DNA from: Thermoplasmatota archaeon
GTDB lineage: Archaea > Thermoplasmatota > Thermoplasmata > UBA10834
Direction of reading: 5' to 3'
Length of the DNA: 64,000 bases
Assembly: GCA_018818785.1 (NCBI GenBank)
Contig: JAHIRF010000011.1
Location: 22,987-86,986 of the forward strand
Part shown: piece after piece, positions 1 through 64,000 of the stretch
Numbering within the stretch: the stretch's first letter is position 1
Layout: the number at the start of each line of letters is the position of its first letter
Position numbers and translations under genes: made by a program
The notes under the pieces: model-generated
Database searches by the model: none
Told to the model about the DNA's origin: nothing
The model's input: only the letters and a program-made list of their open reading frames with translations

Positions 1-204
1 CTTGATATGCATCTTGGAGAAATCACCGGTCATATCCTGCACAGTTGCCTCGGCGATCCTTCCCATCACACTTTCGGGTCCGTTGGACGGTGTCTCTCCG
101 AGCTGCATGCGGCTGAACATATCAGGCGCGTAGATCTTGTACCATTCCTTTGCACGCCACCTGTCCTTGATCTTCTTGGCAGCAGCCCTCGCCTTCTGAG
201 CCAT
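1..204 (-). CDS. rps3ae: Ribosomal protein eS1 (S3Ae), N-terminal part
   Basis: The first 68 codons of a gene that runs off the left edge. The product begins MAQKARAAAKKIKDRW and continues through WYKIYAPDMF and GDFSKMHIK, which match the conserved N-terminus of archaeal/eukaryotic ribosomal protein eS1 (S3Ae), a component of the 30S subunit platform. The ATG is at 202-204. The remaining two thirds of the protein lie outside the window, so integrity cannot be judged. Identification rests on remembered family sequence and is confident. Confidence 0.9.
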   Translation of the reverse strand, partial: MAQKARAAAKKIKDRWRAKEWYKIYAPDMFSRMQLGETPSNGPESVMGRIAEATVQDMTGDFSKMHIK

Positions 205-306
205 CTAATACCTCTGGTTGACTGATTAGGATGCTCGATAACAGATTTCTATATTAAAAGCTTGCTGTGGAAAAAGAAATGATCGAAAGGGGGTTTGGGG
301 TGGTTT

Positions 307-1257
307 TCATCTCTTCCTGAGTTTGGGGTTCAGGACTTCGTCCATCGCATACCCGATGAAGGTGAATCCTAGCACCACCGTCACTATGCAGAGACCGGGC
401 ATGATGATGTACGCGTACGGTCCCGTAGTTGCGGCGCTCCAGGTATATGCCTCATCGAGCAGTCTACCCCAGGTCTCAACATCCTGAGGTCCCATCTTCA
501 GGAAACTCAGGGTGCTCTCGGAGAGGATCGATATCGCAATAGTCAGGATGGCGTTTGCGAATATGAGTGGAACGACATTCGGGAAGATGTGCTTCTTGAT
601 TATGTGCATATCTCCTGATCCAATCGCCCTCGCCCTCTCGATGAACTGTCTGGTCTTGATGGACAGCACCTGAGATCTAACGATCCTTGCCGTCGTAGAC
701 CATCCTGTGACTCCTATGACTATGATGACCGTCACAAGACTCCTGGCATCAAGCACGGATGATATGACCAGCATCAGCACCAGCCATGGGATGGACAGGA
801 ATACATCGTTGACCCTCATGATCACCTCGTCCTTCCAGCCGCCCCAATATCCTGATAACAGTCCGACACCCGTTCCTATGCCCATCGAGATGGCCATGGC
901 CGCTAGACCTACGGTCAGGGAAGCCTTAGTCCCGTGAAGGGTTCTTGTGAGGATGTCCCTCCCCCTCTGATCCGTACCGAACGGATGCTCCCACGAACTC
1001 TCCTCGAAAGTGTAGTCTGTGGAGGCGTACCGATCATATGGCACGAATAGATCCGCATAAACGACAACCGCAAGGAAGAAGACGATTATTCCCAATCCAA
1101 TCTTCCCCATCCATGTCGCCAGGAACAGGTCCGTGGTTCTGCCGAAGTTCCTGGCCTGGAGGCCGACCTTGTCTGATAGGTGCGGATTGAATTTGAAGAG
1201 GCCTCTTCCCCATCTCTCGAATCTAGCCTCGAATCTGGATTTCTTCTTGTTCGCCAT
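307..1257 (-). CDS. Oligopeptide/dipeptide ABC transporter permease (DppC/OppC type)
   Basis: A 316-residue inner-membrane permease of the binding-protein-dependent family that imports peptides or similar solutes. One membrane segment follows a basic N-terminus (about residues 35-60), and five more follow in the second half. The EAA-type coupling loop ERARAIGSGDMHIIKKHIFP, which contacts the ATPase, is intact. An ATG at 1255-1257 is preceded by GGGGTGATC at ideal spacing, so it is preferred over the in-frame GTG three codons upstream. The gene sits just downstream of its DppB partner and the binding protein on the same strand. The ATPase subunits (DppD/DppF) are not in the window and must be encoded elsewhere or beyond the left edge. 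Substrate is not predictable; peptide is the family default. Confidence 0.9.
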   Translation of the reverse strand: MANKKKSRFEARFERWGRGLFKFNPHLSDKVGLQARNFGRTTDLFLATWMGKIGLGIIVFFLAVVVYADLFVPYDRYASTDYTFEESSWEHPFGTDQRGRDILTRTLHGTKASLTVGLAAMAISMGIGTGVGLLSGYWGGWKDEVIMRVNDVFLSIPWLVLMLVISSVLDARSLVTVIIVIGVTGWSTTARIVRSQVLSIKTRQFIERARAIGSGDMHIIKKHIFPNVVPLIFANAILTIAISILSESTLSFLKMGPQDVETWGRLLDEAYTWSAATTGPYAYIIMPGLCIVTVVLGFTFIGYAMDEVLNPKLRKR

Positions 1258-1268
1258 CGTGATCACCC

Positions 1269-2255
1269 CTACGTTATGCTCACCCGTGGATCGAGTTTCA
1301 AGATGACTATGTCTGCAATCAGATTCGCGATGACCACAGCGACTCCTCCTATGAAGAATATGAACTGCAGCATCGGGAAGTCATACTTCCAGATCGCTTC
1401 AACGGTCGTGAGTCCCAAGCCCTTGTAGCTGAACACAACCTCCACCTGGAACGCGCCACCCAATATGAACGCCGTGTCCATCGCGATCGTCGTCACGACC
1501 GGAAGCCTGGCATTTGGTGTCGCATGCCTCTTCATCACCTGCTTCTCCGATAATCCCTTGGCATAAGCAGTGACGATGTATTCCTCTGTCAGGACATCAA
1601 CAAGTGAGTTACGTTGAATCAGGATAATGCCTGCTAAAGACCCGACTACCAGCGTGGTCACTGGCAGTATCATGTGTTTCAATATGTCGACGACCTTGTC
1701 AAATGTGAGCGGGAACGGGGTCGTTCCTGATTCCATGTAACCTGAACCCGGTAACAAATGGAGAGTGCTCACGAATATGACCATCAAGACGATGCCGAAC
1801 CAGAATATCGGCATGCCGTAGAAGAACAGACCGAAACCTGTGATTGCCACATCCGTCGTCTTTCCTCGTCTGAATGCGGCAATCTTACCGAGAATGATTC
1901 CAGCCACGAATGTAATCGTTGATGCTACTCCCAGTAGCAATACTGTCCAACATATGGCATTTCCAAGGACTTCAATGACTGGTCGTTCCCAAGTATACGA
2001 TATTCCCCAGTCTCCCTGAAATGTCGAAACGAAGTATTTGACTAGCTGAACATCTAGAGTATCATTCAATCCCATCGTCTCGACATTTCTCCAATATATC
2101 GCATCCATATTGACTCCCGGTTGTCGCGGAGTCATCAGGAGTGCCGGATCTCCTGGCATTACCCTGAACAGCAGGAAGTTGACGAGCATAATCAGGATTA
2201 TCGTTATGAGTGCGTTGAATACGCGTTTGGTCAGTATCTTTCTGAAAGAGGCCAA
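1269..2255 (-). CDS. Oligopeptide/dipeptide ABC transporter permease (DppB/OppB type)
   Basis: A 328-residue permease of the DppB/OppB family. An N-terminal membrane anchor is followed by the family motif FRVMPGDPALLM, about five further membrane helices and the coupling loop AKGLSEKQVMKRHATPNA. It starts at a TTG (2255) supported by a GGTGTGAT Shine-Dalgarno two bases upstream. It lies 145 bases downstream of the binding-protein gene and 11 bases upstream of the DppC-type permease, so the three genes form one transcription unit. It pairs with the DppC-like protein to form the membrane channel. Confidence 0.9.
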   Translation of the reverse strand: MASFRKILTKRVFNALITIILIMLVNFLLFRVMPGDPALLMTPRQPGVNMDAIYWRNVETMGLNDTLDVQLVKYFVSTFQGDWGISYTWERPVIEVLGNAICWTVLLLGVASTITFVAGIILGKIAAFRRGKTTDVAITGFGLFFYGMPIFWFGIVLMVIFVSTLHLLPGSGYMESGTTPFPLTFDKVVDILKHMILPVTTLVVGSLAGIILIQRNSLVDVLTEEYIVTAYAKGLSEKQVMKRHATPNARLPVVTTIAMDTAFILGGAFQVEVVFSYKGLGLTTVEAIWKYDFPMLQFIFFIGGVAVVIANLIADIVILKLDPRVSIT

Positions 2256-2400
2256 ATATCACACCGTCCTTGGTAGTCATTTCATCTCTTCGGCCATGTT
2301 GCACGTTATGATTCACTTTATTGTGCGTTTTCTGTGACTCCACCCTCTCTAAATGAAATGGTGGAAAGGGTTTTTTTCTGGTTTCTACTCCGTGACGAAC

Positions 2401-5400
2401 CTACGCTTGGGGTGGTGGTGGTTCTTCCGGCGGCGCCATGCCTTCCATTCCGCTGCCGCCTTCCATGACCATTCCTTCACCGCCCTTCTTCTTGCGCTTC
2501 ATCAGCATCACAGCGGCCAAGATGGCCACGACCACAGCAATTCCGATTCCTGCGATCAGCAGCAAGCTGGTGCTCTTCTTCGCAACAGTGATGGTCTCGA
2601 TGTCGCCATACAATGTCTTGTTGTAATGGTCCTGGCCATCATCGGCTGTCACGTTGACTTTGAACACGCCGGCCGTATCAAAAGTGTGGTTGAAGTACAC
2701 CAACACTCTCACCTGCGGATCGAGGTCGACATCCTCCTTGATGTCTGTCGTGCCGTCACCGAATTCTATTTTCACGGTGGAAGAATCTCCCTCAAAGTCA
2801 CCGACGCTCACGGTGAACATGACGGTCTCTCCCGCGGTGATCTCATTCTTGTCCGCGTTCATCGTGGCAGTCGCTCTCTTGTTCGCTTCAACCACAGTCG
2901 CAGTCCGCTCTGCGCTGACATTGTGCCCCATTCCATCGTCCGCAGATATGGTCAGTTGGAACGAGCCTGTAGCGGTATATGTGTGGTTTGCTGCCCATGG
3001 TCGGTCCGCGGCACCCATGGTCATAGGGGTGCCATCGCCCCAGTTGTACCATACCGTGATAGTGTCTCCATCCGCATCCGTGATGTCGACTGGTTGGTAT
3101 TGCTGCGGCACGTTATACACCGCGGTGAATGATGACTGCACCTCGAGGATCGGAGCGGCGTTCTCAATGACCACTACCGTGAACTCTGCAGACTCGTTGA
3201 ACTCACCGTCGTATGCATAGACTGTAACCATGTAGGTCCCAGGCTCGGCATAGGTGTGTTCAAACTCCGCATACTGTGCCTCATAGGTGCCGCCAGCTGT
3301 CGTCGCAGAGAGGTTGTTGCTCTCGTCTCCGAAGTCGATGGTCAGTACCAACACATCACCATTCGCATCCGATGCACTTGCGTTCAAGGTCGTAACGACA
3401 TCGATGTTCACCGGATATGGTGTCACATCGAGTTCGAACGAACCTGGGGCTACATTGATGCCCTCTGCAATCACTGCAATGCGTGTGTTGGACACATTGT
3501 GCCCTTTCCCATCATCGACATAGACGGTGACAGTGTAATTCGCCTCGGTGTCCCATGTGTGCGATACCGTTGATGTCACGATCGCCCCAACCGTGCTCGG
3601 TGTGTTGACCGTGACACTGTAGGTTCCGTCGTCCCAGTCCCAGGTGAAAGTCAGTATATCTGGGTCAACATCGGACGAACTTGCCTTGCACGTCAACGGC
3701 TGACCAGGTACTCCGTTCATCGCCTGAATGGCTGGAACCGTCGGCGGCTGGTTGACGACGATGTTGTATGCCCTAGTAGTCGAGACATTTGAGTCGCCGC
3801 CTTCTATCCCGCCATAATCAAAGACCGAGATCTCCACACTGTATGCATCCGGAGTGGTCCATGCGTGAGTCACTGTGCTCGTGACCTGTTGTCCCACGGG
3901 TGTTGGCGCAGTCACATTGTATGTGCCGTCGTCCCAGTCCCAGGTTATCTTCGCGCCATCCTGCCAGGATTCCAAATCAGTCGCCACAATGGTCCAGGTC
4001 GTCACTGCGTAGACATATGCCTGGCTCGTCGGGTTGCTGGCAAGGCTTATGATATTCGGCGCTTGGTTGACCTCTCCCTGGACTTCGACAACGGCTGTCC
4101 TAACTATGGGGTCTCTGAGTCCGGTCGTCGGATCAACATATTCGTCTGTGATTGATACATTGAGGTCATAGACACCTTCGATAGCATAGCCATGGCCCGC
4201 AGTAACCTCCGTTGGTGTGGTTGCACCGCTGACTGTATAGGAATTCGATTCACCATCGCCCCATTCGAATTCGACAATGATGTCGTCGCCTTCAGAATCG
4301 GAAACCTCGATGGTCACGAAGGGCGTTTCATCGGCTACGTATGTAACATACGACTCCTCTGGAACCGTGTTGAAGACTGGTGCTCTGTTCGTCACTTGCT
4401 TCACATTGAACCATATCCATAGTAGGTCGGATGCGACATTGAGGCCGGAATGCTCAGAAACTTCTCCCCAGTTGTCGAAATTCGCGTCAGTGTATCCATA
4501 CAATCCGAGGTCGTAGTACGGTGGGTTCTCACAATACGAGTCATAGACCCACTGCTGCAGCTTGTCAAGGATCACTTTTCTCGCTCCAATGTCCAGAGTG
4601 TTCATCGCCAGGCTCATGTTCTGGTCGAAGGCTGAATAGGCTCCATCCAGTCCCCATTCCTCTGGAGCGTCCGTATAGTTGTCGTTACCATACCACCATG
4701 GTCCCATCGGCATCTGGCAGTTGTCGCCACCGGTCTCAATCTCAGAGGTGAGCCAGCAGCTGAGAGCGCCGCCCATCGGCTCAGGGCCCCAGCCCCAGTG
4801 CCAGACCCATATGTCATAGTCCGCCTTGTACCAGGCGACGTTGATCATGGTTATCTCTGATTCTGTGGTGTATACCAGACCTATGCCGGCTTCAGCTGCC
4901 CAGCCCTGCCATGCCTCCCCAATGGTCGCGTAGGTCGGGTCGGTGTCAGGTGCCTGGCATCGTATGCCTGTGAGCTCAGTGCCGGCAGGCACTCCGTAAC
5001 CGTTGCCTGCTGCTGCCTCCCAGTAGCCATCACCGTCTGAATCGACATTCCATCCATGGCTGTTGAGCCATGCCTCGGCCGCCACGGGGTCGTAAGGCAA
5101 CTGGTTCTGGATATCTGCCTGCCAGAACCCTGGCTGCACAACAGATGATCCTATCTTGCCATATCCTTCAAGGGTCACGTTGACGATGTAATCCTTGTTC
5201 AGCGTCATCATAATCGCTTTTCTGACATTCGGATCGTTCAACGCTGCATGATGGGAGCCATATGGCTTTTTCACGAAGCTAGCTGGAATCGCGTTGATTG
5301 CGATATCGCAGATGCCGGGTTCCTGGACCGCGGCCTTATAGACGTTAACACTCGCCCCTGCACCCAGGGCTTCCAAGAACGATCTCATGTCTCCGGTGAG

Positions 5401-6228
5401 GACAGCGAAGTCCTGCACACCAGAGTTTATGTCCTGGGTCAATCCCTGTGTCGAGGTATAGACGGTGTAGAGTATACCATCGATCTTGACGGTCCTCTCT
5501 GCACCATAGTCTGAAGTGCCATGGTAGTTTGGCGCGGTCATGTACTTGTACCACGAACCCTTTAGATATGATTCGAAGACGAATGGTCCGCTACCGACCA
5601 ATTCTCCAGGGTTCATCGAAGCCAATGCGTTCGGGTAGGTTTCCCAAAGGTACTTCGGCACGATAGGCATGGATGCGATATCATCGATCAAGGTCGCCTT
5701 CGCGTAAGGCGTATCCATGCTGAAAGCGTAGTTATTGACCTTGGTTATGTTGCTTACTTCTTCCAGATACCAATCGAAAGTCGCTCCAGTGTTGTCCTTC
5801 ATTGTCTGGAATGAGAATACCACATCGTCTGCAGTAAGTGGATGGGAAGTATCATCGATGTTAGCCGCGTTCCTGAAGTATGCGGTATCCGTGATGTTGA
5901 TGGTGGTCGTCATCACACCAGTCGTCGGATTGACGCGCTGGTAGTATCCGGTCGCCAAATCATATACAGGTCCGTTCCAGTTCTGGTCGTAAGTGAAAAG
6001 CGCACTGTACACCAGATAGCAGGCGACATAGTCTTCTACCATCTCGATGGCGAGCGGATTCCAATTGACGATTTCGCTCAACCATCCTACACCAACATAT
6101 CCTTCATCTGCCGCGCTTACTGTTCCGGTCGCAGGCGATCCGGTGATGAACACTGACATGGCCGATACGGTCAGTACCATCACTATCATGATCGCCAGCG
6201 CACGCATAGTTTTTAAACCAATCCTCAT
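2401..6228 (-). CDS. Solute-binding protein (family 5) fused to PKD domains and a C-terminal membrane anchor
   Basis: A 1275-residue secreted, membrane-anchored receptor. A signal peptide (about 1-40) is followed by a family 5 extracellular solute-binding domain (about 45-605; motifs LTADDVVFSFQTMKD, LVGSGPFVFE, DPNVRKAIMM). About six PKD-like Ig-fold repeats follow (about 610-1190), each opening near N-x-A/P-P and carrying W-x-D/W-G-D-G or FGDG turns. A single membrane helix near 1222-1245 is followed by a basic stop-transfer and a Met/Gly/Pro-rich tail. Ordinary DppA/OppA proteins are 500-600 residues, so the PKD stalk more than doubles the length and probably lifts the receptor through the S-layer. 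It is the first gene of the importer operon. Substrate unknown; peptides or nickel are possible. Confidence 0.9.
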   Translation of the reverse strand: MRIGLKTMRALAIMIVMVLTVSAMSVFITGSPATGTVSAADEGYVGVGWLSEIVNWNPLAIEMVEDYVACYLVYSALFTYDQNWNGPVYDLATGYYQRVNPTTGVMTTTINITDTAYFRNAANIDDTSHPLTADDVVFSFQTMKDNTGATFDWYLEEVSNITKVNNYAFSMDTPYAKATLIDDIASMPIVPKYLWETYPNALASMNPGELVGSGPFVFESYLKGSWYKYMTAPNYHGTSDYGAERTVKIDGILYTVYTSTQGLTQDINSGVQDFAVLTGDMRSFLEALGAGASVNVYKAAVQEPGICDIAINAIPASFVKKPYGSHHAALNDPNVRKAIMMTLNKDYIVNVTLEGYGKIGSSVVQPGFWQADIQNQLPYDPVAAEAWLNSHGWNVDSDGDGYWEAAAGNGYGVPAGTELTGIRCQAPDTDPTYATIGEAWQGWAAEAGIGLVYTTESEITMINVAWYKADYDIWVWHWGWGPEPMGGALSCWLTSEIETGGDNCQMPMGPWWYGNDNYTDAPEEWGLDGAYSAFDQNMSLAMNTLDIGARKVILDKLQQWVYDSYCENPPYYDLGLYGYTDANFDNWGEVSEHSGLNVASDLLWIWFNVKQVTNRAPVFNTVPEESYVTYVADETPFVTIEVSDSEGDDIIVEFEWGDGESNSYTVSGATTPTEVTAGHGYAIEGVYDLNVSITDEYVDPTTGLRDPIVRTAVVEVQGEVNQAPNIISLASNPTSQAYVYAVTTWTIVATDLESWQDGAKITWDWDDGTYNVTAPTPVGQQVTSTVTHAWTTPDAYSVEISVFDYGGIEGGDSNVSTTRAYNIVVNQPPTVPAIQAMNGVPGQPLTCKASSSDVDPDILTFTWDWDDGTYSVTVNTPSTVGAIVTSTVSHTWDTEANYTVTVYVDDGKGHNVSNTRIAVIAEGINVAPGSFELDVTPYPVNIDVVTTLNASASDANGDVLVLTIDFGDESNNLSATTAGGTYEAQYAEFEHTYAEPGTYMVTVYAYDGEFNESAEFTVVVIENAAPILEVQSSFTAVYNVPQQYQPVDITDADGDTITVWYNWGDGTPMTMGAADRPWAANHTYTATGSFQLTISADDGMGHNVSAERTATVVEANKRATATMNADKNEITAGETVMFTVSVGDFEGDSSTVKIEFGDGTTDIKEDVDLDPQVRVLVYFNHTFDTAGVFKVNVTADDGQDHYNKTLYGDIETITVAKKSTSLLLIAGIGIAVVVAILAAVMLMKRKKKGGEGMVMEGGSGMEGMAPPEEPPPPQA

Positions 6229-6548
6229 ACAAACAGTCCCCTTGCTGTCCTACAGTTCCCCAATACGCTTGACAAGGCCAAATGCCAATATCTGGCCCCC
6301 TATATCGCGGGGATTAGACTTGATGCTATATAAATGATTTGCGCACGGGCGCGGCGTGACCGAATTTTATCTGAATAGCATTGTCCACATAGGGTCATCA
6401 CGATGTTTACTATGATTCCCAGAGATGCTTCTAGAGTTCGATGCTGGACGGCGTCTGATGATATGAGTCTACGTCGGAGAGACCTCTGCGTGTTCGAATA
6501 AAATACAATCCCTACGAAATTCGGACGAGTCGCCGGATATCTCACGAT
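6229..6548. other. Intergenic region between two minus-strand genes
   Basis: This 320-base stretch lies between the M20-type gene (ending 6549) and the binding-protein start (6228). It holds the binding-protein promoter (TATA at 6327-6334). No convincing coding sequence is seen on either strand. AT-rich tracts around 6365 and 6500 may serve in termination of the upstream gene, but no clear hairpin is visible. Confidence 0.5.
6327..6334 (-). promoter_or_regulatory. TATA box of the ABC importer operon
   Basis: On the minus strand the sequence reads TTTATATA, the archaeal TATA consensus. The expected start about 25 bases downstream (near 6303) would leave a leader of about 75 bases before the binding-protein ATG at 6228. 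Confidence 0.6.
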
Positions 6549-7958
6549 CTATACATGCTTCGACGAAACCTCGCAATATTTCCAAAACACCGTGATAACG
6601 CTCTTCTCGAAATCCTTCATCCCCTTCACGACCGCGAACTCGTTCGGTGCGTGAGCCCGTCCACCGTGTCCGAGCCCCGCACAGGTCCATGGAACCCCCA
6701 GGACTTGATCGAAGAGGTAGTATGGTGCCGATCCGGCATGCATCGGCCAAACCTCCGGCTCCTTTCCATGATATCTCATCGCCTCGACGCACGCTTTGGA
6801 TACATCGGCTGTCGGTGATACTTTCGACCAGGGGTAATCCTCATAGTTCCTCATCTTCACGTCCGTGAAACCCCTCCTCTTCAGATGTTCCATGACCTTC
6901 GCCCTGGTCTTCTCGATGGTCATGTCCGGGACTGTCCTGATGTCGATCTTCGCCTTCGCCCTCGGCGGCAACACCGTCTTCGTGCCATCCTCGGTGAACC
7001 CTGCGAGTAGCCCATCTATGTTGACCGAGGGCTCGAACAGATACTTCTTGAGCATCTCCTCCTTGCCCCCATCGGCCTTGAACTTGCTCGCCCCAAGATC
7101 CTTCCTGTACGCATCCGGGTCGAACTTCTTCGCGAGTTCCTTGACCAGTTCCAGGTCCTCTGGGCTGGGAGGGCGCACATCATCCCACAATCCGTCGATC
7201 GCAGGTTGCTGATTCTCGTCGACCATGGTCGATATAGCATGCACGAGCCTCCACACGGGGCTGTGTATCCACACGGCCTCGCTACTATGGACCTCGCCTT
7301 CCATGGGACCCCCCGTCTGTTCCGTCCCCTCGGCCACAAGGTCGAAATAGACGCAACCTTTCATTCCGAAGGATATCACGGGGACCCCGTCGGCGTTCTC
7401 GCCATAATCGAAGGTGAAGGCTGCATCGGCCTTCGACAGCTTCTCCCTGTTCTTATTCACATAACCAGGCAGGCTGAGCCCGCCTAATTCTTCCTCGCCT
7501 TCTATTAGGAAATGAACGTTCATGGGCATCTCATCATTGTCCACCATCGTTCGGATGGCCAGGAGTGATCCCGCGAGCGCGCCCTTCGAATTGGCGACTC
7601 CCCGGTTCACCAGGACCTCCCCGTAGGGTTCCTTCCCGACTATGGTCGCCCCGAACGGCGGATGGTCCCATTCTTCGATGTCCCCCACTGGCATGACATC
7701 GTACATGCCGTACATCAGAGCGGTCTTCTCTGCCCCGATATCGAGGTGTCCCGTGACCAGCGGATGGCTGTTCTTCCCACCTCTGAAGAGTCTCGGCTCG
7801 GCCCCTAGTTTCGAGATCATCTCCCCCACAGCGTGGGCGCTCTCCTCGATCCCCTCACCTGTCATCGAGACGCTTGGGATTCGCAGCAATTTCCGCGTCT
7901 CGTTCAGATGCTGGTCCCAGGACTGGTCTATCTTGCTGTGAAGCTTCTTCAGAGTCAT
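6549..7958 (-). CDS. M20-family metallopeptidase-like protein with altered metal ligands
   Basis: A 469-residue protein with the two-domain M20/M25/M40 fold (carboxypeptidase G2, DapE, dipeptidases), probably cytoplasmic and acting on peptides or N-acyl amino acids. The first metal-ligand motif, usually G-H-x-D, reads GMYDVMPV, so Met85 replaces the histidine. The bridging-aspartate motif, usually D-D-K-G, reads ANSKG, with Asn123 in its place. The Glu pair (GEEELGG, about 155-160), FDYGEN and the C-terminal GRAHAPNE histidine motif are kept. The ATG is preceded by GAGGAG. The neighbouring peptide importer upstream on the same strand suggests a link to peptide use. Alternative: a recognised M20 subfamily with a different metal site, or a non-catalytic homologue. 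Confidence 0.8.
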   Translation of the reverse strand: MTLKKLHSKIDQSWDQHLNETRKLLRIPSVSMTGEGIEESAHAVGEMISKLGAEPRLFRGGKNSHPLVTGHLDIGAEKTALMYGMYDVMPVGDIEEWDHPPFGATIVGKEPYGEVLVNRGVANSKGALAGSLLAIRTMVDNDEMPMNVHFLIEGEEELGGLSLPGYVNKNREKLSKADAAFTFDYGENADGVPVISFGMKGCVYFDLVAEGTEQTGGPMEGEVHSSEAVWIHSPVWRLVHAISTMVDENQQPAIDGLWDDVRPPSPEDLELVKELAKKFDPDAYRKDLGASKFKADGGKEEMLKKYLFEPSVNIDGLLAGFTEDGTKTVLPPRAKAKIDIRTVPDMTIEKTRAKVMEHLKRRGFTDVKMRNYEDYPWSKVSPTADVSKACVEAMRYHGKEPEVWPMHAGSAPYYLFDQVLGVPWTCAGLGHGGRAHAPNEFAVVKGMKDFEKSVITVFWKYCEVSSKHV

Positions 7959-8001
7959 CGACCCAACTCCTCAGGACGGAGTATCGGCTATGATGTCCGT
8001 T

Positions 8002-8142
8002 TCAGTTGCCCAGGAACCTCGGCTTGGAGGCCCTCTCGTTCTTGACTATCTGCTGGATGGGCCCGTTGTGACACTTCACAGCACTCTCCTCGTCAGAATA
8101 AACCTTGCCGCATGTGAAGCACTTGTACATCGTCTGGGTCAT
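8002..8142 (-). CDS. Small zinc-finger protein
   Basis: A 46-residue protein starting MTQTMYKCFTCGKVYSDEES. A CxxC knuckle (CFTC) is followed by a single later cysteine and histidine (VKCHNG), suggesting a one-zinc fold. The ATG at 8140-8142 has GGAGAT seven bases upstream, which fits better than a longer in-frame start at 8196. It lies between the HdrB/HdrC genes and the M20-type gene, all on the same strand. Function unknown; it may be a small regulator or a redox partner. Confidence 0.7.
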   Translation of the reverse strand: MTQTMYKCFTCGKVYSDEESAVKCHNGPIQQIVKNERASKPRFLGN

Positions 8143-8224
8143 GTGGGCATCTCCTAAACTGGTCTCCGTGTCCTGCTGCTTCCGCATCAGCGACATGGAT
8201 AATTAATCTTGTCAGTTGCGGTCA

Positions 8225-8494
8225 TCAGGATAGATGCTTCGCCAGGGCGTTCTTCGCCTCCGCCGTGAGTTCTGCATCCTGTTTTCCCAGGGTCTCCTGG
8301 AGGGCTGCCAATGTGACCGGGTCTTTCAAGAACACAGGGATGTAGCTCGTGGTCGTATCGATCACGAGCACGGCCACCAACTCGTTCTCTTCCAGTTTCC
8401 TTTCTTCGATCATAGCCTTGAACTCGACGAAAGGTCGGATGTCCGGAGGTACATTCTTCACCTCCGTGATGGTCACAAGGTTTGTTTTGTACAT
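8225..8494 (-). CDS. Uncharacterised small protein next to HdrB
   Basis: An 89-residue soluble protein starting MYKTNLVTITEVKNVPPDIR, with no membrane segment or cysteines and a helical, lysine-rich C-terminus. An AGGTG Shine-Dalgarno lies seven bases before this ATG (8492-8494), making it the preferred start; another ATG is five codons upstream at 8509. It follows HdrB by about 20 bases and is surely cotranscribed with HdrC-HdrB. I do not recognise the family. Its position suggests an accessory subunit or regulator of the Hdr-like complex. Confidence 0.75.
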   Translation of the reverse strand: MYKTNLVTITEVKNVPPDIRPFVEFKAMIEERKLEENELVAVLVIDTTTSYIPVFLKDPVTLAALQETLGKQDAELTAEAKNALAKHLS

Positions 8495-8514
8495 CTCCGG
8501 ACACCTCATGGTTT

Positions 8515-9366
8515 CTACAGGTTTACCTTGGTCTGGTGCACTTCCAGTCCGAGCTTCTCCTTGTCCATGCCGAACGCAAGTCCCAGGAGCTGTGATAGGT
8601 GCAGCACCGGCGTGTGATACTCCTTCAGCTGCATCTGACCGACATCGTACTGCAGGTGACAGAACGGACAGCAATCGACGATGACTTCCGCTCCGGCGGC
8701 CTTCATGTTGTCCAGGTTCTCCTTCGTCATCTTGAGTGCGACATCCGGTGTCCTCGCCCTGACACCGCCGCCTGCTCCGCAGCAGGTGCCCTTGTCCTTG
8801 TACGGCACGCTCGTCATGCCCGCAGCCTCGACGATGTCGTCGAACACATGGGGTCTTTCCGCGTCGTCGATCTTCTTGATGTTGCTGGGCTTCAGGAAGT
8901 GGCAGCCATAGTGGACGGCGGCCTTGAGGTTCTTCCCTCCCTTCGCCTTCGCCCTTACGGCCTCGACGCCGATGTCTTTGTAGATGAGTTCCACGAAGTG
9001 TCTCACGTTGACCGTGCCGTTGTACTCCATCCCCGTGGCGTCCTTCAATATCTTGTTGACCTTCTTGCGGAGCTCAGGGTCATGGTTGAGCTTGTGCGCG
9101 ACCTCGAACAGGGTGTCGAAGCATCCGTTGCAGATCGTGAGTATGTCCATGCCCATCCTCTCTGCGATCGCGAGGTTCCTTGCTCCGACGCTCATCCAAT
9201 ACATCTGGTCGAACGACCTCATGACACCTGGAGCGGGGCAGCAGCTGGCCCCCTTCATGTCCTCGAGTTCGACGCCCAATGATTCCAAGACCTGTCTCGT
9301 GGAGCTCTCTATCCCGGGATATCTGAGCGGCATGATGCATCCAAGGAAGAATGCGTATTTCGTCAT
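8515..9366 (-). CDS. hdrB: Heterodisulfide reductase subunit B-like protein (two CCG domains)
   Basis: A 283-residue member of the HdrB family. Two cysteine-rich CCG domains each bind an unusual iron-sulfur cluster used for disulfide or thiol-disulfide redox chemistry. The first domain has FFLGC (residue 10), SCCPAPG and CNGC. The second has HYGCH, TCCGAGGG and DCCPFC. The ATG has AGGAGG eight bases upstream, and the gene starts right after the HdrC stop. HdrC plus HdrB form the catalytic HdrBC pair. No HdrA or MvhD gene is in the window, so the electron donor is unknown; in non-methanogens such pairs serve other thiol or quinone couples. Confidence 0.88.
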   Translation of the reverse strand: MTKYAFFLGCIMPLRYPGIESSTRQVLESLGVELEDMKGASCCPAPGVMRSFDQMYWMSVGARNLAIAERMGMDILTICNGCFDTLFEVAHKLNHDPELRKKVNKILKDATGMEYNGTVNVRHFVELIYKDIGVEAVRAKAKGGKNLKAAVHYGCHFLKPSNIKKIDDAERPHVFDDIVEAAGMTSVPYKDKGTCCGAGGGVRARTPDVALKMTKENLDNMKAAGAEVIVDCCPFCHLQYDVGQMQLKEYHTPVLHLSQLLGLAFGMDKEKLGLEVHQTKVNL

Positions 9367-9367
9367 C

Positions 9368-9889
9368 TCACTTGCCTCCTGTCACTAGCTTGTCGAATCC
9401 GCACAGCGCGCTGATCTTCTTCACTTCCTCCAGAGCCTTGGGGTCTGAGAAGACCGTCGGCGGGGTCTCGAGCAGTCCGAGCTTCTTCCTCAATGCCTTG
9501 TCCTCGTCCCTGAGGGACACGAGGTGGCCTGTCTTCGATATCAGTTCCGCGACCTTCCGGTGCGGTTCTGCCATGTATCCTTTCCTGACGGCCATGTTCC
9601 TGAGGGCCATTATGATGTCGACGATCTCGACACCCCTCGGGCACCTCTCATAGCACGTGTAACAGGTGGTGCAGAGCCAGAGATCATCGGATGGCAGTAC
9701 ATCCTCCTCGAATCCCAGCTGCGCCCTCCTGACGACCTTCCTCACCCTGAAGGCGGTCTGCCTTCCGGATGGGCAGCTGCCTGTGCAGGTGCCGCATTGG
9801 AAACAGAGATTGACCGTCTTGCCTCCCGCCTCTACTACTTTACGTGTGAATTCCGGATTTGGTTCCTTAGCTTCCGCCAAAAGACTCAC
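9368..9889 (-). CDS. hdrC: Heterodisulfide reductase subunit C-like ferredoxin
   Basis: A 173-residue protein with two 4Fe-4S binding sets, CFQCGTCTGSCPSG (about 29-42) and CTTCYTCYERCPRG (about 73-86), in the HdrC arrangement, with a helical C-terminus. It passes electrons to the adjacent HdrB-like subunit. It starts at a GTG (9887-9889). A TATA-like CATATAC centred near 9915 places transcription start at or next to the GTG, so the mRNA is probably leaderless. It is the first gene of an hdrC-hdrB-small protein unit. Confidence 0.88.
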   Translation of the reverse strand: MSLLAEAKEPNPEFTRKVVEAGGKTVNLCFQCGTCTGSCPSGRQTAFRVRKVVRRAQLGFEEDVLPSDDLWLCTTCYTCYERCPRGVEIVDIIMALRNMAVRKGYMAEPHRKVAELISKTGHLVSLRDEDKALRKKLGLLETPPTVFSDPKALEEVKKISALCGFDKLVTGGK

Positions 9890-9944
9890 CGGGCGAGGAA
9901 CCGATGCCGCCGTATATGAGCGTTTTGCTGAAATGGGTCATGCA

Positions 9945-10766
9945 TTATCCTTTCGGATAAAGCCCTGCTCTCCTGGCCTCATCGATGAACGCGGTGACAT
10001 CCGCATGGTACGAGAACGGGATCGCCATGATCGAATGGATCGACCATCTCTGTTCGGTTGCATCCTTCGCTTTCACTATGCCTCTCCTGACGAGGCTTCG
10101 GTTGACGAAGTAGCTCAGTTCGGTAGAGTCTAGCATCGCGGGTTCGAATGCCTTGAAGATGATCCGGTGTTCGACCTTCTTCTCTTCCAGATATCGGAAC
10201 CCCAACCTCTGCGCTCCGAATGCCAGATCCAGATATCTCGGGCCTGAATCTCTGTGCAGGAGCAGATCGTTGCCCACCTCAGTTCCAACGACCTCCTGGG
10301 ACCGTTCCATTGCGAAGAGCGCATCGTCCAGGATCATGCAGTCCACGATCCCCTGATCCGCCATCCTCAGGTTCTCCTCGTCGGTCGAGATCCATATGCT
10401 GCAATCGATCCCCTTCTTCGAGAGCGCCGTGGCCGCGGTCAGGAGGCAGCTCTCCGAAACGAGGGTGCCAGCGACCTTCAGTTGCGGTTGGTCGTCGAGC
10501 CTCTTCTCATATGATTCGAATCTATCAATGAGTTCCATGCCTTGGACTGTCAGCTTCGATCCTTTGCTGTTCGATTTGACGAGCGACGTCCCGATCTTCG
10601 CTTCCGCTTCCCTTACGTACTTATACAATACAGGTGTCGATATCCCCAACTCTTCCGCGGCCTTCTTCATACTGCCCTTTCTCTTCAGGGCGGATATCGC
10701 CTCCAATTGTCTCCGGGTGATGTTCTCGCCATCGACCACCAGTGTCGCGCGGGCCCGCACATTCAT
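9945..10766 (-). CDS. ModE/LysR-type HTH transcriptional regulator with ligand-binding-like domain
   Basis: A 273-residue DNA-binding protein. The N-terminal winged helix-turn-helix (about 15-75; LEAISALKRKGSMKKAAEEL, then LGISTPVLYKYVREAE) matches the ModE/LysR type. Residues about 95-270 resemble a periplasmic-binding-protein-like sensor (VSESCLLTAATALSKKG, IVDCMILDD). The ATG is preceded by AAGGAGG and lies three bases after the stop of the ABC-2 permease, so it is the last gene of the TetR-ABC operon. Its ligand is unknown. Candidate targets are this operon and the adjacent hdrCB promoter, by position only. Confidence 0.8.
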   Translation of the reverse strand: MNVRARATLVVDGENITRRQLEAISALKRKGSMKKAAEELGISTPVLYKYVREAEAKIGTSLVKSNSKGSKLTVQGMELIDRFESYEKRLDDQPQLKVAGTLVSESCLLTAATALSKKGIDCSIWISTDEENLRMADQGIVDCMILDDALFAMERSQEVVGTEVGNDLLLHRDSGPRYLDLAFGAQRLGFRYLEEKKVEHRIIFKAFEPAMLDSTELSYFVNRSLVRRGIVKAKDATEQRWSIHSIMAIPFSYHADVTAFIDEARRAGLYPKG

Positions 10767-10769
10767 GGC

Positions 10770-11927
10770 TCATCTCCTCCTTCGGAGGCCGTATGTGCTC
10801 AGAAGCAGCATCGCAGCGGCGAAGCAGACCAAGACGGTGACCTCGGGCCATACCTCTCCCAGCCCCCATCCCCTGATCATGATGGACCGGCACCCCTCGA
10901 CCGCGTAGGTCAACGGTATGAAGTTCGAGACGGGTCTCAGAAGGTCAGGTACCGCCTCGAGCGGCCAGAACACACCCGCCAGTAGGATGGAAGGGAAGAG
11001 TATGAGTGGCATGAACTGGACTGCCTGGAACTCGTTCTTCGCTATTGATGACAGGAGGAATCCCAAACCCTGATTCCCGACGCCCAGCAGGAAGACCACG
11101 AGGAGCACTAGGAGGGCGCTGCCGACTATCTGCACTTGGAACAGCAGTATCGCCGTGGAGAGTATCACCAGCGACTGGATGAGTCCAACCACGCCCAGTG
11201 CGACCGCATATCCTGCGACTATCTCCCCTTCTGTCAAAGGTGTTGTGAGCAGACGGTCGAGGGTCCCCGTCGACCGTTCGTGCACGAACGATATGATCGA
11301 TAGCATGAATGTCACCATCATCGCGGCGAGACCCATGACCCCGGGTGCGAAGAAGTCTATGAACTCCGCATCCTCTCCGTATACCATGTCCTGGGAGATG
11401 AGCACGGGTGATGCGATGTCGTATTGGGTGAGCAGGACCCGCTGTACGGTCGTCTGGACTTCGGTTATTATCGCGCTGGCTATGTTCGGATTGCTCGCAT
11501 CGATGTATATCCACAATATCCCCTGGATGCTTGACAAGTAATCCGCGGGTCCATCGATCGCCGATTCCACGTTGCTCGAGAAGTTCTGTGGGAAGACGAT
11601 CACGGCCCATGCGTCTCCGTTCCTCACATTGTCGACAACACTGTCGACCGATTGGGCGTATCCATCCGGCCAGGACGGCTCAAGGGTCCTCAGGACATCC
11701 CTCGATTGCAGTTCATCGATCATCGAGGCAGATGCGGAACCGTTGACCGTTCCCTCGTCGAGATTGACGACGTATACGGAAATGTCCTTCAGCTCCCCAC
11801 CGAATGTGTAGCCGAAGATCGCTATCATGAAGAGCGGCATGAGTACGAGGAATCCTGCGGTCCTTCGATCGTGCTTCAACGACCTCAGGGTCTTCCTTGC
11901 GACTGCCGTCACGCGTTTGAGTTTCAT
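10770..11927 (-). CDS. ABC-2 type transporter permease
   Basis: A 385-residue membrane subunit of an ABC-2 exporter. A basic N-terminus leads into a first membrane helix (about 22-42, GFLVLMPLFMIAIFGYTF). A large extracytoplasmic domain follows (about 45-210), then a cluster of five helices, including the conserved ERSTGTLDRLLTTPLTEGE and GVFWPLEAVPDLLRPVSNFI elements of the DrrB/YhfIHGC-type family. The ATG overlaps the ATPase stop (ATGA), so the two are translationally coupled. Likely exports a drug, lipid or small hydrophobic compound; the TetR gene at the head of the operon supports an inducible efflux role. Confidence 0.88.
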   Translation of the reverse strand: MKLKRVTAVARKTLRSLKHDRRTAGFLVLMPLFMIAIFGYTFGGELKDISVYVVNLDEGTVNGSASASMIDELQSRDVLRTLEPSWPDGYAQSVDSVVDNVRNGDAWAVIVFPQNFSSNVESAIDGPADYLSSIQGILWIYIDASNPNIASAIITEVQTTVQRVLLTQYDIASPVLISQDMVYGEDAEFIDFFAPGVMGLAAMMVTFMLSIISFVHERSTGTLDRLLTTPLTEGEIVAGYAVALGVVGLIQSLVILSTAILLFQVQIVGSALLVLLVVFLLGVGNQGLGFLLSSIAKNEFQAVQFMPLILFPSILLAGVFWPLEAVPDLLRPVSNFIPLTYAVEGCRSIMIRGWGLGEVWPEVTVLVCFAAAMLLLSTYGLRRRR

Positions 11928-12706
11928 TCCGCTACCCCCTTCGAGAATGCCATGAACGCATCCTCCAGATTGGATGTCGATGATCTGTCCATCAGGTCTC
12001 GCGGTGATCCTTCGGCTATGAGCTTCCCCTGTCTCATCATCCCCACGATATCGCATCTCACTGCTTCGTCCATGTAGTGTGTTGTGATGACGACCGTCCT
12101 TCCTCGTGCCTTGAGATCGTCGAAGTGATGCCAGAACCCCATCCTCAGTTCTGGGTCCACGCCGACCGTTGGTTCATCCAAGAAAAGGACCTCTGGGTCG
12201 TGCATCATCGCACAGGCTAGGGAGACCCTGTGTTTCATCCCTCCACTCAGCTGGGACGCGAGGCTATCTCCCCGGTCGCTGAGGTCGACCATCGAAAGCA
12301 GTTCCTCCTGCCTCTCGAGCAGTCTCTCTTGGCCCATGGAGTAGATGCTGCCGAAGAGCTGCAGGTTCTCCGATACCGTCAGGTCTGTGTATATCGCCAT
12401 TTCCTGTGGCATGTACCCTATGTCTGAAATCCTCCCCTTCAACGGGATGCGCTCACCAAGGACCTCTGCGGTTCCCGAGCTAGGTTTAAGCAGACCCACG
12501 AGCATCTTTATCGTTGTCGTCTTGCCAGATCCATTCGGCCCGATCATGCCATATAGGGTCCCTTTTCCGATCGTTAGGTCCAGATCATCCACTGCGACCA
12601 GGTCATCGAACTCCTTTCTAAGCTGCCGAGTCACGATAGCGCGTCCATCTTGAGACGCGTCCCCCTCGCGTGTGGCACCCACCATCTTCACACTCCTTTT
12701 CCTCAT
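11924..12706 (-). CDS. ABC transporter ATP-binding protein (DrrA/CcmA type)
   Basis: A 260-residue ATPase that drives the adjacent ABC-2 permease. Walker A GPNGSGKTT (about 54-62), Q-loop GYMPQEMAIY, signature LSGGMKHRVSLA, Walker B VLFLDEPTVGVDP and the switch histidine in VITTHYMDEA are all present. The gene overlaps the TetR stop and the permease start by four bases each (ATGA). It is cytoplasmic and membrane-associated. Confidence 0.92.
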   Translation of the reverse strand: MRKRSVKMVGATREGDASQDGRAIVTRQLRKEFDDLVAVDDLDLTIGKGTLYGMIGPNGSGKTTTIKMLVGLLKPSSGTAEVLGERIPLKGRISDIGYMPQEMAIYTDLTVSENLQLFGSIYSMGQERLLERQEELLSMVDLSDRGDSLASQLSGGMKHRVSLACAMMHDPEVLFLDEPTVGVDPELRMGFWHHFDDLKARGRTVVITTHYMDEAVRCDIVGMMRQGKLIAEGSPRDLMDRSSTSNLEDAFMAFSKGVAE

Positions 12707-13329
12707 CTCGCCACCTTCTCTTCCAACCTGACCCCATCGACGAATACGGACGCGAAACCTCTGATGTAGGCCTCATCCTCTACCGGGTCAGGGTCATCTC
12801 CTCCGAGCATGTACCGTGTGATGAAATACCCCTGGACCATCCCCATCAGCGCCCTTGCAGCCACCTCTGGCCGGATCTTCCGTATCCTCCCTTCTTCCAC
12901 GAGCCTCGCCATCATGGATGTGAGGAATTCGATGCCTCTTTGCATAACGGTCTCGGACAACATCCTCCTGCTTTTCGGATATCGCCAGGCATCTCCGAGG
13001 ACGACCATGAACAGGTGTCTGTTCTCCTGAAGGACGGTGAGTGCCGTCCTCACGTTATGCACGATCAGCTCTTCGAGGGGTGCATCGGCGTCGAACCTCA
13101 CATGCTCGACGATATCTTTCAGGGCCGACTTCTCCGTGAGGACCGCGGAGAAGAGCGTATTCTTCGACTTGAACTGTCTGAAGACCGTCACCTCATTGAC
13201 TCCTGCGCGCTCGGCGATCTCCTTGGTGGTGGCTGCGGTGAACCCTTTGCTCCCGAACACCTCCAATGCCGCTTTGAGTATCCTCTCCCTCGAATCCGTG
13301 GTTTTCGAGCCTTTCGTTCTCCCTCTCAT
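12703..13329 (-). CDS. TetR-family transcriptional repressor
   Basis: A 208-residue regulator with a canonical TetR N-terminal HTH (RERILKAALEVFGSKGFTAA, then TKEIAERAGVNEVTVFRQFK) and a helical ligand-binding C-terminal domain. The start at 13329 (MRGRTKGSK) is preferred. An upstream in-frame ATG at 13341 lies inside the palindromic operator and upstream of the expected transcription start. It heads the operon TetR-ATPase-permease-ModE-like regulator and most likely represses its own operon through the palindrome at 13337-13354 until an exporter substrate binds. Confidence 0.9.
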   Translation of the reverse strand: MRGRTKGSKTTDSRERILKAALEVFGSKGFTAATTKEIAERAGVNEVTVFRQFKSKNTLFSAVLTEKSALKDIVEHVRFDADAPLEELIVHNVRTALTVLQENRHLFMVVLGDAWRYPKSRRMLSETVMQRGIEFLTSMMARLVEEGRIRKIRPEVAARALMGMVQGYFITRYMLGGDDPDPVEDEAYIRGFASVFVDGVRLEEKVAR

Positions 13330-13336
13330 CAATGAG

Positions 13337-13354
13337 TGCAAGTACTTACTTGCA
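13337..13354 (-). promoter_or_regulatory. Palindromic operator between TATA box and start of the TetR operon
   Basis: A perfect 18-base inverted repeat, TGCAAGTACTTACTTGCA, lies eight bases before the TetR ATG. On the minus strand a TATA-like GATATAT (about 13355-13362) abuts it. Transcription would start near 13332, giving an almost leaderless mRNA. A repressor bound here would block polymerase between TATA and the start site, a typical archaeal arrangement. Confidence 0.75.
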
Positions 13355-13453
13355 TATATCCGTTACTGACCGCTCCGTCATATGCGATATGACGGTCGAC
13401 CAGAATGGATGTACTGGACTGGTTATCATTAGTGAGATTCCTGGTCTGAACGG

Positions 13454-13460
13454 TTATATA
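13454..13460 (+). promoter_or_regulatory. TATA box of the Ras-like GTPase gene
   Basis: TTATATA lies about 30-36 bases upstream of the GTPase ATG at 13490. The predicted start site near 13483 gives a leader of only a few bases and no Shine-Dalgarno is seen, consistent with leaderless translation. Confidence 0.55.
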
Positions 13461-13489
13461 GACAAGGGATTATTTCCAAAGCGTTCTGA

Positions 13490-14002
13490 ATGCCTTCGAG
13501 AAAGTACATACTCAAACTCTGTCTCCTCGGTGACGGTGCGGTCGGGAAGACGAGTCTTGTCCGAAGATATGTTCATGATTCTTTCGATGACAGGTATCTG
13601 ATATCTTTCGGCACTAAAGTGTCCAAGAAGACCGTCACGGTCTCGGAGGTGGACGCCGATCTAATGATATGGGACATCCTGGGACAGAAGACCCACGAGT
13701 CCCTCCATTCCGCGTACTACAGGGGCGCTGCAGGCGCCTTCGCCGTATGTGATTTCACCCGAAGGCAGACGGTCGAATCCGTGGCCACTTGGATCGATGG
13801 CATCCGATCGGTGGTGGGTGACATCCCGATCATCATGCTCGCCAACAAGAGTGATCTCCCGAAGGCTTTCCCTTCCGAAGAGATACGTTCCATAGCATCA
13901 TCGAAGGGCTGTGAGATGATGGAAACGAGCGCCAAGACGGGAGAGAACGTCGAAGAGGCCTTCATCGCGCTTACCAGGAAGATGTTGGAGGCGAATCCGT
14001 GA
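13490..14002 (+). CDS. Ras/Rab-superfamily small GTPase
   Basis: A 170-residue single-domain GTPase. G1 is GDGAVGKTS (14-22), the candidate G2 Thr is in SFGTKVSKK (about 42), G3 is WDILGQ (61-66, with DILGQ replacing the usual DTAGQ), G4 NKSD (119-122) and G5 ETSAK (145-149). The overall pattern, including FAVCDFTRRQTVESVATW, is close to eukaryotic Rab/Ras proteins. There is no C-terminal prenylation cysteine (it ends EANP) and no signal or membrane segment, so it is probably cytosolic. It overlaps the start of the V4R-DUF835 gene (GTGA), implying a joint signalling role. Confidence 0.9.
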   Translation: MPSRKYILKLCLLGDGAVGKTSLVRRYVHDSFDDRYLISFGTKVSKKTVTVSEVDADLMIWDILGQKTHESLHSAYYRGAAGAFAVCDFTRRQTVESVATWIDGIRSVVGDIPIIMLANKSDLPKAFPSEEIRSIASSKGCEMMETSAKTGENVEEAFIALTRKMLEANP

Positions 14003-14931
14003 AGCAGATCCCGTTCTTCGTCATGCCTGGAATCGCACTCTCACACCTGCGCGAGGAGCTCGAGATCGTCGAGGGTGAGCACAGGGCGAAACTGATGGTA
14101 TACCGATACGGTCAGAGGTGCGGCCGCGCGTTGGTCCAGAGCTATGCCATGTCATGTTCTGGATTGATCGAGGTCAGGGCCGTGATCGAGCCCATATGGA
14201 TGGAGGCAGGTCTCAGCAGGATAAAGGTCGATTCCGCGGAGGAGTCCGACATGGTCGTCAGCCTCGAGGATTCGATAGAGGCGAAGGAGGGCAAGACATG
14301 CGAGTTCGCGAGAGGCTACCTGTCAGGCATCGTATCCGAGCTGACCGGCAAACGGTTCGAGGTCGATGAGGTGGAATGCGCGAGCACGGGATACATCGCG
14401 TGTGTTCTCCAGGCCTACGAGGTCGTTGATAACCTCAAGCCTACCAGACAGGTCGAGGCGGAGACCGCGAGGAAGTACAATCTGGAATCCGGCTATTCCT
14501 ATCTGATAAAGGAAGAGATCCCTGACCAGGCATTCGATATATTCGTCGATTCTGCGAAGCATGGTGTTCCGTGCCTTTGTGTCACCCGTGAATACCCCGA
14601 GAAGGTGAAGGAGCGGTGGGATCTGAAAGGCACCCCATTCCTATGGTTGTCGATGGATCAGGAGAAGACATATTCGAGGGAGCCTTCGAACCTGGCGCTG
14701 CTCTACTCTGATATGAAGACGTTCATCACGGAGAACAACAACTGCGCGGTCCTCCTATCCGGCATCGAATATCTGATATCGCAGAACGGTTTCCAGAAGG
14801 TCCTGAAACTGCTTCAACACCTAAACGACAAGGTCGCTGTTTCAGATTCCACACTCTTCGTCCCGATAAGTCCGTTGACCGTTTCGGAGCCGGAGCTGAA
14901 GATGCTCGAGAAAGAGATGAGGTCCTTCTAG
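13999..14931 (+). CDS. V4R domain-DUF835 sensor-like protein
   Basis: A 310-residue cytoplasmic protein. Residues about 30-145 resemble the V4R (4-vinyl reductase) small-molecule-binding domain, with CEFARGYLSGIVSELTGKRF and the two cysteines of VECASTGYIACVLQAYE. Residues about 155-305 match DUF835 (SYLIKEEIPDQAFDIFVDSA, LCVTREYPEKVKERW, CAVLLSGIEYLISQNGFQKV). Start is a GTG overlapping the GTPase stop. DUF835 is found in archaeal signalling proteins. Coupled translation with a Ras-like GTPase suggests that it acts as regulator or effector of the GTPase, which is inference. Confidence 0.8.
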   Translation: MKQIPFFVMPGIALSHLREELEIVEGEHRAKLMVYRYGQRCGRALVQSYAMSCSGLIEVRAVIEPIWMEAGLSRIKVDSAEESDMVVSLEDSIEAKEGKTCEFARGYLSGIVSELTGKRFEVDEVECASTGYIACVLQAYEVVDNLKPTRQVEAETARKYNLESGYSYLIKEEIPDQAFDIFVDSAKHGVPCLCVTREYPEKVKERWDLKGTPFLWLSMDQEKTYSREPSNLALLYSDMKTFITENNNCAVLLSGIEYLISQNGFQKVLKLLQHLNDKVAVSDSTLFVPISPLTVSEPELKMLEKEMRSF

Positions 14932-14964
14932 ATGACTGTTGATATTCAAGCGGTGGGATGAGTT

Positions 14965-15417
14965 TTGAGGTACGCCGTGATCGTCTGCCCCAAGTGCAAC
15001 AAGGCAAAAGGTATCGACACGATCAAGAAGACGACCACATGCCCTTGTGGAAGGGAGATCGTGTTCGCACGGACAAAATTCTATTTCGAGACCGACTCAC
15101 CTCTCGAACTGGCCGGGGCCGTCGCCGAGGCCAATGCGCAGCTGGGAGACGGGAATGTCCCGAAGATCGCCAAGAAACCCCGGAAAAGGGATGCCTATTC
15201 GTCCATATCCGAAAGGGTGCGGCCCATTCGCGACCCTGTCGAACGCATGCGGGTCATCGCATCGGAGCTCACAGAAGCGAAGGGGGAGTTCGGTCATGAG
15301 GATATCAAGCGGGTCCTGACATTGACGGGCAGAGACACTCCGGAGGACATCATCGCTAAACTGCAGAAGGCGAACCTGATCTACGAGGTCTCCGAAGGCC
15401 GGTTCAGATCAGTCTGA
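14965..15417 (+). CDS. Zinc-ribbon protein with C-terminal winged-helix-like domain
   Basis: A 150-residue protein. The N-terminal zinc ribbon (CPKCNKAKGIDTIKKTTTCPCG, cysteines near residues 8, 11, 26 and 28) is followed by a basic linker (KIAKKPRKRD). A helical C-terminal segment (about 85-148) ends in LQKANLIYEVSEGRFRSV, typical of a small winged helix. The start is TTG with a nearby GGTGGGATGAG. It resembles archaeal DUF1922/DUF5817-type proteins of unknown role and may bind nucleic acid. It follows the GTPase/V4R pair by 33 bases. Confidence 0.75.
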   Translation: MRYAVIVCPKCNKAKGIDTIKKTTTCPCGREIVFARTKFYFETDSPLELAGAVAEANAQLGDGNVPKIAKKPRKRDAYSSISERVRPIRDPVERMRVIASELTEAKGEFGHEDIKRVLTLTGRDTPEDIIAKLQKANLIYEVSEGRFRSV

Positions 15418-15420
15418 TGC

Positions 15421-16137
15421 TCACTTCCTTTTCTTGAGTCCTCTGATGGAGTCTTCGACCAGGTTCGGAAGAGACTCTCTGTATATCTTCGCATATGCGT
15501 ATATCACTACGACAGATGCCGCCGCCAGTCCTATCAGGTTCAACGGCGGCTCGACGATGTCGAACATGAAGAAAGGCACCATCAGTAGGTTGTATCCGAG
15601 GTGGATCAACAGTGCCTCGATGAAGTGTCCCTTCACCTCTCCTCTCGCGACCCCGACTCCTATCAGTGTGGTCGTGGCGCCGTGGAGCAGCACGAGCTGT
15701 ATGCCGAGAAGCGAGTATGCGATCATATCCACCGCCTGTAGGTTCTCCACGCCAACAGCGCTCGCGAATATCGTCGCGAATGTGAAAGTCGCAGATATCC
15801 CAAGGCCAAGGGACAGTCCGTAGAACGCCGTGTCGACCTTCCGCTGGAATCGCGGGAAGTTCAGGATGATCAACTTGAAGAGCTCCTCCATGACCGCGAA
15901 GCCGACTATGAGTGCCAATATGGTCTCGACGGCGGACATCGTCTGGCCCCACGATTCGAAGGCGAACATGATCATGCCCAGGACTATCCCCAGGGCGAAG
16001 AACGCGAAGACCTTCCTGTCATCGAAGAATGGTTTCTTCACCGTCGGGAAAGTGTATTTGTTGAGGGTGAAGAACATCAGGGCGAGCGCTGGTGCGAATC
16101 CCGCGATTGCACTAGCGACGGTTATCATGTCTACCAT
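15421..16137 (-). CDS. PrsW-like intramembrane protease
   Basis: A 238-residue multi-pass membrane protein with about seven helices. It carries the PrsW signature EExxK (MEELFKL, about residues 92-97). Histidines follow in later helices (VLLHGATTT and IHLGYNLLMVPF), as in the glutamic-type CAAX-protease/PrsW clan. The second-motif glutamate usual in PrsW is not obvious (GLGISATFTF), so activity is uncertain. The ATG at 16137 has AGGA eight bases upstream; a GTG two codons earlier is the alternative. It is convergent with the upstream zinc-ribbon gene. Confidence 0.7.
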   Translation of the reverse strand: MVDMITVASAIAGFAPALALMFFTLNKYTFPTVKKPFFDDRKVFAFFALGIVLGMIMFAFESWGQTMSAVETILALIVGFAVMEELFKLIILNFPRFQRKVDTAFYGLSLGLGISATFTFATIFASAVGVENLQAVDMIAYSLLGIQLVLLHGATTTLIGVGVARGEVKGHFIEALLIHLGYNLLMVPFFMFDIVEPPLNLIGLAAASVVVIYAYAKIYRESLPNLVEDSIRGLKKRK

Positions 16138-16218
16138 GGTCACATTCCTGTAGCCCTAGGACGTTGATAACTTTATAGGGCGCAGCTCAGGTAATGGAGT
16201 GGTAGGGAGACCGAAATA

Positions 16219-16497
16219 ATGGCTAGATGTTCGCGATGCGGGAAGGATATTGGCTCAGTCGCTCAGTGCCCTAATTGTGGGTATCCGCCGAGTCAGAGCG
16301 TGGTCGGCAAGAGCATCAACAAGGCCGCTGGCGTGACGGGTGAGGTCATCGAGAAGAGCGTTGAAGTGGCGGAGAAGGTCGTGAAGGAGACAAAACCCGT
16401 GTTCAAGAGGGCGATCGACATGGGCAAAAATGGGGTCTCAAAGGCCAAGAGAAAGACTCTCGAAGTCGCTAATGATCTGAAAGAGAAGGGTCAATGA
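16219..16497 (+). CDS. Small zinc-ribbon protein with helical tail
   Basis: A 92-residue protein. A compact zinc ribbon (CSRCGKDIGSVAQCPNCG, residues 4-21) is followed by a highly charged amphipathic region (about 40-92, VIEKSVEVAEKVVKETK) that probably forms one long helix or coiled coil. TTTATAG near 16170 could be its promoter. It is convergent with the PAPS-reductase-type gene, whose stop lies one base beyond its own. Function unknown; no membrane segment. Confidence 0.75.
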   Translation: MARCSRCGKDIGSVAQCPNCGYPPSQSVVGKSINKAAGVTGEVIEKSVEVAEKVVKETKPVFKRAIDMGKNGVSKAKRKTLEVANDLKEKGQ

Positions 16498-16498
16498 T

Positions 16499-18430
16499 TC
16501 ATCTCTTCCGTTTCTTCTTTTCTACCTTCTTGGTCGGCTGTTCCATGTTGCCTGCGAGTTTGTCGAAGTAGTGCGCTACGACGCAACTGTCCTCACACTT
16601 GCCGCATCTGGTGCATCTCTCCGCATCCACCGATATCCCCTTATCGACAGCTATGGCGCCCTTGGGGCATGCCCTCACACAGATGCCACATGAAGTGCAT
16701 AGGTTCGCCCTGAGCACGGCCCTCGCGAGCCTGTCGAACAAGGCCGAGGATTCCTTGGGGCTGTCGGCAACGGAGCTTATCTGGCCAGCGGCGAAGACCT
16801 TGCCTCTGCCTCGATTGGTCTCGACCATGGCGACACCGAAGTCCTCCATGGTCCGTACATCCCCGATGGTCTTCAACACCTCCGCAACTTGTTGGAACCC
16901 GCGGGACTGGGGCGTATCCAACACGGCCTCGATCGAGTACCCTCCTGCCATGCATGGGCTGACACCCTTCACAAGCCTCAGCGAGAGGGTGTCCGCCCTC
17001 TTCATATCGATCTTTATTCCCAACTTTTCGGACAGCTCCCTCATCTTGGGCGGGAGTTCCTTCCATCTCCAGAAGCCATATTCGACGAATTCTCTGGGTA
17101 GGTCATGCTGTTCCGCCCATGAATTCAGCCTCATCCCCCACACCTTCGCGAGGGTCGGGCTGATACGCGATATCTCCGCACACTCGCTCGCGAGTGCTGA
17201 TGGACACATCCAGCATCCCACCCTCTCGATATCCTCATCGTACAATGCATTGTACTGGAGCTTCCTCCATATTATGTATAGCCAGACATCAAGGCCTGTC
17301 CAATCCCTTATCGGGTTGACGATCACCTGTCCGGGCACGAACGGATTACCATCGACCAGCTCCAATCTGGACCTCGCGAATGATTCCAGTTTCCTGTTAC
17401 CCTCGACAGTGACGGTGCCCTGCGGGAAATTCTCCTCGATGACTTGAGACACGGGTGCGAGTTTGCATACCTTGCAACACCATCTGAAATCTTTCGCTGG
17501 TGGGCCGAAAGCATCGAAATGCTCGTCAAAAGCGTCCCCGGCCGACGCTGTTATCAGCCTGAGTGACAGTGAATGCCTGATCTTCTCCACATATTCCCTG
17601 GTCTGCGGATGTTCGAGGCCAGTGTCTATATAAACAACGGTGAAATCATTTGTGATCGATCGGACCATGTCGAGAACGACCAGACTGTCCTTCCCCCCAC
17701 TGAATGAAACGGTCAGAGGCAGGTCGTGCTTTGAGAGCACACCCTTGATCTCGTGCTCCGCCTTGGCCTTCTTGGCCGAGAGATACTGTTCGTTAGCTCT
17801 GATGACCGCCTTCGTCCAAGCGCGCTTGCCTGATCTGAGTGGTCCGAATTTCGCGAAATCCCTTACGCGCACTCCCTTGGGATTTATCTTGAGCTGGGAT
17901 GCGTTGACCTTGGCGGTGCCGCATCCGATGAACTTGCCCATCTGGATCACGACCTCGTCGCCTTCTCGTATGCCAGGATCGTAGCTCTCTATGAATTCCG
18001 GGGGGAGATGCTTTCCTTTCATATGCCCCTCCGCCTTGTTGAGATTGATCAACTTCTTCGTGTTCCTGGCAGCAAGCATCCTTGCGCCGTCTAGTCTGAG
18101 CACGAGCGAATAATCCTTCTTCTCCAAATCGTATGCGAGCTTCGCCACCCTTCGACCATCTATGATGACCTCGTCTGCTCTGTCCTCACCTGAGGTCTTG
18201 TTGAGTATGACGACCTCTGGCACTATCTGCTGGACCCCGAACTGTCTGAGGAAGAGGTATCTCAACCTCCTCTTCGTCCCTTCGAGCGCGAGTCTGACCT
18301 CTCCCGGCGGGGCGAGGTCGACCAACTCGCCAAAGTCACCGCATTTCCCGCAGTATTTCCCTATCAGTGGGACATTGCATCTGTCGCACCAGAATAGCGG
18401 GTGTTGAGAATCGCCATGGTATGGGCTCAC
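16499..18430 (-). CDS. PUA-PAPS reductase-like-ferredoxin fusion protein
   Basis: A 643-residue multidomain protein. In order: an N-terminal zinc ribbon (WCDRCNVPLIGKYCGKCGD), a PUA-like domain (about 150-215; KFIGCGTAKVNASQLKINPK), and a PP-loop ATPase/PAPS reductase domain with SGGKDS and YIDTGLEHPQTREY plus cysteines CCKVC. A C-terminal pair of 4Fe-4S sites follows (CTSCGICVRACPKG and CTRCGKCEDSC). The PP-loop activates a substrate by adenylation, while the PUA and zinc parts suggest RNA binding, so tRNA or sulfur modification is as likely as sulfonate reduction. A GTG at 18430 lies about 28 bases downstream of TTTAATTA, implying a leaderless mRNA; a TTG at 18496 is an alternative start. 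Similar fusions are known in methanogens as PAPS reductase homologues. Confidence 0.82.
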   Translation of the reverse strand: MSPYHGDSQHPLFWCDRCNVPLIGKYCGKCGDFGELVDLAPPGEVRLALEGTKRRLRYLFLRQFGVQQIVPEVVILNKTSGEDRADEVIIDGRRVAKLAYDLEKKDYSLVLRLDGARMLAARNTKKLINLNKAEGHMKGKHLPPEFIESYDPGIREGDEVVIQMGKFIGCGTAKVNASQLKINPKGVRVRDFAKFGPLRSGKRAWTKAVIRANEQYLSAKKAKAEHEIKGVLSKHDLPLTVSFSGGKDSLVVLDMVRSITNDFTVVYIDTGLEHPQTREYVEKIRHSLSLRLITASAGDAFDEHFDAFGPPAKDFRWCCKVCKLAPVSQVIEENFPQGTVTVEGNRKLESFARSRLELVDGNPFVPGQVIVNPIRDWTGLDVWLYIIWRKLQYNALYDEDIERVGCWMCPSALASECAEISRISPTLAKVWGMRLNSWAEQHDLPREFVEYGFWRWKELPPKMRELSEKLGIKIDMKRADTLSLRLVKGVSPCMAGGYSIEAVLDTPQSRGFQQVAEVLKTIGDVRTMEDFGVAMVETNRGRGKVFAAGQISSVADSPKESSALFDRLARAVLRANLCTSCGICVRACPKGAIAVDKGISVDAERCTRCGKCEDSCVVAHYFDKLAGNMEQPTKKVEKKKRKR

Positions 18431-18552
18431 GGACCGTCCTAGATTCGATGCGGTAATTAAACTGTGCGGTCCGCAGCCATCCTGGTTGCCGACCAATCAT
18501 TTGAGGTGATTGGGCAATCTATAATTAGACGGCCCATCTCATCCCGTCCTCG

Positions 18553-19254
18553 ATGCGCAGGCGACATGATGAGGAGTACACGGTGATCGAGCCAAGCTAC
18601 TCCATGAGCTATACGATCGATCCTTACGGGACGACCCATAAAACTCCCCGCAGGCCGTTCTTCAGCCTCACTGAATTGAAGAACATCGCAATTGCAGTAT
18701 CCGTCCTGATTATTGCGCTCACCCTGGTTCTCTCGAAGATGCTCGACATGGATATTCCATCCACGATCGCGCTGGCCGTATTGGCCGTATTCCTAGGGTT
18801 CTTCTCGCACGAGATGGCTCATAAGGTTCTTGCAAGAAAGTACGGATGTTGGTCGGAGTTCAGGGCCAACATGCGCGGTCTTGGATTGGCACTGCTCATG
18901 TCGTTCTTCGGATTCCTATTCGCGGCGCCCGGTGCGGTCTATATCGTTGGACATATCACGAGGGAACAGAACGGCAAGATCAGCGTGGTTGGTCCGTTTT
19001 CAAATCTGATCATAGCGGCAGCTTGCCTGCCATTCCTGGAGATATTGGCCCTGGGTGTACCTGAAGTGGTCGAAAGAATGGCGCTCGTGCTGTTGTTCTT
19101 CAATGCTTTCCTGGCTGCCTTCAACATGGTGCCCATCCCTCCGTTGGACGGGTCAAAAGTCTGGGCGTGGAGCAAACCTATCTATGTCGTGGCCATGGCG
19201 ACCTGTGCCCTAATGTTCGTTATCGCATTGATTGCATGGGGTGCTGCTACATGA
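18553..19254 (+). CDS. M50-family (site-2 protease-like) membrane metallopeptidase
   Basis: A 233-residue integral membrane protein with about six helices. The zinc motif HEMAH (HExxH) lies in a membrane segment near residue 80, and NMVPIPPLDGSKVW near 196-209 supplies the third-ligand NxxPxxxxDG motif of M50 proteases. Such enzymes cut transmembrane substrates. The promoter-like CTATAATTA lies about 30 bases upstream of the ATG. The 3' end overlaps the convergent GlcD-type gene by 45 bases. Confidence 0.85.
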   Translation: MRRRHDEEYTVIEPSYSMSYTIDPYGTTHKTPRRPFFSLTELKNIAIAVSVLIIALTLVLSKMLDMDIPSTIALAVLAVFLGFFSHEMAHKVLARKYGCWSEFRANMRGLGLALLMSFFGFLFAAPGAVYIVGHITREQNGKISVVGPFSNLIIAAACLPFLEILALGVPEVVERMALVLLFFNAFLAAFNMVPIPPLDGSKVWAWSKPIYVVAMATCALMFVIALIAWGAAT

Positions 19255-20682
19255 GGGTTCTAGGAACGCGGGGTACCTGAGTTCGTAGATGATGCTGCCC
19301 TCCCAATCGAAGATCTTTCCAGGGTTCATGATGTTCTTCGGGTCGAGCGCATGCTTAATGGCCCTCATAGCTCCGAGGGAATCCGCCCGTTCCTTCTGCA
19401 TGTAAGGCGCCTTCGTGATGGCCACTCCATGCTCGCCTGTTACGGTCCCTCCGAGCTCGAGTACCTTGTCGTAGATCATCCCGACCGCCTTCTCCCCGGC
19501 CTTCCAACTCTCTCTGGAATAGGGTTCCACAAGCATCTTCGTGTGCAAGTTCCCATCCGCAGAATGACCATAGGTCCCGACAACGACCCCGTTCTCCTCT
19601 GCGATCTTCTGGAACGCCACCACCGCTTCCGGTATCCGGGAGATAGGGACCGACATGTCGTCGGCCAGCGCCACGGAGACGAACTTCTCGCCGTACCTGC
19701 TCAGCGAAGGCATGATGGCCTTGCGGGCCTGGGTCCACTCGTCTATCTTCTTCTTATCCCTGGACTTCTCCGTCGAGACCGCGCCTGTGCTCTTGCAGAT
19801 CTCCTCTACCGTGACCATCTCTTCCTCTACTGCCACGGGATGGCCGTCCACCTCGATCATGCACAGGGCTTCGCAATCGGGAAGTCCTATGTTCATGCAT
19901 TTGTTGATCGCCTTGATGCACACTGAATCCATCAGCTCAATGGCCGATGGAAGAAGTGGCTTCGCGATTATGTTCGAGACGCATTGGCCTGCGTCCTTGA
20001 GTGATTTGAATGCTGCGACGGTCATCCCTGAAGCCTTCGGCTTCATAGTGAACCTCATAGTGATCTCCGTGATGATCCCCAGGGTCCCTTCGCTGCCGAC
20101 CATCAGCCTGTCCAGCTGGTATCCCGAGGAGTTCTTCAGAGTCCGCGTGCCAGTATGAATGATCTCTCCCGTTGGAAGTACGACCTCCAATCCGAGCACA
20201 TAGTCTCTGGTCGCCCCGTACTTGATCGCCCTCATGCCTGAGGCGTTCGTGGCGACCATGCCACCAATCGTGCAGGCCTCACCGCTGCCGGGGGTCGCAG
20301 GGAACCAGAAACCGCGCTTGCTGAGTTCTGCGTTCAGTTTGTCATAAATGACTCCGGGCTCCACAACGCAGTACAGGTCCTCGACCCTGAGTTCTTTGAT
20401 CTTGTTCATCTGGGTCATGTCGACGATAATGCCGCCCTTGACCGGGACTGTATGGCCGCACATGGCGGTGCCCGCGCCTCTCGGTACTATCGGCGTCTCC
20501 GTCCTGTTCGCCAGCTTGACGATCTCCGATACCTGCTGGGCGTTCGCGGGTCTGACGACTGCATCGGGCGTGACATGGTGTATGGATGCATCGAAGCCGT
20601 AGACGTAAAGGTCCGCGATCTCGGTCGACACGCGTTCCTTGCCTAGTATCTTCTCCAGCTCTCCAACGACCTCGTGCTTCAT
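19210..20682 (-). CDS. FAD-linked oxidase (GlcD / D-lactate dehydrogenase type)
   Basis: A 490-residue flavoprotein that oxidises a 2-hydroxy acid such as glycolate or D-lactate. The FAD-binding PCMH fold has PRGAGTAMCGHTVP (about 64-77) and GSGEACTIGGMVATNASG. The C-terminal catalytic domain has YGHSADGNLHTKML and TGEHGVAITKAPYM. After the usual end (MNPGKIF) there is an extension of about 30 residues ending in a cysteine-rich tail (CSSTPCNQCDNEH), which overlaps the convergent M50 gene. In this lineage GlcD-type proteins often pair with HdrD/CCG-domain proteins; here the HdrBC genes are 10 kb away. TTTTATCC near 20714 may be the TATA box. Confidence 0.88.
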   Translation of the reverse strand: MKHEVVGELEKILGKERVSTEIADLYVYGFDASIHHVTPDAVVRPANAQQVSEIVKLANRTETPIVPRGAGTAMCGHTVPVKGGIIVDMTQMNKIKELRVEDLYCVVEPGVIYDKLNAELSKRGFWFPATPGSGEACTIGGMVATNASGMRAIKYGATRDYVLGLEVVLPTGEIIHTGTRTLKNSSGYQLDRLMVGSEGTLGIITEITMRFTMKPKASGMTVAAFKSLKDAGQCVSNIIAKPLLPSAIELMDSVCIKAINKCMNIGLPDCEALCMIEVDGHPVAVEEEMVTVEEICKSTGAVSTEKSRDKKKIDEWTQARKAIMPSLSRYGEKFVSVALADDMSVPISRIPEAVVAFQKIAEENGVVVGTYGHSADGNLHTKMLVEPYSRESWKAGEKAVGMIYDKVLELGGTVTGEHGVAITKAPYMQKERADSLGAMRAIKHALDPKNIMNPGKIFDWEGSIIYELRYPAFLEPSCSSTPCNQCDNEH

Positions 20683-20786
20683 GTAGACCGAACGGACAAG
20701 TGTCCAGGCTGGATAAAATTGTTTTCACAGACATTCCGTCTTTGTGATGAGATGGATTTTATAGCGGTCTTGATTTTTTGTATATT

Positions 20787-21437
20787 GTGATTCGGAAATC
20801 TGGAGATGGATGGTTGTTGGTCGCGATCTCTTCTATAATTGTCTTTATGGTCATTTCCGTCGCTAACCCATTCACCGTGTATTCGACCGGGGATGGGTAT
20901 TATCAGGTGCGCATTGATGATGCGATGCTTTTGATAATGGACGACGAAAGCGAATTCGCAATCACCTACGATATATTCTTACCAGATGTGTCTGCCAAGA
21001 CCCTGACAGAGCACAGCACAATCCATTTGCGCTTGCATCCGTCTCAACAAGACGAGGATATTGTCCTAATCCATGATTTGTACCTTGAAATCTCGATAAT
21101 CTACAACGTTCCTCAATGGGTGTCAGCCATGTATGATCCCAAGGATATTGATCTCCAATCTTACATCGATTTGCCGTCCTCGTATTTTGAGTATTTCATG
21201 GCTTTCGACAATGGTGAAACAGTTATTGTCCTCGAGCATTGCCAAGATGATCCGGATGGGACTAAATCGATTGATTCGATAAACAGCCATCCCGATGGAC
21301 GCTACGTCGCCTCATGGGATGGTCTTTCCCAAGGCTCGTCATCGACTGGATATCTGTCTCCCAAGTCTTTCGGGTTAGCCGATGATCTTTACATCGAGTT
21401 CTCACTGTCCGCATCCTTGCTCCTTCAACGATTCTAG
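20787..21437 (+). CDS. Hypothetical membrane-anchored extracellular protein
   Basis: A 216-residue protein with an uncleaved N-terminal hydrophobic anchor (about 9-28, WLLVAISSIIVFMVISVA) followed by an acidic, beta-rich exterior domain. TTTTATAG at 20757-20764 places transcription start at or next to a GTG at 20787, so the gene is probably leaderless; a TTG three codons earlier is possible. Codon usage is more AT-rich than in neighbouring genes. No family recognised. Confidence 0.6.
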   Translation: MIRKSGDGWLLVAISSIIVFMVISVANPFTVYSTGDGYYQVRIDDAMLLIMDDESEFAITYDIFLPDVSAKTLTEHSTIHLRLHPSQQDEDIVLIHDLYLEISIIYNVPQWVSAMYDPKDIDLQSYIDLPSSYFEYFMAFDNGETVIVLEHCQDDPDGTKSIDSINSHPDGRYVASWDGLSQGSSSTGYLSPKSFGLADDLYIEFSLSASLLLQRF

Positions 21438-21522
21438 ATGGCATCGGGCATGTTAGCGACCAGGATTGACCTGTCGACCATCAATCAATAAATACGGAAT
21501 CCTCATTGTGTCGTTCGATACA

Positions 21523-22164
21523 ATGCTGAAGTTGATCATATTCGGTCCGCCAAGCGCAGGAAAAGGCACGCAAGCTCAGAGGCTCTCCAAGAAGTACGGC
21601 ATACCACAGGTCTCGACAGGAGATCTGTTGAGGGAAGCAGTCGCAAAACAGACTCCTCTGGGAGTCAAGATCAAGTCGTATCTGGATACGGGCAAGCTGG
21701 GTCCAGACGATCTCATCGTGCAGCTGATAAAGGACCGTGTATCCCAGCCAGACGCGTCGAACGGATACCTTCTCGACGGGTTTCCAAGGACCATCGGTCA
21801 GTCGACAGAACTGGACAAGATGACCGAGATCGACCTCGTACTCAACATTAACGTCGACCTGGAGCTGTTGGTGGAGCGAGCCGTTGGTCGAAGGATATGC
21901 ACCAAGTGCGCATCGGTGTACCATGTGAAGTTCAACCGGTCAAAGGCAGAAGGGGTCTGCGACAAATGCGGAACTGCCCTCATCCAGAGGGATGACGACA
22001 AGGAAGCGACCGTCAGGAACAGGCTGAACGTCTACAAGGATCAAACCGCCCCCCTGATAGACCACTTCAAGAAGAAGGGTAACTTGGTCGACATTGACGG
22101 GTCGAAAGGCATCGAGGACGTGTTCCTGCAGATGACTGCTGCAATCGACAGACTGTCCAAGTGA
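21523..22164 (+). CDS. adk: Adenylate kinase (bacterial type, zinc LID)
   Basis: A 213-residue nucleotide kinase that interconverts AMP, ADP and ATP in the cytoplasm. P-loop GPPSAGKGT (8-16), AMP-binding STGDLLREA, GYLLDGFPRT and the LID domain with four cysteines (CTKCASVYHV and CDKCGTAL) define the zinc-binding bacterial-type Adk rather than archaeal AdkA. The ATG at 21523 gives the family N-terminus (MLKLIIFGPP); an earlier in-frame codon at 21466 would add an unconserved extension. CAATAAATA about 31 bases upstream is a plausible TATA box. Confidence 0.93.
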   Translation: MLKLIIFGPPSAGKGTQAQRLSKKYGIPQVSTGDLLREAVAKQTPLGVKIKSYLDTGKLGPDDLIVQLIKDRVSQPDASNGYLLDGFPRTIGQSTELDKMTEIDLVLNINVDLELLVERAVGRRICTKCASVYHVKFNRSKAEGVCDKCGTALIQRDDDKEATVRNRLNVYKDQTAPLIDHFKKKGNLVDIDGSKGIEDVFLQMTAAIDRLSK

Positions 22165-22287
22165 CACCACCATCGATTTGCATCACCGGCGTCCGCTCTG
22201 GCTCATGACTTTTGACGGGTGCCGGTCTACCCTTTTCCTTTCTAATCTCTTAAATACAGGTAGCGAAATAGCGCCATCACCATACGA

Positions 22288-22381
22288 AGCCCCGTAGTGT
22301 AGCGGTCAATCATGCGAGACTCTGGATTGCGATCTCGCGAGGAGCGATCTTGCGACGGAGGTTCGAATCCTCCCGGGGCTA
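22288..22381 (+). tRNA. tRNA-Gln (CUG) with a 21-base intron
   Basis: Acceptor AGCCCCG pairs with CGGGGCT, discriminator A. The D-arm reads GTGTAGCGGTCAATCAT, the anticodon loop CTCTGGA holds CTG, and the T-arm is GGAGG-TTCGAAT-CCTCC. The anticodon stem (CGAGA/TCTTG) closes only if 21 bases after position 37 are removed, the canonical archaeal intron site; the mature length is then 73. TTAAATA about 40 bases upstream is a likely promoter and a T-rich stretch follows. The AGC start and A discriminator fit archaeal tRNA-Gln. Confidence 0.88.
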
Positions 22382-22489
22382 CCTCTTAATATTTTCGCAG
22401 TCGCTCGTGATGGACGTTGTCCTTGGCTCAGTTACCGACGCCTCAGACGACGCACAATAATCGTCGATTGTTCGGAGATGACGATGACT

Positions 22490-22675
22490 TCAGACTCTGT
22501 CTCCTCTGAAGAATGTCAACATCGCAGGGTCTCGCTCCAAGGTATCCTTCCACCATGCGGCCCTGATCCTCGGGTTGAGCTTCGATGCAGCGGCGACATA
22601 CTGCTTGAACCTCTTCTCAGCTGAATCGACTATGCCAAAATCGTCTAGTCTAGTCATCCCATCCCGATCGTTCAT
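22490..22675 (-). CDS. Small hypothetical protein downstream of RNase H
   Basis: A 61-residue soluble protein (MNDRDGMTRLDDFGIVDSAE at its start) with a conserved-looking aromatic core (IRAAWWKDTLERDP, LTFFRGDR). It starts 36 bases after the RNase H stop on the same strand with GGGAG upstream, so it may be cotranscribed. No family recognised. A later start at Met7 is possible. Confidence 0.5.
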   Translation of the reverse strand: MNDRDGMTRLDDFGIVDSAEKRFKQYVAAASKLNPRIRAAWWKDTLERDPAMLTFFRGDRV

Positions 22676-22695
22676 CCCTTCGCGCTCCCTTACCG

Positions 22696-22714
22696 TAATC
22701 GGCCTGACCGATTA
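22696..22714. repeat. Inverted repeat at the end of the RNase H gene
   Basis: TAATCGG-CCTGA-CCGATTA forms a perfect 7-base-pair stem with a 5-base loop and overlaps the RNase H stop codon. It may attenuate or process the transcript before the downstream 61-codon gene. No T-run follows it on the minus strand. Confidence 0.45.
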
Positions 22715-23134
22715 GAAACCTTCCCTGTCCAAGGCCTCATTGACCAGTCGATCGGCCAGCTGTATCCTCGGATTCTCCCTCGGAACATATACCAGTTTGT
22801 GCCAGTGGATATCGGCCAGGTCCTCTCTTATCTTATCCACGAATGCCTTCAGATGCTCCGCCTTGACCTTGTATACACCATTCACCTGGTGAACCATCAG
22901 CTCGCTGTCCGAGTGGAACTTCACGCGGTCCCGTGAAACCTTCTTCACCCGCTCGATCGCCAGGATCAATGCGTGGTACTCGGCCTCATTGTTCGTATGG
23001 TTCCCTATGCATCTTCCATCGCTCTCTAGGCAACGTCCAGTTTGATCGAATATTGCATATCCGATCGCCGCAGGTCCCGGGTTTCCCCGAGCTCCCCCAT
23101 CCGTATAGACAAGTATTTCGAGTGGTTTTGTCAA
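22712..23134 (-). CDS. rnhA: Ribonuclease HI
   Basis: A 140-residue type 1 RNase H that degrades RNA in RNA-DNA hybrids. Catalytic residues are visible: Asp12 in TDGGARGNPG, Glu52 in NNEAEYHAL, Asp76 in HSDSELMVHQ, and a final Asp in IQLADRLVNEAL. The length is typical of the compact archaeal/bacterial form. It is divergent from mutS, with about 170 bases between the starts. Confidence 0.92.
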   Translation of the reverse strand: MTKPLEILVYTDGGARGNPGPAAIGYAIFDQTGRCLESDGRCIGNHTNNEAEYHALILAIERVKKVSRDRVKFHSDSELMVHQVNGVYKVKAEHLKAFVDKIREDLADIHWHKLVYVPRENPRIQLADRLVNEALDREGF

Positions 23135-23306
23135 CCGCGCACCGCCGGAAACGAGACCTCTATCGAGCTTATGTGATATGAAATTGCGGGACCATCGCTG
23201 ATTTCGAAGGTACGTTATATACTATCGTTTCCAGACTGCGTGCATCTGTCATTCCTGGCCGAAATTGAAATATGCAACTCCACTGTTTTCCATCGGGGAG
23301 CAGACT

Positions 23307-25937
23307 TTGGGTAGAGCGGCCACTCCGATGATGGAACAGTACCTACGCATCAAGGAGCAATACACGGATTGTCTCCTGTTGTTCAGGCTCGGGGATTTCT
23401 ACGAGATGTTCGGCGAGGACGCCGTGGTGGGGTCCAAAGCCCTCGAGATAACCCTCACTTCCCGTGATAAAGGGAAGAAGGAGAAGACACCTCTTTGCGG
23501 GATTCCATGGCACGCATTGGATTCCTACCTCCCGAAGTTGCTCAGCAAGGGCTACAAGGTCGCCATCTGCGAGCAGATGGAGGACGCCAAGTACGCGAAA
23601 GGTCTCGTGGACCGAGACGTGGTCCGGGTCGTCACCCCCGGAACGGTCCTCGAGAGTTCCGTACTCGACAGTAGTGTCAACAACTATCTCATGTCCATAT
23701 GTCGATCGAATGCTATCTTCGGCATGTCGTTCGTGGACATCTCCACTGGTGAGTTCCTGGTGACCCAGATCGATTCCCAGGATGCTGAGTCAAGGGTGAT
23801 GACCGAGTTCGTTCAAAGGGCTCCAAAGGAAATCCTGTTCCGCGAGGGCGATCTCTCACCTGCACTGGTACAGGAGTTTTCATTATCCGAGACCACGATG
23901 ACGAGACTGGATGATTTCGCGTTCATGAAGGAATCATCCGAGCCGCTTCTGAAACGTCATTTCAAGTTACAATCGCTCGAAGGCATCGGGCTCGCGGACA
24001 GAGACGCTGCGATCTCAAGCGCGGGCGCGATATTGAGGTATCTGGAGAATACTCAGAAGCGTTCCCTCGATTTCCTGAGCCGACCGAAATATATCGAGAC
24101 CTCAGAGAAACTCATCCTTGACCAGACAACTCTCCGCAACCTGGAAGTCGCCAGGAATGTGAGGGATGGAAAGCAGGCGGGTACACTGTTCTCAGTTCTC
24201 GATCGCACCTTGACCCCGATGGGTTCCAGGCTGCTGAGGAACTGGATAATGGAACCCCTCCTGAATGTCGAAGCGGTCAACCTGCGGTTGGATGCGGTGC
24301 AGGAATTGGCTACTGACACGATTGTCAGGACCGACCTCGCATCATCCCTGAAGCATGTCCGTGATCTCGAACGCCTGATCTCCAAGACTATGCATGGCAG
24401 CGCGAATGCGAGGGATCTTATCGCGATCAAAGACTGCCTCGGGACCCTGCCGGAGCTGAGGGATGCGCTATCGGGATGCGACGCATCATTGCTAGCTGAG
24501 CTAGGCAGAGCCCTCGAATTCTCGAATGATATCCCGTCGTTGATCGAGCGAGCGATCGCAGATGATCCACCGCTGATGCTCAAGGATGGCGGTCTGATAA
24601 AGGATGGTTACGATGAGACGCTCGATGAACTACGCGCATCCGCCAGGGGTGGGAAAAAATGGATCGCCAGTCTGGAAGAGACGGAACGCGCTCGGACTGG
24701 GATCAGGACTCTGAGATTGGGTTTCAATAACGTGTTCGGATACTACATCGAGGTCTCCAAGTCCAATGTGAAGCACGTGCCTGCGGATTACGAGAGGCGG
24801 CAGACCCTCGCCACGGGAGAGCGATATGTCACGCCTGAGCTCAAGGAGAAGGAGCGGATAATCCTGACAGCACAGGAACGCTCCCACTCCCTCGAGTATG
24901 ATCTGTTCATCAAGGTGAGGGAAGAGGTCGCTCGCGCAGGTCCCGGGGTGCGAGAGGTCGCGCACGCGCTCGCCATCACTGACGCCCTCCGCTCGTTCGC
25001 GGATGCGGCTGTGGCGAACCGGTATGTCCGCCCCGAAGTGAACGATTCTGATTCGATCATCCTGAAGGATTCAAGGCACCCAGTCGTCGAGAAGACCCTG
25101 AGCGGTTCGTTCGTCCCGAACGATGTCCATGTGGACACCAACCTGAATAGATTGATAATCCTGACAGGCCCGAACATGGCAGGTAAGTCGACATATCTAC
25201 GGCAGATCGCCCACATCGTCATCATGGCTCAGGCGGGCTCGTTCGTACCCGCATCCGAAGCGAAGATCGGTCTCGTAGATAGGATATTCACTCGTGTCGG
25301 GGCATTCGACGATCTCGCGAGGGGCCAGTCGACCTTCATGGTAGAGATGACCGAGCTCGCGAACATATTGAACAGCGCGACCAAGAAGAGCCTGATACTC
25401 CTCGATGAAGTCGGCCGCGGGACCAGCACTTTCGACGGACTCGCGATAGCATGGGCCGTCTCCGAACACCTATACGATCGCGACAAGGTCGGAGCCAAGA
25501 CTCTATTCGCTACACATTACCATCATCTCACCGAGCTCTCTGATACATTGGAGGGCGTCAAGAACTACTCGATGGCCGTACGGGAGCAGGGTTCGGAGAT
25601 AGTGTTCCTGCGCAAGATCGCCCCTGGACGGGCCAATAAGAGCTATGGTATCCAGGTAGCTAAGCTCGCGGGGGTGCCGGTCGAGGTCATTGGTCGGGCA
25701 AGACAGGTTCTGGATCGGATCGAGGAGGAGAACGTTCTCGAGGTCAAGGCAGGGAAGAAGTCGCACAAGCAAGTCCTTCTCGTATCCGGGGCCAGGGACC
25801 ATGGGGATCATCACGCGATAGTCGACGAGCTGCGTTCGCTCGACCTCGCATCCATGAGCCCGATGGAGGCATATCTCAAACTCAACGAATTGAAGAAGGG
25901 GATCGGAGGGTCGAATGGGAAGAATAAGGGTGCTTGA
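23307..25937 (+). CDS. mutS: DNA mismatch repair protein MutS
   Basis: An 876-residue MutS1 that recognises mismatches and loops. The mismatch-binding motif FRLGDFYEMFGEDA (Phe-x-Glu wedge) is near residues 26-40. The lever and clamp domains follow, then the ATPase with Walker A GPNMAGKST, the signature FMVEMTE and Walker B ILLDEVGRGTSTFDGL, with the ATHYHHL switch. A TTG at 23307, six bases after GGGGAG, gives the family-typical start just before TPMMEQY; a TTG at 23265 would add 14 residues. It overlaps mutL, so the two are coupled. MutS1/MutL occur in a minority of archaea and are thought to be acquired from bacteria. Confidence 0.95.
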   Translation: MGRAATPMMEQYLRIKEQYTDCLLLFRLGDFYEMFGEDAVVGSKALEITLTSRDKGKKEKTPLCGIPWHALDSYLPKLLSKGYKVAICEQMEDAKYAKGLVDRDVVRVVTPGTVLESSVLDSSVNNYLMSICRSNAIFGMSFVDISTGEFLVTQIDSQDAESRVMTEFVQRAPKEILFREGDLSPALVQEFSLSETTMTRLDDFAFMKESSEPLLKRHFKLQSLEGIGLADRDAAISSAGAILRYLENTQKRSLDFLSRPKYIETSEKLILDQTTLRNLEVARNVRDGKQAGTLFSVLDRTLTPMGSRLLRNWIMEPLLNVEAVNLRLDAVQELATDTIVRTDLASSLKHVRDLERLISKTMHGSANARDLIAIKDCLGTLPELRDALSGCDASLLAELGRALEFSNDIPSLIERAIADDPPLMLKDGGLIKDGYDETLDELRASARGGKKWIASLEETERARTGIRTLRLGFNNVFGYYIEVSKSNVKHVPADYERRQTLATGERYVTPELKEKERIILTAQERSHSLEYDLFIKVREEVARAGPGVREVAHALAITDALRSFADAAVANRYVRPEVNDSDSIILKDSRHPVVEKTLSGSFVPNDVHVDTNLNRLIILTGPNMAGKSTYLRQIAHIVIMAQAGSFVPASEAKIGLVDRIFTRVGAFDDLARGQSTFMVEMTELANILNSATKKSLILLDEVGRGTSTFDGLAIAWAVSEHLYDRDKVGAKTLFATHYHHLTELSDTLEGVKNYSMAVREQGSEIVFLRKIAPGRANKSYGIQVAKLAGVPVEVIGRARQVLDRIEEENVLEVKAGKKSHKQVLLVSGARDHGDHHAIVDELRSLDLASMSPMEAYLKLNELKKGIGGSNGKNKGA

Positions 25938-27612
25938 CGAGTCCACCATAAACAAGATCGCTGCCGGCGAGGTGGTCGAGCGACCCGCATCAGTTGTAAA
26001 GGAACTGATGGAGAATTCGATGGACTCTGGCGCGAGCTCAGTCAATGTGTACGTCGAGGATGGCGGCCGCCGGTCGATAGTGGTCCGAGACGATGGTTTC
26101 GGATTGTCCAGAGATGACGTGGAGAAGGCGTTCACCAGACATGCGACCAGCAAGATATCCGATATAGATGACCTGAACTCGTTGTCCTCCTACGGGTTCA
26201 GAGGCGAAGCGTTGTCATCCATCGCATCCGTATCAAGAATCGTCCTGAGGACGAGGGAGCATGGGTCGGAGGAAGGGACTGAGGCCAGACTCGTCGGCGG
26301 GGTAGTCGAATCCATTTCTGCAGCGGGATGCCCGCCTGGCACCGAGATCACGGTCACCGACCTGTTCTTCAATGTCCCTGTACGTCGGAAATCACTCAGG
26401 TCGAGGGCGACGGAATTGGCCCATTGCAAGGACGTCGTGATCGATTACATGCTTTGCAGACCGGGTCTTTCGTTCACATTCCACTCTGATGGGAGGACGG
26501 AACTCGTCCACTCCCCCGGCGAGGGGATGAACGGCTCTCTGGCTACCGCGTACGGACCACGAGTCGCAGAGACGATAATGGTGGCTGATGCAGACGGCGA
26601 TGGCATACGAATCCAATCATACGTGGCGCGTCTCGAGCAGACGCGTTCCTCTCCACTGGACCTTAGATTGTTCGTGAACGATAGACCTGTGCGTAGCTCC
26701 AGGCTGGTCTCATCTGTCGTGCGCGCATTCGGTTCACGTTTGATGAAGGATCGATATCCCGTGGGTGCGATCAGGATATTCGTTGATGGTGACAAGGTCG
26801 ATGTGAACGTACATCCGACCAAGCGGGAAGTGAGGTTCGGCGACGAGCATGCGATCATAACTCTTTTGGAGAGGTGCATCGAATCAGCTCTGAGTGAGCC
26901 TGACCTGTCCTTCAGATACGACCTCACGAAGTTTTCAGGATCTTTCGAACCTTCAACGGTGTTGACCTCCTCCGAGCGGATCGAGCAGGTGCAATCGATC
27001 CTCAAGATCGATGAGGACGGCAGTCATGAGTGCAAGGGTACGCCACATATCGTCCCTCTCGCCCAGATCATGAACACTTACATACTCGCGGAATCCGGAG
27101 GCAACCTACTGCTGATCGATCAGCACGCCGCGTCGGAGCGTGTGGTTTACGAGAGAGTCCTCGAATCGATCAGGACTGGGACCGAAGTGTCTCAGAGGCT
27201 GTTGACGCCACTTGTCATCCGTCTTACCGTATCCGAGGTCAAAGTCCTTCATGAGAACCGTGAATTGGTCGAGAAAGCGGGGTTCGACCTGGAATCTTTC
27301 GGAGATGAGGAATACATGCTCCGTTCGATACCGACGGTCCTCGGTGTGTCCCAGGGCGAGGTCGCTCTGAGGAAGATACTGGATGACCTCTCACAGATGC
27401 CTTCACCTAAGCAGCTCGGTCTGGATGTCATTTGGAGGGTCGCTTGCCACACCGCCATCAGGGCGGGGGAAACCCTCAAAGATGGACAGATGCGGCAGCT
27501 CATCTCCGACCTGATGAATACTGAGAGCCCGTATACGTGCGAGCACGGCCGGCCGACTATGATAGTGTTATCGCCAGCAGACCTTGAGCGGCTGTTCAAG
27601 AGACGGGTCTGA
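25915..27612 (+). CDS. mutL: DNA mismatch repair protein MutL
   Basis: A 565-residue partner of MutS. The N-terminal GHKL ATPase has NKIAAGEVVERPASVVKELM, the catalytic Glu in ELMENSMDSGAS, DDGFG and YGFRGEALSSI. The C-terminal domain carries the endonuclease metal motif DQHAASERVVYE and the CEHGRPT element. It is therefore a nicking MutL of the kind used where MutH is absent. Its ATG lies within the end of mutS (23-base overlap). Confidence 0.95.
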   Translation: MGRIRVLDESTINKIAAGEVVERPASVVKELMENSMDSGASSVNVYVEDGGRRSIVVRDDGFGLSRDDVEKAFTRHATSKISDIDDLNSLSSYGFRGEALSSIASVSRIVLRTREHGSEEGTEARLVGGVVESISAAGCPPGTEITVTDLFFNVPVRRKSLRSRATELAHCKDVVIDYMLCRPGLSFTFHSDGRTELVHSPGEGMNGSLATAYGPRVAETIMVADADGDGIRIQSYVARLEQTRSSPLDLRLFVNDRPVRSSRLVSSVVRAFGSRLMKDRYPVGAIRIFVDGDKVDVNVHPTKREVRFGDEHAIITLLERCIESALSEPDLSFRYDLTKFSGSFEPSTVLTSSERIEQVQSILKIDEDGSHECKGTPHIVPLAQIMNTYILAESGGNLLLIDQHAASERVVYERVLESIRTGTEVSQRLLTPLVIRLTVSEVKVLHENRELVEKAGFDLESFGDEEYMLRSIPTVLGVSQGEVALRKILDDLSQMPSPKQLGLDVIWRVACHTAIRAGETLKDGQMRQLISDLMNTESPYTCEHGRPTMIVLSPADLERLFKRRV

Positions 27613-27616
27613 GTTC

Positions 27617-29071
27617 TCACACATGATTGAATATCTGGCTCCCATCGCCATTCACTATTCCATACTTGGTGGTCACGCCACCTACTCTCGCAGCAACATC
27701 TTTCTCCAGGCGCGGTGGCGTATGGGTTGCGAGTATCTCTCTCACCTTCCTCTTCGCATGCTCGATCATGTCGTCCGTGGACGCGCCCGCCAGGCATGGA
27801 TCGTGATGCCCAGTCACCTGTGGGATGAGCAGTTCCTTTCTCATGTGTCTGAGAGTATGCGGATCCGATAGGAATGTACCTCCCGGACCCTGCCTCTGGA
27901 TCGCGTCGAATCCGACCCTGTCGTCGTCGACCTCGACCCCTTTTCTCAGTCTTTCGAGCCATCTCCAAGCCTCGCAGTCCATCACGAGCTTCTCCTTGGA
28001 GACCATGGATGCGCGGTCCATGCCGCCAAGGCCCACCATGAGGTCCGAACCCGCGAGGATCGACGCCATCGAGGTCATGCCTGTCTGAAACCCTGATTCG
28101 AACATTGTGAAACGCGAGGAGTTGGACGGGCCACCCGCGCACGATGGCAGCCCGTAATGCTTTGCCATCTCGATGGCTGCAACATCCATGAGCACTCCTT
28201 CGGGAGTACCGCAGAGGAACACGCCGGATCGGAGGTCGGTGACCCCCGAGAACGACGAATATATGCAGGGCGCTCCTCGATTCGCGAGCTGCGACATCGT
28301 TATGCCACATAGGTTCTCGGCGGCGATGATGGCTATCGACCCAGCAAGAGAGACCGGGGTCACGGACCCGGCGATCGCCATCGATAGATGGACAACCGGC
28401 ACGCCCGCCTTGGCGAGTGTCACCAAGGCATCCGCTTCGCCGCGATCATATCTGAGCGGCGATATTGGTGTGCACACATCGGAGAAGATAGGCCGTTTCC
28501 TGAGTTCCTCTTCCCCTCCGAGGATCGCGGATGCGATCTCGATCTGGAATCTCGCCTCCTCAGCAGTCGCCGCGCCGTGTTGTATGTGTTTGGAGCAGTG
28601 GGTGATTGCAGCTAGAAATTCGTAGAACGAAGACCTATCCGCCGGCATGTCGGTCGCGACGACCGGCGGCCAAACGAAGTCGACCTCCGGGAGCGCGTCG
28701 GCCATTATGCACAGGTCGATCAGGTCCTTGAGTTTCGATGGGCGCTTCGCGCCTGTCTCAATATCAAAGATGGCTGGCGGCTGACCATCGGTGGATATCA
28801 GCTGGACCCCATCACCAGGGATATCGTGATCCACACCCCTCCTAGAACAGATACTGACTTTCTTGGGTGCCGACCGCAACGCATCTCCTATGATCGATTC
28901 TCCAAGGCACGCCAGTTGCTTGTCAGAATCCACCTTGGCCCCGGCTCTCTGAAGCAATTGAAGTGCCGCTGGACTCTCAATCCTCACCCCAGTCTTTTCC
29001 AGTATGCTCAAGGCCGCTTGATGGATGGTCTCCTTGTCGTCTCTTGAGAGCACAGTCATGCTCGTCTTCAT
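27617..29071 (-). CDS. Trimethylamine methyltransferase (MttB) family protein, non-pyrrolysine
   Basis: A 484-residue TIM-barrel methyltransferase-type protein of the MttB superfamily, whose members transfer a methyl group from a quaternary amine (for example glycine betaine) to a corrinoid protein. Shared family blocks are STDGQPPAIFDIETG, HCSKHIQHGAATAEEARFQI, VPVVHLSMAIAGSVTPVSLA and the C-terminal GGTFLSDPHTLRHMRKELL. The frame has no internal amber codon, so it is not a pyrrolysine enzyme. AAGGAGG eight bases upstream supports the ATG at 29071. No corrinoid protein or MtbA-type partner lies nearby. A second homologue is at 52752. Confidence 0.85.
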   Translation of the reverse strand: MKTSMTVLSRDDKETIHQAALSILEKTGVRIESPAALQLLQRAGAKVDSDKQLACLGESIIGDALRSAPKKVSICSRRGVDHDIPGDGVQLISTDGQPPAIFDIETGAKRPSKLKDLIDLCIMADALPEVDFVWPPVVATDMPADRSSFYEFLAAITHCSKHIQHGAATAEEARFQIEIASAILGGEEELRKRPIFSDVCTPISPLRYDRGEADALVTLAKAGVPVVHLSMAIAGSVTPVSLAGSIAIIAAENLCGITMSQLANRGAPCIYSSFSGVTDLRSGVFLCGTPEGVLMDVAAIEMAKHYGLPSCAGGPSNSSRFTMFESGFQTGMTSMASILAGSDLMVGLGGMDRASMVSKEKLVMDCEAWRWLERLRKGVEVDDDRVGFDAIQRQGPGGTFLSDPHTLRHMRKELLIPQVTGHHDPCLAGASTDDMIEHAKRKVREILATHTPPRLEKDVAARVGGVTTKYGIVNGDGSQIFNHV

Positions 29072-29326
29072 CAATGATTCCTCCTTCGCCTATCGAGTTC
29101 CGCAGGATCCCCTCAGAAGCTGCTCTGCGGCCCTCAATCCAAGATGCATGATTACTAGATTAACGCTCCGGGGCCCCTTCATAACCGCTGATTTAGCCTT
29201 TCCGATATCCTTATCTCTGGACACTCTAGGGTCCATAGTCATCCATTCTAATGCAAAGCACTTAGGAATCACCCGAAAACTATTACTCCCTCGACATGGC
29301 TCACACCAACCTCAGAGGGTGACCAT

Positions 29327-30055
29327 ATGGGTTTGAACATGGCAATCACTGAATTGAATTCAGAAAAGGCGCTGTGCAAGAAGAAGAAGATGACACTGGC
29401 CAAAGTGTATGTGGACGATCCAGCGAAATGGGGTCCATTGGTCGAATTGGACCGGATCGTCGATCTGAAGAAGGCTGCCGCCAAGCTAGGCCAGGACAAG
29501 TTGGATGAGATCCTGAAGAAGAGCAGGCTCAAGCCGGAAGGCGACGTGATCCACGCGGAGAAGGTCAAGGATGCCAACGACCAGAAGACGCTGGAGCCGT
29601 TCACGAGCGATGTGAAGACGAACTGGATCCTCATGGAGAAAGTGCCGGATTCGAAGAAGAAGGAAGTAATCGCAGCCGCGAAGATGAACAATTCGGTGAC
29701 GGAATGGGACCTCGTCGAGTTCGATGACATGTACGCGACCTGTGCGAAGTGTGGGCTGTCATGGGACAACAAGAAGGGCTGTGTCGGTAATTTCGGCCCG
29801 AGCGGATCGCCAGTCCCCGAGCTCGCAAAGAAGAACGGACTTACTCTCCTGTCAAAAGTCAATGAGCACGCCGAAGGGAAGAAAGTGCTCACTTCGAAGG
29901 ACGCAGAGAAACTCCTGTCCGAGATCAAGGTGCTGAGGGAGAAGACCCCTGCGGAGGGCAAGATGATGGTCCGCCGGATCGAAGGCACATTGAACAGGCT
30001 CGAAGCCTTGGCGAATTGTGTCAAGGAATATGATGTAGGGTTCTACTTCTTCTGA
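29327..30055 (+). CDS. Uncharacterised lysine-rich protein with a cysteine cluster
   Basis: A 242-residue soluble protein, rich in Lys/Glu helices. A short cysteine cluster (CAKCGLSWDNKKGC, about 137-150) could bind zinc. No membrane segment or signal. GGGTGACC precedes the ATG. It is divergent from the MttB gene and followed 17 bases later by the GNAT gene, with which it is probably cotranscribed. I do not recognise the family. Confidence 0.75.
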   Translation: MGLNMAITELNSEKALCKKKKMTLAKVYVDDPAKWGPLVELDRIVDLKKAAAKLGQDKLDEILKKSRLKPEGDVIHAEKVKDANDQKTLEPFTSDVKTNWILMEKVPDSKKKEVIAAAKMNNSVTEWDLVEFDDMYATCAKCGLSWDNKKGCVGNFGPSGSPVPELAKKNGLTLLSKVNEHAEGKKVLTSKDAEKLLSEIKVLREKTPAEGKMMVRRIEGTLNRLEALANCVKEYDVGFYFF

Positions 30056-30072
30056 GCGTAGGAAGTGACTTC

Positions 30073-31158
30073 TTGGGCCACGAGGACGTCCCAGGCGAGA
30101 CGACGAGGTCGTCTATCTTGCGTATCGATGCCCCAGAGGGCACGCTCTCACTTGAGATGATGCCGATCCGGCCAGGCGTGGGCCGTGCCTTCATCAAGAA
30201 TTCTCCGAGGGGGCTCAAGTTGAATTCCGCCAGTTCCAGGCAGCTCAACGATTCCCTGCTCAGGACAGGACCCGCCCGCATATTGCTGGCGGATAACAAG
30301 AAGAAGGTCGTTCAGAATGCGTTGTCAGTCCACGGATGGTCTGCGAGGAGGGCTGTCGTTCCGATAGTGGACCATAAGTGTGCCGTCTGCACGACCTACG
30401 ACCTCCCTCTGGACGAGGGTCTTCGCGATGACAGTGGCGCAATCCCCCAACTCACGGACACGAATCACATGATCGGGGTGGGGATCAACCTGGGTCCGAG
30501 GACGGCTTGGGGGTTCTATACGGACGATGGTGAGACCGCCAGGATAGTCTCGGAAGGGTCGCGAAAGCAGGGAATGATGGTGGCTTCGTCCGAGGAGGAC
30601 CTCGTGCTCGCGGCAGACTGCCTGATCCGGTTCCTGGCCGCTTCCAGGAAGAAGTGGGCGGTGTTCTCCAACAACATGGGGAGGTTCATACGCGAGTACG
30701 ACCCGATGGTCATGTGGCGGATGATACTCGAAGATCCGAAAGGTCATAATCATTCGGTGAGGCAACTCTCGAGAGACAACCGTAAGGGAATAATCAGGTT
30801 GTACTCCGAATATTATGACGAGGGCATGTTTGCGGCGTCGTTGCGCCTCAGGCGGATGTCCTCGGATCCGAACTACTCTCAATTCGTGACCGACGGCGGA
30901 TTCGTCATCGTCCGAAAGGAGGGCGAGATCGGTCTCATCTATGACATCTACGTGACGCCTTCCAGACAGGGCGAAGGTATAGGTGGAGAGCTCATGCGTT
31001 GTGCCATGTCTTCACTAGCTGGACGTACTACATCCGTCTACCTTCACACCAGTTACCCGCGGGCGAAGGCGCTCTACGAGAAGTTCGGGTTCAAAGCCGT
31101 TTATTCGCAGTTGGCGGTCAGGCTGGACGAGATGGCCCTTGAGCCACCCTCAACCTAG
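30073..31158 (+). CDS. GNAT-family acetyltransferase with uncharacterised N-terminal domain
   Basis: A 361-residue protein. Residues about 1-215 form an unassigned domain with CAVC and a GLRDDSGAIPQL segment. Residues about 245-355 are a GNAT acyltransferase fold with the acetyl-CoA pyrophosphate loop IYVTPSRQGEGIGGEL and the terminal YEKFGFKAVY. It starts at TTG with AGGAAGTGA upstream. It follows the lysine-rich protein and precedes purP. Substrate unknown. Confidence 0.78.
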   Translation: MGHEDVPGETTRSSILRIDAPEGTLSLEMMPIRPGVGRAFIKNSPRGLKLNSASSRQLNDSLLRTGPARILLADNKKKVVQNALSVHGWSARRAVVPIVDHKCAVCTTYDLPLDEGLRDDSGAIPQLTDTNHMIGVGINLGPRTAWGFYTDDGETARIVSEGSRKQGMMVASSEEDLVLAADCLIRFLAASRKKWAVFSNNMGRFIREYDPMVMWRMILEDPKGHNHSVRQLSRDNRKGIIRLYSEYYDEGMFAASLRLRRMSSDPNYSQFVTDGGFVIVRKEGEIGLIYDIYVTPSRQGEGIGGELMRCAMSSLAGRTTSVYLHTSYPRAKALYEKFGFKAVYSQLAVRLDEMALEPPST

Positions 31159-31221
31159 AAATATCAAAACCCCAATCACTCGGTCCGTGGCAGTATTGCC
31201 GACCCAAAGGGGGAGGTCCGG

Positions 31222-32379
31222 TTGATAAACAAGGACAAGATTCTCGGCGTCCTAGAGGGCTATGATCTGGAGAAGGCCAAGATCGGGATGGTGGCATCCC
31301 ACTCTGCGCTGGATGTATGTGACGGGGCCGTTGAAGAAGGTTTCAGGACCCTGGGCATATGCCAGGCCGGCAGAGAGAAGACGTACAGCCGATATTTCAA
31401 GTGTCAACGCGATTCCGACGGCAAGGCGGTCCGAGGCGTCGTGGACGAGTGCTGGGTCCTGAAGAAGTTCAATGAGATGATGGAACCCGAATTCCAGGAC
31501 AAGCTGAGGAAGGAGAACGTCATCTTCGTCCCGAACAGATCATTCACATCCTATGTCCCCCTCGACCGTATCGAGAACGAGTTCGAGGTGCCGCTCATGG
31601 GTACCAGGAGCCTGCTGAGGAGCGAGGAACGGGGCGAGGAGAGGGATTATTATTGGTTGCTCGAGAAGGCGGGGCTGCCTTTCCCTAAGAGGATACAGGA
31701 CCCAAATGACATCGATCGATTGGTCATTGTCAAGCTGCATCACAAGGTGAAGAAGCTCGAACGCGGGTTCTTCACAGCGGCCTCCTACAAGGAGTACAGG
31801 GAGAAGTCTCGAGAGCTCATATATAACAATGTCATTACCGCAGAGGATCTTAAGGGTGCGAGGATCGAGGAGTATGTCATCGGTCCCGTGTTCAACCTCG
31901 ATTTCTTCTACTCTCCACTGGAGAGCAAGATGGAAAGGATCGAACTCATTGGGGTCGACTGGAGGTTCGAGACATCGTTGGACGGCCATGTCCGGCTGCC
32001 TGCACCTCAGCAGATGACGCTGATGGGCGAGCAGGCCACGCCAGAGTACACCGTCTGCGGGCACAATTCGGCTACCATGCGAGAGTCGCTGATCGAGGGC
32101 GCATTCGATCTGGCCGAGAAGTATGTGAACGCCACGAAGGAGCATTATCCCCCAGGGATAATCGGTCCGTTCTGTCTCCAGACCTGCGTGGACAAGGACC
32201 TGAAGTTCTTCATATACGATGTCGCACCCCGTGTCGGCGGCGGGACGAACGTGCACATGTCTGTTGGACATCCATATGGGAACACCACCTGGCGGACAAA
32301 TATGAGCACCGGACGGCGTCTGGCCCTCGAGATAAGAAGGGCCATCGAAACGGACCAGTTGGACAAGATCGTGACCTGA
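31222..32379 (+). CDS. purP: Formate-dependent IMP-pathway ligase PurP
   Basis: A 385-residue ATP-grasp enzyme that makes FAICAR from AICAR, formate and ATP in archaeal purine synthesis, replacing the formyl-THF-dependent PurH step. Family motifs seen include VASHSALDVCDGA, the ATP-grasp EYVIGPVFNLDFFYSP, and DVAPRVGGGTNVHMSVGHPYG. The start is a TTG with GGGGGAGGT just upstream. No other purine gene is adjacent. Confidence 0.92.
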   Translation: MINKDKILGVLEGYDLEKAKIGMVASHSALDVCDGAVEEGFRTLGICQAGREKTYSRYFKCQRDSDGKAVRGVVDECWVLKKFNEMMEPEFQDKLRKENVIFVPNRSFTSYVPLDRIENEFEVPLMGTRSLLRSEERGEERDYYWLLEKAGLPFPKRIQDPNDIDRLVIVKLHHKVKKLERGFFTAASYKEYREKSRELIYNNVITAEDLKGARIEEYVIGPVFNLDFFYSPLESKMERIELIGVDWRFETSLDGHVRLPAPQQMTLMGEQATPEYTVCGHNSATMRESLIEGAFDLAEKYVNATKEHYPPGIIGPFCLQTCVDKDLKFFIYDVAPRVGGGTNVHMSVGHPYGNTTWRTNMSTGRRLALEIRRAIETDQLDKIVT

Positions 32380-32446
32380 GTTCTCTCGTCCTGACTCGTC
32401 TTGCGCGCTGGCGATATCCTCGATGCGCGCGCGGGCCCCCTAAAGC

Positions 32447-32454
32447 TTATAAAG
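32447..32454 (+). promoter_or_regulatory. TATA box of the 999-residue surface protein gene
   Basis: TTATAAAG lies about 80 bases before the ATG at 32534. The predicted start near 32477 leaves a leader of about 57 bases that ends in a purine-rich GGAGAGGGGGGG tract suitable for ribosome binding. Confidence 0.55.
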
Positions 32455-32533
32455 GGGCACTCTATTCGCCGGAATACCTTTCTCACAAGGGGGTATGTTG
32501 GTTTGAAACCCGTGGAGAGGGGGGGACAATTGA

Positions 32534-35533
32534 ATGAAGACAGGTGCAATGAGTAAGCTATCAGCCAGCATCATCGTGCTGGTAATGGCGATGTCCGCCT
32601 TGGTCATCCTTCCCGGATCGAACGAGGGTGCACTGCCAAGCGGGGTGAAAATATATGTGCCCGTATCCGACGGGTCTGGAGTATCATCGGGTGTTACGGT
32701 CACCCTGACGAATGTGCACACTGGGGCGGTCATTCTGGTCCCCTACGCATCGCCAGGCATGTTCGTAGCCACGAACGCTCCTTCGGGATATTACAGGATT
32801 GATGTGACCTCTGACAACCATTGGGACCTCTGGGGTGCCAAGGAGTTCAGGTACGATGGTCTCACCAACTATACAGTCACTCCCGTCATCACGTTGGATG
32901 CATTCCCGGACAAGGTCCATCAGTGGAATGTGACAGTCAGGGACGCATCGACCAGCGCCAAGATATCTGGCGCGACAGTCGGGTTCTACGACCCGGTTCT
33001 TGACGAGATCGTCGCTCAGGCTACCACCAACTCGCTCGGTCTTGCCTCTGTGAACATGTTCAACTCCGCAACGCCTGGGGATTATGCACTGTTCGTGAAG
33101 GCGAAGAACTACAGGATGTATTATGATAACACGGTCGCTGTGACCTCCGACAGTTTCCCTAACTTGACCGTTACGAAATCCGTCCGAGTGACCGGCTTCG
33201 TGACTGATGAAGACGGCCCAGCACCAAATGTTGTGGCGTACCTTCTCAGCAACGACACATCCTTGCCATGGATCGAGCGCCTGATGAAGAGCGCGACCGG
33301 CGGGAGCTTCTTCGAATTCGATGCGGTCCCGGGTGACTATACACTCTGCGTCGATGCAGGTGGAGTATCCGCATATATGCAGTACCTGACGGTAGGTGCA
33401 ACCGCGATATCGCTGACTCTCCCCCTCGATGCTCAGACGCAGAGGACCGAGCAGATCGCGATAGAATACGGCGCTGACTACAACACATTCTCGTTGAGTC
33501 TGGATACCGTGTGGTCATATGACGACGCGTACCCTGGCCTGAAGTACGCCGATATCGGCAGCCTCAGGATGCAGGTCGATCTGAGCGCAGGAGCTCCTGA
33601 TGGAACGATCGATGCAGGCGAGGTCGGCGCATTCACGGCAATGGTCTCGACTCAAGCCGCGGTCCATGTATCGACCGATGCACTCATAGAGGTGAACGAT
33701 ACCGTGTACAAATCCGCCACCTCGGTCACTGGCCTTGTCGTCGGATTGTCGACAGGATTGGTGACTTCGACCGATGGAGTCGCATACTCGTATGATTGCG
33801 CTTACACATCCGTCAAGGCATTGGATGTCGGTGCCGAGGAGTACACTGCGACCGCATACACGAGGTACGACACCGCGTCCGTGAACCAAGTCTATTCGAT
33901 CGAGCTGCCATCCGGGTACGAACTCGTCTACAACAACACTGAGGAGACCGGGGAGCACGTCGCATCATACGGATACCTGACTGTGGTCCTTGATCCAGAA
34001 GAGTACGTGGGTACGACGCAGGCCGTTGACATGGTCTTCGAGGAATGGATGATGCCTGACGCACTCGGAGGAGTCGATGACACCAACGTCACGTATGTGA
34101 TGACCGACGAAGACGGTAATGTGACCGGATATGTCGTGCGTGTAGGTTCCGAAGCGACATTCAACGCGACGAGTTCCTACGATCCGAACGGCAACCCTCT
34201 GGAATTCACATGGACCTTCGATGATGGTGCATCTGAGACCACCAGCGAGCTGGCCTTCAACCATACATACACGACCGCATCCGCGAGCAGGACCGTGCTT
34301 CTGACAGTGACGGATGTATCTGGAATGGTCAACCAGACTGAGTTCGAGGTCGTCTGTGACGCGCGCGACCCGACCCCGGTGTTGAGCGTGAAGGAACTCA
34401 CCGTCAACGAGACGACCAACACGCTCAAGGTCGACCAGTACGAACTGGTATGGTTCAACGCTACATCTTCGACTGATGATGTTGTCTCCGCAGACGATGC
34501 GCTCGGAATGATCGAATCGTTCCAAATCGAATATGGCGAGGGCAATGTGTCCGACCGTGTCTACATGACCGAGGATGAGAAGAACGTCTCGTACTCCTGG
34601 GAAGACTCTGGCACATACACCCTTGTCCTGAATGTCACGGATGTCGTAGGACACTGGAAGAACACCACGATGACCGTCATCGTCAACGATACATCTAGTC
34701 CCGACCCGTCCTTCGTAGTGAAGAACGAATCGTGGGGCACGAGCCTGATCGAGGGCGAAGTCATCGTATTCAATGCGAACGCGACCAAGGACAACATCGA
34801 CAACAATAGCGCTCTGTACTTCTCGTGGTACTTCAACGACAATATGGGCGATGATTCGTGGCTCAACGGCACCGGACTCTGGAATGTCACGCACACCTTC
34901 GAGGTAAGCGGCAGCTACGCAGTCAGGTTGAATGTGACCGATAGCTCAGACAACTGGGACGGATACACAAAGACCGTGACCATAAGCGCTGGTCCGAGGC
35001 CCAATGTCATCATCGACAATGAGATAACGTTCGACCCGGTCGAGTTCACCGAGGACTCTCAGGGGTACATCGTCGTGAACATCACGAACCGTGGCAGCGC
35101 AGTAGCTACCGATATCGTGTTGAAGTTCTACATCGAGAACGCCGATGGCACTGAGGACGAGCTGGGGACATGGTCCACCATACTGAACCGTACGACAGGC
35201 GCGACCATCACCACCATCGAGGTCGGTGGCACGGCTTTCGTGAAGTTCCCGTACACCTTCAGCAGCCCAGGGACATACACGGTGAAGGTCAATGTGACCT
35301 CCGATAACCAGCTAGTGGTCGATGAGAACACCGCGGACATCACGGTCAAGGAAGCCGGATGGAAGAAGATCGCCCTGTGGGGCGGTGTCCTCGCTGTGAT
35401 CATCCTGGTCCCGCTCCTACTCTTCCTGCGTGGCAGGTGGATGAAGAGGGACAAGAGAGGCCCGAGGCGCGAGAAGCAGAAGAAGGAGAAGGAGAAGCAG
35501 CAGAAGAAGGAGAAAGACAAGGAAGAAGTATAA
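32534..35533 (+). CDS. Large secreted surface protein with carboxypeptidase-regulatory-like, PKD and CARDB-like domains
   Basis: A 999-residue cell-surface protein. A signal peptide (about 1-35) is followed by small beta-sandwich units (about 36-300, including KISGATVGFYDPV and VTGFVTDEDGPAPNVVAYLL, typical of CarboxypepD_reg-like folds). PKD-type repeats follow (about 535-815; SYDPNGNPLEFTWTFDDG, YFSWYFNDNMGDD). A CARDB-like module (about 830-945; VNITNRGSAVATDIVLKFY) leads to a membrane helix (about 949-968). The Lys/Arg/Glu-rich cytoplasmic tail is extreme. Many N-x-S/T sequons suggest N-glycosylation. Likely an adhesin or S-layer-associated protein. Confidence 0.85.
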   Translation: MKTGAMSKLSASIIVLVMAMSALVILPGSNEGALPSGVKIYVPVSDGSGVSSGVTVTLTNVHTGAVILVPYASPGMFVATNAPSGYYRIDVTSDNHWDLWGAKEFRYDGLTNYTVTPVITLDAFPDKVHQWNVTVRDASTSAKISGATVGFYDPVLDEIVAQATTNSLGLASVNMFNSATPGDYALFVKAKNYRMYYDNTVAVTSDSFPNLTVTKSVRVTGFVTDEDGPAPNVVAYLLSNDTSLPWIERLMKSATGGSFFEFDAVPGDYTLCVDAGGVSAYMQYLTVGATAISLTLPLDAQTQRTEQIAIEYGADYNTFSLSLDTVWSYDDAYPGLKYADIGSLRMQVDLSAGAPDGTIDAGEVGAFTAMVSTQAAVHVSTDALIEVNDTVYKSATSVTGLVVGLSTGLVTSTDGVAYSYDCAYTSVKALDVGAEEYTATAYTRYDTASVNQVYSIELPSGYELVYNNTEETGEHVASYGYLTVVLDPEEYVGTTQAVDMVFEEWMMPDALGGVDDTNVTYVMTDEDGNVTGYVVRVGSEATFNATSSYDPNGNPLEFTWTFDDGASETTSELAFNHTYTTASASRTVLLTVTDVSGMVNQTEFEVVCDARDPTPVLSVKELTVNETTNTLKVDQYELVWFNATSSTDDVVSADDALGMIESFQIEYGEGNVSDRVYMTEDEKNVSYSWEDSGTYTLVLNVTDVVGHWKNTTMTVIVNDTSSPDPSFVVKNESWGTSLIEGEVIVFNANATKDNIDNNSALYFSWYFNDNMGDDSWLNGTGLWNVTHTFEVSGSYAVRLNVTDSSDNWDGYTKTVTISAGPRPNVIIDNEITFDPVEFTEDSQGYIVVNITNRGSAVATDIVLKFYIENADGTEDELGTWSTILNRTTGATITTIEVGGTAFVKFPYTFSSPGTYTVKVNVTSDNQLVVDENTADITVKEAGWKKIALWGGVLAVIILVPLLLFLRGRWMKRDKRGPRREKQKKEKEKQQKKEKDKEEV

Positions 35534-35605
35534 TCCTTATCTGTCTGAGTCTCAAAACCTGCGAAACCTCTTAACTCACCTTTTCATTTCTTGTCATGTA
35601 TCAGC

Positions 35606-36364
35606 ATGCGTGAAGCATCGTGGCGTCTGGTCGACAGTGGCATCGTATCCCCTCCGGTCTCGGGCGCTTTGGACGAAGCCATCTTGGAGGCACATTCAAG
35701 AGGAATGGTCCCGAACACCCTCCACTTCTACATTCGTTCCTCGCCGACAGTCTCGGTGGGCCATTTCCAGAAGGTGTGCGAGACGCTTGACCTGGATGAG
35801 TGTCGGACTCGTGGGGTCAGCATCATCAGGCGTCGTTCGGGCGGTCGCTCGATATACACGGATTCAGGACAGTTGATCTATGCCATCGTGCTCTCCCGCT
35901 CGGACATACCGGCTTCCCCAGAGAAGTCATTCGAGGTCCTATGCACGATCGTCTCCAGGGCCATATCATCCTTCGGAGTCGACGCAAGGTATCGACCTGT
36001 GAACGATGTCGAGATTGCCGGGAAGAAGGTCTCAGGAAGCGCTCAGCTGAGGCGGAAAGGCTCGGTCCTGCAGCATGGGACCGTTCTTGTCGACACGGAT
36101 ATCGAGGTCATGGACTCGGTGCTGAGATTGGACCGGGAAAGGAACCTTGGACCATCCAAACCGTCTGATCGTGTGACGACACTATCTCACGTACTTGGTG
36201 TGATCCCAGATATGACCGAAGTGAAATCGAGGTTGTCCCGAGCATTCTCCGACCATTTGAGATCCGAACTCGTTCGAGATGAATTGACCCGGTTCGAAGC
36301 GGATCTTGTGAACGAATTGGTCGGAACCCACTATTCCAAGGATGAGTGGAATCTGAAGTTCTGA
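35606..36364 (+). CDS. lplA: Lipoate-protein ligase A-like protein
   Basis: A 252-residue member of the LplA/BirA fold that attaches lipoate or octanoate to E2 or GcvH lysines. Seen are RRRSGGRSIYTDSGQLIYA (the RR-x-SGG substrate loop) and NDVEIAGKKVSGSAQLRRKG with the catalytic lysine in GKKVSGSAQ, then QHGTVLVD. The ATG at 35606 gives a normal N-terminus; a TTG five codons earlier is possible. Archaeal LplA often needs a separate LplB; none is adjacent. Convergent with argS, with stops two bases apart. Confidence 0.85.
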   Translation: MREASWRLVDSGIVSPPVSGALDEAILEAHSRGMVPNTLHFYIRSSPTVSVGHFQKVCETLDLDECRTRGVSIIRRRSGGRSIYTDSGQLIYAIVLSRSDIPASPEKSFEVLCTIVSRAISSFGVDARYRPVNDVEIAGKKVSGSAQLRRKGSVLQHGTVLVDTDIEVMDSVLRLDRERNLGPSKPSDRVTTLSHVLGVIPDMTEVKSRLSRAFSDHLRSELVRDELTRFEADLVNELVGTHYSKDEWNLKF

Positions 36365-36365
36365 A

Positions 36366-38084
36366 CTACATCTCCTCGGGCGCGTCTATGCCTAGACACA
36401 TCAGGGTATTTCTGATCGTCCATCTGCTGGCTTCGACCAATGCGAGCCGCGCTTCCCTGACTTCTCCCTCTGCCTTCAGGACTGGAATGTATCTATAGAA
36501 TTGATTGAACTGTGCCGCCAGTTCCTGAGCGTACGCGGCGAGAGGATGCGCCCTTCTGTTGTCCGCGCAATCCTCGATGATCGACGGGAAGCGCGATATG
36601 ATCTTGACCAGAGCCTTCTCATGGTCGGTGATCAGGTGCCTAGCATCGAACTTGCCGCTCAGCTCAACAGCCTTGTTCATTATCGAGCACGCGCGCGCAT
36701 GCGCGTATTGAACGAACGGTGCGCTCGCACCCTCGAAATTGAGCGCGTCTTCCCACTTGAAGACTATCTGTTTCTCCGCCTGTATCCTGATTATGTTGTA
36801 TCTGAGCGAGCCGACGCCCACGACGCGCGCGATCCCCCTCATCTTCTCCTCTGAGATGTCGGGCCTTCTCCTCTTGACTTCCTCATACGCGCGCTCGGTC
36901 GCTTCTTCGATCAGGTCGTCTATGTAGACGACCCGTCCCTTGCGAGTCGACATCCTGCCTTCGGGCAGGGAGACGAACGAATAGAACACAACATCCGGTT
37001 TCCTATCGACGCCCATGATCTTCAGCGCGGCCGCCAGCTCTTGCATCCCAAGCTTCTGGTCTTCGCCAAGCACGTTGATCGGAATGTCCGTCCTGCTGAA
37101 TTTGTCCAAGTGATATGCGAGGTCTCTCGTGGTATAGAGTGAGGTGCCATCGGATCGCGTGAACACCCATTTTGTCTCTCTTCCGCTTATTCCGAAACTC
37201 TCTAATTCGAGGTGATACGCGCCGTCCACCTCGACGCTGAACTCTGATCTCTTCAGCGCCTCGATGACTCGATCGACGCTGCCGTCCTGGACGAACTTGG
37301 ACTCCCAGGTGATCCCATCGTATTCGATGTTCAATCTCTTCATGCTCTTCTTTATCTCTTGGAGCACGCGCTCGCAGTTCTCCCTCGCTATGGCGACGGT
37401 CTCCTCGTCCCCGTGCTCGAGCTTGTAGAGCATCTCGTCCATCTGTTTCAGGATGGCTGGATCCTCCTCTGCGCACTTGTTCGCCTTCTGATAGTATAGG
37501 ACATAACGGTAGTGGTCCGCATCCCTGTCGGGCTCATCATCCAGCTTGAGATGCTTCACGCCCCAGGTCATCACGACGACCTGTCGACCGACATCGTTCA
37601 CGTAGAATTCGGTCGAGACGTCGTACCCCGCCATGCGCATCACTCGCGCCAGAGTATCGCCTATGATCGGGTTCCTGGCCCGGCCTACATGCAGCGGGCC
37701 CGTAGGATTTGCGCTCGTGTGTTCCAACAATATCTTATCTTTCTTCGGCTCACCTGCGCCATACCTGTCCTTCCTGGCAAGTGCGTCCTCGATGACTGAT
37801 TGGGCCAGCCCGTCGTATCCGACATGGAAATTGACATATCCGCCCTTGGCCTCGACCTTCTCTATAAGGTCGCCCGCCATGATCGATGATGCCAGCTCCT
37901 GGGCGATCACGTTGGGCGCTTTCCTCATCTGCTTCGCCAGTGGGAAGCATGGGAACGCGAGGTCTCCCATGCCATCAGGCGCAATGTCGAGCACTACCGG
38001 TGAATCGACGCCAAGCTTTGCCAACGCATCTGCTAAAACCGTCGAAACCTCTGATTTGAATCTGCTGAAAGTGTCTGAAACCAT
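36366..38084 (-). CDS. argS: Arginyl-tRNA synthetase
   Basis: A 572-residue class I aminoacyl-tRNA synthetase. The N-terminal tRNA-binding domain is followed by the HIGH-type motif HVGRARN (within TSANPTGPLHVGRARN), the KMSKS-type MSTRKG (within GRMSTRKGRVVYID), and the helical anticodon-binding domain with APFVQYAHAR. GGGTGA eight bases upstream supports the ATG. It follows prf1 by two bases and is cotranscribed with it. Confidence 0.95.
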   Translation of the reverse strand: MVSDTFSRFKSEVSTVLADALAKLGVDSPVVLDIAPDGMGDLAFPCFPLAKQMRKAPNVIAQELASSIMAGDLIEKVEAKGGYVNFHVGYDGLAQSVIEDALARKDRYGAGEPKKDKILLEHTSANPTGPLHVGRARNPIIGDTLARVMRMAGYDVSTEFYVNDVGRQVVVMTWGVKHLKLDDEPDRDADHYRYVLYYQKANKCAEEDPAILKQMDEMLYKLEHGDEETVAIARENCERVLQEIKKSMKRLNIEYDGITWESKFVQDGSVDRVIEALKRSEFSVEVDGAYHLELESFGISGRETKWVFTRSDGTSLYTTRDLAYHLDKFSRTDIPINVLGEDQKLGMQELAAALKIMGVDRKPDVVFYSFVSLPEGRMSTRKGRVVYIDDLIEEATERAYEEVKRRRPDISEEKMRGIARVVGVGSLRYNIIRIQAEKQIVFKWEDALNFEGASAPFVQYAHARACSIMNKAVELSGKFDARHLITDHEKALVKIISRFPSIIEDCADNRRAHPLAAYAQELAAQFNQFYRYIPVLKAEGEVREARLALVEASRWTIRNTLMCLGIDAPEEM

Positions 38085-38086
38085 AC

Positions 38087-39313
38087 TCAGTTCACCCGGA
38101 ATCTAAGTATGCCTGCAATGCCGCCGAACGCCTTCTTCAACAGCTCGCCCTCCTCCGACTCTCCAGATATGAATTCGACCTTAGTATTGTTGGCATCCGC
38201 CATCTTGTGGAGCTCTTCGACGAGGTCCTCGACGTCATCTGCCCTCATGACTGTCTGGCATTTATCGCACTTGATATTGTCTGACGAGTTCTGGGTCATC
38301 GTTTCCTTCTCGAACCCGCAGCTGGGGCATGTGAGTCTGAGCCGCACCCTCCTCATGTCCTCTGATAGCAGGAGAGCGTCCACGGCACCGATCATCAGGG
38401 CGTTCCTGACCTGTTCCTCGCCGTATATCGAGAGACCACCATCCGCCTTCCTGATCTCTTCGAACAGTCGCTGCATCAGGTTCTTCTCCCTCATGAGGTC
38501 AATGCCCTTGAGGGCATCCCTCGCCTTCTCGACCAGTTCCCTGAGGCCGTACTCGTCCGTGTACCCGACGTCGAATGTGTCTATGACCTTGTTCTGGAGC
38601 TCATAATGAAGGTACTCGCTCTTGACGAAATATTCCTTCGTTGGTCCGGGTCCTCCTATGAGCACTCCCTTCAGATTCTTGTTCGTCAGAAGCGATTCGT
38701 TTACGACATCCGCCACCTTCTTGTAGAATTCGTGAGCCGCTATCTCGATCAACCGTTCGAACCTTCGGGCGGATTGACCGCCCCTGCCATGCTTGCTGGG
38801 GACCAGTGACGGTATGTTCTTGATCGGTATGATCCGTTTTCCATGCAGGAGCCCTATCGTCGCTTCGCCCCTGTCGATGACTATCAGCCCATAGGAGTCC
38901 TTCTGCTCCAGCATCTGAATGAGTGGTTCGGTGAAGAAACCGGAATCGCATCTGTATATGAAAGTCTGGACTACGTCCGGAGGCTCAATAGAGTATTGAA
39001 CCATCGATGTCTGGTCTGCCGAGGTCGACTTGTGCCCCACGAAGAAGACGAGGCCGTTCCCTGGCGGCTGTCGCTGCCCTTTCAACCTCGAGAGGATTGA
39101 TGATATGGCCGCTTGGACGTTCTTTCTCGTGCTCGCGCTCTTTATGTTCGAGGATTGAGAGTACTCATTCCTCAGGTAGGCAGCAACATCCGAGATCTGC
39201 CTCGTAGGCGGTATGTACAGCGATATGAGTTCCGTGCCTCTGCCGGAGATCTTCTCGACCTCCTCGAGGCTTCTCCTGAACTCGTATTTCTGCAGTTCCG
39301 TTAGCTCAGTCAT
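38087..39313 (-). CDS. prf1: Peptide chain release factor aRF1
   Basis: A 408-residue archaeal class 1 release factor (eRF1 family). The stop-codon-recognition motifs SSNIKSASTR (NIKS) and YRCDSGF (YxCxxxF), and the peptidyl-tRNA hydrolysis motif GRGGQSARRFERL (GGQ), are intact, with a zinc-binding mini-domain (CPSCGFEKE, CDKCQ). The ATG at 39313 gives the usual length; the frame is open 16 codons further but that extension is unlike the family. TTTATAATG centred near 39362 on the minus strand is a likely promoter. No change in the NIKS region suggests stop reassignment. Confidence 0.95.
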   Translation of the reverse strand: MTELTELQKYEFRRSLEEVEKISGRGTELISLYIPPTRQISDVAAYLRNEYSQSSNIKSASTRKNVQAAISSILSRLKGQRQPPGNGLVFFVGHKSTSADQTSMVQYSIEPPDVVQTFIYRCDSGFFTEPLIQMLEQKDSYGLIVIDRGEATIGLLHGKRIIPIKNIPSLVPSKHGRGGQSARRFERLIEIAAHEFYKKVADVVNESLLTNKNLKGVLIGGPGPTKEYFVKSEYLHYELQNKVIDTFDVGYTDEYGLRELVEKARDALKGIDLMREKNLMQRLFEEIRKADGGLSIYGEEQVRNALMIGAVDALLLSEDMRRVRLRLTCPSCGFEKETMTQNSSDNIKCDKCQTVMRADDVEDLVEELHKMADANNTKVEFISGESEEGELLKKAFGGIAGILRFRVN

Positions 39314-39375
39314 ACGAGAATCCAGTCCGAAGCTTTTTGTACAGGTTAGAGCGTTCGTCATTATAAAGGTTGACC

Positions 39376-40059
39376 ATGATGGATGCAGTCGTTTTGTCCC
39401 TCGGCGGATCGATACTGGTGAGGGATCCAGACTCCTCGGATTTCATAAGAAAAATGTCCAAGATGCTCATCGAAATCTCGTCTAAACACAAGGTGTATGT
39501 CGTGACCGGCGGAGGAAGGATCGCACGGTTCTACATCAATAACGGCCGTGCTCTCGGAGCGGACGAGCGGGCCCTCGACATCATGGGCATCGAGACGACG
39601 AGACTGAACGCGCGACTTTTGATAACCGCGCTCGGTGCACACGCATCTCCCGAACCACCTCGGACATACGACGAGGCTGCAGTCGCGGGCATGGAACACC
39701 GCATCGTCGTCATGGGTGGTGTGAGCCCCGGGATAACAACTGACGCCGTGTCGGCATATCTCGCGGAACGTATCGGGGCGAAACGTCTCGTCAATGCCAC
39801 ATCGGTGGACGGTGCTTACACTGCGGACCCGAAGAAGGACAGCAGCGCAAAGAAGATACCAAGGATGACCCACGAAGCGCTCATCAAGCTGGTCGGCACT
39901 GATCCCCTTGGGGCGGGGCCGAATGTGGTGTTCGATCCTGCAGGATCGCAGGTAATCGCCAAGAACAAGATCCAGTTGGCCATAGTGGACGGCACTGATA
40001 TCGGCAACCTGAAGAACGCGCTATGCGGCTCGGACTTCTCTGGTACGTTGGTCGAGTGA
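39376..40059 (+). CDS. pyrH: Uridylate (UMP) kinase
   Basis: A 227-residue amino-acid-kinase-family enzyme that makes UDP from UMP. Diagnostic segments are VVLSLGGSIL near the N-terminus, VVTGGGRIARFY, VVMGGVSPGITTDAVSAYLAE and NATSVDGAYTADPKKDSSAK. It is divergent from prf1. The ATG pair at 39376/39379 is preferred to a TTG at 39370. Confidence 0.92.
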   Translation: MMDAVVLSLGGSILVRDPDSSDFIRKMSKMLIEISSKHKVYVVTGGGRIARFYINNGRALGADERALDIMGIETTRLNARLLITALGAHASPEPPRTYDEAAVAGMEHRIVVMGGVSPGITTDAVSAYLAERIGAKRLVNATSVDGAYTADPKKDSSAKKIPRMTHEALIKLVGTDPLGAGPNVVFDPAGSQVIAKNKIQLAIVDGTDIGNLKNALCGSDFSGTLVE

Positions 40060-40060
40060 T

Positions 40061-40885
40061 TCAGAGCGGCTCGAATTCCTCACTCCTCACTTCCCTGATC
40101 CCTAGCGCAGCGAACCTCTCGCTCAGACCCCTGTAGATCGGTTTCGACATGCTCTTCTTGTGGAAGTAGACGATCTTCGCATCGTCGCTCTTCTGAGCCA
40201 TCTGCAATATCATCTCATCGCTCAACGAATCGAGTGCGTAGTTGGCTGCCATATGGCCTATCGAGACCTTTCTGGACAAGGCGATGTCCGTGTATCTTGG
40301 TGCGTAATGCCCCCCGCCGACTCCAATGACGGATGGGTATCCATCATCCGACACTGAGAGTATCGATGTCGCTATGGCTTCCGCTGCATCCTCTCTTCCC
40401 CAGAGTTCCTCATAGCTTCCTATCTCGATGTAAAACGCAGGTGCGGTGAGGAGCAGCGGACCATGGTGTGTGGTCTCGAACGAAACGTCGAACCCCATGC
40501 CCTGCGCCTCCCTCGAGAGGCATCTCAAAGCGGATGTCATGAAGCCTGGATGCGACCTGCACAGAGTGCCGCTCTTCCCTCCGAAATCCGCAGAAGAATA
40601 ATTGCCGATCGGATGGACCGTCAGTGTTGGTATCTTGGACGCGGCCTTGTGCCTGGAAGCGAATATGACGACATCCGTCTCACATCCTAGGACTTTCGAA
40701 ACACGTTCATCGATGTTATCCTCGTCCAGGTGTATGCGGTCTACCTGGACCATCGCGAAATCGTCCCTGCGGAGGATCGGGTGCTCCTCGAACATGCCGC
40801 CCTCTAACCATCCAGACCTTTCAAGGAGTCTGGATCTGATGTTCATCGAAGCGTTGTCCTCGGAGGAAGTGACTATGATCTTCAC
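40061..40885 (-). CDS. dtdA: D-aminoacyl-tRNA deacylase (archaeal DtdA/GEK1 type)
   Basis: A 274-residue proofreading enzyme that hydrolyses D-aminoacyl-tRNA. Family blocks are FASRHKAASKIPTLTVHPIG, SFETTHHGPLLLTAPAFYIE (the THHGP motif) and VGVGGGHYAPRYTDIALS. A GTG at 40885, preceded by GGTGAGGT, gives the family start (VKIIVTSSEDNAS); the frame is open 25 codons further. Convergent with pyrH, whose stop lies one base away. Confidence 0.88.
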   Translation of the reverse strand: MKIIVTSSEDNASMNIRSRLLERSGWLEGGMFEEHPILRRDDFAMVQVDRIHLDEDNIDERVSKVLGCETDVVIFASRHKAASKIPTLTVHPIGNYSSADFGGKSGTLCRSHPGFMTSALRCLSREAQGMGFDVSFETTHHGPLLLTAPAFYIEIGSYEELWGREDAAEAIATSILSVSDDGYPSVIGVGGGHYAPRYTDIALSRKVSIGHMAANYALDSLSDEMILQMAQKSDDAKIVYFHKKSMSKPIYRGLSERFAALGIREVRSEEFEPL

Positions 40886-41048
40886 GCATACCTCACCGAC
40901 GATATCCGCAATAACACTTTCACCTGCCATAACCATCGAAAAGAATGAGCCACTCTTCAAGCGAAGGATACGATCCGCGATATCCGTCCACTCCGGACTT
41001 ATCTAGTCAGGAAAATGCCTTATATCCTTATCCTGCTAGACCCGTTTG

Positions 41049-41975
41049 ATGCCAGCGCCACTTAGGACCACTACAATCGGAAGTCTTCCAAGATTTGCGG
41101 AAGACATCGAAGACGCTCTCGTGAATGCGATAGAGTTCCAGCAGAGCATGGGCCTGGATCTGCTCACCGACGGCGAGCAGCGGTCAGATATGGTATCCTA
41201 TTTCGCCGAATCGTTCCAAGGCCTCGATGTGAAGGACGGTCTCCCTGTCGTATCGGGCAAGATCCGCCTTCGGGGAAGACCCGAAGAGTTCTCGAAGGTC
41301 AAGGACCTGGACACCATCCTCAGAAGGTTCCCCGATACCACCGTCAAGATCGCCCTGACCGGTCCGACTACTTTGGGTATGACGTGCGCCTCGAGGAAGA
41401 TCGAGTCGCATTACCGCGGACTCCTCGATTTCACGCTCTACGAGGACATCGCCTCAGCCCTCATACCCATAGCGGAGTCATTGATCGATAGAGGGGCCCA
41501 TGTGCAGATAGACGAGCCCTTCCTCTCGCAGGGTTTCAAGGACTTGCCTGCCAGGGTGGCTCTGATAGATAGGATCGCAGAAGGGTTGCCACGGAACCAT
41601 GTCAGCTTGCATGTCTGCGGCTACATCGGACGATTCGATATCGTGAACCATCTCCTGGGATTGGAGAACGTGTCCACACTGAGCTTCGCGTTCTCCGGTC
41701 AAACAGAGAAGAGGAACATCGAGCACATAGACCAGAAGTCGTTCGAGGACCACACGATGACTCTAGGTGCAGGATGCATCTCGGTCACCCCTTTGTCCGA
41801 GAAGGAAATCGATTCAACGGACATGGTCAAGACGAAGCTCGGCCAGATTGCCGATCGCATCGGGTGGGAGAACATCGAGTACATCCACCCGGACTGTGGT
41901 TTGAGGGCAACAAAAAAGGACCTTGTCCCAATCATCCTGAGGAACATGAGGGTCGGAGCGGAGCTTTCCCACTGA
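41049..41975 (+). CDS. MetE-like (cobalamin-independent methionine synthase core) protein
   Basis: A 308-residue single-domain homologue of the C-terminal half of MetE. Zinc-ligand positions are visible: His188 and Cys190 (LHVCGY) and Cys283 (HPDCGLR). TTTIGSLPRF, LLTDGEQRSD and QIDEPFLSQG are typical. Archaeal short MetE proteins transfer methyl from methylcobalamin or an unknown donor to homocysteine. CTTATATCC about 25 bases upstream of the ATG at 41049 suggests a leaderless mRNA. Confidence 0.85.
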   Translation: MPAPLRTTTIGSLPRFAEDIEDALVNAIEFQQSMGLDLLTDGEQRSDMVSYFAESFQGLDVKDGLPVVSGKIRLRGRPEEFSKVKDLDTILRRFPDTTVKIALTGPTTLGMTCASRKIESHYRGLLDFTLYEDIASALIPIAESLIDRGAHVQIDEPFLSQGFKDLPARVALIDRIAEGLPRNHVSLHVCGYIGRFDIVNHLLGLENVSTLSFAFSGQTEKRNIEHIDQKSFEDHTMTLGAGCISVTPLSEKEIDSTDMVKTKLGQIADRIGWENIEYIHPDCGLRATKKDLVPIILRNMRVGAELSH

Positions 41976-42000
41976 CCCTCTGGAACATGGTCTGATTGAC

Positions 42001-43281
42001 TTGAGCCCGCCATTGCTAGATGCGGATGCAGCGAGGCGAAATGTCAATTACCTCGCCGGCCTCGATTTCATCATCAGCCTGGGCTTTGGCTTGATCCTGC
42101 CACTCTTCCCCACTTATGTGGAACTCCTCGGTGGAGGCGGACTGGAGGTCGGCATCCTCTTCTCATCGTTCGTCCTTACCAGAGCGCTCTTCGCGACCAC
42201 GTTCGGCAACCTATCCGACCGCTTGGGCAGGAAACCGATGATCCTCTTCGGAACCATCCTGTACGCGGTGCTGGCGATCCTGTTCGTCGTCCCGAACTCC
42301 TGGGTAGGCCTGATTTTCGTGAGAGGGTTCCAGGGCGTGGCCAGCGCCATGGTCTGGCCGGTCACGGAAGCATTGGTCATCGACTCCACACCTGCCAACA
42401 AGCGGGGCGCTTCCATGGGCAAGATCGTGATGGCATCCAACCTGGGGTTCGTCGTGGGGCCGTTCGTCGGCGGTTCTCTATTCATACTCGCCAGTGAATA
42501 TATGGGTTACACAGACCAGGAAGCTTTCAGACTCCCGTTCTACTTCACGGCGGCACTCTCCGTCATAGCCGCCGTACTCGTGTGGCGCAAGGTGACCGAT
42601 GCGAAGGTCGCCGATCGGACCAAGAAGAAACTCAGATTGCGGGAGTTGATCCGCCCCGAAGGGCTAGAACCCAAAAGGCTCCGTCATCTGAAGATACTGT
42701 ATGCGAACGCGATGATGGAAGGCTTCTCGTTTGCGAGCATCGGGCCTCTGGTGGTCCTGTTCCTCGCGTTCCGCTTTTCTATGGGCGCAGGTGTCATATC
42801 GATACTGATGGGGGTGGCCATGGGGTTGGGGGCGTTGGTCGCGCTTCCATCTGGCAGGTTGGCGGATCGCGTCGGGAAGAAACGGATGTTTGTCCTGGGG
42901 GGATATGTCGCATTCATCGCAACGATGCTCCTGCCGCTCAGTCCAATCCTCGCGGTTGTCGTTGTCATGCTGGCCTGCAGGAGCATGGCCTTTCAGGTAT
43001 CATCGCCCGCCTTGAGGGCGTTGCAGGCAGACATTGTCCCCGAGAACGTCCGCGGGAGATTGATCGGATTGCTCGAATCGATGACCAACATGGGCTCGGT
43101 GATAGGTGCTCCTCTCGGCGGATTCTTGTGGGATGCTTTCCAAGGACGGGATTTCGGGCTTCCAGCGCCTTTCGATGGGACGATGATCCCATTCCTGCTC
43201 TCGGGGCTCGTGGGCATATTCACGATATCGATGGTGCACTTCCTCGTCCATGAGGAGCCGCCCCCGTCATCGAACGATTGA
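42001..43281 (+). CDS. Major facilitator superfamily transporter
   Basis: A 426-residue 12-helix membrane transporter. The MFS motif A between helices 2 and 3 is GNLSDRLGRKPMILFG, and a related GRLADRVGKKRMFVLGG lies between helices 8 and 9, which marks the two pseudo-repeats. It is most like drug or sugar efflux carriers, but the substrate is not predictable. It starts at a TTG 25 bases after the MetE-like gene, so may be cotranscribed. Confidence 0.88.
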   Translation: MSPPLLDADAARRNVNYLAGLDFIISLGFGLILPLFPTYVELLGGGGLEVGILFSSFVLTRALFATTFGNLSDRLGRKPMILFGTILYAVLAILFVVPNSWVGLIFVRGFQGVASAMVWPVTEALVIDSTPANKRGASMGKIVMASNLGFVVGPFVGGSLFILASEYMGYTDQEAFRLPFYFTAALSVIAAVLVWRKVTDAKVADRTKKKLRLRELIRPEGLEPKRLRHLKILYANAMMEGFSFASIGPLVVLFLAFRFSMGAGVISILMGVAMGLGALVALPSGRLADRVGKKRMFVLGGYVAFIATMLLPLSPILAVVVVMLACRSMAFQVSSPALRALQADIVPENVRGRLIGLLESMTNMGSVIGAPLGGFLWDAFQGRDFGLPAPFDGTMIPFLLSGLVGIFTISMVHFLVHEEPPPSSND

Positions 43282-43362
43282 TCTATTCACTTCAAGAAGG
43301 CAATGAAGACTCCTTCGTATCATGGCAGAATTGAGAAACACGGATTGCATGTGATAATCGCC

Positions 43363-43370
43363 TTTATATA
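43363..43370 (+). promoter_or_regulatory. TATA box of the STAND ATPase gene
   Basis: A perfect TTTATATA lies 26-33 bases upstream of the ATG at 43396. The predicted start site falls within a few bases of that ATG, giving a leaderless mRNA. Confidence 0.65.
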
Positions 43371-43395
43371 ACGGGTTTTTAGATTATTCAGCTGC

Positions 43396-45819
43396 ATGGG
43401 TGGAACACTGACAGTTTCTGAGAGGATCATATTCCATCTGAACCAATATGTCAAGCACGAGGACAAGTTCGAGGTTCCGTTCGACGTGACACAGGACGGA
43501 ATATCCCAGGCATGCTCCATATCCCGTGCGCACGCGGCGATCGAACTCAAGAAGCTCAAGTCCACGGGATTGATCGACGAGCGTCTTTCGCATGTCAAGA
43601 GAGGCAAGACGAGGCGGAAGGCGTATTTCCTCACTCATGGGGGCAAATCAAATGGCGCGACGATCGTTCAGTATGTGAAGGATAACGGGATCGATCCGAT
43701 GGTCGACCCGTCGAAGGTAGTCCCGATGACGAATGGTACGAAGACCCGGGCTACCAGGAAATCCTCTCCGCTACCATCGATCAAGTCATTCTATGGGCGG
43801 GAGAGGGAAATCACATCCATGCACGCTGCAATGTCTGATTCTACCAGCAAGATCGTCTGCGTGAAAGGTATCGCCGGGATCGGCAAGACGACGCTCGTTG
43901 CGAAGGTCGCATCGGAACTCACAGGACAGAGAGTATTTTGGCACTCTGTGAAACCCTGGGATGTTGCGAAGAGTCTGATCGATTCATTGGCCAGATTCTT
44001 CTCGGACAATGGATGTCGGAAATTGTCCGCTTATCTGACCTCGGGGAAGGCTGAGCTCGGCGAACTCAGCGTTCTCCTCAACGAGGAACTTGCTGAGAAC
44101 GGATTCACATTCATATTCGATGATGCCGACGCTTCCAATGACCTCTTTGATTTCTTCATGATGTTCAGGCACAGCAGCGGGTCTGCGAAGATCATCATGA
44201 CCTCTGAGGGTGTCACACGATTCTACGACAAGTCTGATGTCGTGGCCAGGAACGAGGTATGTGAGATCGATCTCGACGGGCTCGACCAGAAGGCATCACT
44301 CAGGCTATTAGAAGACCGCGGCATCAAAGGCGATGTGGCGAAGCAGCTCGCCTCCCTGACCAAGGGTCATCCTCTCTCTCTTGAGATGATAACTGTCTCG
44401 GGTCTCAGCGAAGCCAAATCACAGATATCCAAGTTCCTCGAGGAGGAGTTTTACGCTGATCTCTCTGACCAGGAGAAATCCCTGCTGCAATTTGCCTCGG
44501 TATTCAACAGGCCTTTCCCTGCAGAGGCGATACCGAAGGACCTCAGACAGGTTCGGAAGGGTTCCATGCTCCGCGAGGTGGCTCCAGGCCGTTTCGAGAT
44601 ACATTCCTCGTTGCAGAGCTTCGTCTACGATTCGATGCCGTCTGATATCCGCACATCCTGGCACAGCTTGGCCGCCGATTATTACATCAAGGTGGGAGAC
44701 GACCCTGAGAGGCTACATCATCTGATCCGTGCGAACAGGCATCTGGAATCGGAGATCATGATGTCGAGGCTCGGTGAGTCTCTCATGGAGAATGGAAACG
44801 TCCAGCAGTTGTGGTTGGTTCTAAGGGATTTCATTCCGCAGAAACCGAAGTATGTCCAGTCGGTCACGCTGCTCAAGGCAAAGGCCGCGAACAAGGTCGG
44901 CGAGTATTCCGCATCGACTCGTCTCCTCGAAGAGCTTTCTAGATGCGATAATGGTTCCGTGCGAGCCGAGTCGCTGATCGAGCTAGGGAAGATCCGGAGC
45001 AAACAAGGGGATCTTGAACAGGCATCGCGGTTGTTCTCCGAAGCACTCGACTGCTCTCAGGACCTGCCAGCCCAAAGGGCGAAGGCTCTCCGTGGTGAGG
45101 GTGTGGTCGAGAGTAAGTTGGGCAACTATGAACGGGCACAGGAGCTGCTCGAATCGAGCGCTCGCGACTCGATGTCGGTCATGGATTCAAAAGGTATGCT
45201 CATGGCCCATCTCGAGCTCGGGAATGTCTTCATCGGTCGTGGTCTGTACGAGGAGGCGATCTCGCATTTCTCGAAGTGTGCGGCCGGGTTCGGCCCAGTA
45301 GACCTTGCCAACGTGTATGTGAACATGGGTGCCGCATGCGCTCATCTGGGCAAGCATGCAGAGGCGAGGCTACATCTGGAGAACGCAGTGAAGTTGGCGA
45401 CAGAGACCGGGCAGCCTCGCACGAGAGCATATGCGCAATCATCTCTGTCAGAGCTCTTGGCCAAGATCGGCGACCCGGCGTCAGCCAAGGAACATTGTTT
45501 CAACGCGCTAGAAGTCTTCACCGAATTGAACGACAGATTGGGAATGTCGTTAGCATACGCGAACCTGGGCAAGTCGTCTCAACTGATGGGTGATTTCTTG
45601 ACCAGCGAGGAGTACTACCTGGAGAGCCTCGCGGCCCTCAAGGATGTCGAAGCACCGAGGCTTCTTGGCAAGAGGAAGATGGAACTCGGTCTCATGTTGA
45701 TGGACAAGGGTGAAGGTGATCGGGCAAGACGCTGTCTCGAAGATGCGAAAGAGCTGTCTGAGCGCTCCGGATCAGCCGACCTGACGGCTATGATAGAGAC
45801 TGCCTTGGGCAAGCTCTGA
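43396..45819 (+). CDS. STAND-type ATPase with N-terminal winged helix and C-terminal TPR repeats
   Basis: An 807-residue signalling NTPase. Residues about 1-85 form a winged-helix DNA-binding domain (VTQDGISQACSISRAHAAIE, LKKLKSTGLI). An NB-ARC-like STAND core follows, with Walker A GIAGIGKTT (158-166), Walker B FIFDDAD (239-245) and a GHPLSLEM motif near 350. Residues about 480-805 are at least seven TPR-like repeats (for example ALRGEGVVESKLGNYERAQE, AYANLGKSSQLMGDFLTSEE). The MalT/AfsR-like order suggests a regulator that oligomerises on ligand binding. A stress or defence role is possible, but no effector domain such as a nuclease or TIR is present. Confidence 0.85.
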   Translation: MGGTLTVSERIIFHLNQYVKHEDKFEVPFDVTQDGISQACSISRAHAAIELKKLKSTGLIDERLSHVKRGKTRRKAYFLTHGGKSNGATIVQYVKDNGIDPMVDPSKVVPMTNGTKTRATRKSSPLPSIKSFYGREREITSMHAAMSDSTSKIVCVKGIAGIGKTTLVAKVASELTGQRVFWHSVKPWDVAKSLIDSLARFFSDNGCRKLSAYLTSGKAELGELSVLLNEELAENGFTFIFDDADASNDLFDFFMMFRHSSGSAKIIMTSEGVTRFYDKSDVVARNEVCEIDLDGLDQKASLRLLEDRGIKGDVAKQLASLTKGHPLSLEMITVSGLSEAKSQISKFLEEEFYADLSDQEKSLLQFASVFNRPFPAEAIPKDLRQVRKGSMLREVAPGRFEIHSSLQSFVYDSMPSDIRTSWHSLAADYYIKVGDDPERLHHLIRANRHLESEIMMSRLGESLMENGNVQQLWLVLRDFIPQKPKYVQSVTLLKAKAANKVGEYSASTRLLEELSRCDNGSVRAESLIELGKIRSKQGDLEQASRLFSEALDCSQDLPAQRAKALRGEGVVESKLGNYERAQELLESSARDSMSVMDSKGMLMAHLELGNVFIGRGLYEEAISHFSKCAAGFGPVDLANVYVNMGAACAHLGKHAEARLHLENAVKLATETGQPRTRAYAQSSLSELLAKIGDPASAKEHCFNALEVFTELNDRLGMSLAYANLGKSSQLMGDFLTSEEYYLESLAALKDVEAPRLLGKRKMELGLMLMDKGEGDRARRCLEDAKELSERSGSADLTAMIETALGKL

Positions 45820-45843
45820 CGTGTTCATTCGCCCCGGTCTGGA

Positions 45844-47568
45844 TCAACCGCTGAAATTGATATGGGTCATCTCGCATGCTGTCGGTTCGAAGATCACCGT
45901 CACCGTGTATGTTGTCGTCGATGCGAACGAATTCGCCGTCAACGACATGTAATCTCCATTGTTGAGATATCCATTCCCTGAGAGATCTGTGATGTTCAGC
46001 CATACGATGAGTGACCCGAGCATCACGGATGCGTAGTTGTGCCTGGTGCCGGCTCCACCCGTCAGATCTTCCGATGTGATGTTGGTCCAGGCAGCGGTAT
46101 TGGCGCCATCCGAGATGAGTATCGTGACATTGGACCATGGTGTGGCCTCGCTAACCGCACCGAAAGTCAATTTCACGCCATTAATGATGGTCGACTTCAC
46201 CAACTGTGTTGTCGGCGATACTGTCGTTCCGTCGGTTGTGAAGATGTCCTCTGACATGATCTCGTCGAGCGGTTCATAGATGAAAGCGATGGTGTACACA
46301 GTGTAGTCTTCAAAGGAATCTGTGTTGAGGATGAAGTAGTCGGAAACGCTCGCATACCCGTTCCCATCGACATCCACAACGGTGAGTCTTACTACGATAT
46401 CTCCGAGCACCCTCGATCCGTAATCTTGCGAATCCTCAGGTTCGTCATTCAAATCATCTTCAGACAACATGTTCCAGGTAACGGTATCCTCTTCATCGGA
46501 AAGCGCTACTTCGAAGTCTGACCAGATTATCTCTGTGCTTATTTCCACGATGGTGAACATCACGCCGTCCGCGAGCATCTCTCCATCGACTGACAGGTGC
46601 GGACAATATAGTGGTTCTTTATTGCATGTATATTCAGCGATGATCCCTTCGGTCGGTTCATATGTGGCCGAGATTACATAGTCCGTTCCATAGCGGAATC
46701 CTTCATTATTGGCGGTGAACCATAGTATGTCCCCATCGGACATGTTGCCGTCAGCACCGGAATCCATGATTGCCAAGGAGATGATACGGTCGCCCAAGAT
46801 CGCGCTGCTATACTGCCATACATCATCCGGTTCGTGGCTCAGATCATCCGATGACGGCTCCCATGCGCAGTCGTGATATCCATCTGAGATCGAGATTGTG
46901 ATATCATCCCATGAGGTGTCAATGCTCATATTGATCACCATCAGGAAGATCTCATTGAAGTAATAGGGTTCGACGTATCCTTCGAACTCTCCAGTCGGGG
47001 CAGATTGGTGCGGGTCATCCGGGAAGAGGTCCCCGTTATCCCCAACACCATCGCCGTCTGAGTCGGAGGTCTCCGACGAGTCTTCAGGAAATTCGTCCTC
47101 GCCATCTCCGACGCCATCTCCGTCTGTATCTATAGATTCATCTGGGTCGTCGGGGAAGTCATCAGAATTGTCTCCCACGCCATCGCCATCTGAATCTGCC
47201 CATTCATTCTTGTCCTCTGGAAATTCGTCTGAGTTATCTCCGTATCCATCATCATCGGTGTCATTCCATTCAGAAACGTCATTCGGGAAATAGTCAGAAA
47301 AATCTCCTATGCCGTCCCCGTCCGAATCGGACCATTCCGATGGGTCATCTGGAAAATCGTCCGCACTATCTGCATGGCCATCTCCATCTGAATCATGCAC
47401 TGAAGCTAGCGGCGATAGTGATGGACTCATGATGACTGCGGTGAGAAGAATCGCGGCAACTCCAACTGATACAGTTACAAGTATCAAATTCACGATGGAT
47501 ACTTGTCTCTTCAACGGTTTGGTGGGAATAGGAATATCATCTGACATGGCAACCATTTCCTTACTCAT
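45844..47568 (-). CDS. Surface protein with thrombospondin-type-3 repeats and three homologous beta domains
   Basis: A 574-residue membrane-anchored protein. A short cytoplasmic N-terminus precedes a membrane helix (about 24-46). Six exact 22-residue calcium-binding repeats follow (59-190, each opening D-S/T-D-G-D-G and containing F-P-x-D). Three related domains of about 120 residues end the protein (about 195-310, 325-445 and 455-574). Each has a W-x-x-(I/V/F)-x-(I/V)-x-(I/L)-S-D motif, Y-x-S-x-x-L-G-x and a closing Y-E-P or F-E-P. The protein should need calcium for folding of the acidic linker. Several AUG codons compete for the start; TTTAAATA at about 47584-47591 is the likely promoter. 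Confidence 0.82.
   Translation of the reverse strand: MSKEMVAMSDDIPIPTKPLKRQVSIVNLILVTVSVGVAAILLTAVIMSPSLSPLASVHDSDGDGHADSADDFPDDPSEWSDSDGDGIGDFSDYFPNDVSEWNDTDDDGYGDNSDEFPEDKNEWADSDGDGVGDNSDDFPDDPDESIDTDGDGVGDGEDEFPEDSSETSDSDGDGVGDNGDLFPDDPHQSAPTGEFEGYVEPYYFNEIFLMVINMSIDTSWDDITISISDGYHDCAWEPSSDDLSHEPDDVWQYSSAILGDRIISLAIMDSGADGNMSDGDILWFTANNEGFRYGTDYVISATYEPTEGIIAEYTCNKEPLYCPHLSVDGEMLADGVMFTIVEISTEIIWSDFEVALSDEEDTVTWNMLSEDDLNDEPEDSQDYGSRVLGDIVVRLTVVDVDGNGYASVSDYFILNTDSFEDYTVYTIAFIYEPLDEIMSEDIFTTDGTTVSPTTQLVKSTIINGVKLTFGAVSEATPWSNVTILISDGANTAAWTNITSEDLTGGAGTRHNYASVMLGSLIVWLNITDLSGNGYLNNGDYMSLTANSFASTTTYTVTVIFEPTACEMTHINFSG
46999..47394 (-). repeat. Six tandem 66-base repeats encoding TSP3 calcium-binding units
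   Basis: Six units of 22 codons with no spacing changes, coding for D-x-D-x-D-G acidic loops separated by F-P-(D/E/N)-D turns. The DNA repeats are diverged, so purifying selection at the protein level rather than recent expansion is likely. Confidence 0.8.
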
Positions 47569-47682
47569 GACTTGAACTAGAACTATTTAAACTTCTCAAT
47601 GGGTGTCCGCACAATCTCAGTGCTAATTAATTGGAATGTTGTCACCTGACGGGCAGGAGCCTTCATTTGAGATGCAGGGCGT

Positions 47683-47892
47683 GTGTTCTCCCTCCTCATG
47701 AATTCAACAACTGCCATGGCGCTGATTGGCCTTGTAGTGACCAACCCGTATGCTGACGCTGTCGGGGTCTCGATTTGGTGTCTTGCTGCTGGAATCACGT
47801 TGACTGTGGTGATGGCCTATGGATTCTTCGTGTCCTCGTTGCTTCACATTGAAGATGCGTCGTTATGGAAGATCGAGATCAAAGAGCTCTGA
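47683..47892 (+). CDS. Possible small two-helix membrane protein
   Basis: A 69-residue frame starting at GTG (MFSLLMNSTTAMALIGLVVT). It holds two hydrophobic segments (about 10-22 and 30-53) and a short charged end (WKIEIKEL). It lies alone between a divergent surface-protein gene and the convergent pheS. No clear Shine-Dalgarno; CTAATTAATT upstream could be a promoter. It may be real, but no family is recognised. Confidence 0.4.
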   Translation: MFSLLMNSTTAMALIGLVVTNPYADAVGVSIWCLAAGITLTVVMAYGFFVSSLLHIEDASLWKIEIKEL

Positions 47893-47907
47893 TCGGAATA
47901 AGAAAAT

Positions 47908-49437
47908 TCACACTTGAGGTGCTTTCTTCAGCCAGTCGATGTCTGATACATAGATGTCCCTTATGTCATCCAATCCCCATAGGAGCATTCCGAGCCGCTC
48001 CAGTCCAAGCCCCCAGGCCAGTACTGGCTCTTTCACACCCAAAGGTTCGGTTACCTCAGGCCTGAAGATGCCCGCTCCTCCAAGTTCCATCCATTGTCCC
48101 TTCCATAGTATCTCGACTTCAAGGGATGGTTCAGTATACGGGAAGTAAGCCGGTCTGATTCTCATTTCAGGTATACCCATGCGTCTATAGAATTCCTTGA
48201 GCAGACCGCACAGCATGTTGAAGTTGGCCCCCTCCTCGCAGACGATGCCCTCTATCTGCGTGAATTCTGGAAGGTGGGTCGAGTCCATCGCCTCGCTCCT
48301 GAATATCCTGCCAATGGAGAATACCTTGAACGGGAGCTCCGGATTCTCAGCGATGTATCTCGCTGTATTGACCGTCGAATGTGTCCTCAGCAGAGCCCTC
48401 TCCGCTTCCTCTATCTTCCAGTCGTATCTCCATCCGAGGGAGCCTGTCTTCCAGCCGTTCTCATGGACCTGCTTGACAATGTCCACGAGCTCCCGGTCCT
48501 TGGTGAGATCTATCTTGTCAGGGTTCTTCAGATAGAATGTATCCTGCATCTCTCTCGCGGGATGATCCTGAGCCGTGAAGAGGACGTCCATGTTCCAGAA
48601 TGCGCTTTCGACATACTGTCCTCGTATCTCGGTGAATCCCATCGTGAGGAATGCTTCTCTTACGCGATCGATGAGAAGCGTCATCGGATGCTTTCTCCCG
48701 CCGATTGCGGTGGGCGCGAACGCCTTGACATCGTACTTGCGAAGGTTGACCTCTCTCCATTTCCCTGATTGGATGAGCTCAGGCGTGATCTGCGCGACCT
48801 CTTCCCGCATCTCAAAAGGACGAGCGGCAAGTTCGCTTCCCTTTTCTGTTAGCGCTATCGTCCTGATGACGATATGCTTCTCATTCAAGAAATCCTTGCG
48901 TTGTTTGAGCGCTTCGAGCACTCCTTCTGGAGCATCCTCTTCCGATAGCTCGCTCGTCGCAAGCCTCTCGATTGTGAGTTCATCGTCGCCCTTCTCTGAT
49001 AGGGCAGCCCTGCCCTTGTCAGTCATTATGACGATGGTGTCGGGGCCCTCTTTGGTGAGGTCTCCCCAACCTTTCCTCTTGATCCATCCAAGCGCTATCT
49101 GGATATCTTCGATCTTCAATTTGCCCGACGCCTTTAGATCGGCGAGGGACACCCTGCCTCCGAAATCCTGCATGACGACTTCGAGTACGACTCTTTCGGG
49201 CAGCTTCTTGGCAGCGACATCCTTTCGTTTCAACGAGTAGTTCTTGCGTATTACTTCTCTTATTTCGACCAATCCCTTCGCCTGAAGCCATGACGCTGCG
49301 TTCATGACCTCGACCACCTGGTCGAGCCCGCCCTCTTTCTGTATGTTCTCGGGAGTGGACGTCTTGAGCGTATGCAAGGCCTTCAAGACCTTCTTCTCGG
49401 AGTAGCTTAGCTGTTCCAAGACGTCTTCGTCTGCCAT
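47908..49437 (-). CDS. pheS: Phenylalanyl-tRNA synthetase alpha subunit
   Basis: A 509-residue class II synthetase subunit of the archaeal/eukaryotic type. The long N-terminal region contains several small winged-helix units (about 1-200). The catalytic core then has the class II motifs FWNMDVLFTAQDHPAREMQD (motif 1 area), FSIGRIFRSEAMDSTH (motif 2), and GAGIFRPEV with LAWGLGLERLGML (motif 3). The beta subunit (pheT) is not in the window. Confidence 0.94.
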   Translation of the reverse strand: MADEDVLEQLSYSEKKVLKALHTLKTSTPENIQKEGGLDQVVEVMNAASWLQAKGLVEIREVIRKNYSLKRKDVAAKKLPERVVLEVVMQDFGGRVSLADLKASGKLKIEDIQIALGWIKRKGWGDLTKEGPDTIVIMTDKGRAALSEKGDDELTIERLATSELSEEDAPEGVLEALKQRKDFLNEKHIVIRTIALTEKGSELAARPFEMREEVAQITPELIQSGKWREVNLRKYDVKAFAPTAIGGRKHPMTLLIDRVREAFLTMGFTEIRGQYVESAFWNMDVLFTAQDHPAREMQDTFYLKNPDKIDLTKDRELVDIVKQVHENGWKTGSLGWRYDWKIEEAERALLRTHSTVNTARYIAENPELPFKVFSIGRIFRSEAMDSTHLPEFTQIEGIVCEEGANFNMLCGLLKEFYRRMGIPEMRIRPAYFPYTEPSLEVEILWKGQWMELGGAGIFRPEVTEPLGVKEPVLAWGLGLERLGMLLWGLDDIRDIYVSDIDWLKKAPQV

Positions 49438-49462
49438 GTCAGAGGTTCATCGAGCATACGGC

Positions 49463-49873
49463 TTATCTACTTTTCCGGCGGTCCTGGCTGTCATAGACTA
49501 TCTCCTTTTCGTATGGCTTTATGTCCCAGACCGGGCTTCCATTGTATGCATCCAGTCCTCTGACCCTGACTACGTTGCCACGGATACTGACAAGCTCGAC
49601 GAGGGTCAAGCCAAGTCTGTTCGGTCTCTTCGGCGATCTGGTCGCGAACACACCGACCAACGGCCTATTTGGATCGTGCATCGGATGCACCCGGGCAGAC
49701 CATCCACGTTTCTTATGGAATCCGAAAATCACCCATATGTGCTTGAATCTCTCCAACTTGTACAATCCAGGCACATATTCCTTCTCGAAAACGAGCCTTG
49801 ACTCCACCTCATCCCAGTCCCGAATGTCTTCAGACACCGTGTTGACTACGGTGGCGATAGGTTTCAGCCTCAA
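49463..49873 (-). CDS. TrmO/TsaA-like tRNA methyltransferase
   Basis: A 136-residue protein of the TsaA (YaeB/VirR) family, known as tRNA t6A37 N6-methyltransferase TrmO. Diagnostic elements are ARVHPMHDPNRPLVGVFATR, SPKRPNRLGLTLVEL and GLDAYNGSPVWDIKPY. It lacks the extra C-terminal domain of bacterial TrmO. It lies just upstream of pheS on the same strand. Confidence 0.85.
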   Translation of the reverse strand: MRLKPIATVVNTVSEDIRDWDEVESRLVFEKEYVPGLYKLERFKHIWVIFGFHKKRGWSARVHPMHDPNRPLVGVFATRSPKRPNRLGLTLVELVSIRGNVVRVRGLDAYNGSPVWDIKPYEKEIVYDSQDRRKSR

Positions 49874-49924
49874 AGCGAATACCCTGATAGCGAATCGACT
49901 CCATCGGTAATCATCATTGTCCCA

Positions 49925-51076
49925 TCAGTCGCGCACAAAGAACTGATCGACTATCTCCTTGGCCGCTTCCCTCTTGGCCTGATGATTCTCGAGGAATTTC
50001 CAAACCTTCTCGAACAGGATTCCCTTGCACTCTCCGCAGAGGATCTTCCCAGACTTGCACTGTTCGAACAACTGCTTCAGCTTATCGTCATCCGGCTCGA
50101 AAAAGTATGATTGGTATTGGTAGACCGAACAGATCTCTGGAGACCCACCGAGTTTCCTCTGCTCGTCCACCGATACTCTGCCTCCGGTGAACGCGCTCAT
50201 TATCTTCCTCTTCACGGTCTTCTTGTCATCGACGGTGAAGATCGTCGTATCCGTCTTCGAGGAGGTCGACATCTTTTCAGAACCAGCGAGAGAAGGCATC
50301 AGTTTGGCATGTATCAGTGCTGGTTTGTAGTATCCCAATCCCTCTGCGATGTCCCTGGTTATCCTGAAATGAGGATCCTGGTCTATCCCGCACGGGATAA
50401 GGCACGGCACCTTCCTGCCCTGCTCGATCGATTCGAGGAAGCAAGGGACCGTCTGTATGCTTGTGAAGAATATGCTCCCGATATTATTGGAATTGTCGAA
50501 GCCGAAGACCGCCTTGATGGTGGAGAAATTGATTTTCTTGGCCGCCCTGACGGCCGTCGGATACATGGTCTTGATGTATTCCGTGTCCAGGAACAGGTTC
50601 GTCAGTTTCGGATCGAACCCCAGGGCGATGATGTCCAGTGCATTCTCCATCCCCCATTTCTTCGTCTCTTCGAGCGTGAGATTGTCGTAGTACAGGAACT
50701 TCTCATCATCCGTTAGCTGGAACCACAATTTCACCTTGAAGATGTCCTGAAGATACTTGGCGAACGACCATGGCATGAGGTGTCCCAGATGGATCGGGCC
50801 CGATGGACCGCGACCGGTATAGAGCGTGAATCTGTTCCCTTTGTCGTACTCGTTGAGAATCCATTCAAGATCCCTGTGAGAATAGAACACATCTCTCCTG
50901 AGCATGTGGTGCACTGGCCCGTATGTACCTATCCTGTCAAGGAGCGTCCTGTCGATTCTCTTAGTGCCGAATTTCTCAATCAGCTGGTCGTAATCGACAT
51001 CTCCGGTCACTCCATAGGGCGTGACGACGAATTCCCCGTTCATGCGGCCACTGGCGATGGTTACAGTATCCGGCAA
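49925..51076 (-). CDS. trpS: Tryptophanyl-tRNA synthetase
   Basis: A 383-residue class Ic synthetase of the archaeal/eukaryotic form. The HIGH-type motif is in GRGPSGPIHLGHLMPW and the KMSKS motif is KMSTSS. LIPCGIDQDPHFRITRD is diagnostic for TrpS. The C-terminal anticodon-recognition part ends in a cysteine pair (CGEC) and FFVRD. A neighbour of trmO-like and pheS genes, forming a small translation cluster. Confidence 0.93.
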   Translation of the reverse strand: MPDTVTIASGRMNGEFVVTPYGVTGDVDYDQLIEKFGTKRIDRTLLDRIGTYGPVHHMLRRDVFYSHRDLEWILNEYDKGNRFTLYTGRGPSGPIHLGHLMPWSFAKYLQDIFKVKLWFQLTDDEKFLYYDNLTLEETKKWGMENALDIIALGFDPKLTNLFLDTEYIKTMYPTAVRAAKKINFSTIKAVFGFDNSNNIGSIFFTSIQTVPCFLESIEQGRKVPCLIPCGIDQDPHFRITRDIAEGLGYYKPALIHAKLMPSLAGSEKMSTSSKTDTTIFTVDDKKTVKRKIMSAFTGGRVSVDEQRKLGGSPEICSVYQYQSYFFEPDDDKLKQLFEQCKSGKILCGECKGILFEKVWKFLENHQAKREAAKEIVDQFFVRD

Positions 51077-51184
51077 TATATGCTTTCCCGTCGCTTTGGC
51101 ATCTGCTCAGAATCAAATCAAAAGGCTTTTCCCACTCGATGCCTCTCCCTGTCATCATTCAGAATCTGGTCGAATGGGATACGG

Positions 51185-52132
51185 ATGAGGCGTTCTTCTG
51201 AACGACATATTATGCGTGCGTTCGCAGTGGCATTAGCGCTCGCATTCTGCGTGGTCTCTATTCCTGTCACTGCTCTTGATCTGGATCGGTCGAACAGCGA
51301 TTACTGGACATATGACATGTCCATGATCATGGATGGCATCGAAGTCATTGGGTCACTGACTCTGACGGTCGTTGACGAGGACACGCTTACGATCGGAAGC
51401 GACACCTATGCCGTGGATGTGATTCAGTATTCTGGAGGCATCTCCGGGAGTGGAGTGATCGATGGAATGAACACCTCAATGTCGGTGGTGTACTCGGGCT
51501 TCACATATGAGCTCAAGGATGGCTTGGCGACCGTAAAGGACGATATATATTCATGGATAACTACGAGCCAATCTGAGCTTGCTCATAGGACTGAAACGCA
51601 TTATGTCACGACGTCATCTCCTCCGATCGGGTCCAGATTGGTGCCAGGCGTGATGAGTCCTGGCGATTCATGGAGCGAAATCGTCTTCGAAACCACCACT
51701 TCCACAGAGTGGGTGGAGGGAATGCTGACGGACACATCCACCGATGCGGATGAGATTACCTATTCATTCTCGATTGCATCTACCGAAGAATCGCTGGCAA
51801 CCGATGCGGGAACATTTCACTGTTTGAAGATAACCGTCACGGATGAGTCAGATGAAAGCTACGAAATTCGGTGGTACTGCTACGAGATGGGTTACTATGT
51901 CAAGGTTGCTGACTATGAGTCAGGTGGCAGCGTGCCATCTGTCGTTTTGGAATTGAAGGAATGCAAGTATGACGCATCCTCGAAAGTGTTGATTACTATG
52001 CTCGTTGTTGTGGGTGCGGTGGCATTGGCCGCCGTGGTCACTACAATAATCCTGCTCACGCGGAAGAATCGGATTCCACAGCAGCCGCAGGAGCCAAAGT
52101 CTACGGAGCCACCTACCCCTCCGGTCGTGTGA
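51185..52132 (+). CDS. Secreted membrane-anchored hypothetical protein
   Basis: A 315-residue protein. A signal peptide (core AFAVALALAFCVVSIPVTA) is followed by an acidic beta-rich ectodomain with several N-x-S/T sites, a membrane helix (about 275-297) and a Pro/Gln-rich cytoplasmic tail. The ATG at 51212 would give a tighter signal peptide than the one at 51185. It is divergent from trpS and its stop overlaps a possible GTG of the thioesterase gene. No family recognised. Confidence 0.75.
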   Translation: MRRSSERHIMRAFAVALALAFCVVSIPVTALDLDRSNSDYWTYDMSMIMDGIEVIGSLTLTVVDEDTLTIGSDTYAVDVIQYSGGISGSGVIDGMNTSMSVVYSGFTYELKDGLATVKDDIYSWITTSQSELAHRTETHYVTTSSPPIGSRLVPGVMSPGDSWSEIVFETTTSTEWVEGMLTDTSTDADEITYSFSIASTEESLATDAGTFHCLKITVTDESDESYEIRWYCYEMGYYVKVADYESGGSVPSVVLELKECKYDASSKVLITMLVVVGAVALAAVVTTIILLTRKNRIPQQPQEPKSTEPPTPPVV

Positions 52133-52167
52133 CTGGGTCGGAAGAAACAAGAACTCAGGTGTCAAAA

Positions 52168-52656
52168 ATGGATGAACGGACGGTCTCTGAATCAAAGACG
52201 ATGGTCGCCAGGGTGATGATGCCACAGGATGCCAACGTCGCCGGGAATGTCTTCGGTGGCACCATCCTGAAGATGGTCGATGAGATAGCCTATGTGGCAG
52301 CCACGAGGCATACTCGCACCAACGTCGTCACGGCATCCGTGGACCGGATGTCCTTCCTGTCTCCGGTCCATGTCGGTGACCTTCTCACACTGAAGGCGAA
52401 CGTGAACGCTGTCTGGCACTCGTCGATGGAGGTTGGAGTCCGTGTGGAAGCCATGGATCCGAGGACAGGGGAGACAAGGCACACGGGTTCTTCCTATCTG
52501 ACCGTGGTTGCCCTCGATTCCGATGGCAGGCCTGTCTCCGTACCTCAACTGGTGCTGGAGACCGACGAGGATGTCCGCAGGAATAAGGAATCGTTCGCTA
52601 GACGGTCCAGGCGTCTCGAGGAGAAGGCAATCGAGAGGTTCCGTTCGAAGGAATGA
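52168..52656 (+). CDS. Acyl-CoA thioesterase (hotdog fold, YciA/BFIT type)
   Basis: A 162-residue hotdog-fold thioesterase that hydrolyses acyl-CoA. The family core is VMMPQDANVAGNVFGGTILKM with the downstream DEIAYVAATRHTRTNVVTAS (catalytic Asn/Asp region), then FLSPVHVGDLL. AGGTG six bases upstream selects the ATG at 52168 over a GTG at 52129. The C-terminal helix is arginine-rich. Confidence 0.88.
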   Translation: MDERTVSESKTMVARVMMPQDANVAGNVFGGTILKMVDEIAYVAATRHTRTNVVTASVDRMSFLSPVHVGDLLTLKANVNAVWHSSMEVGVRVEAMDPRTGETRHTGSSYLTVVALDSDGRPVSVPQLVLETDEDVRRNKESFARRSRRLEEKAIERFRSKE

Positions 52657-52751
52657 TCTGTCTGCCGGCCTGATTGATATAATCTATCTTGTCTTTTCAA
52701 CGACTTCGGGGTTTTTATGGCAGTAATAGGTTTCACCATCCGGATGATAGG

Positions 52752-54209
52752 TTGGCCAAGGCTGTCTACGACCCATTGAATTCTGAACAGGAAGATGCAG
52801 TGCACCTGGAATCGATCAAGATCCTGGAGAATGTGGGGATCAAGGTGACGAGCCCCAAGGTTCTCAAGATGCTGAAGGACGCCGGGGGGATTGTGGATGA
52901 GAATACCCAGATTGTGAAGATATCGGAGGCGATGGTCAAGGAGGCGTTGTCCAAGGCCCCTAAGGAATTCACGATGTGTGGTAGAGACAAGAGATGGGAT
53001 CTGAGACTTCCGGCAGTGGATAGGATATACGGCGTCAATGACGGACAGCCGACCGATGTCTGGGACATGGATACTCAGAAGAAGCGCAAAGCTACCATGA
53101 AGGATCTGATCGACCTCACGCGTGTGTGCGACGCCATGCCCGAAGTGGATCTATATTGGCCAGAAGTCGTCGCCACAGATTTGCCACCTGATGTTTCCAA
53201 CAATCACGAATTCATCGCATCGATATTCAACACTGGGAAACACATTCAGCACGGTGCGGGCTCCATCGAGGACGCCAGGTTCCAGATAGAGACCGCCGCT
53301 GCGATAGTTGGTTCCGAGGAGGGACTCGCCAAGAGGCCGATAATCTCGATCACGCACACGCCCATAACCCCGCTCAGATACGAGGAGGGCGATATCGATG
53401 CTGTCGTCGAGTTCGCAAAGGCGGGCCTTCCAGTCGTCCACCTGTCCATGGCCATATCAGGGTCCGTGGCACCAGTGACGCTTGCAGGTACGATCTCGCT
53501 CGTCAACGCCGAGAACCTCGCGGGCGCAGTCATATCTGAGCTGGCAAAACCAGGTGCACCGATCCTCTACAGCTCAGAGTCTGGACCGATGGACATGAAG
53601 ACCGGCGTCTTCCTGTCCGGCTCGACCGAAGGTGCTTTGATCAATGCTACTGGCTGCCAGATGGCCCGCAGATACGGCCTGCCTTCGCAAGTGGGCGGGA
53701 CCGCGGCGTCGGGCTGTGTGCCTGGCTACGAGATCGGATACCAGAAGGCGATCAGCAGTCTCCTTCCCGCGATGGCCGGGGCCGATCAGATCGTCGGAAT
53801 CGGCGGTTTCGAACGCTCTGGGGTCGAGTCGGTCGAGCAGATCGTGATGGATTGCGAGTTGTGGCGGAACGTCCTGCGCGCTTGGAGAGGGGTAGAGGTA
53901 TCCGATAGCACATTGGGTTTCGATGTCATATCGAGAGTCGGTCCTGGCGGCTATTTCATGAAGGATCCGCACACCCTGCGCAATTTCCGGAAGGAGATGC
54001 TCCTACCTGAGATCGCCATGCTTCCGCCGATAATAGGTTCGGACACGGAACCTCTCAGAGTCGCTGCGAGAAACGAAGCGCGGAGAATCCTTAAAGAGCA
54101 CGAGCCGATGGGGATCGAGCGATCAGTCAAGGGGCAGATAATCGCACTCCTGTCGAAATACGATGAAATGGCAGGCGTTCGTCCCGTTAAGGTGAACTAC
54201 CTCGACTGA
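52752..54209 (+). CDS. Trimethylamine methyltransferase (MttB) family protein, second copy
   Basis: A 485-residue non-pyrrolysine MttB homologue, the clear paralogue of the protein at 27617-29071 (shared blocks GKHIQHGAGSIEDARFQIET, VVHLSMAISGSVAPVTLA, PHTLRNFRKEMLLPE). A TTG at 52752 makes the N-terminus and length match the paralogue; the frame is open to 52689. TTTTTATGG near 52714 is the likely TATA box. As with the first copy, no corrinoid protein or reductive activator gene is nearby, so methyl donor and acceptor are unknown. Confidence 0.85.
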   Translation: MAKAVYDPLNSEQEDAVHLESIKILENVGIKVTSPKVLKMLKDAGGIVDENTQIVKISEAMVKEALSKAPKEFTMCGRDKRWDLRLPAVDRIYGVNDGQPTDVWDMDTQKKRKATMKDLIDLTRVCDAMPEVDLYWPEVVATDLPPDVSNNHEFIASIFNTGKHIQHGAGSIEDARFQIETAAAIVGSEEGLAKRPIISITHTPITPLRYEEGDIDAVVEFAKAGLPVVHLSMAISGSVAPVTLAGTISLVNAENLAGAVISELAKPGAPILYSSESGPMDMKTGVFLSGSTEGALINATGCQMARRYGLPSQVGGTAASGCVPGYEIGYQKAISSLLPAMAGADQIVGIGGFERSGVESVEQIVMDCELWRNVLRAWRGVEVSDSTLGFDVISRVGPGGYFMKDPHTLRNFRKEMLLPEIAMLPPIIGSDTEPLRVAARNEARRILKEHEPMGIERSVKGQIIALLSKYDEMAGVRPVKVNYLD

Positions 54210-54255
54210 AGACTTAAGTGGGATGTAGCAGAATCACCCCCGAAGGTGTGAGGGC

Positions 54256-55374
54256 ATGCAATTCTCAGAAGGCAGAGGATACGATCGTTCTCTGGCAGTG
54301 GGCGCGAAAGCTGCTGTCAAGGATGTTCTAGCTCTGAAGAAGGACGAGCGGATTCTGATAATATCGAACCCGAACAAGGACGTTCGCGAGATATCGATGG
54401 CGATCTTCGATGCAGCGATGAATGTCAAGGCAAAGCCCGTCCTGATGTTCCAGAGGGAGAAGGGTCAGTTCGACTTCGCGGAGAAGGATGTCATCACGGC
54501 GATGTCTTCGGAGCCTGATGTGATCCTGTCGATAAGCAAGGACCGGTTCGGGAAGGATAAGCACGGCCTTCTCGAAGGATATACTGGGAAGAGGAAGTAC
54601 AATGACATTTTCGAAATGCTCTACGAGGAGGAGAAGGCCAGAGCCTTCTGGTCTCCTGGTATCACCCGCGACATGTTCAGACGGACAGTCCCGATCGATT
54701 ACACCCGTCTGAGGAAGGACTGCAAAAGGATATGCGCGATCCTCAAAGGTTCCGAAACAGTCAGGGTTACCGCTCCAGGGGGAACCGATCTTGTGATCGG
54801 GTCGAAGGGCCGCATCGCCAAGATGGATGACGGGGATTTCAGGAAGAAGGGCCGTGGTGGGAATATCCCCTCGGGCGAAGTCTATGTCTCTCCCGCATTG
54901 GGCACCACCAATGGCGTAATCGCATTCGATGGGTCCATCGTCCTCAACGATGGAGAGATCGTGATACGCGATCCCATCGTTGCTCACATCAAGGACGGAT
55001 ACATAACGAAGATAACTGGCACAAAGGAGGCCAATGCTCTGAGGAACTCAATTAGGATCGCCAAGAGAAAGGCCCGCTCGATGGGCAATGACGGTCTGTT
55101 GAAATCTTCAGAGGTCGAGAGTTACATCAAGAACACGGAGAGCATCGGTGAACTGGGCATCGGTCTCAACAGGAAAGCTAGAATTGTCGCAAACATGCTC
55201 GAGGACGAGAAGGTCTATGGCACATGCCACTTCGCAGTTGGGAGCAACTATGATGGCGACGCGGATTCCCTGATCCATTTGGACGGCTTGGTCAAGGCCC
55301 CAACGATAACTGCAGTGACCGCTTCGGGACGAGAGACCGAACTGATGCGCAAGGGGAAGCTGACCTGGGATTGA
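54256..55374 (+). CDS. M29-type aminopeptidase
   Basis: A 372-residue homologue of the thermophilic M29 aminopeptidases. Candidate metal-ligand regions are NIPSGEVYVSP (Glu), GELGIGLN (Glu) and GTCHFAVGSNYDGDADSLIH (His and Asp). It is cytoplasmic and removes N-terminal residues from peptides. It ends 39 bases before the E1-like gene on the same strand, but the E1 gene has its own TATA box. A role in trimming products of a Ubl-linked degradation pathway is conceivable only by position. Confidence 0.82.
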   Translation: MQFSEGRGYDRSLAVGAKAAVKDVLALKKDERILIISNPNKDVREISMAIFDAAMNVKAKPVLMFQREKGQFDFAEKDVITAMSSEPDVILSISKDRFGKDKHGLLEGYTGKRKYNDIFEMLYEEEKARAFWSPGITRDMFRRTVPIDYTRLRKDCKRICAILKGSETVRVTAPGGTDLVIGSKGRIAKMDDGDFRKKGRGGNIPSGEVYVSPALGTTNGVIAFDGSIVLNDGEIVIRDPIVAHIKDGYITKITGTKEANALRNSIRIAKRKARSMGNDGLLKSSEVESYIKNTESIGELGIGLNRKARIVANMLEDEKVYGTCHFAVGSNYDGDADSLIHLDGLVKAPTITAVTASGRETELMRKGKLTWD

Positions 55375-55381
55375 GGCAACC

Positions 55382-55388
55382 TTTAATT
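55382..55388 (+). promoter_or_regulatory. TATA box of the E1-like gene
   Basis: TTTAATT is centred about 29 bases before the ATG at 55414. The transcript would start at or next to the ATG, which suggests leaderless translation of the E1-like gene. Confidence 0.5.
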
Positions 55389-55413
55389 CCATTTCGGGCC
55401 TTATCACTGACCG

Positions 55414-56196
55414 ATGGAGGAACAGCTTAGGATAGGCGCGGTAGATGACGAGCCCTTCGACAGAGCTCGTCGGATAGGATGGCTTGACCTCGACGCGGTG
55501 TTTAGAACCAAGGTTCTGATGGTTGGCGCAGGTGCTTTGGGAAACGAGGTCGGGAAGAACCTGGTCCTCTCAGGCTTTCGTCATGTGACAGTTGTCGATA
55601 TGGACCACGTCATGGGCTCGAACCTGAACAGATGTCTCTTCTTCTCACGAGTGGATGTTTCCAGACGGAGTCCCAAAGCCGAAGTGGTCGCCCGTGGAAT
55701 GAATGCCCTCTCTGAGCATGCCAATGTCGAATCGATCTCATCCACGATCGAGGAATTGGATGAAGGGCTGTATAGGGTCCACGACATCATACTTGGTTGT
55801 CTTGACAATATCCCTACTCGGCTCCATGTGAATTCACGATCCTATCGATTCGGGAAGACTCTGATCGATGGCGGGATGGAGGGGTTCGTTGGCCGAGTCT
55901 TCGTTGCCAATCCCCCGAATGGCGCATGCATCCAATGTGGCATGAACAAATCACATGCGAAGGTTGCGAACCTTCGCTTCAGCTGTACTGGGAAGGATGT
56001 GGTATTCCATGAACCTCGACTTCCAGCCGAGATCACGACCACGAGTGTCATATCGGCTATCATGGTCAGGGAGTGCCTGAAGTTCGTATCCGGTAGGACT
56101 GATATGATGCTGTCAAATGCCTTCTTCTACGACGGTCAGAGGAATGTCTCAGAAGAGCTGGAATTCGATATCGATCCGCTTTGTCCGAATCACTGA
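55414..56196 (+). CDS. E1-like ubiquitin-activating enzyme (UBA/ThiF adenylation domain)
   Basis: A 260-residue single-domain E1-like protein. It would adenylate the C-terminal glycine of the neighbouring Ubl and pass it through a thioester. Visible are the nucleotide loop GAGALGNE (38-45), acidic VDMDHV (61-66), SNLNR (69-73, Arg finger), the Lys of SPKAEVVA (88) and GCLDNIPTR (128-136). A CxxC zinc pair is at 172/175 (CIQC). FSCTGKDVVFHEPRLPAE (189-206) closely parallels the UBA3 catalytic segment, making Cys191 the best candidate for the thioester. It lacks the large E1 FCCH and ubiquitin-fold domains. It heads the E1-Ubl-E2-JAMM cluster. A MoeB/ThiF role is less likely given the E2 next door. 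Confidence 0.88.
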   Translation: MEEQLRIGAVDDEPFDRARRIGWLDLDAVFRTKVLMVGAGALGNEVGKNLVLSGFRHVTVVDMDHVMGSNLNRCLFFSRVDVSRRSPKAEVVARGMNALSEHANVESISSTIEELDEGLYRVHDIILGCLDNIPTRLHVNSRSYRFGKTLIDGGMEGFVGRVFVANPPNGACIQCGMNKSHAKVANLRFSCTGKDVVFHEPRLPAEITTTSVISAIMVRECLKFVSGRTDMMLSNAFFYDGQRNVSEELEFDIDPLCPNH

Positions 56197-56229
56197 GGCC
56201 TCCGATGTTGCTACAGGTATCCGAAAACG

Positions 56230-56236
56230 ATATAAT
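56230..56236 (+). promoter_or_regulatory. TATA box for the Ubl-E2-JAMM transcript
   Basis: ATATAAT lies about 36 bases before the proposed CTG start of the Ubl gene, so this gene trio may be transcribed separately from E1. The start site would fall near 56258, about ten bases before the CTG, with AGGCGATC in that short leader. Confidence 0.5.
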
Positions 56237-56268
56237 GTCAACAGCCGTCAGTCGTATAGGCGATCTTT

Positions 56269-56508
56269 CTGACTTTCAGACTCAAAGTTAAGAATGCAGA
56301 GACCGGTGCTGCAGTCGAAATGGAGCTAGAGGGTGACAATACCGTCGATGAGATCATCGAGAGTGCTGCCACTTTTTGGAACAAGGACATGGGCGCATAT
56401 GTCCTGAGAAAAGGCAAGAAGGTTCTTCGCGGTGGTTCCCCGATAAAGGATTCCGGGATAATTGCCGAAGATGTGCTGGAACTCATTCCAGATCCTGAAG
56501 GCGGATAG
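56269..56508 (+). CDS. Ubiquitin-like modifier protein with C-terminal Gly-Gly
   Basis: A 79-residue beta-grasp protein predicted from a CTG start. The order is strand 1 (TFRLKVKNAETG), strand 2 (AAVEMELEGD), the main helix (TVDEIIESAATFWN, about 25-38), strands 3-4 (AYVLRKGKKVLRGG) and a last strand DVLELIPDPEGG. It ends exactly in Gly-Gly-stop, so no precursor processing is needed. The size matches ubiquitin (76). Lysines at 6, 8, 39, 48, 50, 51 and 60 could allow chains. The first in-frame ATG (56320) would remove strands 1 and most of 2. AGGCGATC just before the CTG resembles the Shine-Dalgarno GGTGATC. It lies between the E1 and E2 genes, five bases before E2. Confidence 0.85.
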   Translation: MTFRLKVKNAETGAAVEMELEGDNTVDEIIESAATFWNKDMGAYVLRKGKKVLRGGSPIKDSGIIAEDVLELIPDPEGG

Positions 56509-56513
56509 TCGGG

Positions 56514-57035
56514 ATGTCTCTTCCGGTGGATGTGCTTAGAAAGCGTTTGAAAAACGAGATAGAGATATGTCAGCGTGAGCTCAGACATCATATCACCGTC
56601 TCTGATCCGACCCTTATCTCCTTCCCCATCCTGATCAACGTGCATATGCTCCGCGTGCCAGGTCCTACATGGGAGGAGAACAAGATCGTGCACAGGTTCG
56701 TCCACAAGATCGCGATTCTGATAAGTGAAGAATATCCCGTCGAGAAACCGATCGTCAAGTGGCAGACTCCCATCTTCCATCCGAACATAATGCCTCCCGA
56801 GGACGGCGGTTATGTATGTACGAGATTGCTGGAGAAATGGGATTTCAGCTCGACCTTGGCCACATTCATAAGGGGCATCGAGTCGCTTCTGGTTAATCCG
56901 AATCCTAGAAACCCGTTCGGGTGCGACACATGTACTCGGGCCGCTGCATACTTCAATCGTATGAGATATCAGCCTCCTACGGTGATGGATCAGACGGACC
57001 GCAGGATCAGGATCGTGGGGGGTTCCGATGCCTAG
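56514..57035 (+). CDS. E2-like ubiquitin-conjugating enzyme (UBC fold)
   Basis: A 173-residue UBC-fold protein that would take the Ubl from E1 and transfer it to substrate lysines. The N-terminal helix (about 5-24, VDVLRKRLKNEIEICQREL) precedes the beta meander. ISEEYPVEKPIVKWQTPIF leads to HPN (89-91), and DGGYVCTRLLEKW places the catalytic Cys102 eleven residues after the HPN Asn. SLLVNPNPRNPF near 124-135 matches the eukaryotic SLL-x-x-PNP-x-x-P segment. The C-terminal part holds two more cysteines (GCDTC). It starts five bases after the Ubl stop and overlaps the JAMM gene by eight bases. Confidence 0.88.
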   Translation: MSLPVDVLRKRLKNEIEICQRELRHHITVSDPTLISFPILINVHMLRVPGPTWEENKIVHRFVHKIAILISEEYPVEKPIVKWQTPIFHPNIMPPEDGGYVCTRLLEKWDFSSTLATFIRGIESLLVNPNPRNPFGCDTCTRAAAYFNRMRYQPPTVMDQTDRRIRIVGGSDA

Positions 57036-57672
57036 ACCCAGGATCGTTAGCGAGATCCAGCTCAAGATATCAGAGACGGCGCCGCCGTCAGTTGACAGCA
57101 TTGGTCCTCATGATTGGCTATCTGAGGAATCCCTTTCTGTATTCCATCGAGTCCTTGAATCTGGGTCGACTTTTGAGGTGTACTTGTCCGAAGCTGCAAA
57201 CTGCAAGATCGTGTCTCAAGCGGAGGAATCGGCTCCAAAGAGACTCGAGGTGATGGGGTTCATGTTGGGCGAAGTGTGTTCTTGGAGAGGTGAGACGTAC
57301 ACAATCGTCTGGGATATCGGCACAACCTCTCTGAAGAACACAACCGCGAAGGTCAGGTTTGACCATAGGGCGCTTCCGCGACTCTTCGGCGAACTCGATC
57401 GATCTGGATTCGATTATGTCATAGTCGGCTGGTACCACTCCCATCCTGGACACACGTGTTTCCTTTCAAAGACGGACCTCTATACGCAAAAGACCATGTT
57501 CAACCAGCCTTTCCATTCTGCGCTTGTAGTTGATCCGATAAATGCCGATATCAAGGTATTCAAGCTCTCGAACGAGGGGTATTGCGAGGTTCCATTTGCC
57601 CTGACTTGCGCCGCTCGTGAAAGTGAGGCTGTCGAGAATCGTCAACGCACTCGCCGGCTCAGAACAAGATGA
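57028..57672 (+). CDS. JAMM/MPN+ metallopeptidase (deubiquitinase-like)
   Basis: A 214-residue protein with a complete JAMM zinc-protease signature: Glu74 in RLEVMGFMLGE, His137 and His139 in WYHSHPG, Ser147 and Asp150 in FLSKTDLYTQ, giving HxHx7Sx2D. The sequence around it resembles RPN11/CSN5/AMSH proteins more than bacterial RadC. About 60 N-terminal residues are unassigned and the C-terminus is arginine-rich. As the Ubl already ends in Gly-Gly, the peptidase more likely removes conjugated Ubl than matures it. The start overlaps the E2 stop, so the two proteins should be made together. Confidence 0.9.
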   Translation: MPRPRIVSEIQLKISETAPPSVDSIGPHDWLSEESLSVFHRVLESGSTFEVYLSEAANCKIVSQAEESAPKRLEVMGFMLGEVCSWRGETYTIVWDIGTTSLKNTTAKVRFDHRALPRLFGELDRSGFDYVIVGWYHSHPGHTCFLSKTDLYTQKTMFNQPFHSALVVDPINADIKVFKLSNEGYCEVPFALTCAARESEAVENRQRTRRLRTR

Positions 57673-57732
57673 ATACATATGGTATGTGCGAATATCTCTG
57701 GAAAGGTTTTTCGGGTCCATTTGTGTTAAGGA

Positions 57733-58911
57733 ATGAGGAGCCGGAGATGTAGAGTGACGAATGTGTATCGACTTGTCTGCATGATCGCGGTGATCGCCAT
57801 GGTATCATCGTCCCTCCCTGTGAACGTGTCTGGAGCCGATGACTATACTCTCGTCGTCTCACCCGACAAGATCAAGGTGAGCATTATATCTGGCATTTTT
57901 TCTGTTGCTGTGACCAATGACTGGCCACGGATCATATTCTGGCATACGAATGATCCATTCTCGCCGACGTTCGAGGCCAGTTTCCCTCGAATCCATATGT
58001 TCAATGACTCTGATGACAATGGAGTCTTTTGCCGATCAGAGGCCGTCGGCACAGTGTTCTTCGATTCCAATCATGCTACATGGCACCTCTCCTCGATAAT
58101 CGAGGGTCACACACCCGATATGGGCGAATACGCCATGTTCAGCATGTCTGCGGAGACATCGGTGTACAACATATCTGGGGAGGGTCCAGCCATCATCGAG
58201 GACTGGGCGAATGTCACTTTCTGGTTCTGCTTGACTGAGAAACCTGTCACCTATACCACCCCGACAGGCAGCTATATAGTGTCTGGCAAGACTGAAATGC
58301 GCGTAAACATGACGATTCGGATCACCAATTCCACATCTGCGGATTACATCGCACTTGAGCGATTCCTGCAAGGTGGAGGAACTACGAATTCGTTTGTGGT
58401 GACCGAGGATGATTTCCAATCCGATGAGGTTCTGACGCTCTTGTCTGGCTGGGACGATGAGACTCTTCTCGGTGCAGACTATACGAGACCTCTCAGGCAG
58501 ACAGATGACGTGGTCCAGCGCATTATGTACACCAAGGAGGATAATGCCTCCCAGGCACATTTTCTGTGGGGCACGGCCGCACGGATGAGCAACGGTTCAT
58601 CGTCATATGATCATATCCTTGGCTCATCGTGTTACACGACAGGCGCTGGTCTGATGCTGCATTCCGCCCTCCTTATCTCCAATGATACATATTCAATTGA
58701 AGACGAGACTATCATCGGAATCGATGAATCGGGATTTGTTGGTGGGGTCAGCGATTGGATAATGGAATATCTGCTAGCGTTCGTCGGACTCATTGCGATC
58801 GCAACGGTATCTGCGCTGGCGTTCTATCTCATACGAAAGAAGCAGAGGATCAAATCAAAAACGGAATCTGCGGATAATCTCGAAACGGACGAGATTATGG
58901 ATCGTGTCTAG
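57733..58911 (+). CDS. Secreted membrane-anchored hypothetical protein
   Basis: A 392-residue surface protein. A signal peptide (about 1-35, core VCMIAVIAMVSSSLPVNVSG) is followed by a beta-rich ectodomain with many N-x-S/T sequons, a membrane helix (about 345-367, AFVGLIAIATVSALAFYLI) and a short charged tail. It starts 60 bases after the JAMM gene on the same strand. No enzyme motifs seen, and nothing links it to Ubl conjugation except position. Confidence 0.75.
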   Translation: MRSRRCRVTNVYRLVCMIAVIAMVSSSLPVNVSGADDYTLVVSPDKIKVSIISGIFSVAVTNDWPRIIFWHTNDPFSPTFEASFPRIHMFNDSDDNGVFCRSEAVGTVFFDSNHATWHLSSIIEGHTPDMGEYAMFSMSAETSVYNISGEGPAIIEDWANVTFWFCLTEKPVTYTTPTGSYIVSGKTEMRVNMTIRITNSTSADYIALERFLQGGGTTNSFVVTEDDFQSDEVLTLLSGWDDETLLGADYTRPLRQTDDVVQRIMYTKEDNASQAHFLWGTAARMSNGSSSYDHILGSSCYTTGAGLMLHSALLISNDTYSIEDETIIGIDESGFVGGVSDWIMEYLLAFVGLIAIATVSALAFYLIRKKQRIKSKTESADNLETDEIMDRV

Positions 58912-59444
58912 ACCCAGATCGCATGCCGCTTCCTGAGAGACCCCTCACTCTGCCCGAGCTTCTCCATCAGCCTGGCGACTATGCTATCGAGATAGATCAG
59001 GGTGGCATTCTCGAAAAGGGTTCCAAGCGGTGCGAGAGTCTTCCTGTCATCGTCCTTCGGAGGATGTATTAACATGACTAGATTGGATGCGCTCGCGAGC
59101 TTCGAGTGGGCATTGGCAGTGATCGTGATCACCCTCGCCCCGACCCTTCGTACGATATTCGCGGTCTGGATGGCGGACATCGTCTCACCTGTGTGCGACA
59201 CGATTATCACCAGGTTCCCTTCCTCGACAATGGGTGTGATGGTCTCTCCTACAAAATAGACTTCCAACCCCATCTGAACCAGTCTTATCGCGAATGCCTT
59301 GGCTATCAGGCCGGAACGGCCGACACCATAGATGAATATCCTGCGTGATTCCATAATGGCATCTACAAACTTGTCTGTCTCCTCGACCTCGTTCTCGAGC
59401 GTTTGCTGAATGCTCTTCAGGATATAGTCGACGCTCTCCTTCAT
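58908..59444 (-). CDS. hxlB: 6-phospho-3-hexuloisomerase (SIS domain)
   Basis: A 178-residue SIS-fold isomerase of the ribulose monophosphate pathway, interconverting hexulose-6-phosphate and fructose-6-phosphate. Typical segments are FIYGVGRSGLIAKAFAIRL, YFVGETITPIVEEGNLVIIV and SHTGETMSAIQ. In archaea it runs in reverse for pentose synthesis, or fixes formaldehyde. The partner Hps (HxlA) is not in the window. It overlaps the upstream endonuclease IV-like gene (ATGA). Confidence 0.9.
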   Translation of the reverse strand: MKESVDYILKSIQQTLENEVEETDKFVDAIMESRRIFIYGVGRSGLIAKAFAIRLVQMGLEVYFVGETITPIVEEGNLVIIVSHTGETMSAIQTANIVRRVGARVITITANAHSKLASASNLVMLIHPPKDDDRKTLAPLGTLFENATLIYLDSIVARLMEKLGQSEGSLRKRHAIWV

Positions 59445-60484
59445 TTGGATCCGGCCTTTTCCTTCTTCGAGACTGTCTTCACTTCTTTGGAGACCTTCTT
59501 CGCAAGAACTCTCTCAAGGATGACTTTCATGTACATGGCATCATGCTCAAGCAGAGGTGATCCTGATATGATTGTAATCGAATCGTTCCTGTCAACGATT
59601 GCTTCGGCCAGTGGTTCGAACCTGAGATCGCCTTTCTTGATCGAAGTATATCTCTTCTCGTTGCCGCTATCGTGCTCAACGCCTGAGAAATGGGTGTAGT
59701 ACTCTCCCTTGACCAGATCATTGGTGGACTCCAGTAGTGTCTCGAAATTCTTCTGGTCCTTGAGTTGGCCGTCTTCCCTTGCGTGATAGTGCGCGAAATT
59801 GATCACCGGCACTACACCGTCTATACCCTTGCACAGCTTGGTGATCTCCGAAAGTGAGCCATAGATCTCCTGTCTGCCGCTCAATTCCAGGCCTATCGGT
59901 GCAGGTATCTTCTGTTTCTTGTACCAACCTGCAAGTTCCGTGACTTTCTCCTTTATCCGTTTTTGTGCCACCTTGGGGTTGGTCTCGCCATACAGTCCAA
60001 GGTGCGTGACGACCATGGTGCCTCCTAGCTCCTTGGCGATCACACCTCCCCATCGGATGGAGTCCATGCTCTTGAACGACAGCTCGCCATCGCTCACGAG
60101 GTCCATGTAGTATGGTGTGTGAATCGATAGCGCGACATCCAATTCCTCTGCCATGACCTTCAGTTTCCTCAGGTCGGTATAGTTATTGGCCAGGCCGCTC
60201 GACAATGTCACGAGCCTGTCTTCTACCTTTATTGGTTCTCCGAGGTCATAGATGACCTCCTCCTTCGACCCCTTCTTCCTCACGATCTCAATGACCATGT
60301 CATTGGGGAGTTCGATCGGTTTCAATCCGATCTCTTCGGGTTCTGCCGTCCTCTCTTGCACATGCGCTCTGACTAGCTGTGCCTCCAGCGCGGTAAGCCC
60401 GAGACGGTGAACATCCTCGATGCCATCCTTTAAAGTACGTCCTTTGCAGGATAGTGGTATTCCTGCAGGACCAAAACGTATCAT
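59441..60484 (-). CDS. Endonuclease IV / xylose isomerase-like TIM-barrel protein
   Basis: A 347-residue (beta/alpha)8-barrel protein of the AP endonuclease 2 family. Putative metal-ligand regions are LSIHTPYYMDL, GTMVVTHLGLYGE, PIGLELSGRQ and PVINFAHYHARE, then YYTHFSGVEHD. An N-terminal RFGPAGIPLSCKGRT is typical of archaeal endonuclease IV-like proteins. It could act on abasic DNA or be a sugar-phosphate isomerase; coupling to a 6-phosphohexuloisomerase gene leaves this open. The C-terminus is Lys-rich. Confidence 0.78.
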   Translation of the reverse strand: MIRFGPAGIPLSCKGRTLKDGIEDVHRLGLTALEAQLVRAHVQERTAEPEEIGLKPIELPNDMVIEIVRKKGSKEEVIYDLGEPIKVEDRLVTLSSGLANNYTDLRKLKVMAEELDVALSIHTPYYMDLVSDGELSFKSMDSIRWGGVIAKELGGTMVVTHLGLYGETNPKVAQKRIKEKVTELAGWYKKQKIPAPIGLELSGRQEIYGSLSEITKLCKGIDGVVPVINFAHYHAREDGQLKDQKNFETLLESTNDLVKGEYYTHFSGVEHDSGNEKRYTSIKKGDLRFEPLAEAIVDRNDSITIISGSPLLEHDAMYMKVILERVLAKKVSKEVKTVSKKEKAGSK

Positions 60485-60496
60485 CTGAAATCCCTG

Positions 60497-60510
60497 AACC
60501 CAGCTGGGTT
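60497..60510 (-). promoter_or_regulatory. 14-base palindrome at the predicted start site of the endonuclease IV-like operon
   Basis: AACCCAGCTGGGTT is a perfect inverted repeat 12 bases upstream of the ATG at 60484. ATATATA at 60532-60538 is the likely TATA box on the minus strand, placing transcription start within the palindrome. This is a plausible operator. AAGTAAGTA also occurs next to the TATA box, as in the TetR operon promoter. Confidence 0.45.
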
Positions 60511-60669
60511 TCCCGTGTATTACTTACTTCGTATATATTCTCTGTTGGACCGACATATAATTGTTGCTCTTGGGATACGGTCTGTGTCGAAGGTCCATCC
60601 GCGACCGATTCCAGAGCGTCATCTGACCCTGTCCAGATAAGATGGACTGGCCTATTGTCGCTATGCAAA

Positions 60670-60677
60670 GCTTTATA
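60670..60677 (+). promoter_or_regulatory. TATA box of the rpl18e-rpl13-rps9-rpoN operon
   Basis: TTTATAAA lies about 55 bases upstream of the L18e ATG at 60729. The predicted leader is about 30 bases. Confidence 0.65.
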
Positions 60678-60728
60678 AACAGTTCCCACATTAAGACGCC
60701 TGCTCTCTGGTTGTCGGAGGAGTCAGAT

Positions 60729-61094
60729 ATGGGAAAGAAGAATAACAAAACGAACCCCAACCTCGTGAGCCTGATACAGCGTCTGAAGGACGCGAGCAGG
60801 ACTAACGAGGCACCTGTCTGGCGAGACATCGCAATTCGTCTGGAGGGACCAGCAAGTAACTGGGCTGAGGTCAATATCAGCAGACTCAACCGCTACGCGG
60901 AAGAGAACGATGTTGTCGTCATCCCTGGAAAGTTGCTCGGGTCCGGCGATCTTGCGAAGCAGCTAACCGTCGCCGCGTACAGGTTTTCGGGACAGGCCAA
61001 GGATAAAGTGAAGAATGCTGGTGGACAGAACCTGTCCATTGAGGAGCTCATCGCTAAGAACCCGAAGGGCTCCAAAGTCAGGATTATGGGGTGA
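60729..61094 (+). CDS. rpl18e: Ribosomal protein L18e
   Basis: A 121-residue large-subunit ribosomal protein of the eL18 family. KNNKTNPNLVSLIQRLKDAS and VVVIPGKLLGSGDLAKQLTV match the archaeal consensus. The ATG at 60729 is used; the upstream open frame is not conserved. It is the first gene of the conserved archaeal cluster L18e-L13-S9-RpoN. Confidence 0.95.
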   Translation: MGKKNNKTNPNLVSLIQRLKDASRTNEAPVWRDIAIRLEGPASNWAEVNISRLNRYAEENDVVVIPGKLLGSGDLAKQLTVAAYRFSGQAKDKVKNAGGQNLSIEELIAKNPKGSKVRIMG

Positions 61095-61098
61095 TCTG

Positions 61099-61524
61099 AT
61101 GGCGGTTATAGATGCTGATGGACTCGTTCTGGGGAGATTGTGCACACATGTCGCGAAGCGTCTTCTCAACGGTGAGGAGATCGCCATAGTGAACGCCGAG
61201 AATGCCATTGTCTCTGGAAACAGGGTCCAACTGCTCGCATTCTACAAGCAAAGGCGGTCCCGAGGCCAGGGCACGCACGGTCCTTACTATCCGCGCAATG
61301 CGGACACGATTCTCAAGCGCTCAGTCAGGGGTATGCTCGAATACAAGAAACCCTCTGGACGAGCTGCCTATAAGCGACTCAGGGTGTATGTCGGCGTCCC
61401 TGAATCACTCAAGGATCAGAAACCAGAGACCCTTGAGAGTGCGAAGAAGCCACACCTCGTCAAGTATGTACATCTCAAGGACATAACACTTGAACTGGGC
61501 TCTAGCAGGGAGTTGAACAAATGA
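61099..61524 (+). CDS. rpl13: Ribosomal protein L13
   Basis: A 141-residue uL13 protein. IDADGLVLGRLCTHVAKRLL and the GPYYPRNADTILKRSVRGML segment are typical. A perfect GGGGTGATC Shine-Dalgarno ends three bases before the ATG, four bases after the L18e stop. Its end overlaps the S9 start (ATGA). Confidence 0.95.
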   Translation: MAVIDADGLVLGRLCTHVAKRLLNGEEIAIVNAENAIVSGNRVQLLAFYKQRRSRGQGTHGPYYPRNADTILKRSVRGMLEYKKPSGRAAYKRLRVYVGVPESLKDQKPETLESAKKPHLVKYVHLKDITLELGSSRELNK

Positions 61525-61919
61525 AGGTTGTTGTTGCTAGCGGCAAGAGGAAGAGCGCTGTCGCACGCGCAAGCGTCAGGAAGGGCAAGGGTCTGGTTCG
61601 GGTGAACAACGTTCCGATCGAGATATTCGAACCGGCACTTGCGAGAACCAAGATCATGGAGCCATTGACACTTGCGGGCGAACTGTCATCGAAGGTCAAC
61701 ATCGATGTGAATGTTCAGGGCGGGGGCATAATGGGACAGGCCTCAGCTTCAAGGACCGCTATTGCCAAGGGTATGGTGCAGTTCCTCGAGGACAAGGACC
61801 TCGAATCGATGTTCATGAAATACGATCGTTCGCTACTTGTGTCTGATCCGAGGAGAAAGCTTCCAAAAACGCCTCTGGGCAGAGGTGCAAGGAAGAATCG
61901 CCAGAAATCGTACAGGTGA
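61521..61919 (+). CDS. rps9: Ribosomal protein S9
   Basis: A 132-residue uS9 protein. SGKRKSAVARASVRKGKG at the N-terminus and the basic tail ending RKNRQKSYR, which reaches the P-site tRNA, are intact. Overlaps L13 by four bases. Confidence 0.95.
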   Translation: MKVVVASGKRKSAVARASVRKGKGLVRVNNVPIEIFEPALARTKIMEPLTLAGELSSKVNIDVNVQGGGIMGQASASRTAIAKGMVQFLEDKDLESMFMKYDRSLLVSDPRRKLPKTPLGRGARKNRQKSYR

Positions 61920-61925
61920 TCTACC

Positions 61926-62114
61926 TTGATAATACCCGTCAGATGTTTCACTTGCGGAAAGGTCATCGGCAGTGCATACGAGGAATTCGTGAAGAGAGTC
62001 GATATGGGGGAGCCCCCGAAGGACGTCCTCGACGCTCTACACCTCGATCGATACTGCTGCCGAAGGATGATCCTCACGCATGCGGACCTGATAGACGAAG
62101 TGGCTCCCTATTGA
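61926..62114 (+). CDS. rpoN: DNA-directed RNA polymerase subunit N
   Basis: A 62-residue Rpb10 homologue with the zinc motif CFTCGKV and the CC pair in RYCCRRM. Starts at a TTG six bases after the S9 stop. Its last codons form the 5' arm of a hairpin and the stop codon sits at the arm-loop junction of that hairpin. Confidence 0.95.
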
Positions 62115-62142
62115 GGATAGGGAGCCCTCTTTCAAATTTTTT
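62102..62142 (+). terminator. Hairpin plus T-run terminator at the end of the ribosomal operon
   Basis: GGCTCCCTAT and ATAGGGAGCC form a perfect 10-base-pair stem around the loop TGAGG, followed by a T-rich tract ending in six T (62137-62142). It resembles a bacterial intrinsic terminator and would end the transcript just before tRNA-Pro. Confidence 0.6.
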
Positions 62143-62149
62143 CCTTCTC

Positions 62150-62222
62150 GGGCCCGTGGGGTAGCTTGGTATCCTTCCAGCTTGGGGTGCTGGTGACTCG
62201 TGTTCAAATCGCGACGGGCCCA
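62150..62222 (+). tRNA. tRNA-Pro (GGG)
   Basis: Acceptor GGGCCCG pairs with CGGGCCC and the discriminator is A. The anticodon stem CCAGC/GCTGG encloses TTGGGGT with anticodon GGG. The T-arm is TCGTG-TTCAAAT-CGCGA with one G-U pair. Length 73, no intron. Its place after rpoN is common in archaea. Confidence 0.93.
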
Positions 62223-62310
62223 TCTGGCTCTTTTGTCAATCAGCGGGAATTGAATTTCTGCCTCGTTGTCCCACAAACCATTTACTTTTCAGCACTTAGC
62301 ATGATAGGTC

Positions 62311-62335
62311 AGGACTGAAGGGGATTTGAACCCCT
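62311..62335 (-). other. tRNA 3'-end fragment (T-arm and acceptor strand)
   Basis: On the minus strand AGGGG-TTCAAAT-CCCCT forms a perfect T-arm followed by TCAGTCC, as in a tRNA 3' end. No matching 5' acceptor (GGACTGA) or convincing anticodon arm is found within about 120 bases upstream. It may be an attachment-site remnant of an integrated element or a decayed tRNA. Confidence 0.4.
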
Positions 62336-62423
62336 GAGGTGCCAGTATGTCAGGATTCGGATTCAATCAGCGAGGAATTGGCAGGAGCTAAACCCCTTTT
62401 CTATTTCTTATAATCCGGAGGCT

Positions 62424-62537
62424 CTAGACACGGGACCCGAAGTAGAAAAAGCAGAACAGAAAGAGTGCTATCACTACCAGCAATACTACAGACGCCCATC
62501 TCTTGGCCCTCACCCATGATTGCGCCATCTCGATCAT
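62424..62537 (-). CDS. 37-residue single-helix membrane protein
   Basis: A short frame with a strong GGAGGATGT Shine-Dalgarno eight bases before the ATG at 62537. The product begins MIEMAQSWVRAKRW, followed by one membrane helix (about 15-33, rich in Val, Leu, Phe) and ends YFGSRV. Its upstream region is nearly identical to that of the zinc-ribbon membrane gene at 62783-63811. Function unknown. Confidence 0.6.
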   Translation of the reverse strand: MIEMAQSWVRAKRWASVVLLVVIALFLFCFFYFGSRV

Positions 62538-62554
62538 GCCACATCCTCCAATAT

Positions 62555-62589
62555 CCGAATCACTCTCGATGGCTTAAGGGCTTCTGTCA
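62555..62589 (-). repeat. Upstream direct repeat, copy 1
   Basis: A 35-base segment immediately upstream of the ribosome-binding region of the 37-residue gene. It matches the segment at 63814-63848 in 29 of 35 positions in the same orientation. It includes CTTAAG at the place expected for a promoter element. Confidence 0.6.
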
Positions 62590-62782
62590 TTCACCATGAT
62601 TTTTTCATTGATGAGTACTATTTTCTCGCGTCTTTGTAAGGCCCGGAAACCCGGCTCAAACACATTTCCACTTCCTCTAAAGTCTATAAAACTCGATACG
62701 CGGGCATCTTGCAAGAATCCCTTCGCTCTGTCATGTTGCCTCATGATGGTTGGATGAATTGAGTGAGGGGTAATGTTGGATG

Positions 62783-63811
62783 TCAAGAAAAGAACATGTA
62801 TTCCTTTGCTTCCAGTGATATTTTCAATTCGTCACGATGGGCAATCGCTGTGTCCTGTGCTGTCTTGGTAACATTCGCCGCAGCAAGGGCGTTCTTTAGG
62901 TCGTCATTGCCAATGTCAATATTTCCTGAATGAATATGCTTAAAAAGATATTCAATGAATTCTCTCGTGTCCTCGCCAATCAAGCCTTTTGAATGCGCCT
63001 CTCGGAAGTTGACATCGTCCTTGATGATGCCGGACAGCCACATATACATGCCAAGGAAACCGCCTTTCTTGGCGGCCTCTGGTGCATAGTGAGAGTCATA
63101 GGTTCGAAGAATTTTGCCCACATATGGTGCCACCAATCCTGAAAACTCGTTGAACGCTTGAATGAATGATGATGCAAGTTCATTGAGCTTGTCCATCCGT
63201 TTGACAAGGTTCTCATCGGCGTGTCTCATATCTTTTTGTCTTTCCATAGGTGTTGATTTGGATTTCTGCCATATGGGGCGAAGAGTGAAATCATAAATTT
63301 TTCCATCTGCAGTCAGACTAATGTTCCTAAGATCCTCATAGCCTATTCTTGCCATGCCGTCTTGGTTGAATTCCTTGAAATATTCGTTGGCCATTGTGCT
63401 GTATGCCACTACCTCTGACTTCTGAATACTTGCCTGCCTTGTGTATTTCGTCAGCTGATTTTCAATAATTTCGCTTAAGATAATTGAAGAAGCGAATAGA
63501 TATAGAAAGATTGACAGGGTTATCATGGCAATTTCTGTCACTTTAGGTTCATCATACAACGATTCGCCATTCATCCATGCTACAGCTATCAATACGCCGT
63601 TAGCTATCAGTATTGTAGGCATTGTCTTAATTATGCCTTTGTCAAGTTGAGACCAGACCTCCCACCAGGAAACATGAACGAGCTTGCGGCGATAATCTGT
63701 CTCAACTTCATCAAGCTTACTTGCTTTCACAGGAACTCCACAAATCGGGCAGTAGCTCGCCAATTCGGGAATCTCTCTTTTGCACCCTCTGCAAGATCCG
63801 ACCATTTCCAT
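62783..63811 (-). CDS. Zinc-ribbon membrane protein, uncharacterised
   Basis: A 342-residue protein. An N-terminal zinc ribbon (CRGCKREIPELASYCPICG) is followed by a cytoplasmic linker, two membrane helices (about 64-82 and 92-115) and a long helical domain (about 125-340) with no recognised motif. Codon use is richer in A/T (AAT, ATT, GAA) than in the rest of the window. An ATG at 63811 or a GTG one codon earlier is the start. It resembles small accessory membrane proteins of unknown role; no transfer or phage genes are adjacent within the window. Confidence 0.7.
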   Translation of the reverse strand: MEMVGSCRGCKREIPELASYCPICGVPVKASKLDEVETDYRRKLVHVSWWEVWSQLDKGIIKTMPTILIANGVLIAVAWMNGESLYDEPKVTEIAMITLSIFLYLFASSIILSEIIENQLTKYTRQASIQKSEVVAYSTMANEYFKEFNQDGMARIGYEDLRNISLTADGKIYDFTLRPIWQKSKSTPMERQKDMRHADENLVKRMDKLNELASSFIQAFNEFSGLVAPYVGKILRTYDSHYAPEAAKKGGFLGMYMWLSGIIKDDVNFREAHSKGLIGEDTREFIEYLFKHIHSGNIDIGNDDLKNALAAANVTKTAQDTAIAHRDELKISLEAKEYMFFS

Positions 63812-63813
63812 CA

Positions 63814-63848
63814 CCGAATCGCCCTCAATGACTTAATGGCTTCTCTCA
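63814..63848 (-). repeat. Upstream direct repeat, copy 2
   Basis: Second copy of the 35-base segment, directly upstream of the zinc-ribbon membrane gene and sharing 29 of 35 positions with 62555-62589. Here CTTAAT replaces CTTAAG. Confidence 0.6.
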
Positions 63849-63912
63849 GAGAAATAGGCGTGCGGCCGCCGGGCCGCGAACCCTGTGCGAGCCAGACATC
63901 CTTTTTCTGGTT

Positions 63913-64000
63913 TCAATCAAGCACCGCAGCATCTCGTTCTGATTCCCTATGTCTCCCACCAAGGGCCTTCAGTGGGAAGTACGCTACTATACCATGAATA
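63913..64000 (-). CDS. Possible C-terminus of a gene entering from the right edge
   Basis: An open minus-strand frame ends at a TGA (63913-63915) with the product end GGRHRESERDAAVLD. The visible 28 residues are too few to recognise. It may be a fortuitous frame. Confidence 0.25.
   Translation of the reverse strand, partial: IHGIVAYFPLKALGGRHRESERDAAVLD

Follow-up and report, generated by a model that had tools for sequence, protein, structure and literature searches.

A putative ubiquitin-like conjugation operon and associated RING proteins in Thermoplasmatota archaea

Gene content and surroundings of the locus

The window (the whole 64 000-nucleotide stretch of DNA analysed here) carries four adjacent genes that an earlier note, made from the sequence alone, had interpreted as a same-strand E1–Ubl–E2–JAMM cluster. 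All four open reading frames were recovered on the + strand and are nearly contiguous: 72 bases separate the E1 and modifier genes, 5 bases lie between the modifier gene and that of E2, and the E2 gene overlaps the JAMM gene by 8 bases. The locus and its conserved surroundings are as follows.

55414..56196, +, minimal E1-like activating enzyme (260 aa); Pfam ThiF 3.9e-44
56269..56508, +, ubiquitin-like modifier (79 aa, CTG start; ends PDPEGG, Gly-Gly at 56500-56505)
56514..57035, +, UBC-fold E2 (173 aa; Cys102 codon 56817-56819); Pfam UQ_con 9.1e-14, cut-off passed
57028..57672, +, JAMM/MPN+ metalloprotease (214 aa); Pfam JAB 3.5e-11
58908..60484, -, conserved flank of a SIS-domain gene and a TIM-barrel-type gene, with homologues at relatives' loci
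60732-62114, +, ribosomal protein genes and rpoN/RPB10, after the SIS/TIM flank

The ThiF, UQ_con and JAB matches provide the profile check that had been proposed for E1, E2 and JAMM, and both the Thermoplasmatota host and the flanks of housekeeping genes hold. The E1–Ubl–E2–JAMM set stands as it was described; the operon is without an E3, yet three RING proteins are encoded elsewhere in the genome. For the modifier to be 79 aa long, translation has to begin at the CTG at 56269; a product begun at the first ATG would have only 62 aa. Homologues use ATG or TTG here or close by, so the longer form is right. An M29-type peptidase gene lying upstream was considered as an operon member and not counted, being present at only 10 of 55 loci.

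The four protein families and their active sites

Sequence and structure prediction together assign the four proteins to their families, with intact active sites. The E1 comprises an adenylation domain only: ThiF alone covers residues 20–251, and Pfam detected no inserted or C-terminal domain and no separate catalytic-Cys domain. Its nucleotide-binding motif (GxGxxGN, 38–44) is conserved among homologues, the candidate catalytic Cys191 (FSCTG) is kept in 35/37, and the zinc ligands Cys172, Cys175, Cys257 and His260 in 36–37/37. The best PDB structures were the E1 subunits of NEDD8, SUMO and ubiquitin (UBA3 1.6e-22), which ranked above ThiF/MoeB; UBA5 was also among the matches, weaker than UBA3 or SAE2. 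That the E1 lacks the catalytic-Cys domain seen in canonical E1s, and that the sequence reveals no route for E1-to-E2 handover, counts against a conjugation model.

The modifier is too divergent for Pfam, scoring only 0.21 against the ubiquitin family when searched alone. A profile built from 46 homologues led to ubiquitin in the PDB, aligning modifier residue 79 with ubiquitin residue 76. The AlphaFold2 model (pLDDT 90.3) had ubiquitin and SUMO, including SUMO1, as its best PDB folds (TM about 0.8–0.86), as expected for the β-grasp protein ending in Gly-Gly that had been proposed. Pro76, Gly78 and Gly79 are invariant in the 46 homologues. At positions 49–50, which we take from our own alignment to correspond to ubiquitin Gly47-Lys48, the Gly is invariant and Lys is found in 35 of the 46.

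For the E2, phmmer matched eukaryotic E2s (9e-12), and these were also the top PDB folds for its AlphaFold2 model (pLDDT 90.7). HPN (89–91), Cys102 and Trp109 are the same in all 46 homologues, so that model and conservation both bear out the earlier description of a UBC-fold E2 with HPN and a catalytic Cys. Position 76, presumably the RING-contact site of ubiquitin E2s if our alignment is correct, is Tyr or Phe in 39/46. A non-UBC fold for this protein, or a non-β-grasp fold for the modifier, would have refuted the original proposal; both models came out as expected.

These features bear directly on whether the locus could instead be a SAMP/Urm1-like dual system, with a MoeB/UbaA-type E1 and a modifier that serves chiefly as a sulfur carrier, conjugation being secondary. 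A minimal ThiF-fold E1 that is about the size of MoeB and keeps its zinc ligands would fit such a system. However, the E1 reached only 61 bits against the equivalog model for the SAMP-activating UbaA (NF047750, cut-off 450), the window genome has its own MoeB/UbaA-like E1 plus three ThiS/MoaD proteins, the modifier resembles ubiquitin/SUMO in both profile and fold, and sulfur transfer offers no role for the conserved E2, whose catalytic Cys is invariant. We regard a primary role in sulfur transfer as very unlikely.

The JAMM protein has all its zinc ligands in place, as first proposed (Glu74, HSHP at 137–140, Ser147 and Asp150), and 99 of 104 loci preserve Glu74, His137, His139, Ser147 and Asp150. 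Its best PDB match was Caldiarchaeum Rpn11 (1.3e-15), followed by eukaryotic Rpn11. The modifier extends 1–15 residues beyond Gly-Gly at 49 loci, with an intact JAMM in 49/49. At the window locus and others the modifier stops at Gly-Gly and JAMM is still conserved, from which a second role, such as deconjugation, is to be expected. Four loci have a degenerate JAMM (L103–L106), and the modifier ends in a bare Gly-Gly in the three readable cases, too few for significance. That these few lineages retain E1, modifier and E2 is a further observation against a conjugation model.

Distribution and associated RING proteins

The system is not confined to the window genome and is widespread in the phylum. 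E2 was found in 52 of the 100 nearest genomes, and a sample of 292 genomes from the phylum gave 63 with PF00179, against none of 14 control genomes, which include Haloferax, Methanosarcina, Methanocaldococcus and Sulfolobus; together with the conservation of catalytic residues in dozens of homologues, this speaks against a chance match. In GTDB contigs we identified 77 loci, 76 of which carry the label Thermoplasmatota, Euryarchaeota or unnamed archaeon (for the most part Methanomassiliicoccales and Methanoplasma), the remaining one coming from a Desulfurococcales MAG. Most complete loci keep the E1–Ubl–E2–JAMM order, across Methanomassiliicoccales and other Thermoplasmatota families. Among loci with enough downstream DNA, a SIS homologue was present at 56/62 and a TIM homologue at 49/54, and L18e-L13-S9-RPB10 often follow the SIS/TIM genes in relatives. 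The E2 tree, made by a quick method and used only for broad taxonomic agreement rather than deep placement, is broadly congruent with taxonomy. Because order and flanking genes are conserved and the E2 tree broadly tracks taxonomy, these sequence comparisons point to vertical inheritance, at the order level at least, and not to chimerism. An assembly chimera is ruled out by the same order and flanks in dozens of independent genomes; absence from close relatives combined with chimerism, the other result that would have refuted the proposal, was not what we observed.

An anti-viral role analogous to that of the bacterial Bil or CBASS E1–E2–JAB operons has some support from the shared E1, E2 and JAB, plus the modifier in the case of Bil, and from a weak PADLOC match of the E1, which involves only the adenylation part of E1–E2 fusion models. 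Set against this are an apparently vertical distribution, adjoining ribosomal and housekeeping genes, the absence of any PADLOC match for modifier or E2, and the fact that none of the loci inspected showed defence neighbours. A defence function thus appears very unlikely.

We turn to the possible E3 of a conjugation system. The window operon has no RING gene. Searching the window genome with a RING family gave candidates under the Pfam cut-off, three of which have a full domain:

window genome contig 4, 186975-187994: RING and tandem zinc ribbons, 339 aa
window genome contig 5, 211156-215667: 1503-aa protein, apparently helical-repeat, with a C-terminal RING
window genome contig 9, 187200-189068: membrane protein, 623-aa frame, RING and DUF835

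All three share the eight-ligand pattern C-x2-C...C-x-C-G...H-x2-C...C-P-x-C. Single-sequence Pfam scores of the RING candidates are mostly under the cut-off; a profile of 26 such RINGs retrieved eukaryotic RING E3s first from the PDB (AMFR 1.4e-6, RNF165, Arkadia), and the eight Cys/His ligands are invariant in RING profile A4. In two genomes (G103 and G114) the operon reads E1, giant C-terminal-RING protein (3155 aa or 3198 aa), Ubl, E2, JAMM, and in two more (G130 and G135) a giant RING gene lies immediately 5′ of E2–JAMM. These giant in-operon proteins belong to two families, f32 and f49, while in G119 (f46) the order is RING (425 aa)-E1-Ubl-E2-JAMM. The 1503-aa RING protein of the window genome is homologous to the in-operon giants over the giants' C-terminal ~330–390 aa (E 2e-33 to G103). 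Every E2-positive genome checked in f6, f20 and f28, which are Methanomassiliicoccales-type families (23/23), has one well-matching small RING protein of about 164–287 aa, in which the RING is followed by zinc ribbons and there is often a hydrophobic N-terminal segment. With AMFR/gp78 as best match and hydrophobic N-termini on the Methanomassiliicoccales RINGs, the sequences weakly suggest a possible role in membrane-protein quality control.

RING and E2 also co-occur. Among the 100 relatives, a RING-like domain was present in 52/52 E2-positive genomes, and 19/19 RING-less genomes had no E2. In the phylum sample, RING profile A4 matched 49/63 E2-positive versus 19/229 E2-negative genomes (Fisher 3e-27, phylogeny uncorrected). 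RING is not a strict marker for E2, as the ~1500-aa RING protein is present in E2-less lineages. The occurrence of RING domains, mainly of this type, in some E2-less genomes is an observation against the conjugation model.

E2 and an intact RING have been lost jointly in f6 genomes. Neither E2 nor the small RING was found in G096, G186 and G207, the absence in G186 and G207 having been forecast before searching. The E2-less G216 of the phylum sample yielded no RING and the E2-less G269 only a 28-residue fragment. In all five genomes the orthologous E1 is absent, only distant ThiF proteins being found. The genus g48 retains a modifier-like gene in which PDPEGG is replaced by PDPSML, PDPEAY, PTSDEL or FMGTRI. 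Loss of Gly-Gly along with E1, E2 and RING is what would be expected if the function is Gly-Gly conjugation, and the genus offers natural knock-outs, with all four gone. The co-losses probably represent only two independent events (G096 and g48).

It is conceivable that E1 and E2 conjugate the modifier without an E3 and that the RING proteins are zinc-finger proteins with no part in it, given the RING-less window operon and the RING-like domains of some E2-less genomes. This is hard to reconcile with the RING genes that at least three families carry within the operon, with the 52/52 and 19/19 pattern and with the joint disappearance of E2 and intact RING in f6, and we consider it unlikely. A RING protein acting as E3 remains the reading we prefer and is likely, on the strength of co-occurrence, co-loss and operon linkage; the E3 role itself, including binding and stimulation of E2, is inferred.

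Proposed pathway and relation to known systems

With a probability of roughly 0.8, we interpret the locus as a ubiquitin-like conjugation system running from E1 to E2, through a RING protein, to substrate, with JAMM as processor and deconjugase. This activity is inferred from sequence and predicted structure, without biochemistry. In the proposed scheme, E1 would adenylate the modifier at its C-terminal Gly-Gly and then bind it in a thioester linkage, the probable site being Cys191, before passing it to Cys102 of E2, a thioester relay that is likewise inferred. A RING protein encoded outside the operon would bring E2~modifier and substrate together, allowing an isopeptide bond to form on a lysine. 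JAMM would cut precursors beyond Gly-Gly in the species that have them and, by inference, strip the modifier from substrates. The likely outcome would be regulated turnover by the archaeal 20S proteasome. Genes for 20S subunits are present, and the link to the proteasome is plausible, though it is an inference from co-presence only.

Methanomassiliicoccus luminyensis is a cultured gut methanogen. A 2015 study (PMC4453063) had pointed out that its JAMM resembles Rpn11, and a JAMM of the same type in this species would offer a tractable route to experiment. Ubiquitin operons are established for C. subterraneum and Asgard archaea (PMC5654768, PMC6043591), and in 2018 a ‘JAMM-3’ group belonging to Ub/E1/E2 operons was noted, its taxa not being named in the text (PMC6043591). 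Within Euryarchaeota, a 2014 survey detected UCH and RING proteins in a single marine group II genome only (PMC4327156). No description of the Thermoplasmatota system was found in open-access full text, supplementary tables excluded, and priority is unproven. The suggestion that the system is undescribed is thus probably right for the whole and wrong for parts, namely the M. luminyensis JAMM and the JAMM-3 group.

Archaeal E2/RING conjugation has been described mainly from uncultured Caldiarchaeum and Asgard, and a conserved Thermoplasmatota version changes the phylogenetic setting in which the origin of ubiquitin is to be viewed. Our data suggest that, among archaea, ubiquitin tagging of the eukaryote-like kind reaches further than the literature searched would indicate. 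It is possible, but we hold it only tentatively and on balance doubt it, that Thermoplasmatota, gut methanogens included, inherited the full pathway (E1, modifier, E2, RING E3 and Rpn11-like JAMM) vertically from a deep ancestor. If so, E2/RING-dependent conjugation would be older in archaea and not a TACK/Asgard invention, and the simpler E1 would predate or bypass the catalytic-Cys domain.

Four known systems are closest to the present one. UBA5 is a minimal E1 with its catalytic Cys inside the adenylation domain, and in this respect UBA5/UFC1/UFM1 resembles the present system; the modifier and JAMM here are, however, ubiquitin- and Rpn11-like, whereas UFM1 relies on a different protease. 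SAMP/UbaA/HvJAMM1 of Haloferax volcanii likewise combines an archaeal Gly-Gly modifier, a small E1 and a JAMM. Yet SAMP conjugation proceeds without E2, SAMPs are MoaD/ThiS-like whereas the modifier here is ubiquitin-like, and the window genome encodes MoeB/ThiS-type proteins separately. The bacterial Bil and CBASS operons cluster an adenylating E1 domain, E2 and JAB peptidase, with a modifier too in Bil; they differ from the present locus with its separate minimal E1, housekeeping context, apparent vertical inheritance and an E2 and modifier without PADLOC match. Caldiarchaeum and Asgard archaea share with it a ubiquitin-fold Gly-Gly modifier, extended at the C-terminus in many species, an E1, a UBC-fold E2, RING proteins (srfp in those systems) and an Rpn11-like JAMM, for which Caldiarchaeum Rpn11 is nearest in the PDB. 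The C. subterraneum E1 is reported to have a separate catalytic-Cys domain (PMC11354881), which the 260-aa E1 here lacks. Also unlike those systems, the genes described here follow the order E1–Ubl–E2–JAMM on one strand, the RINGs are of other architectures and mostly encoded outside the operon, and the hosts are Thermoplasmatota, methanogens included.

Genomic surroundings of the operon and of a RING gene

Two side observations concern the window genome:

Window 52689-54209: gene of the trimethylamine methyltransferase (MTTB) family, reading through with no in-frame stop
G000 (window genome) contig 4, 183029-187994 (L193): neighbourhood of the gene for the RING-zinc ribbon protein, a candidate E3

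Given the lack of an in-frame stop, the MTTB gene apparently encodes a non-pyrrolysine member of its family, as judged from sequence. The RING-zinc ribbon gene is adjoined by two ftsZ genes, with the proteasome alpha gene and the exosome genes beside it approximately 3 kb away.

RING genes, degenerate JAMMs and modifier remnants in relatives

RING genes lie within the operon itself at L205 (genome G103), L206 (G114), L207 (G130), L208 (G135) and L209 (G119). These versions include giant proteins of up to 3198 residues with a C-terminal RING, encoded either between E1 and the modifier (Ubl) or immediately 5' of E2. In some Methanomassiliicoccales-type lineages (L103-L106, L211 and L213), the JAMM active site is degenerate while E1, the Gly-Gly modifier and E2 are retained; RING was also retained in both such genomes checked (G036 and G069). 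In genomes G216, G207, G186 and G269, E1 and E2 are absent and no intact RING is present, and the modifier-like gene that they keep (L217-L220) is missing the Gly-Gly; possible JAMM remnants lie close to it in two of the four loci.

Fused and divergent architectures

L072:4849-5979 and L077:4909-5976 (distant Thermoplasmatota): modifier fused C-terminal to zinc ribbons and a DUF835 domain
L109:1144-1833 (G100): ubiquitin-like domain-E2 fusion, a single 230-residue protein

The JAMM at L072 and L077 is a fusion as well: it continues into a long C-terminal region, and the whole proteins measure 629 and 884 residues. After the L109 fusion gene come JAMM and E1, and this arrangement is a second, distinct system within the phylum. 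A Desulfurococcales MAG carries a Ubl-E2-JAMM cluster (L107) whose modifier ends in PEGG. A further E1-E2-JAMM type is found at L110 and L111 (G115 and G104), with an E1 of approximately 415-420 residues, an E2 and a JAMM of 324-333 residues; it is possibly nearer to the Caldiarchaeum kind.
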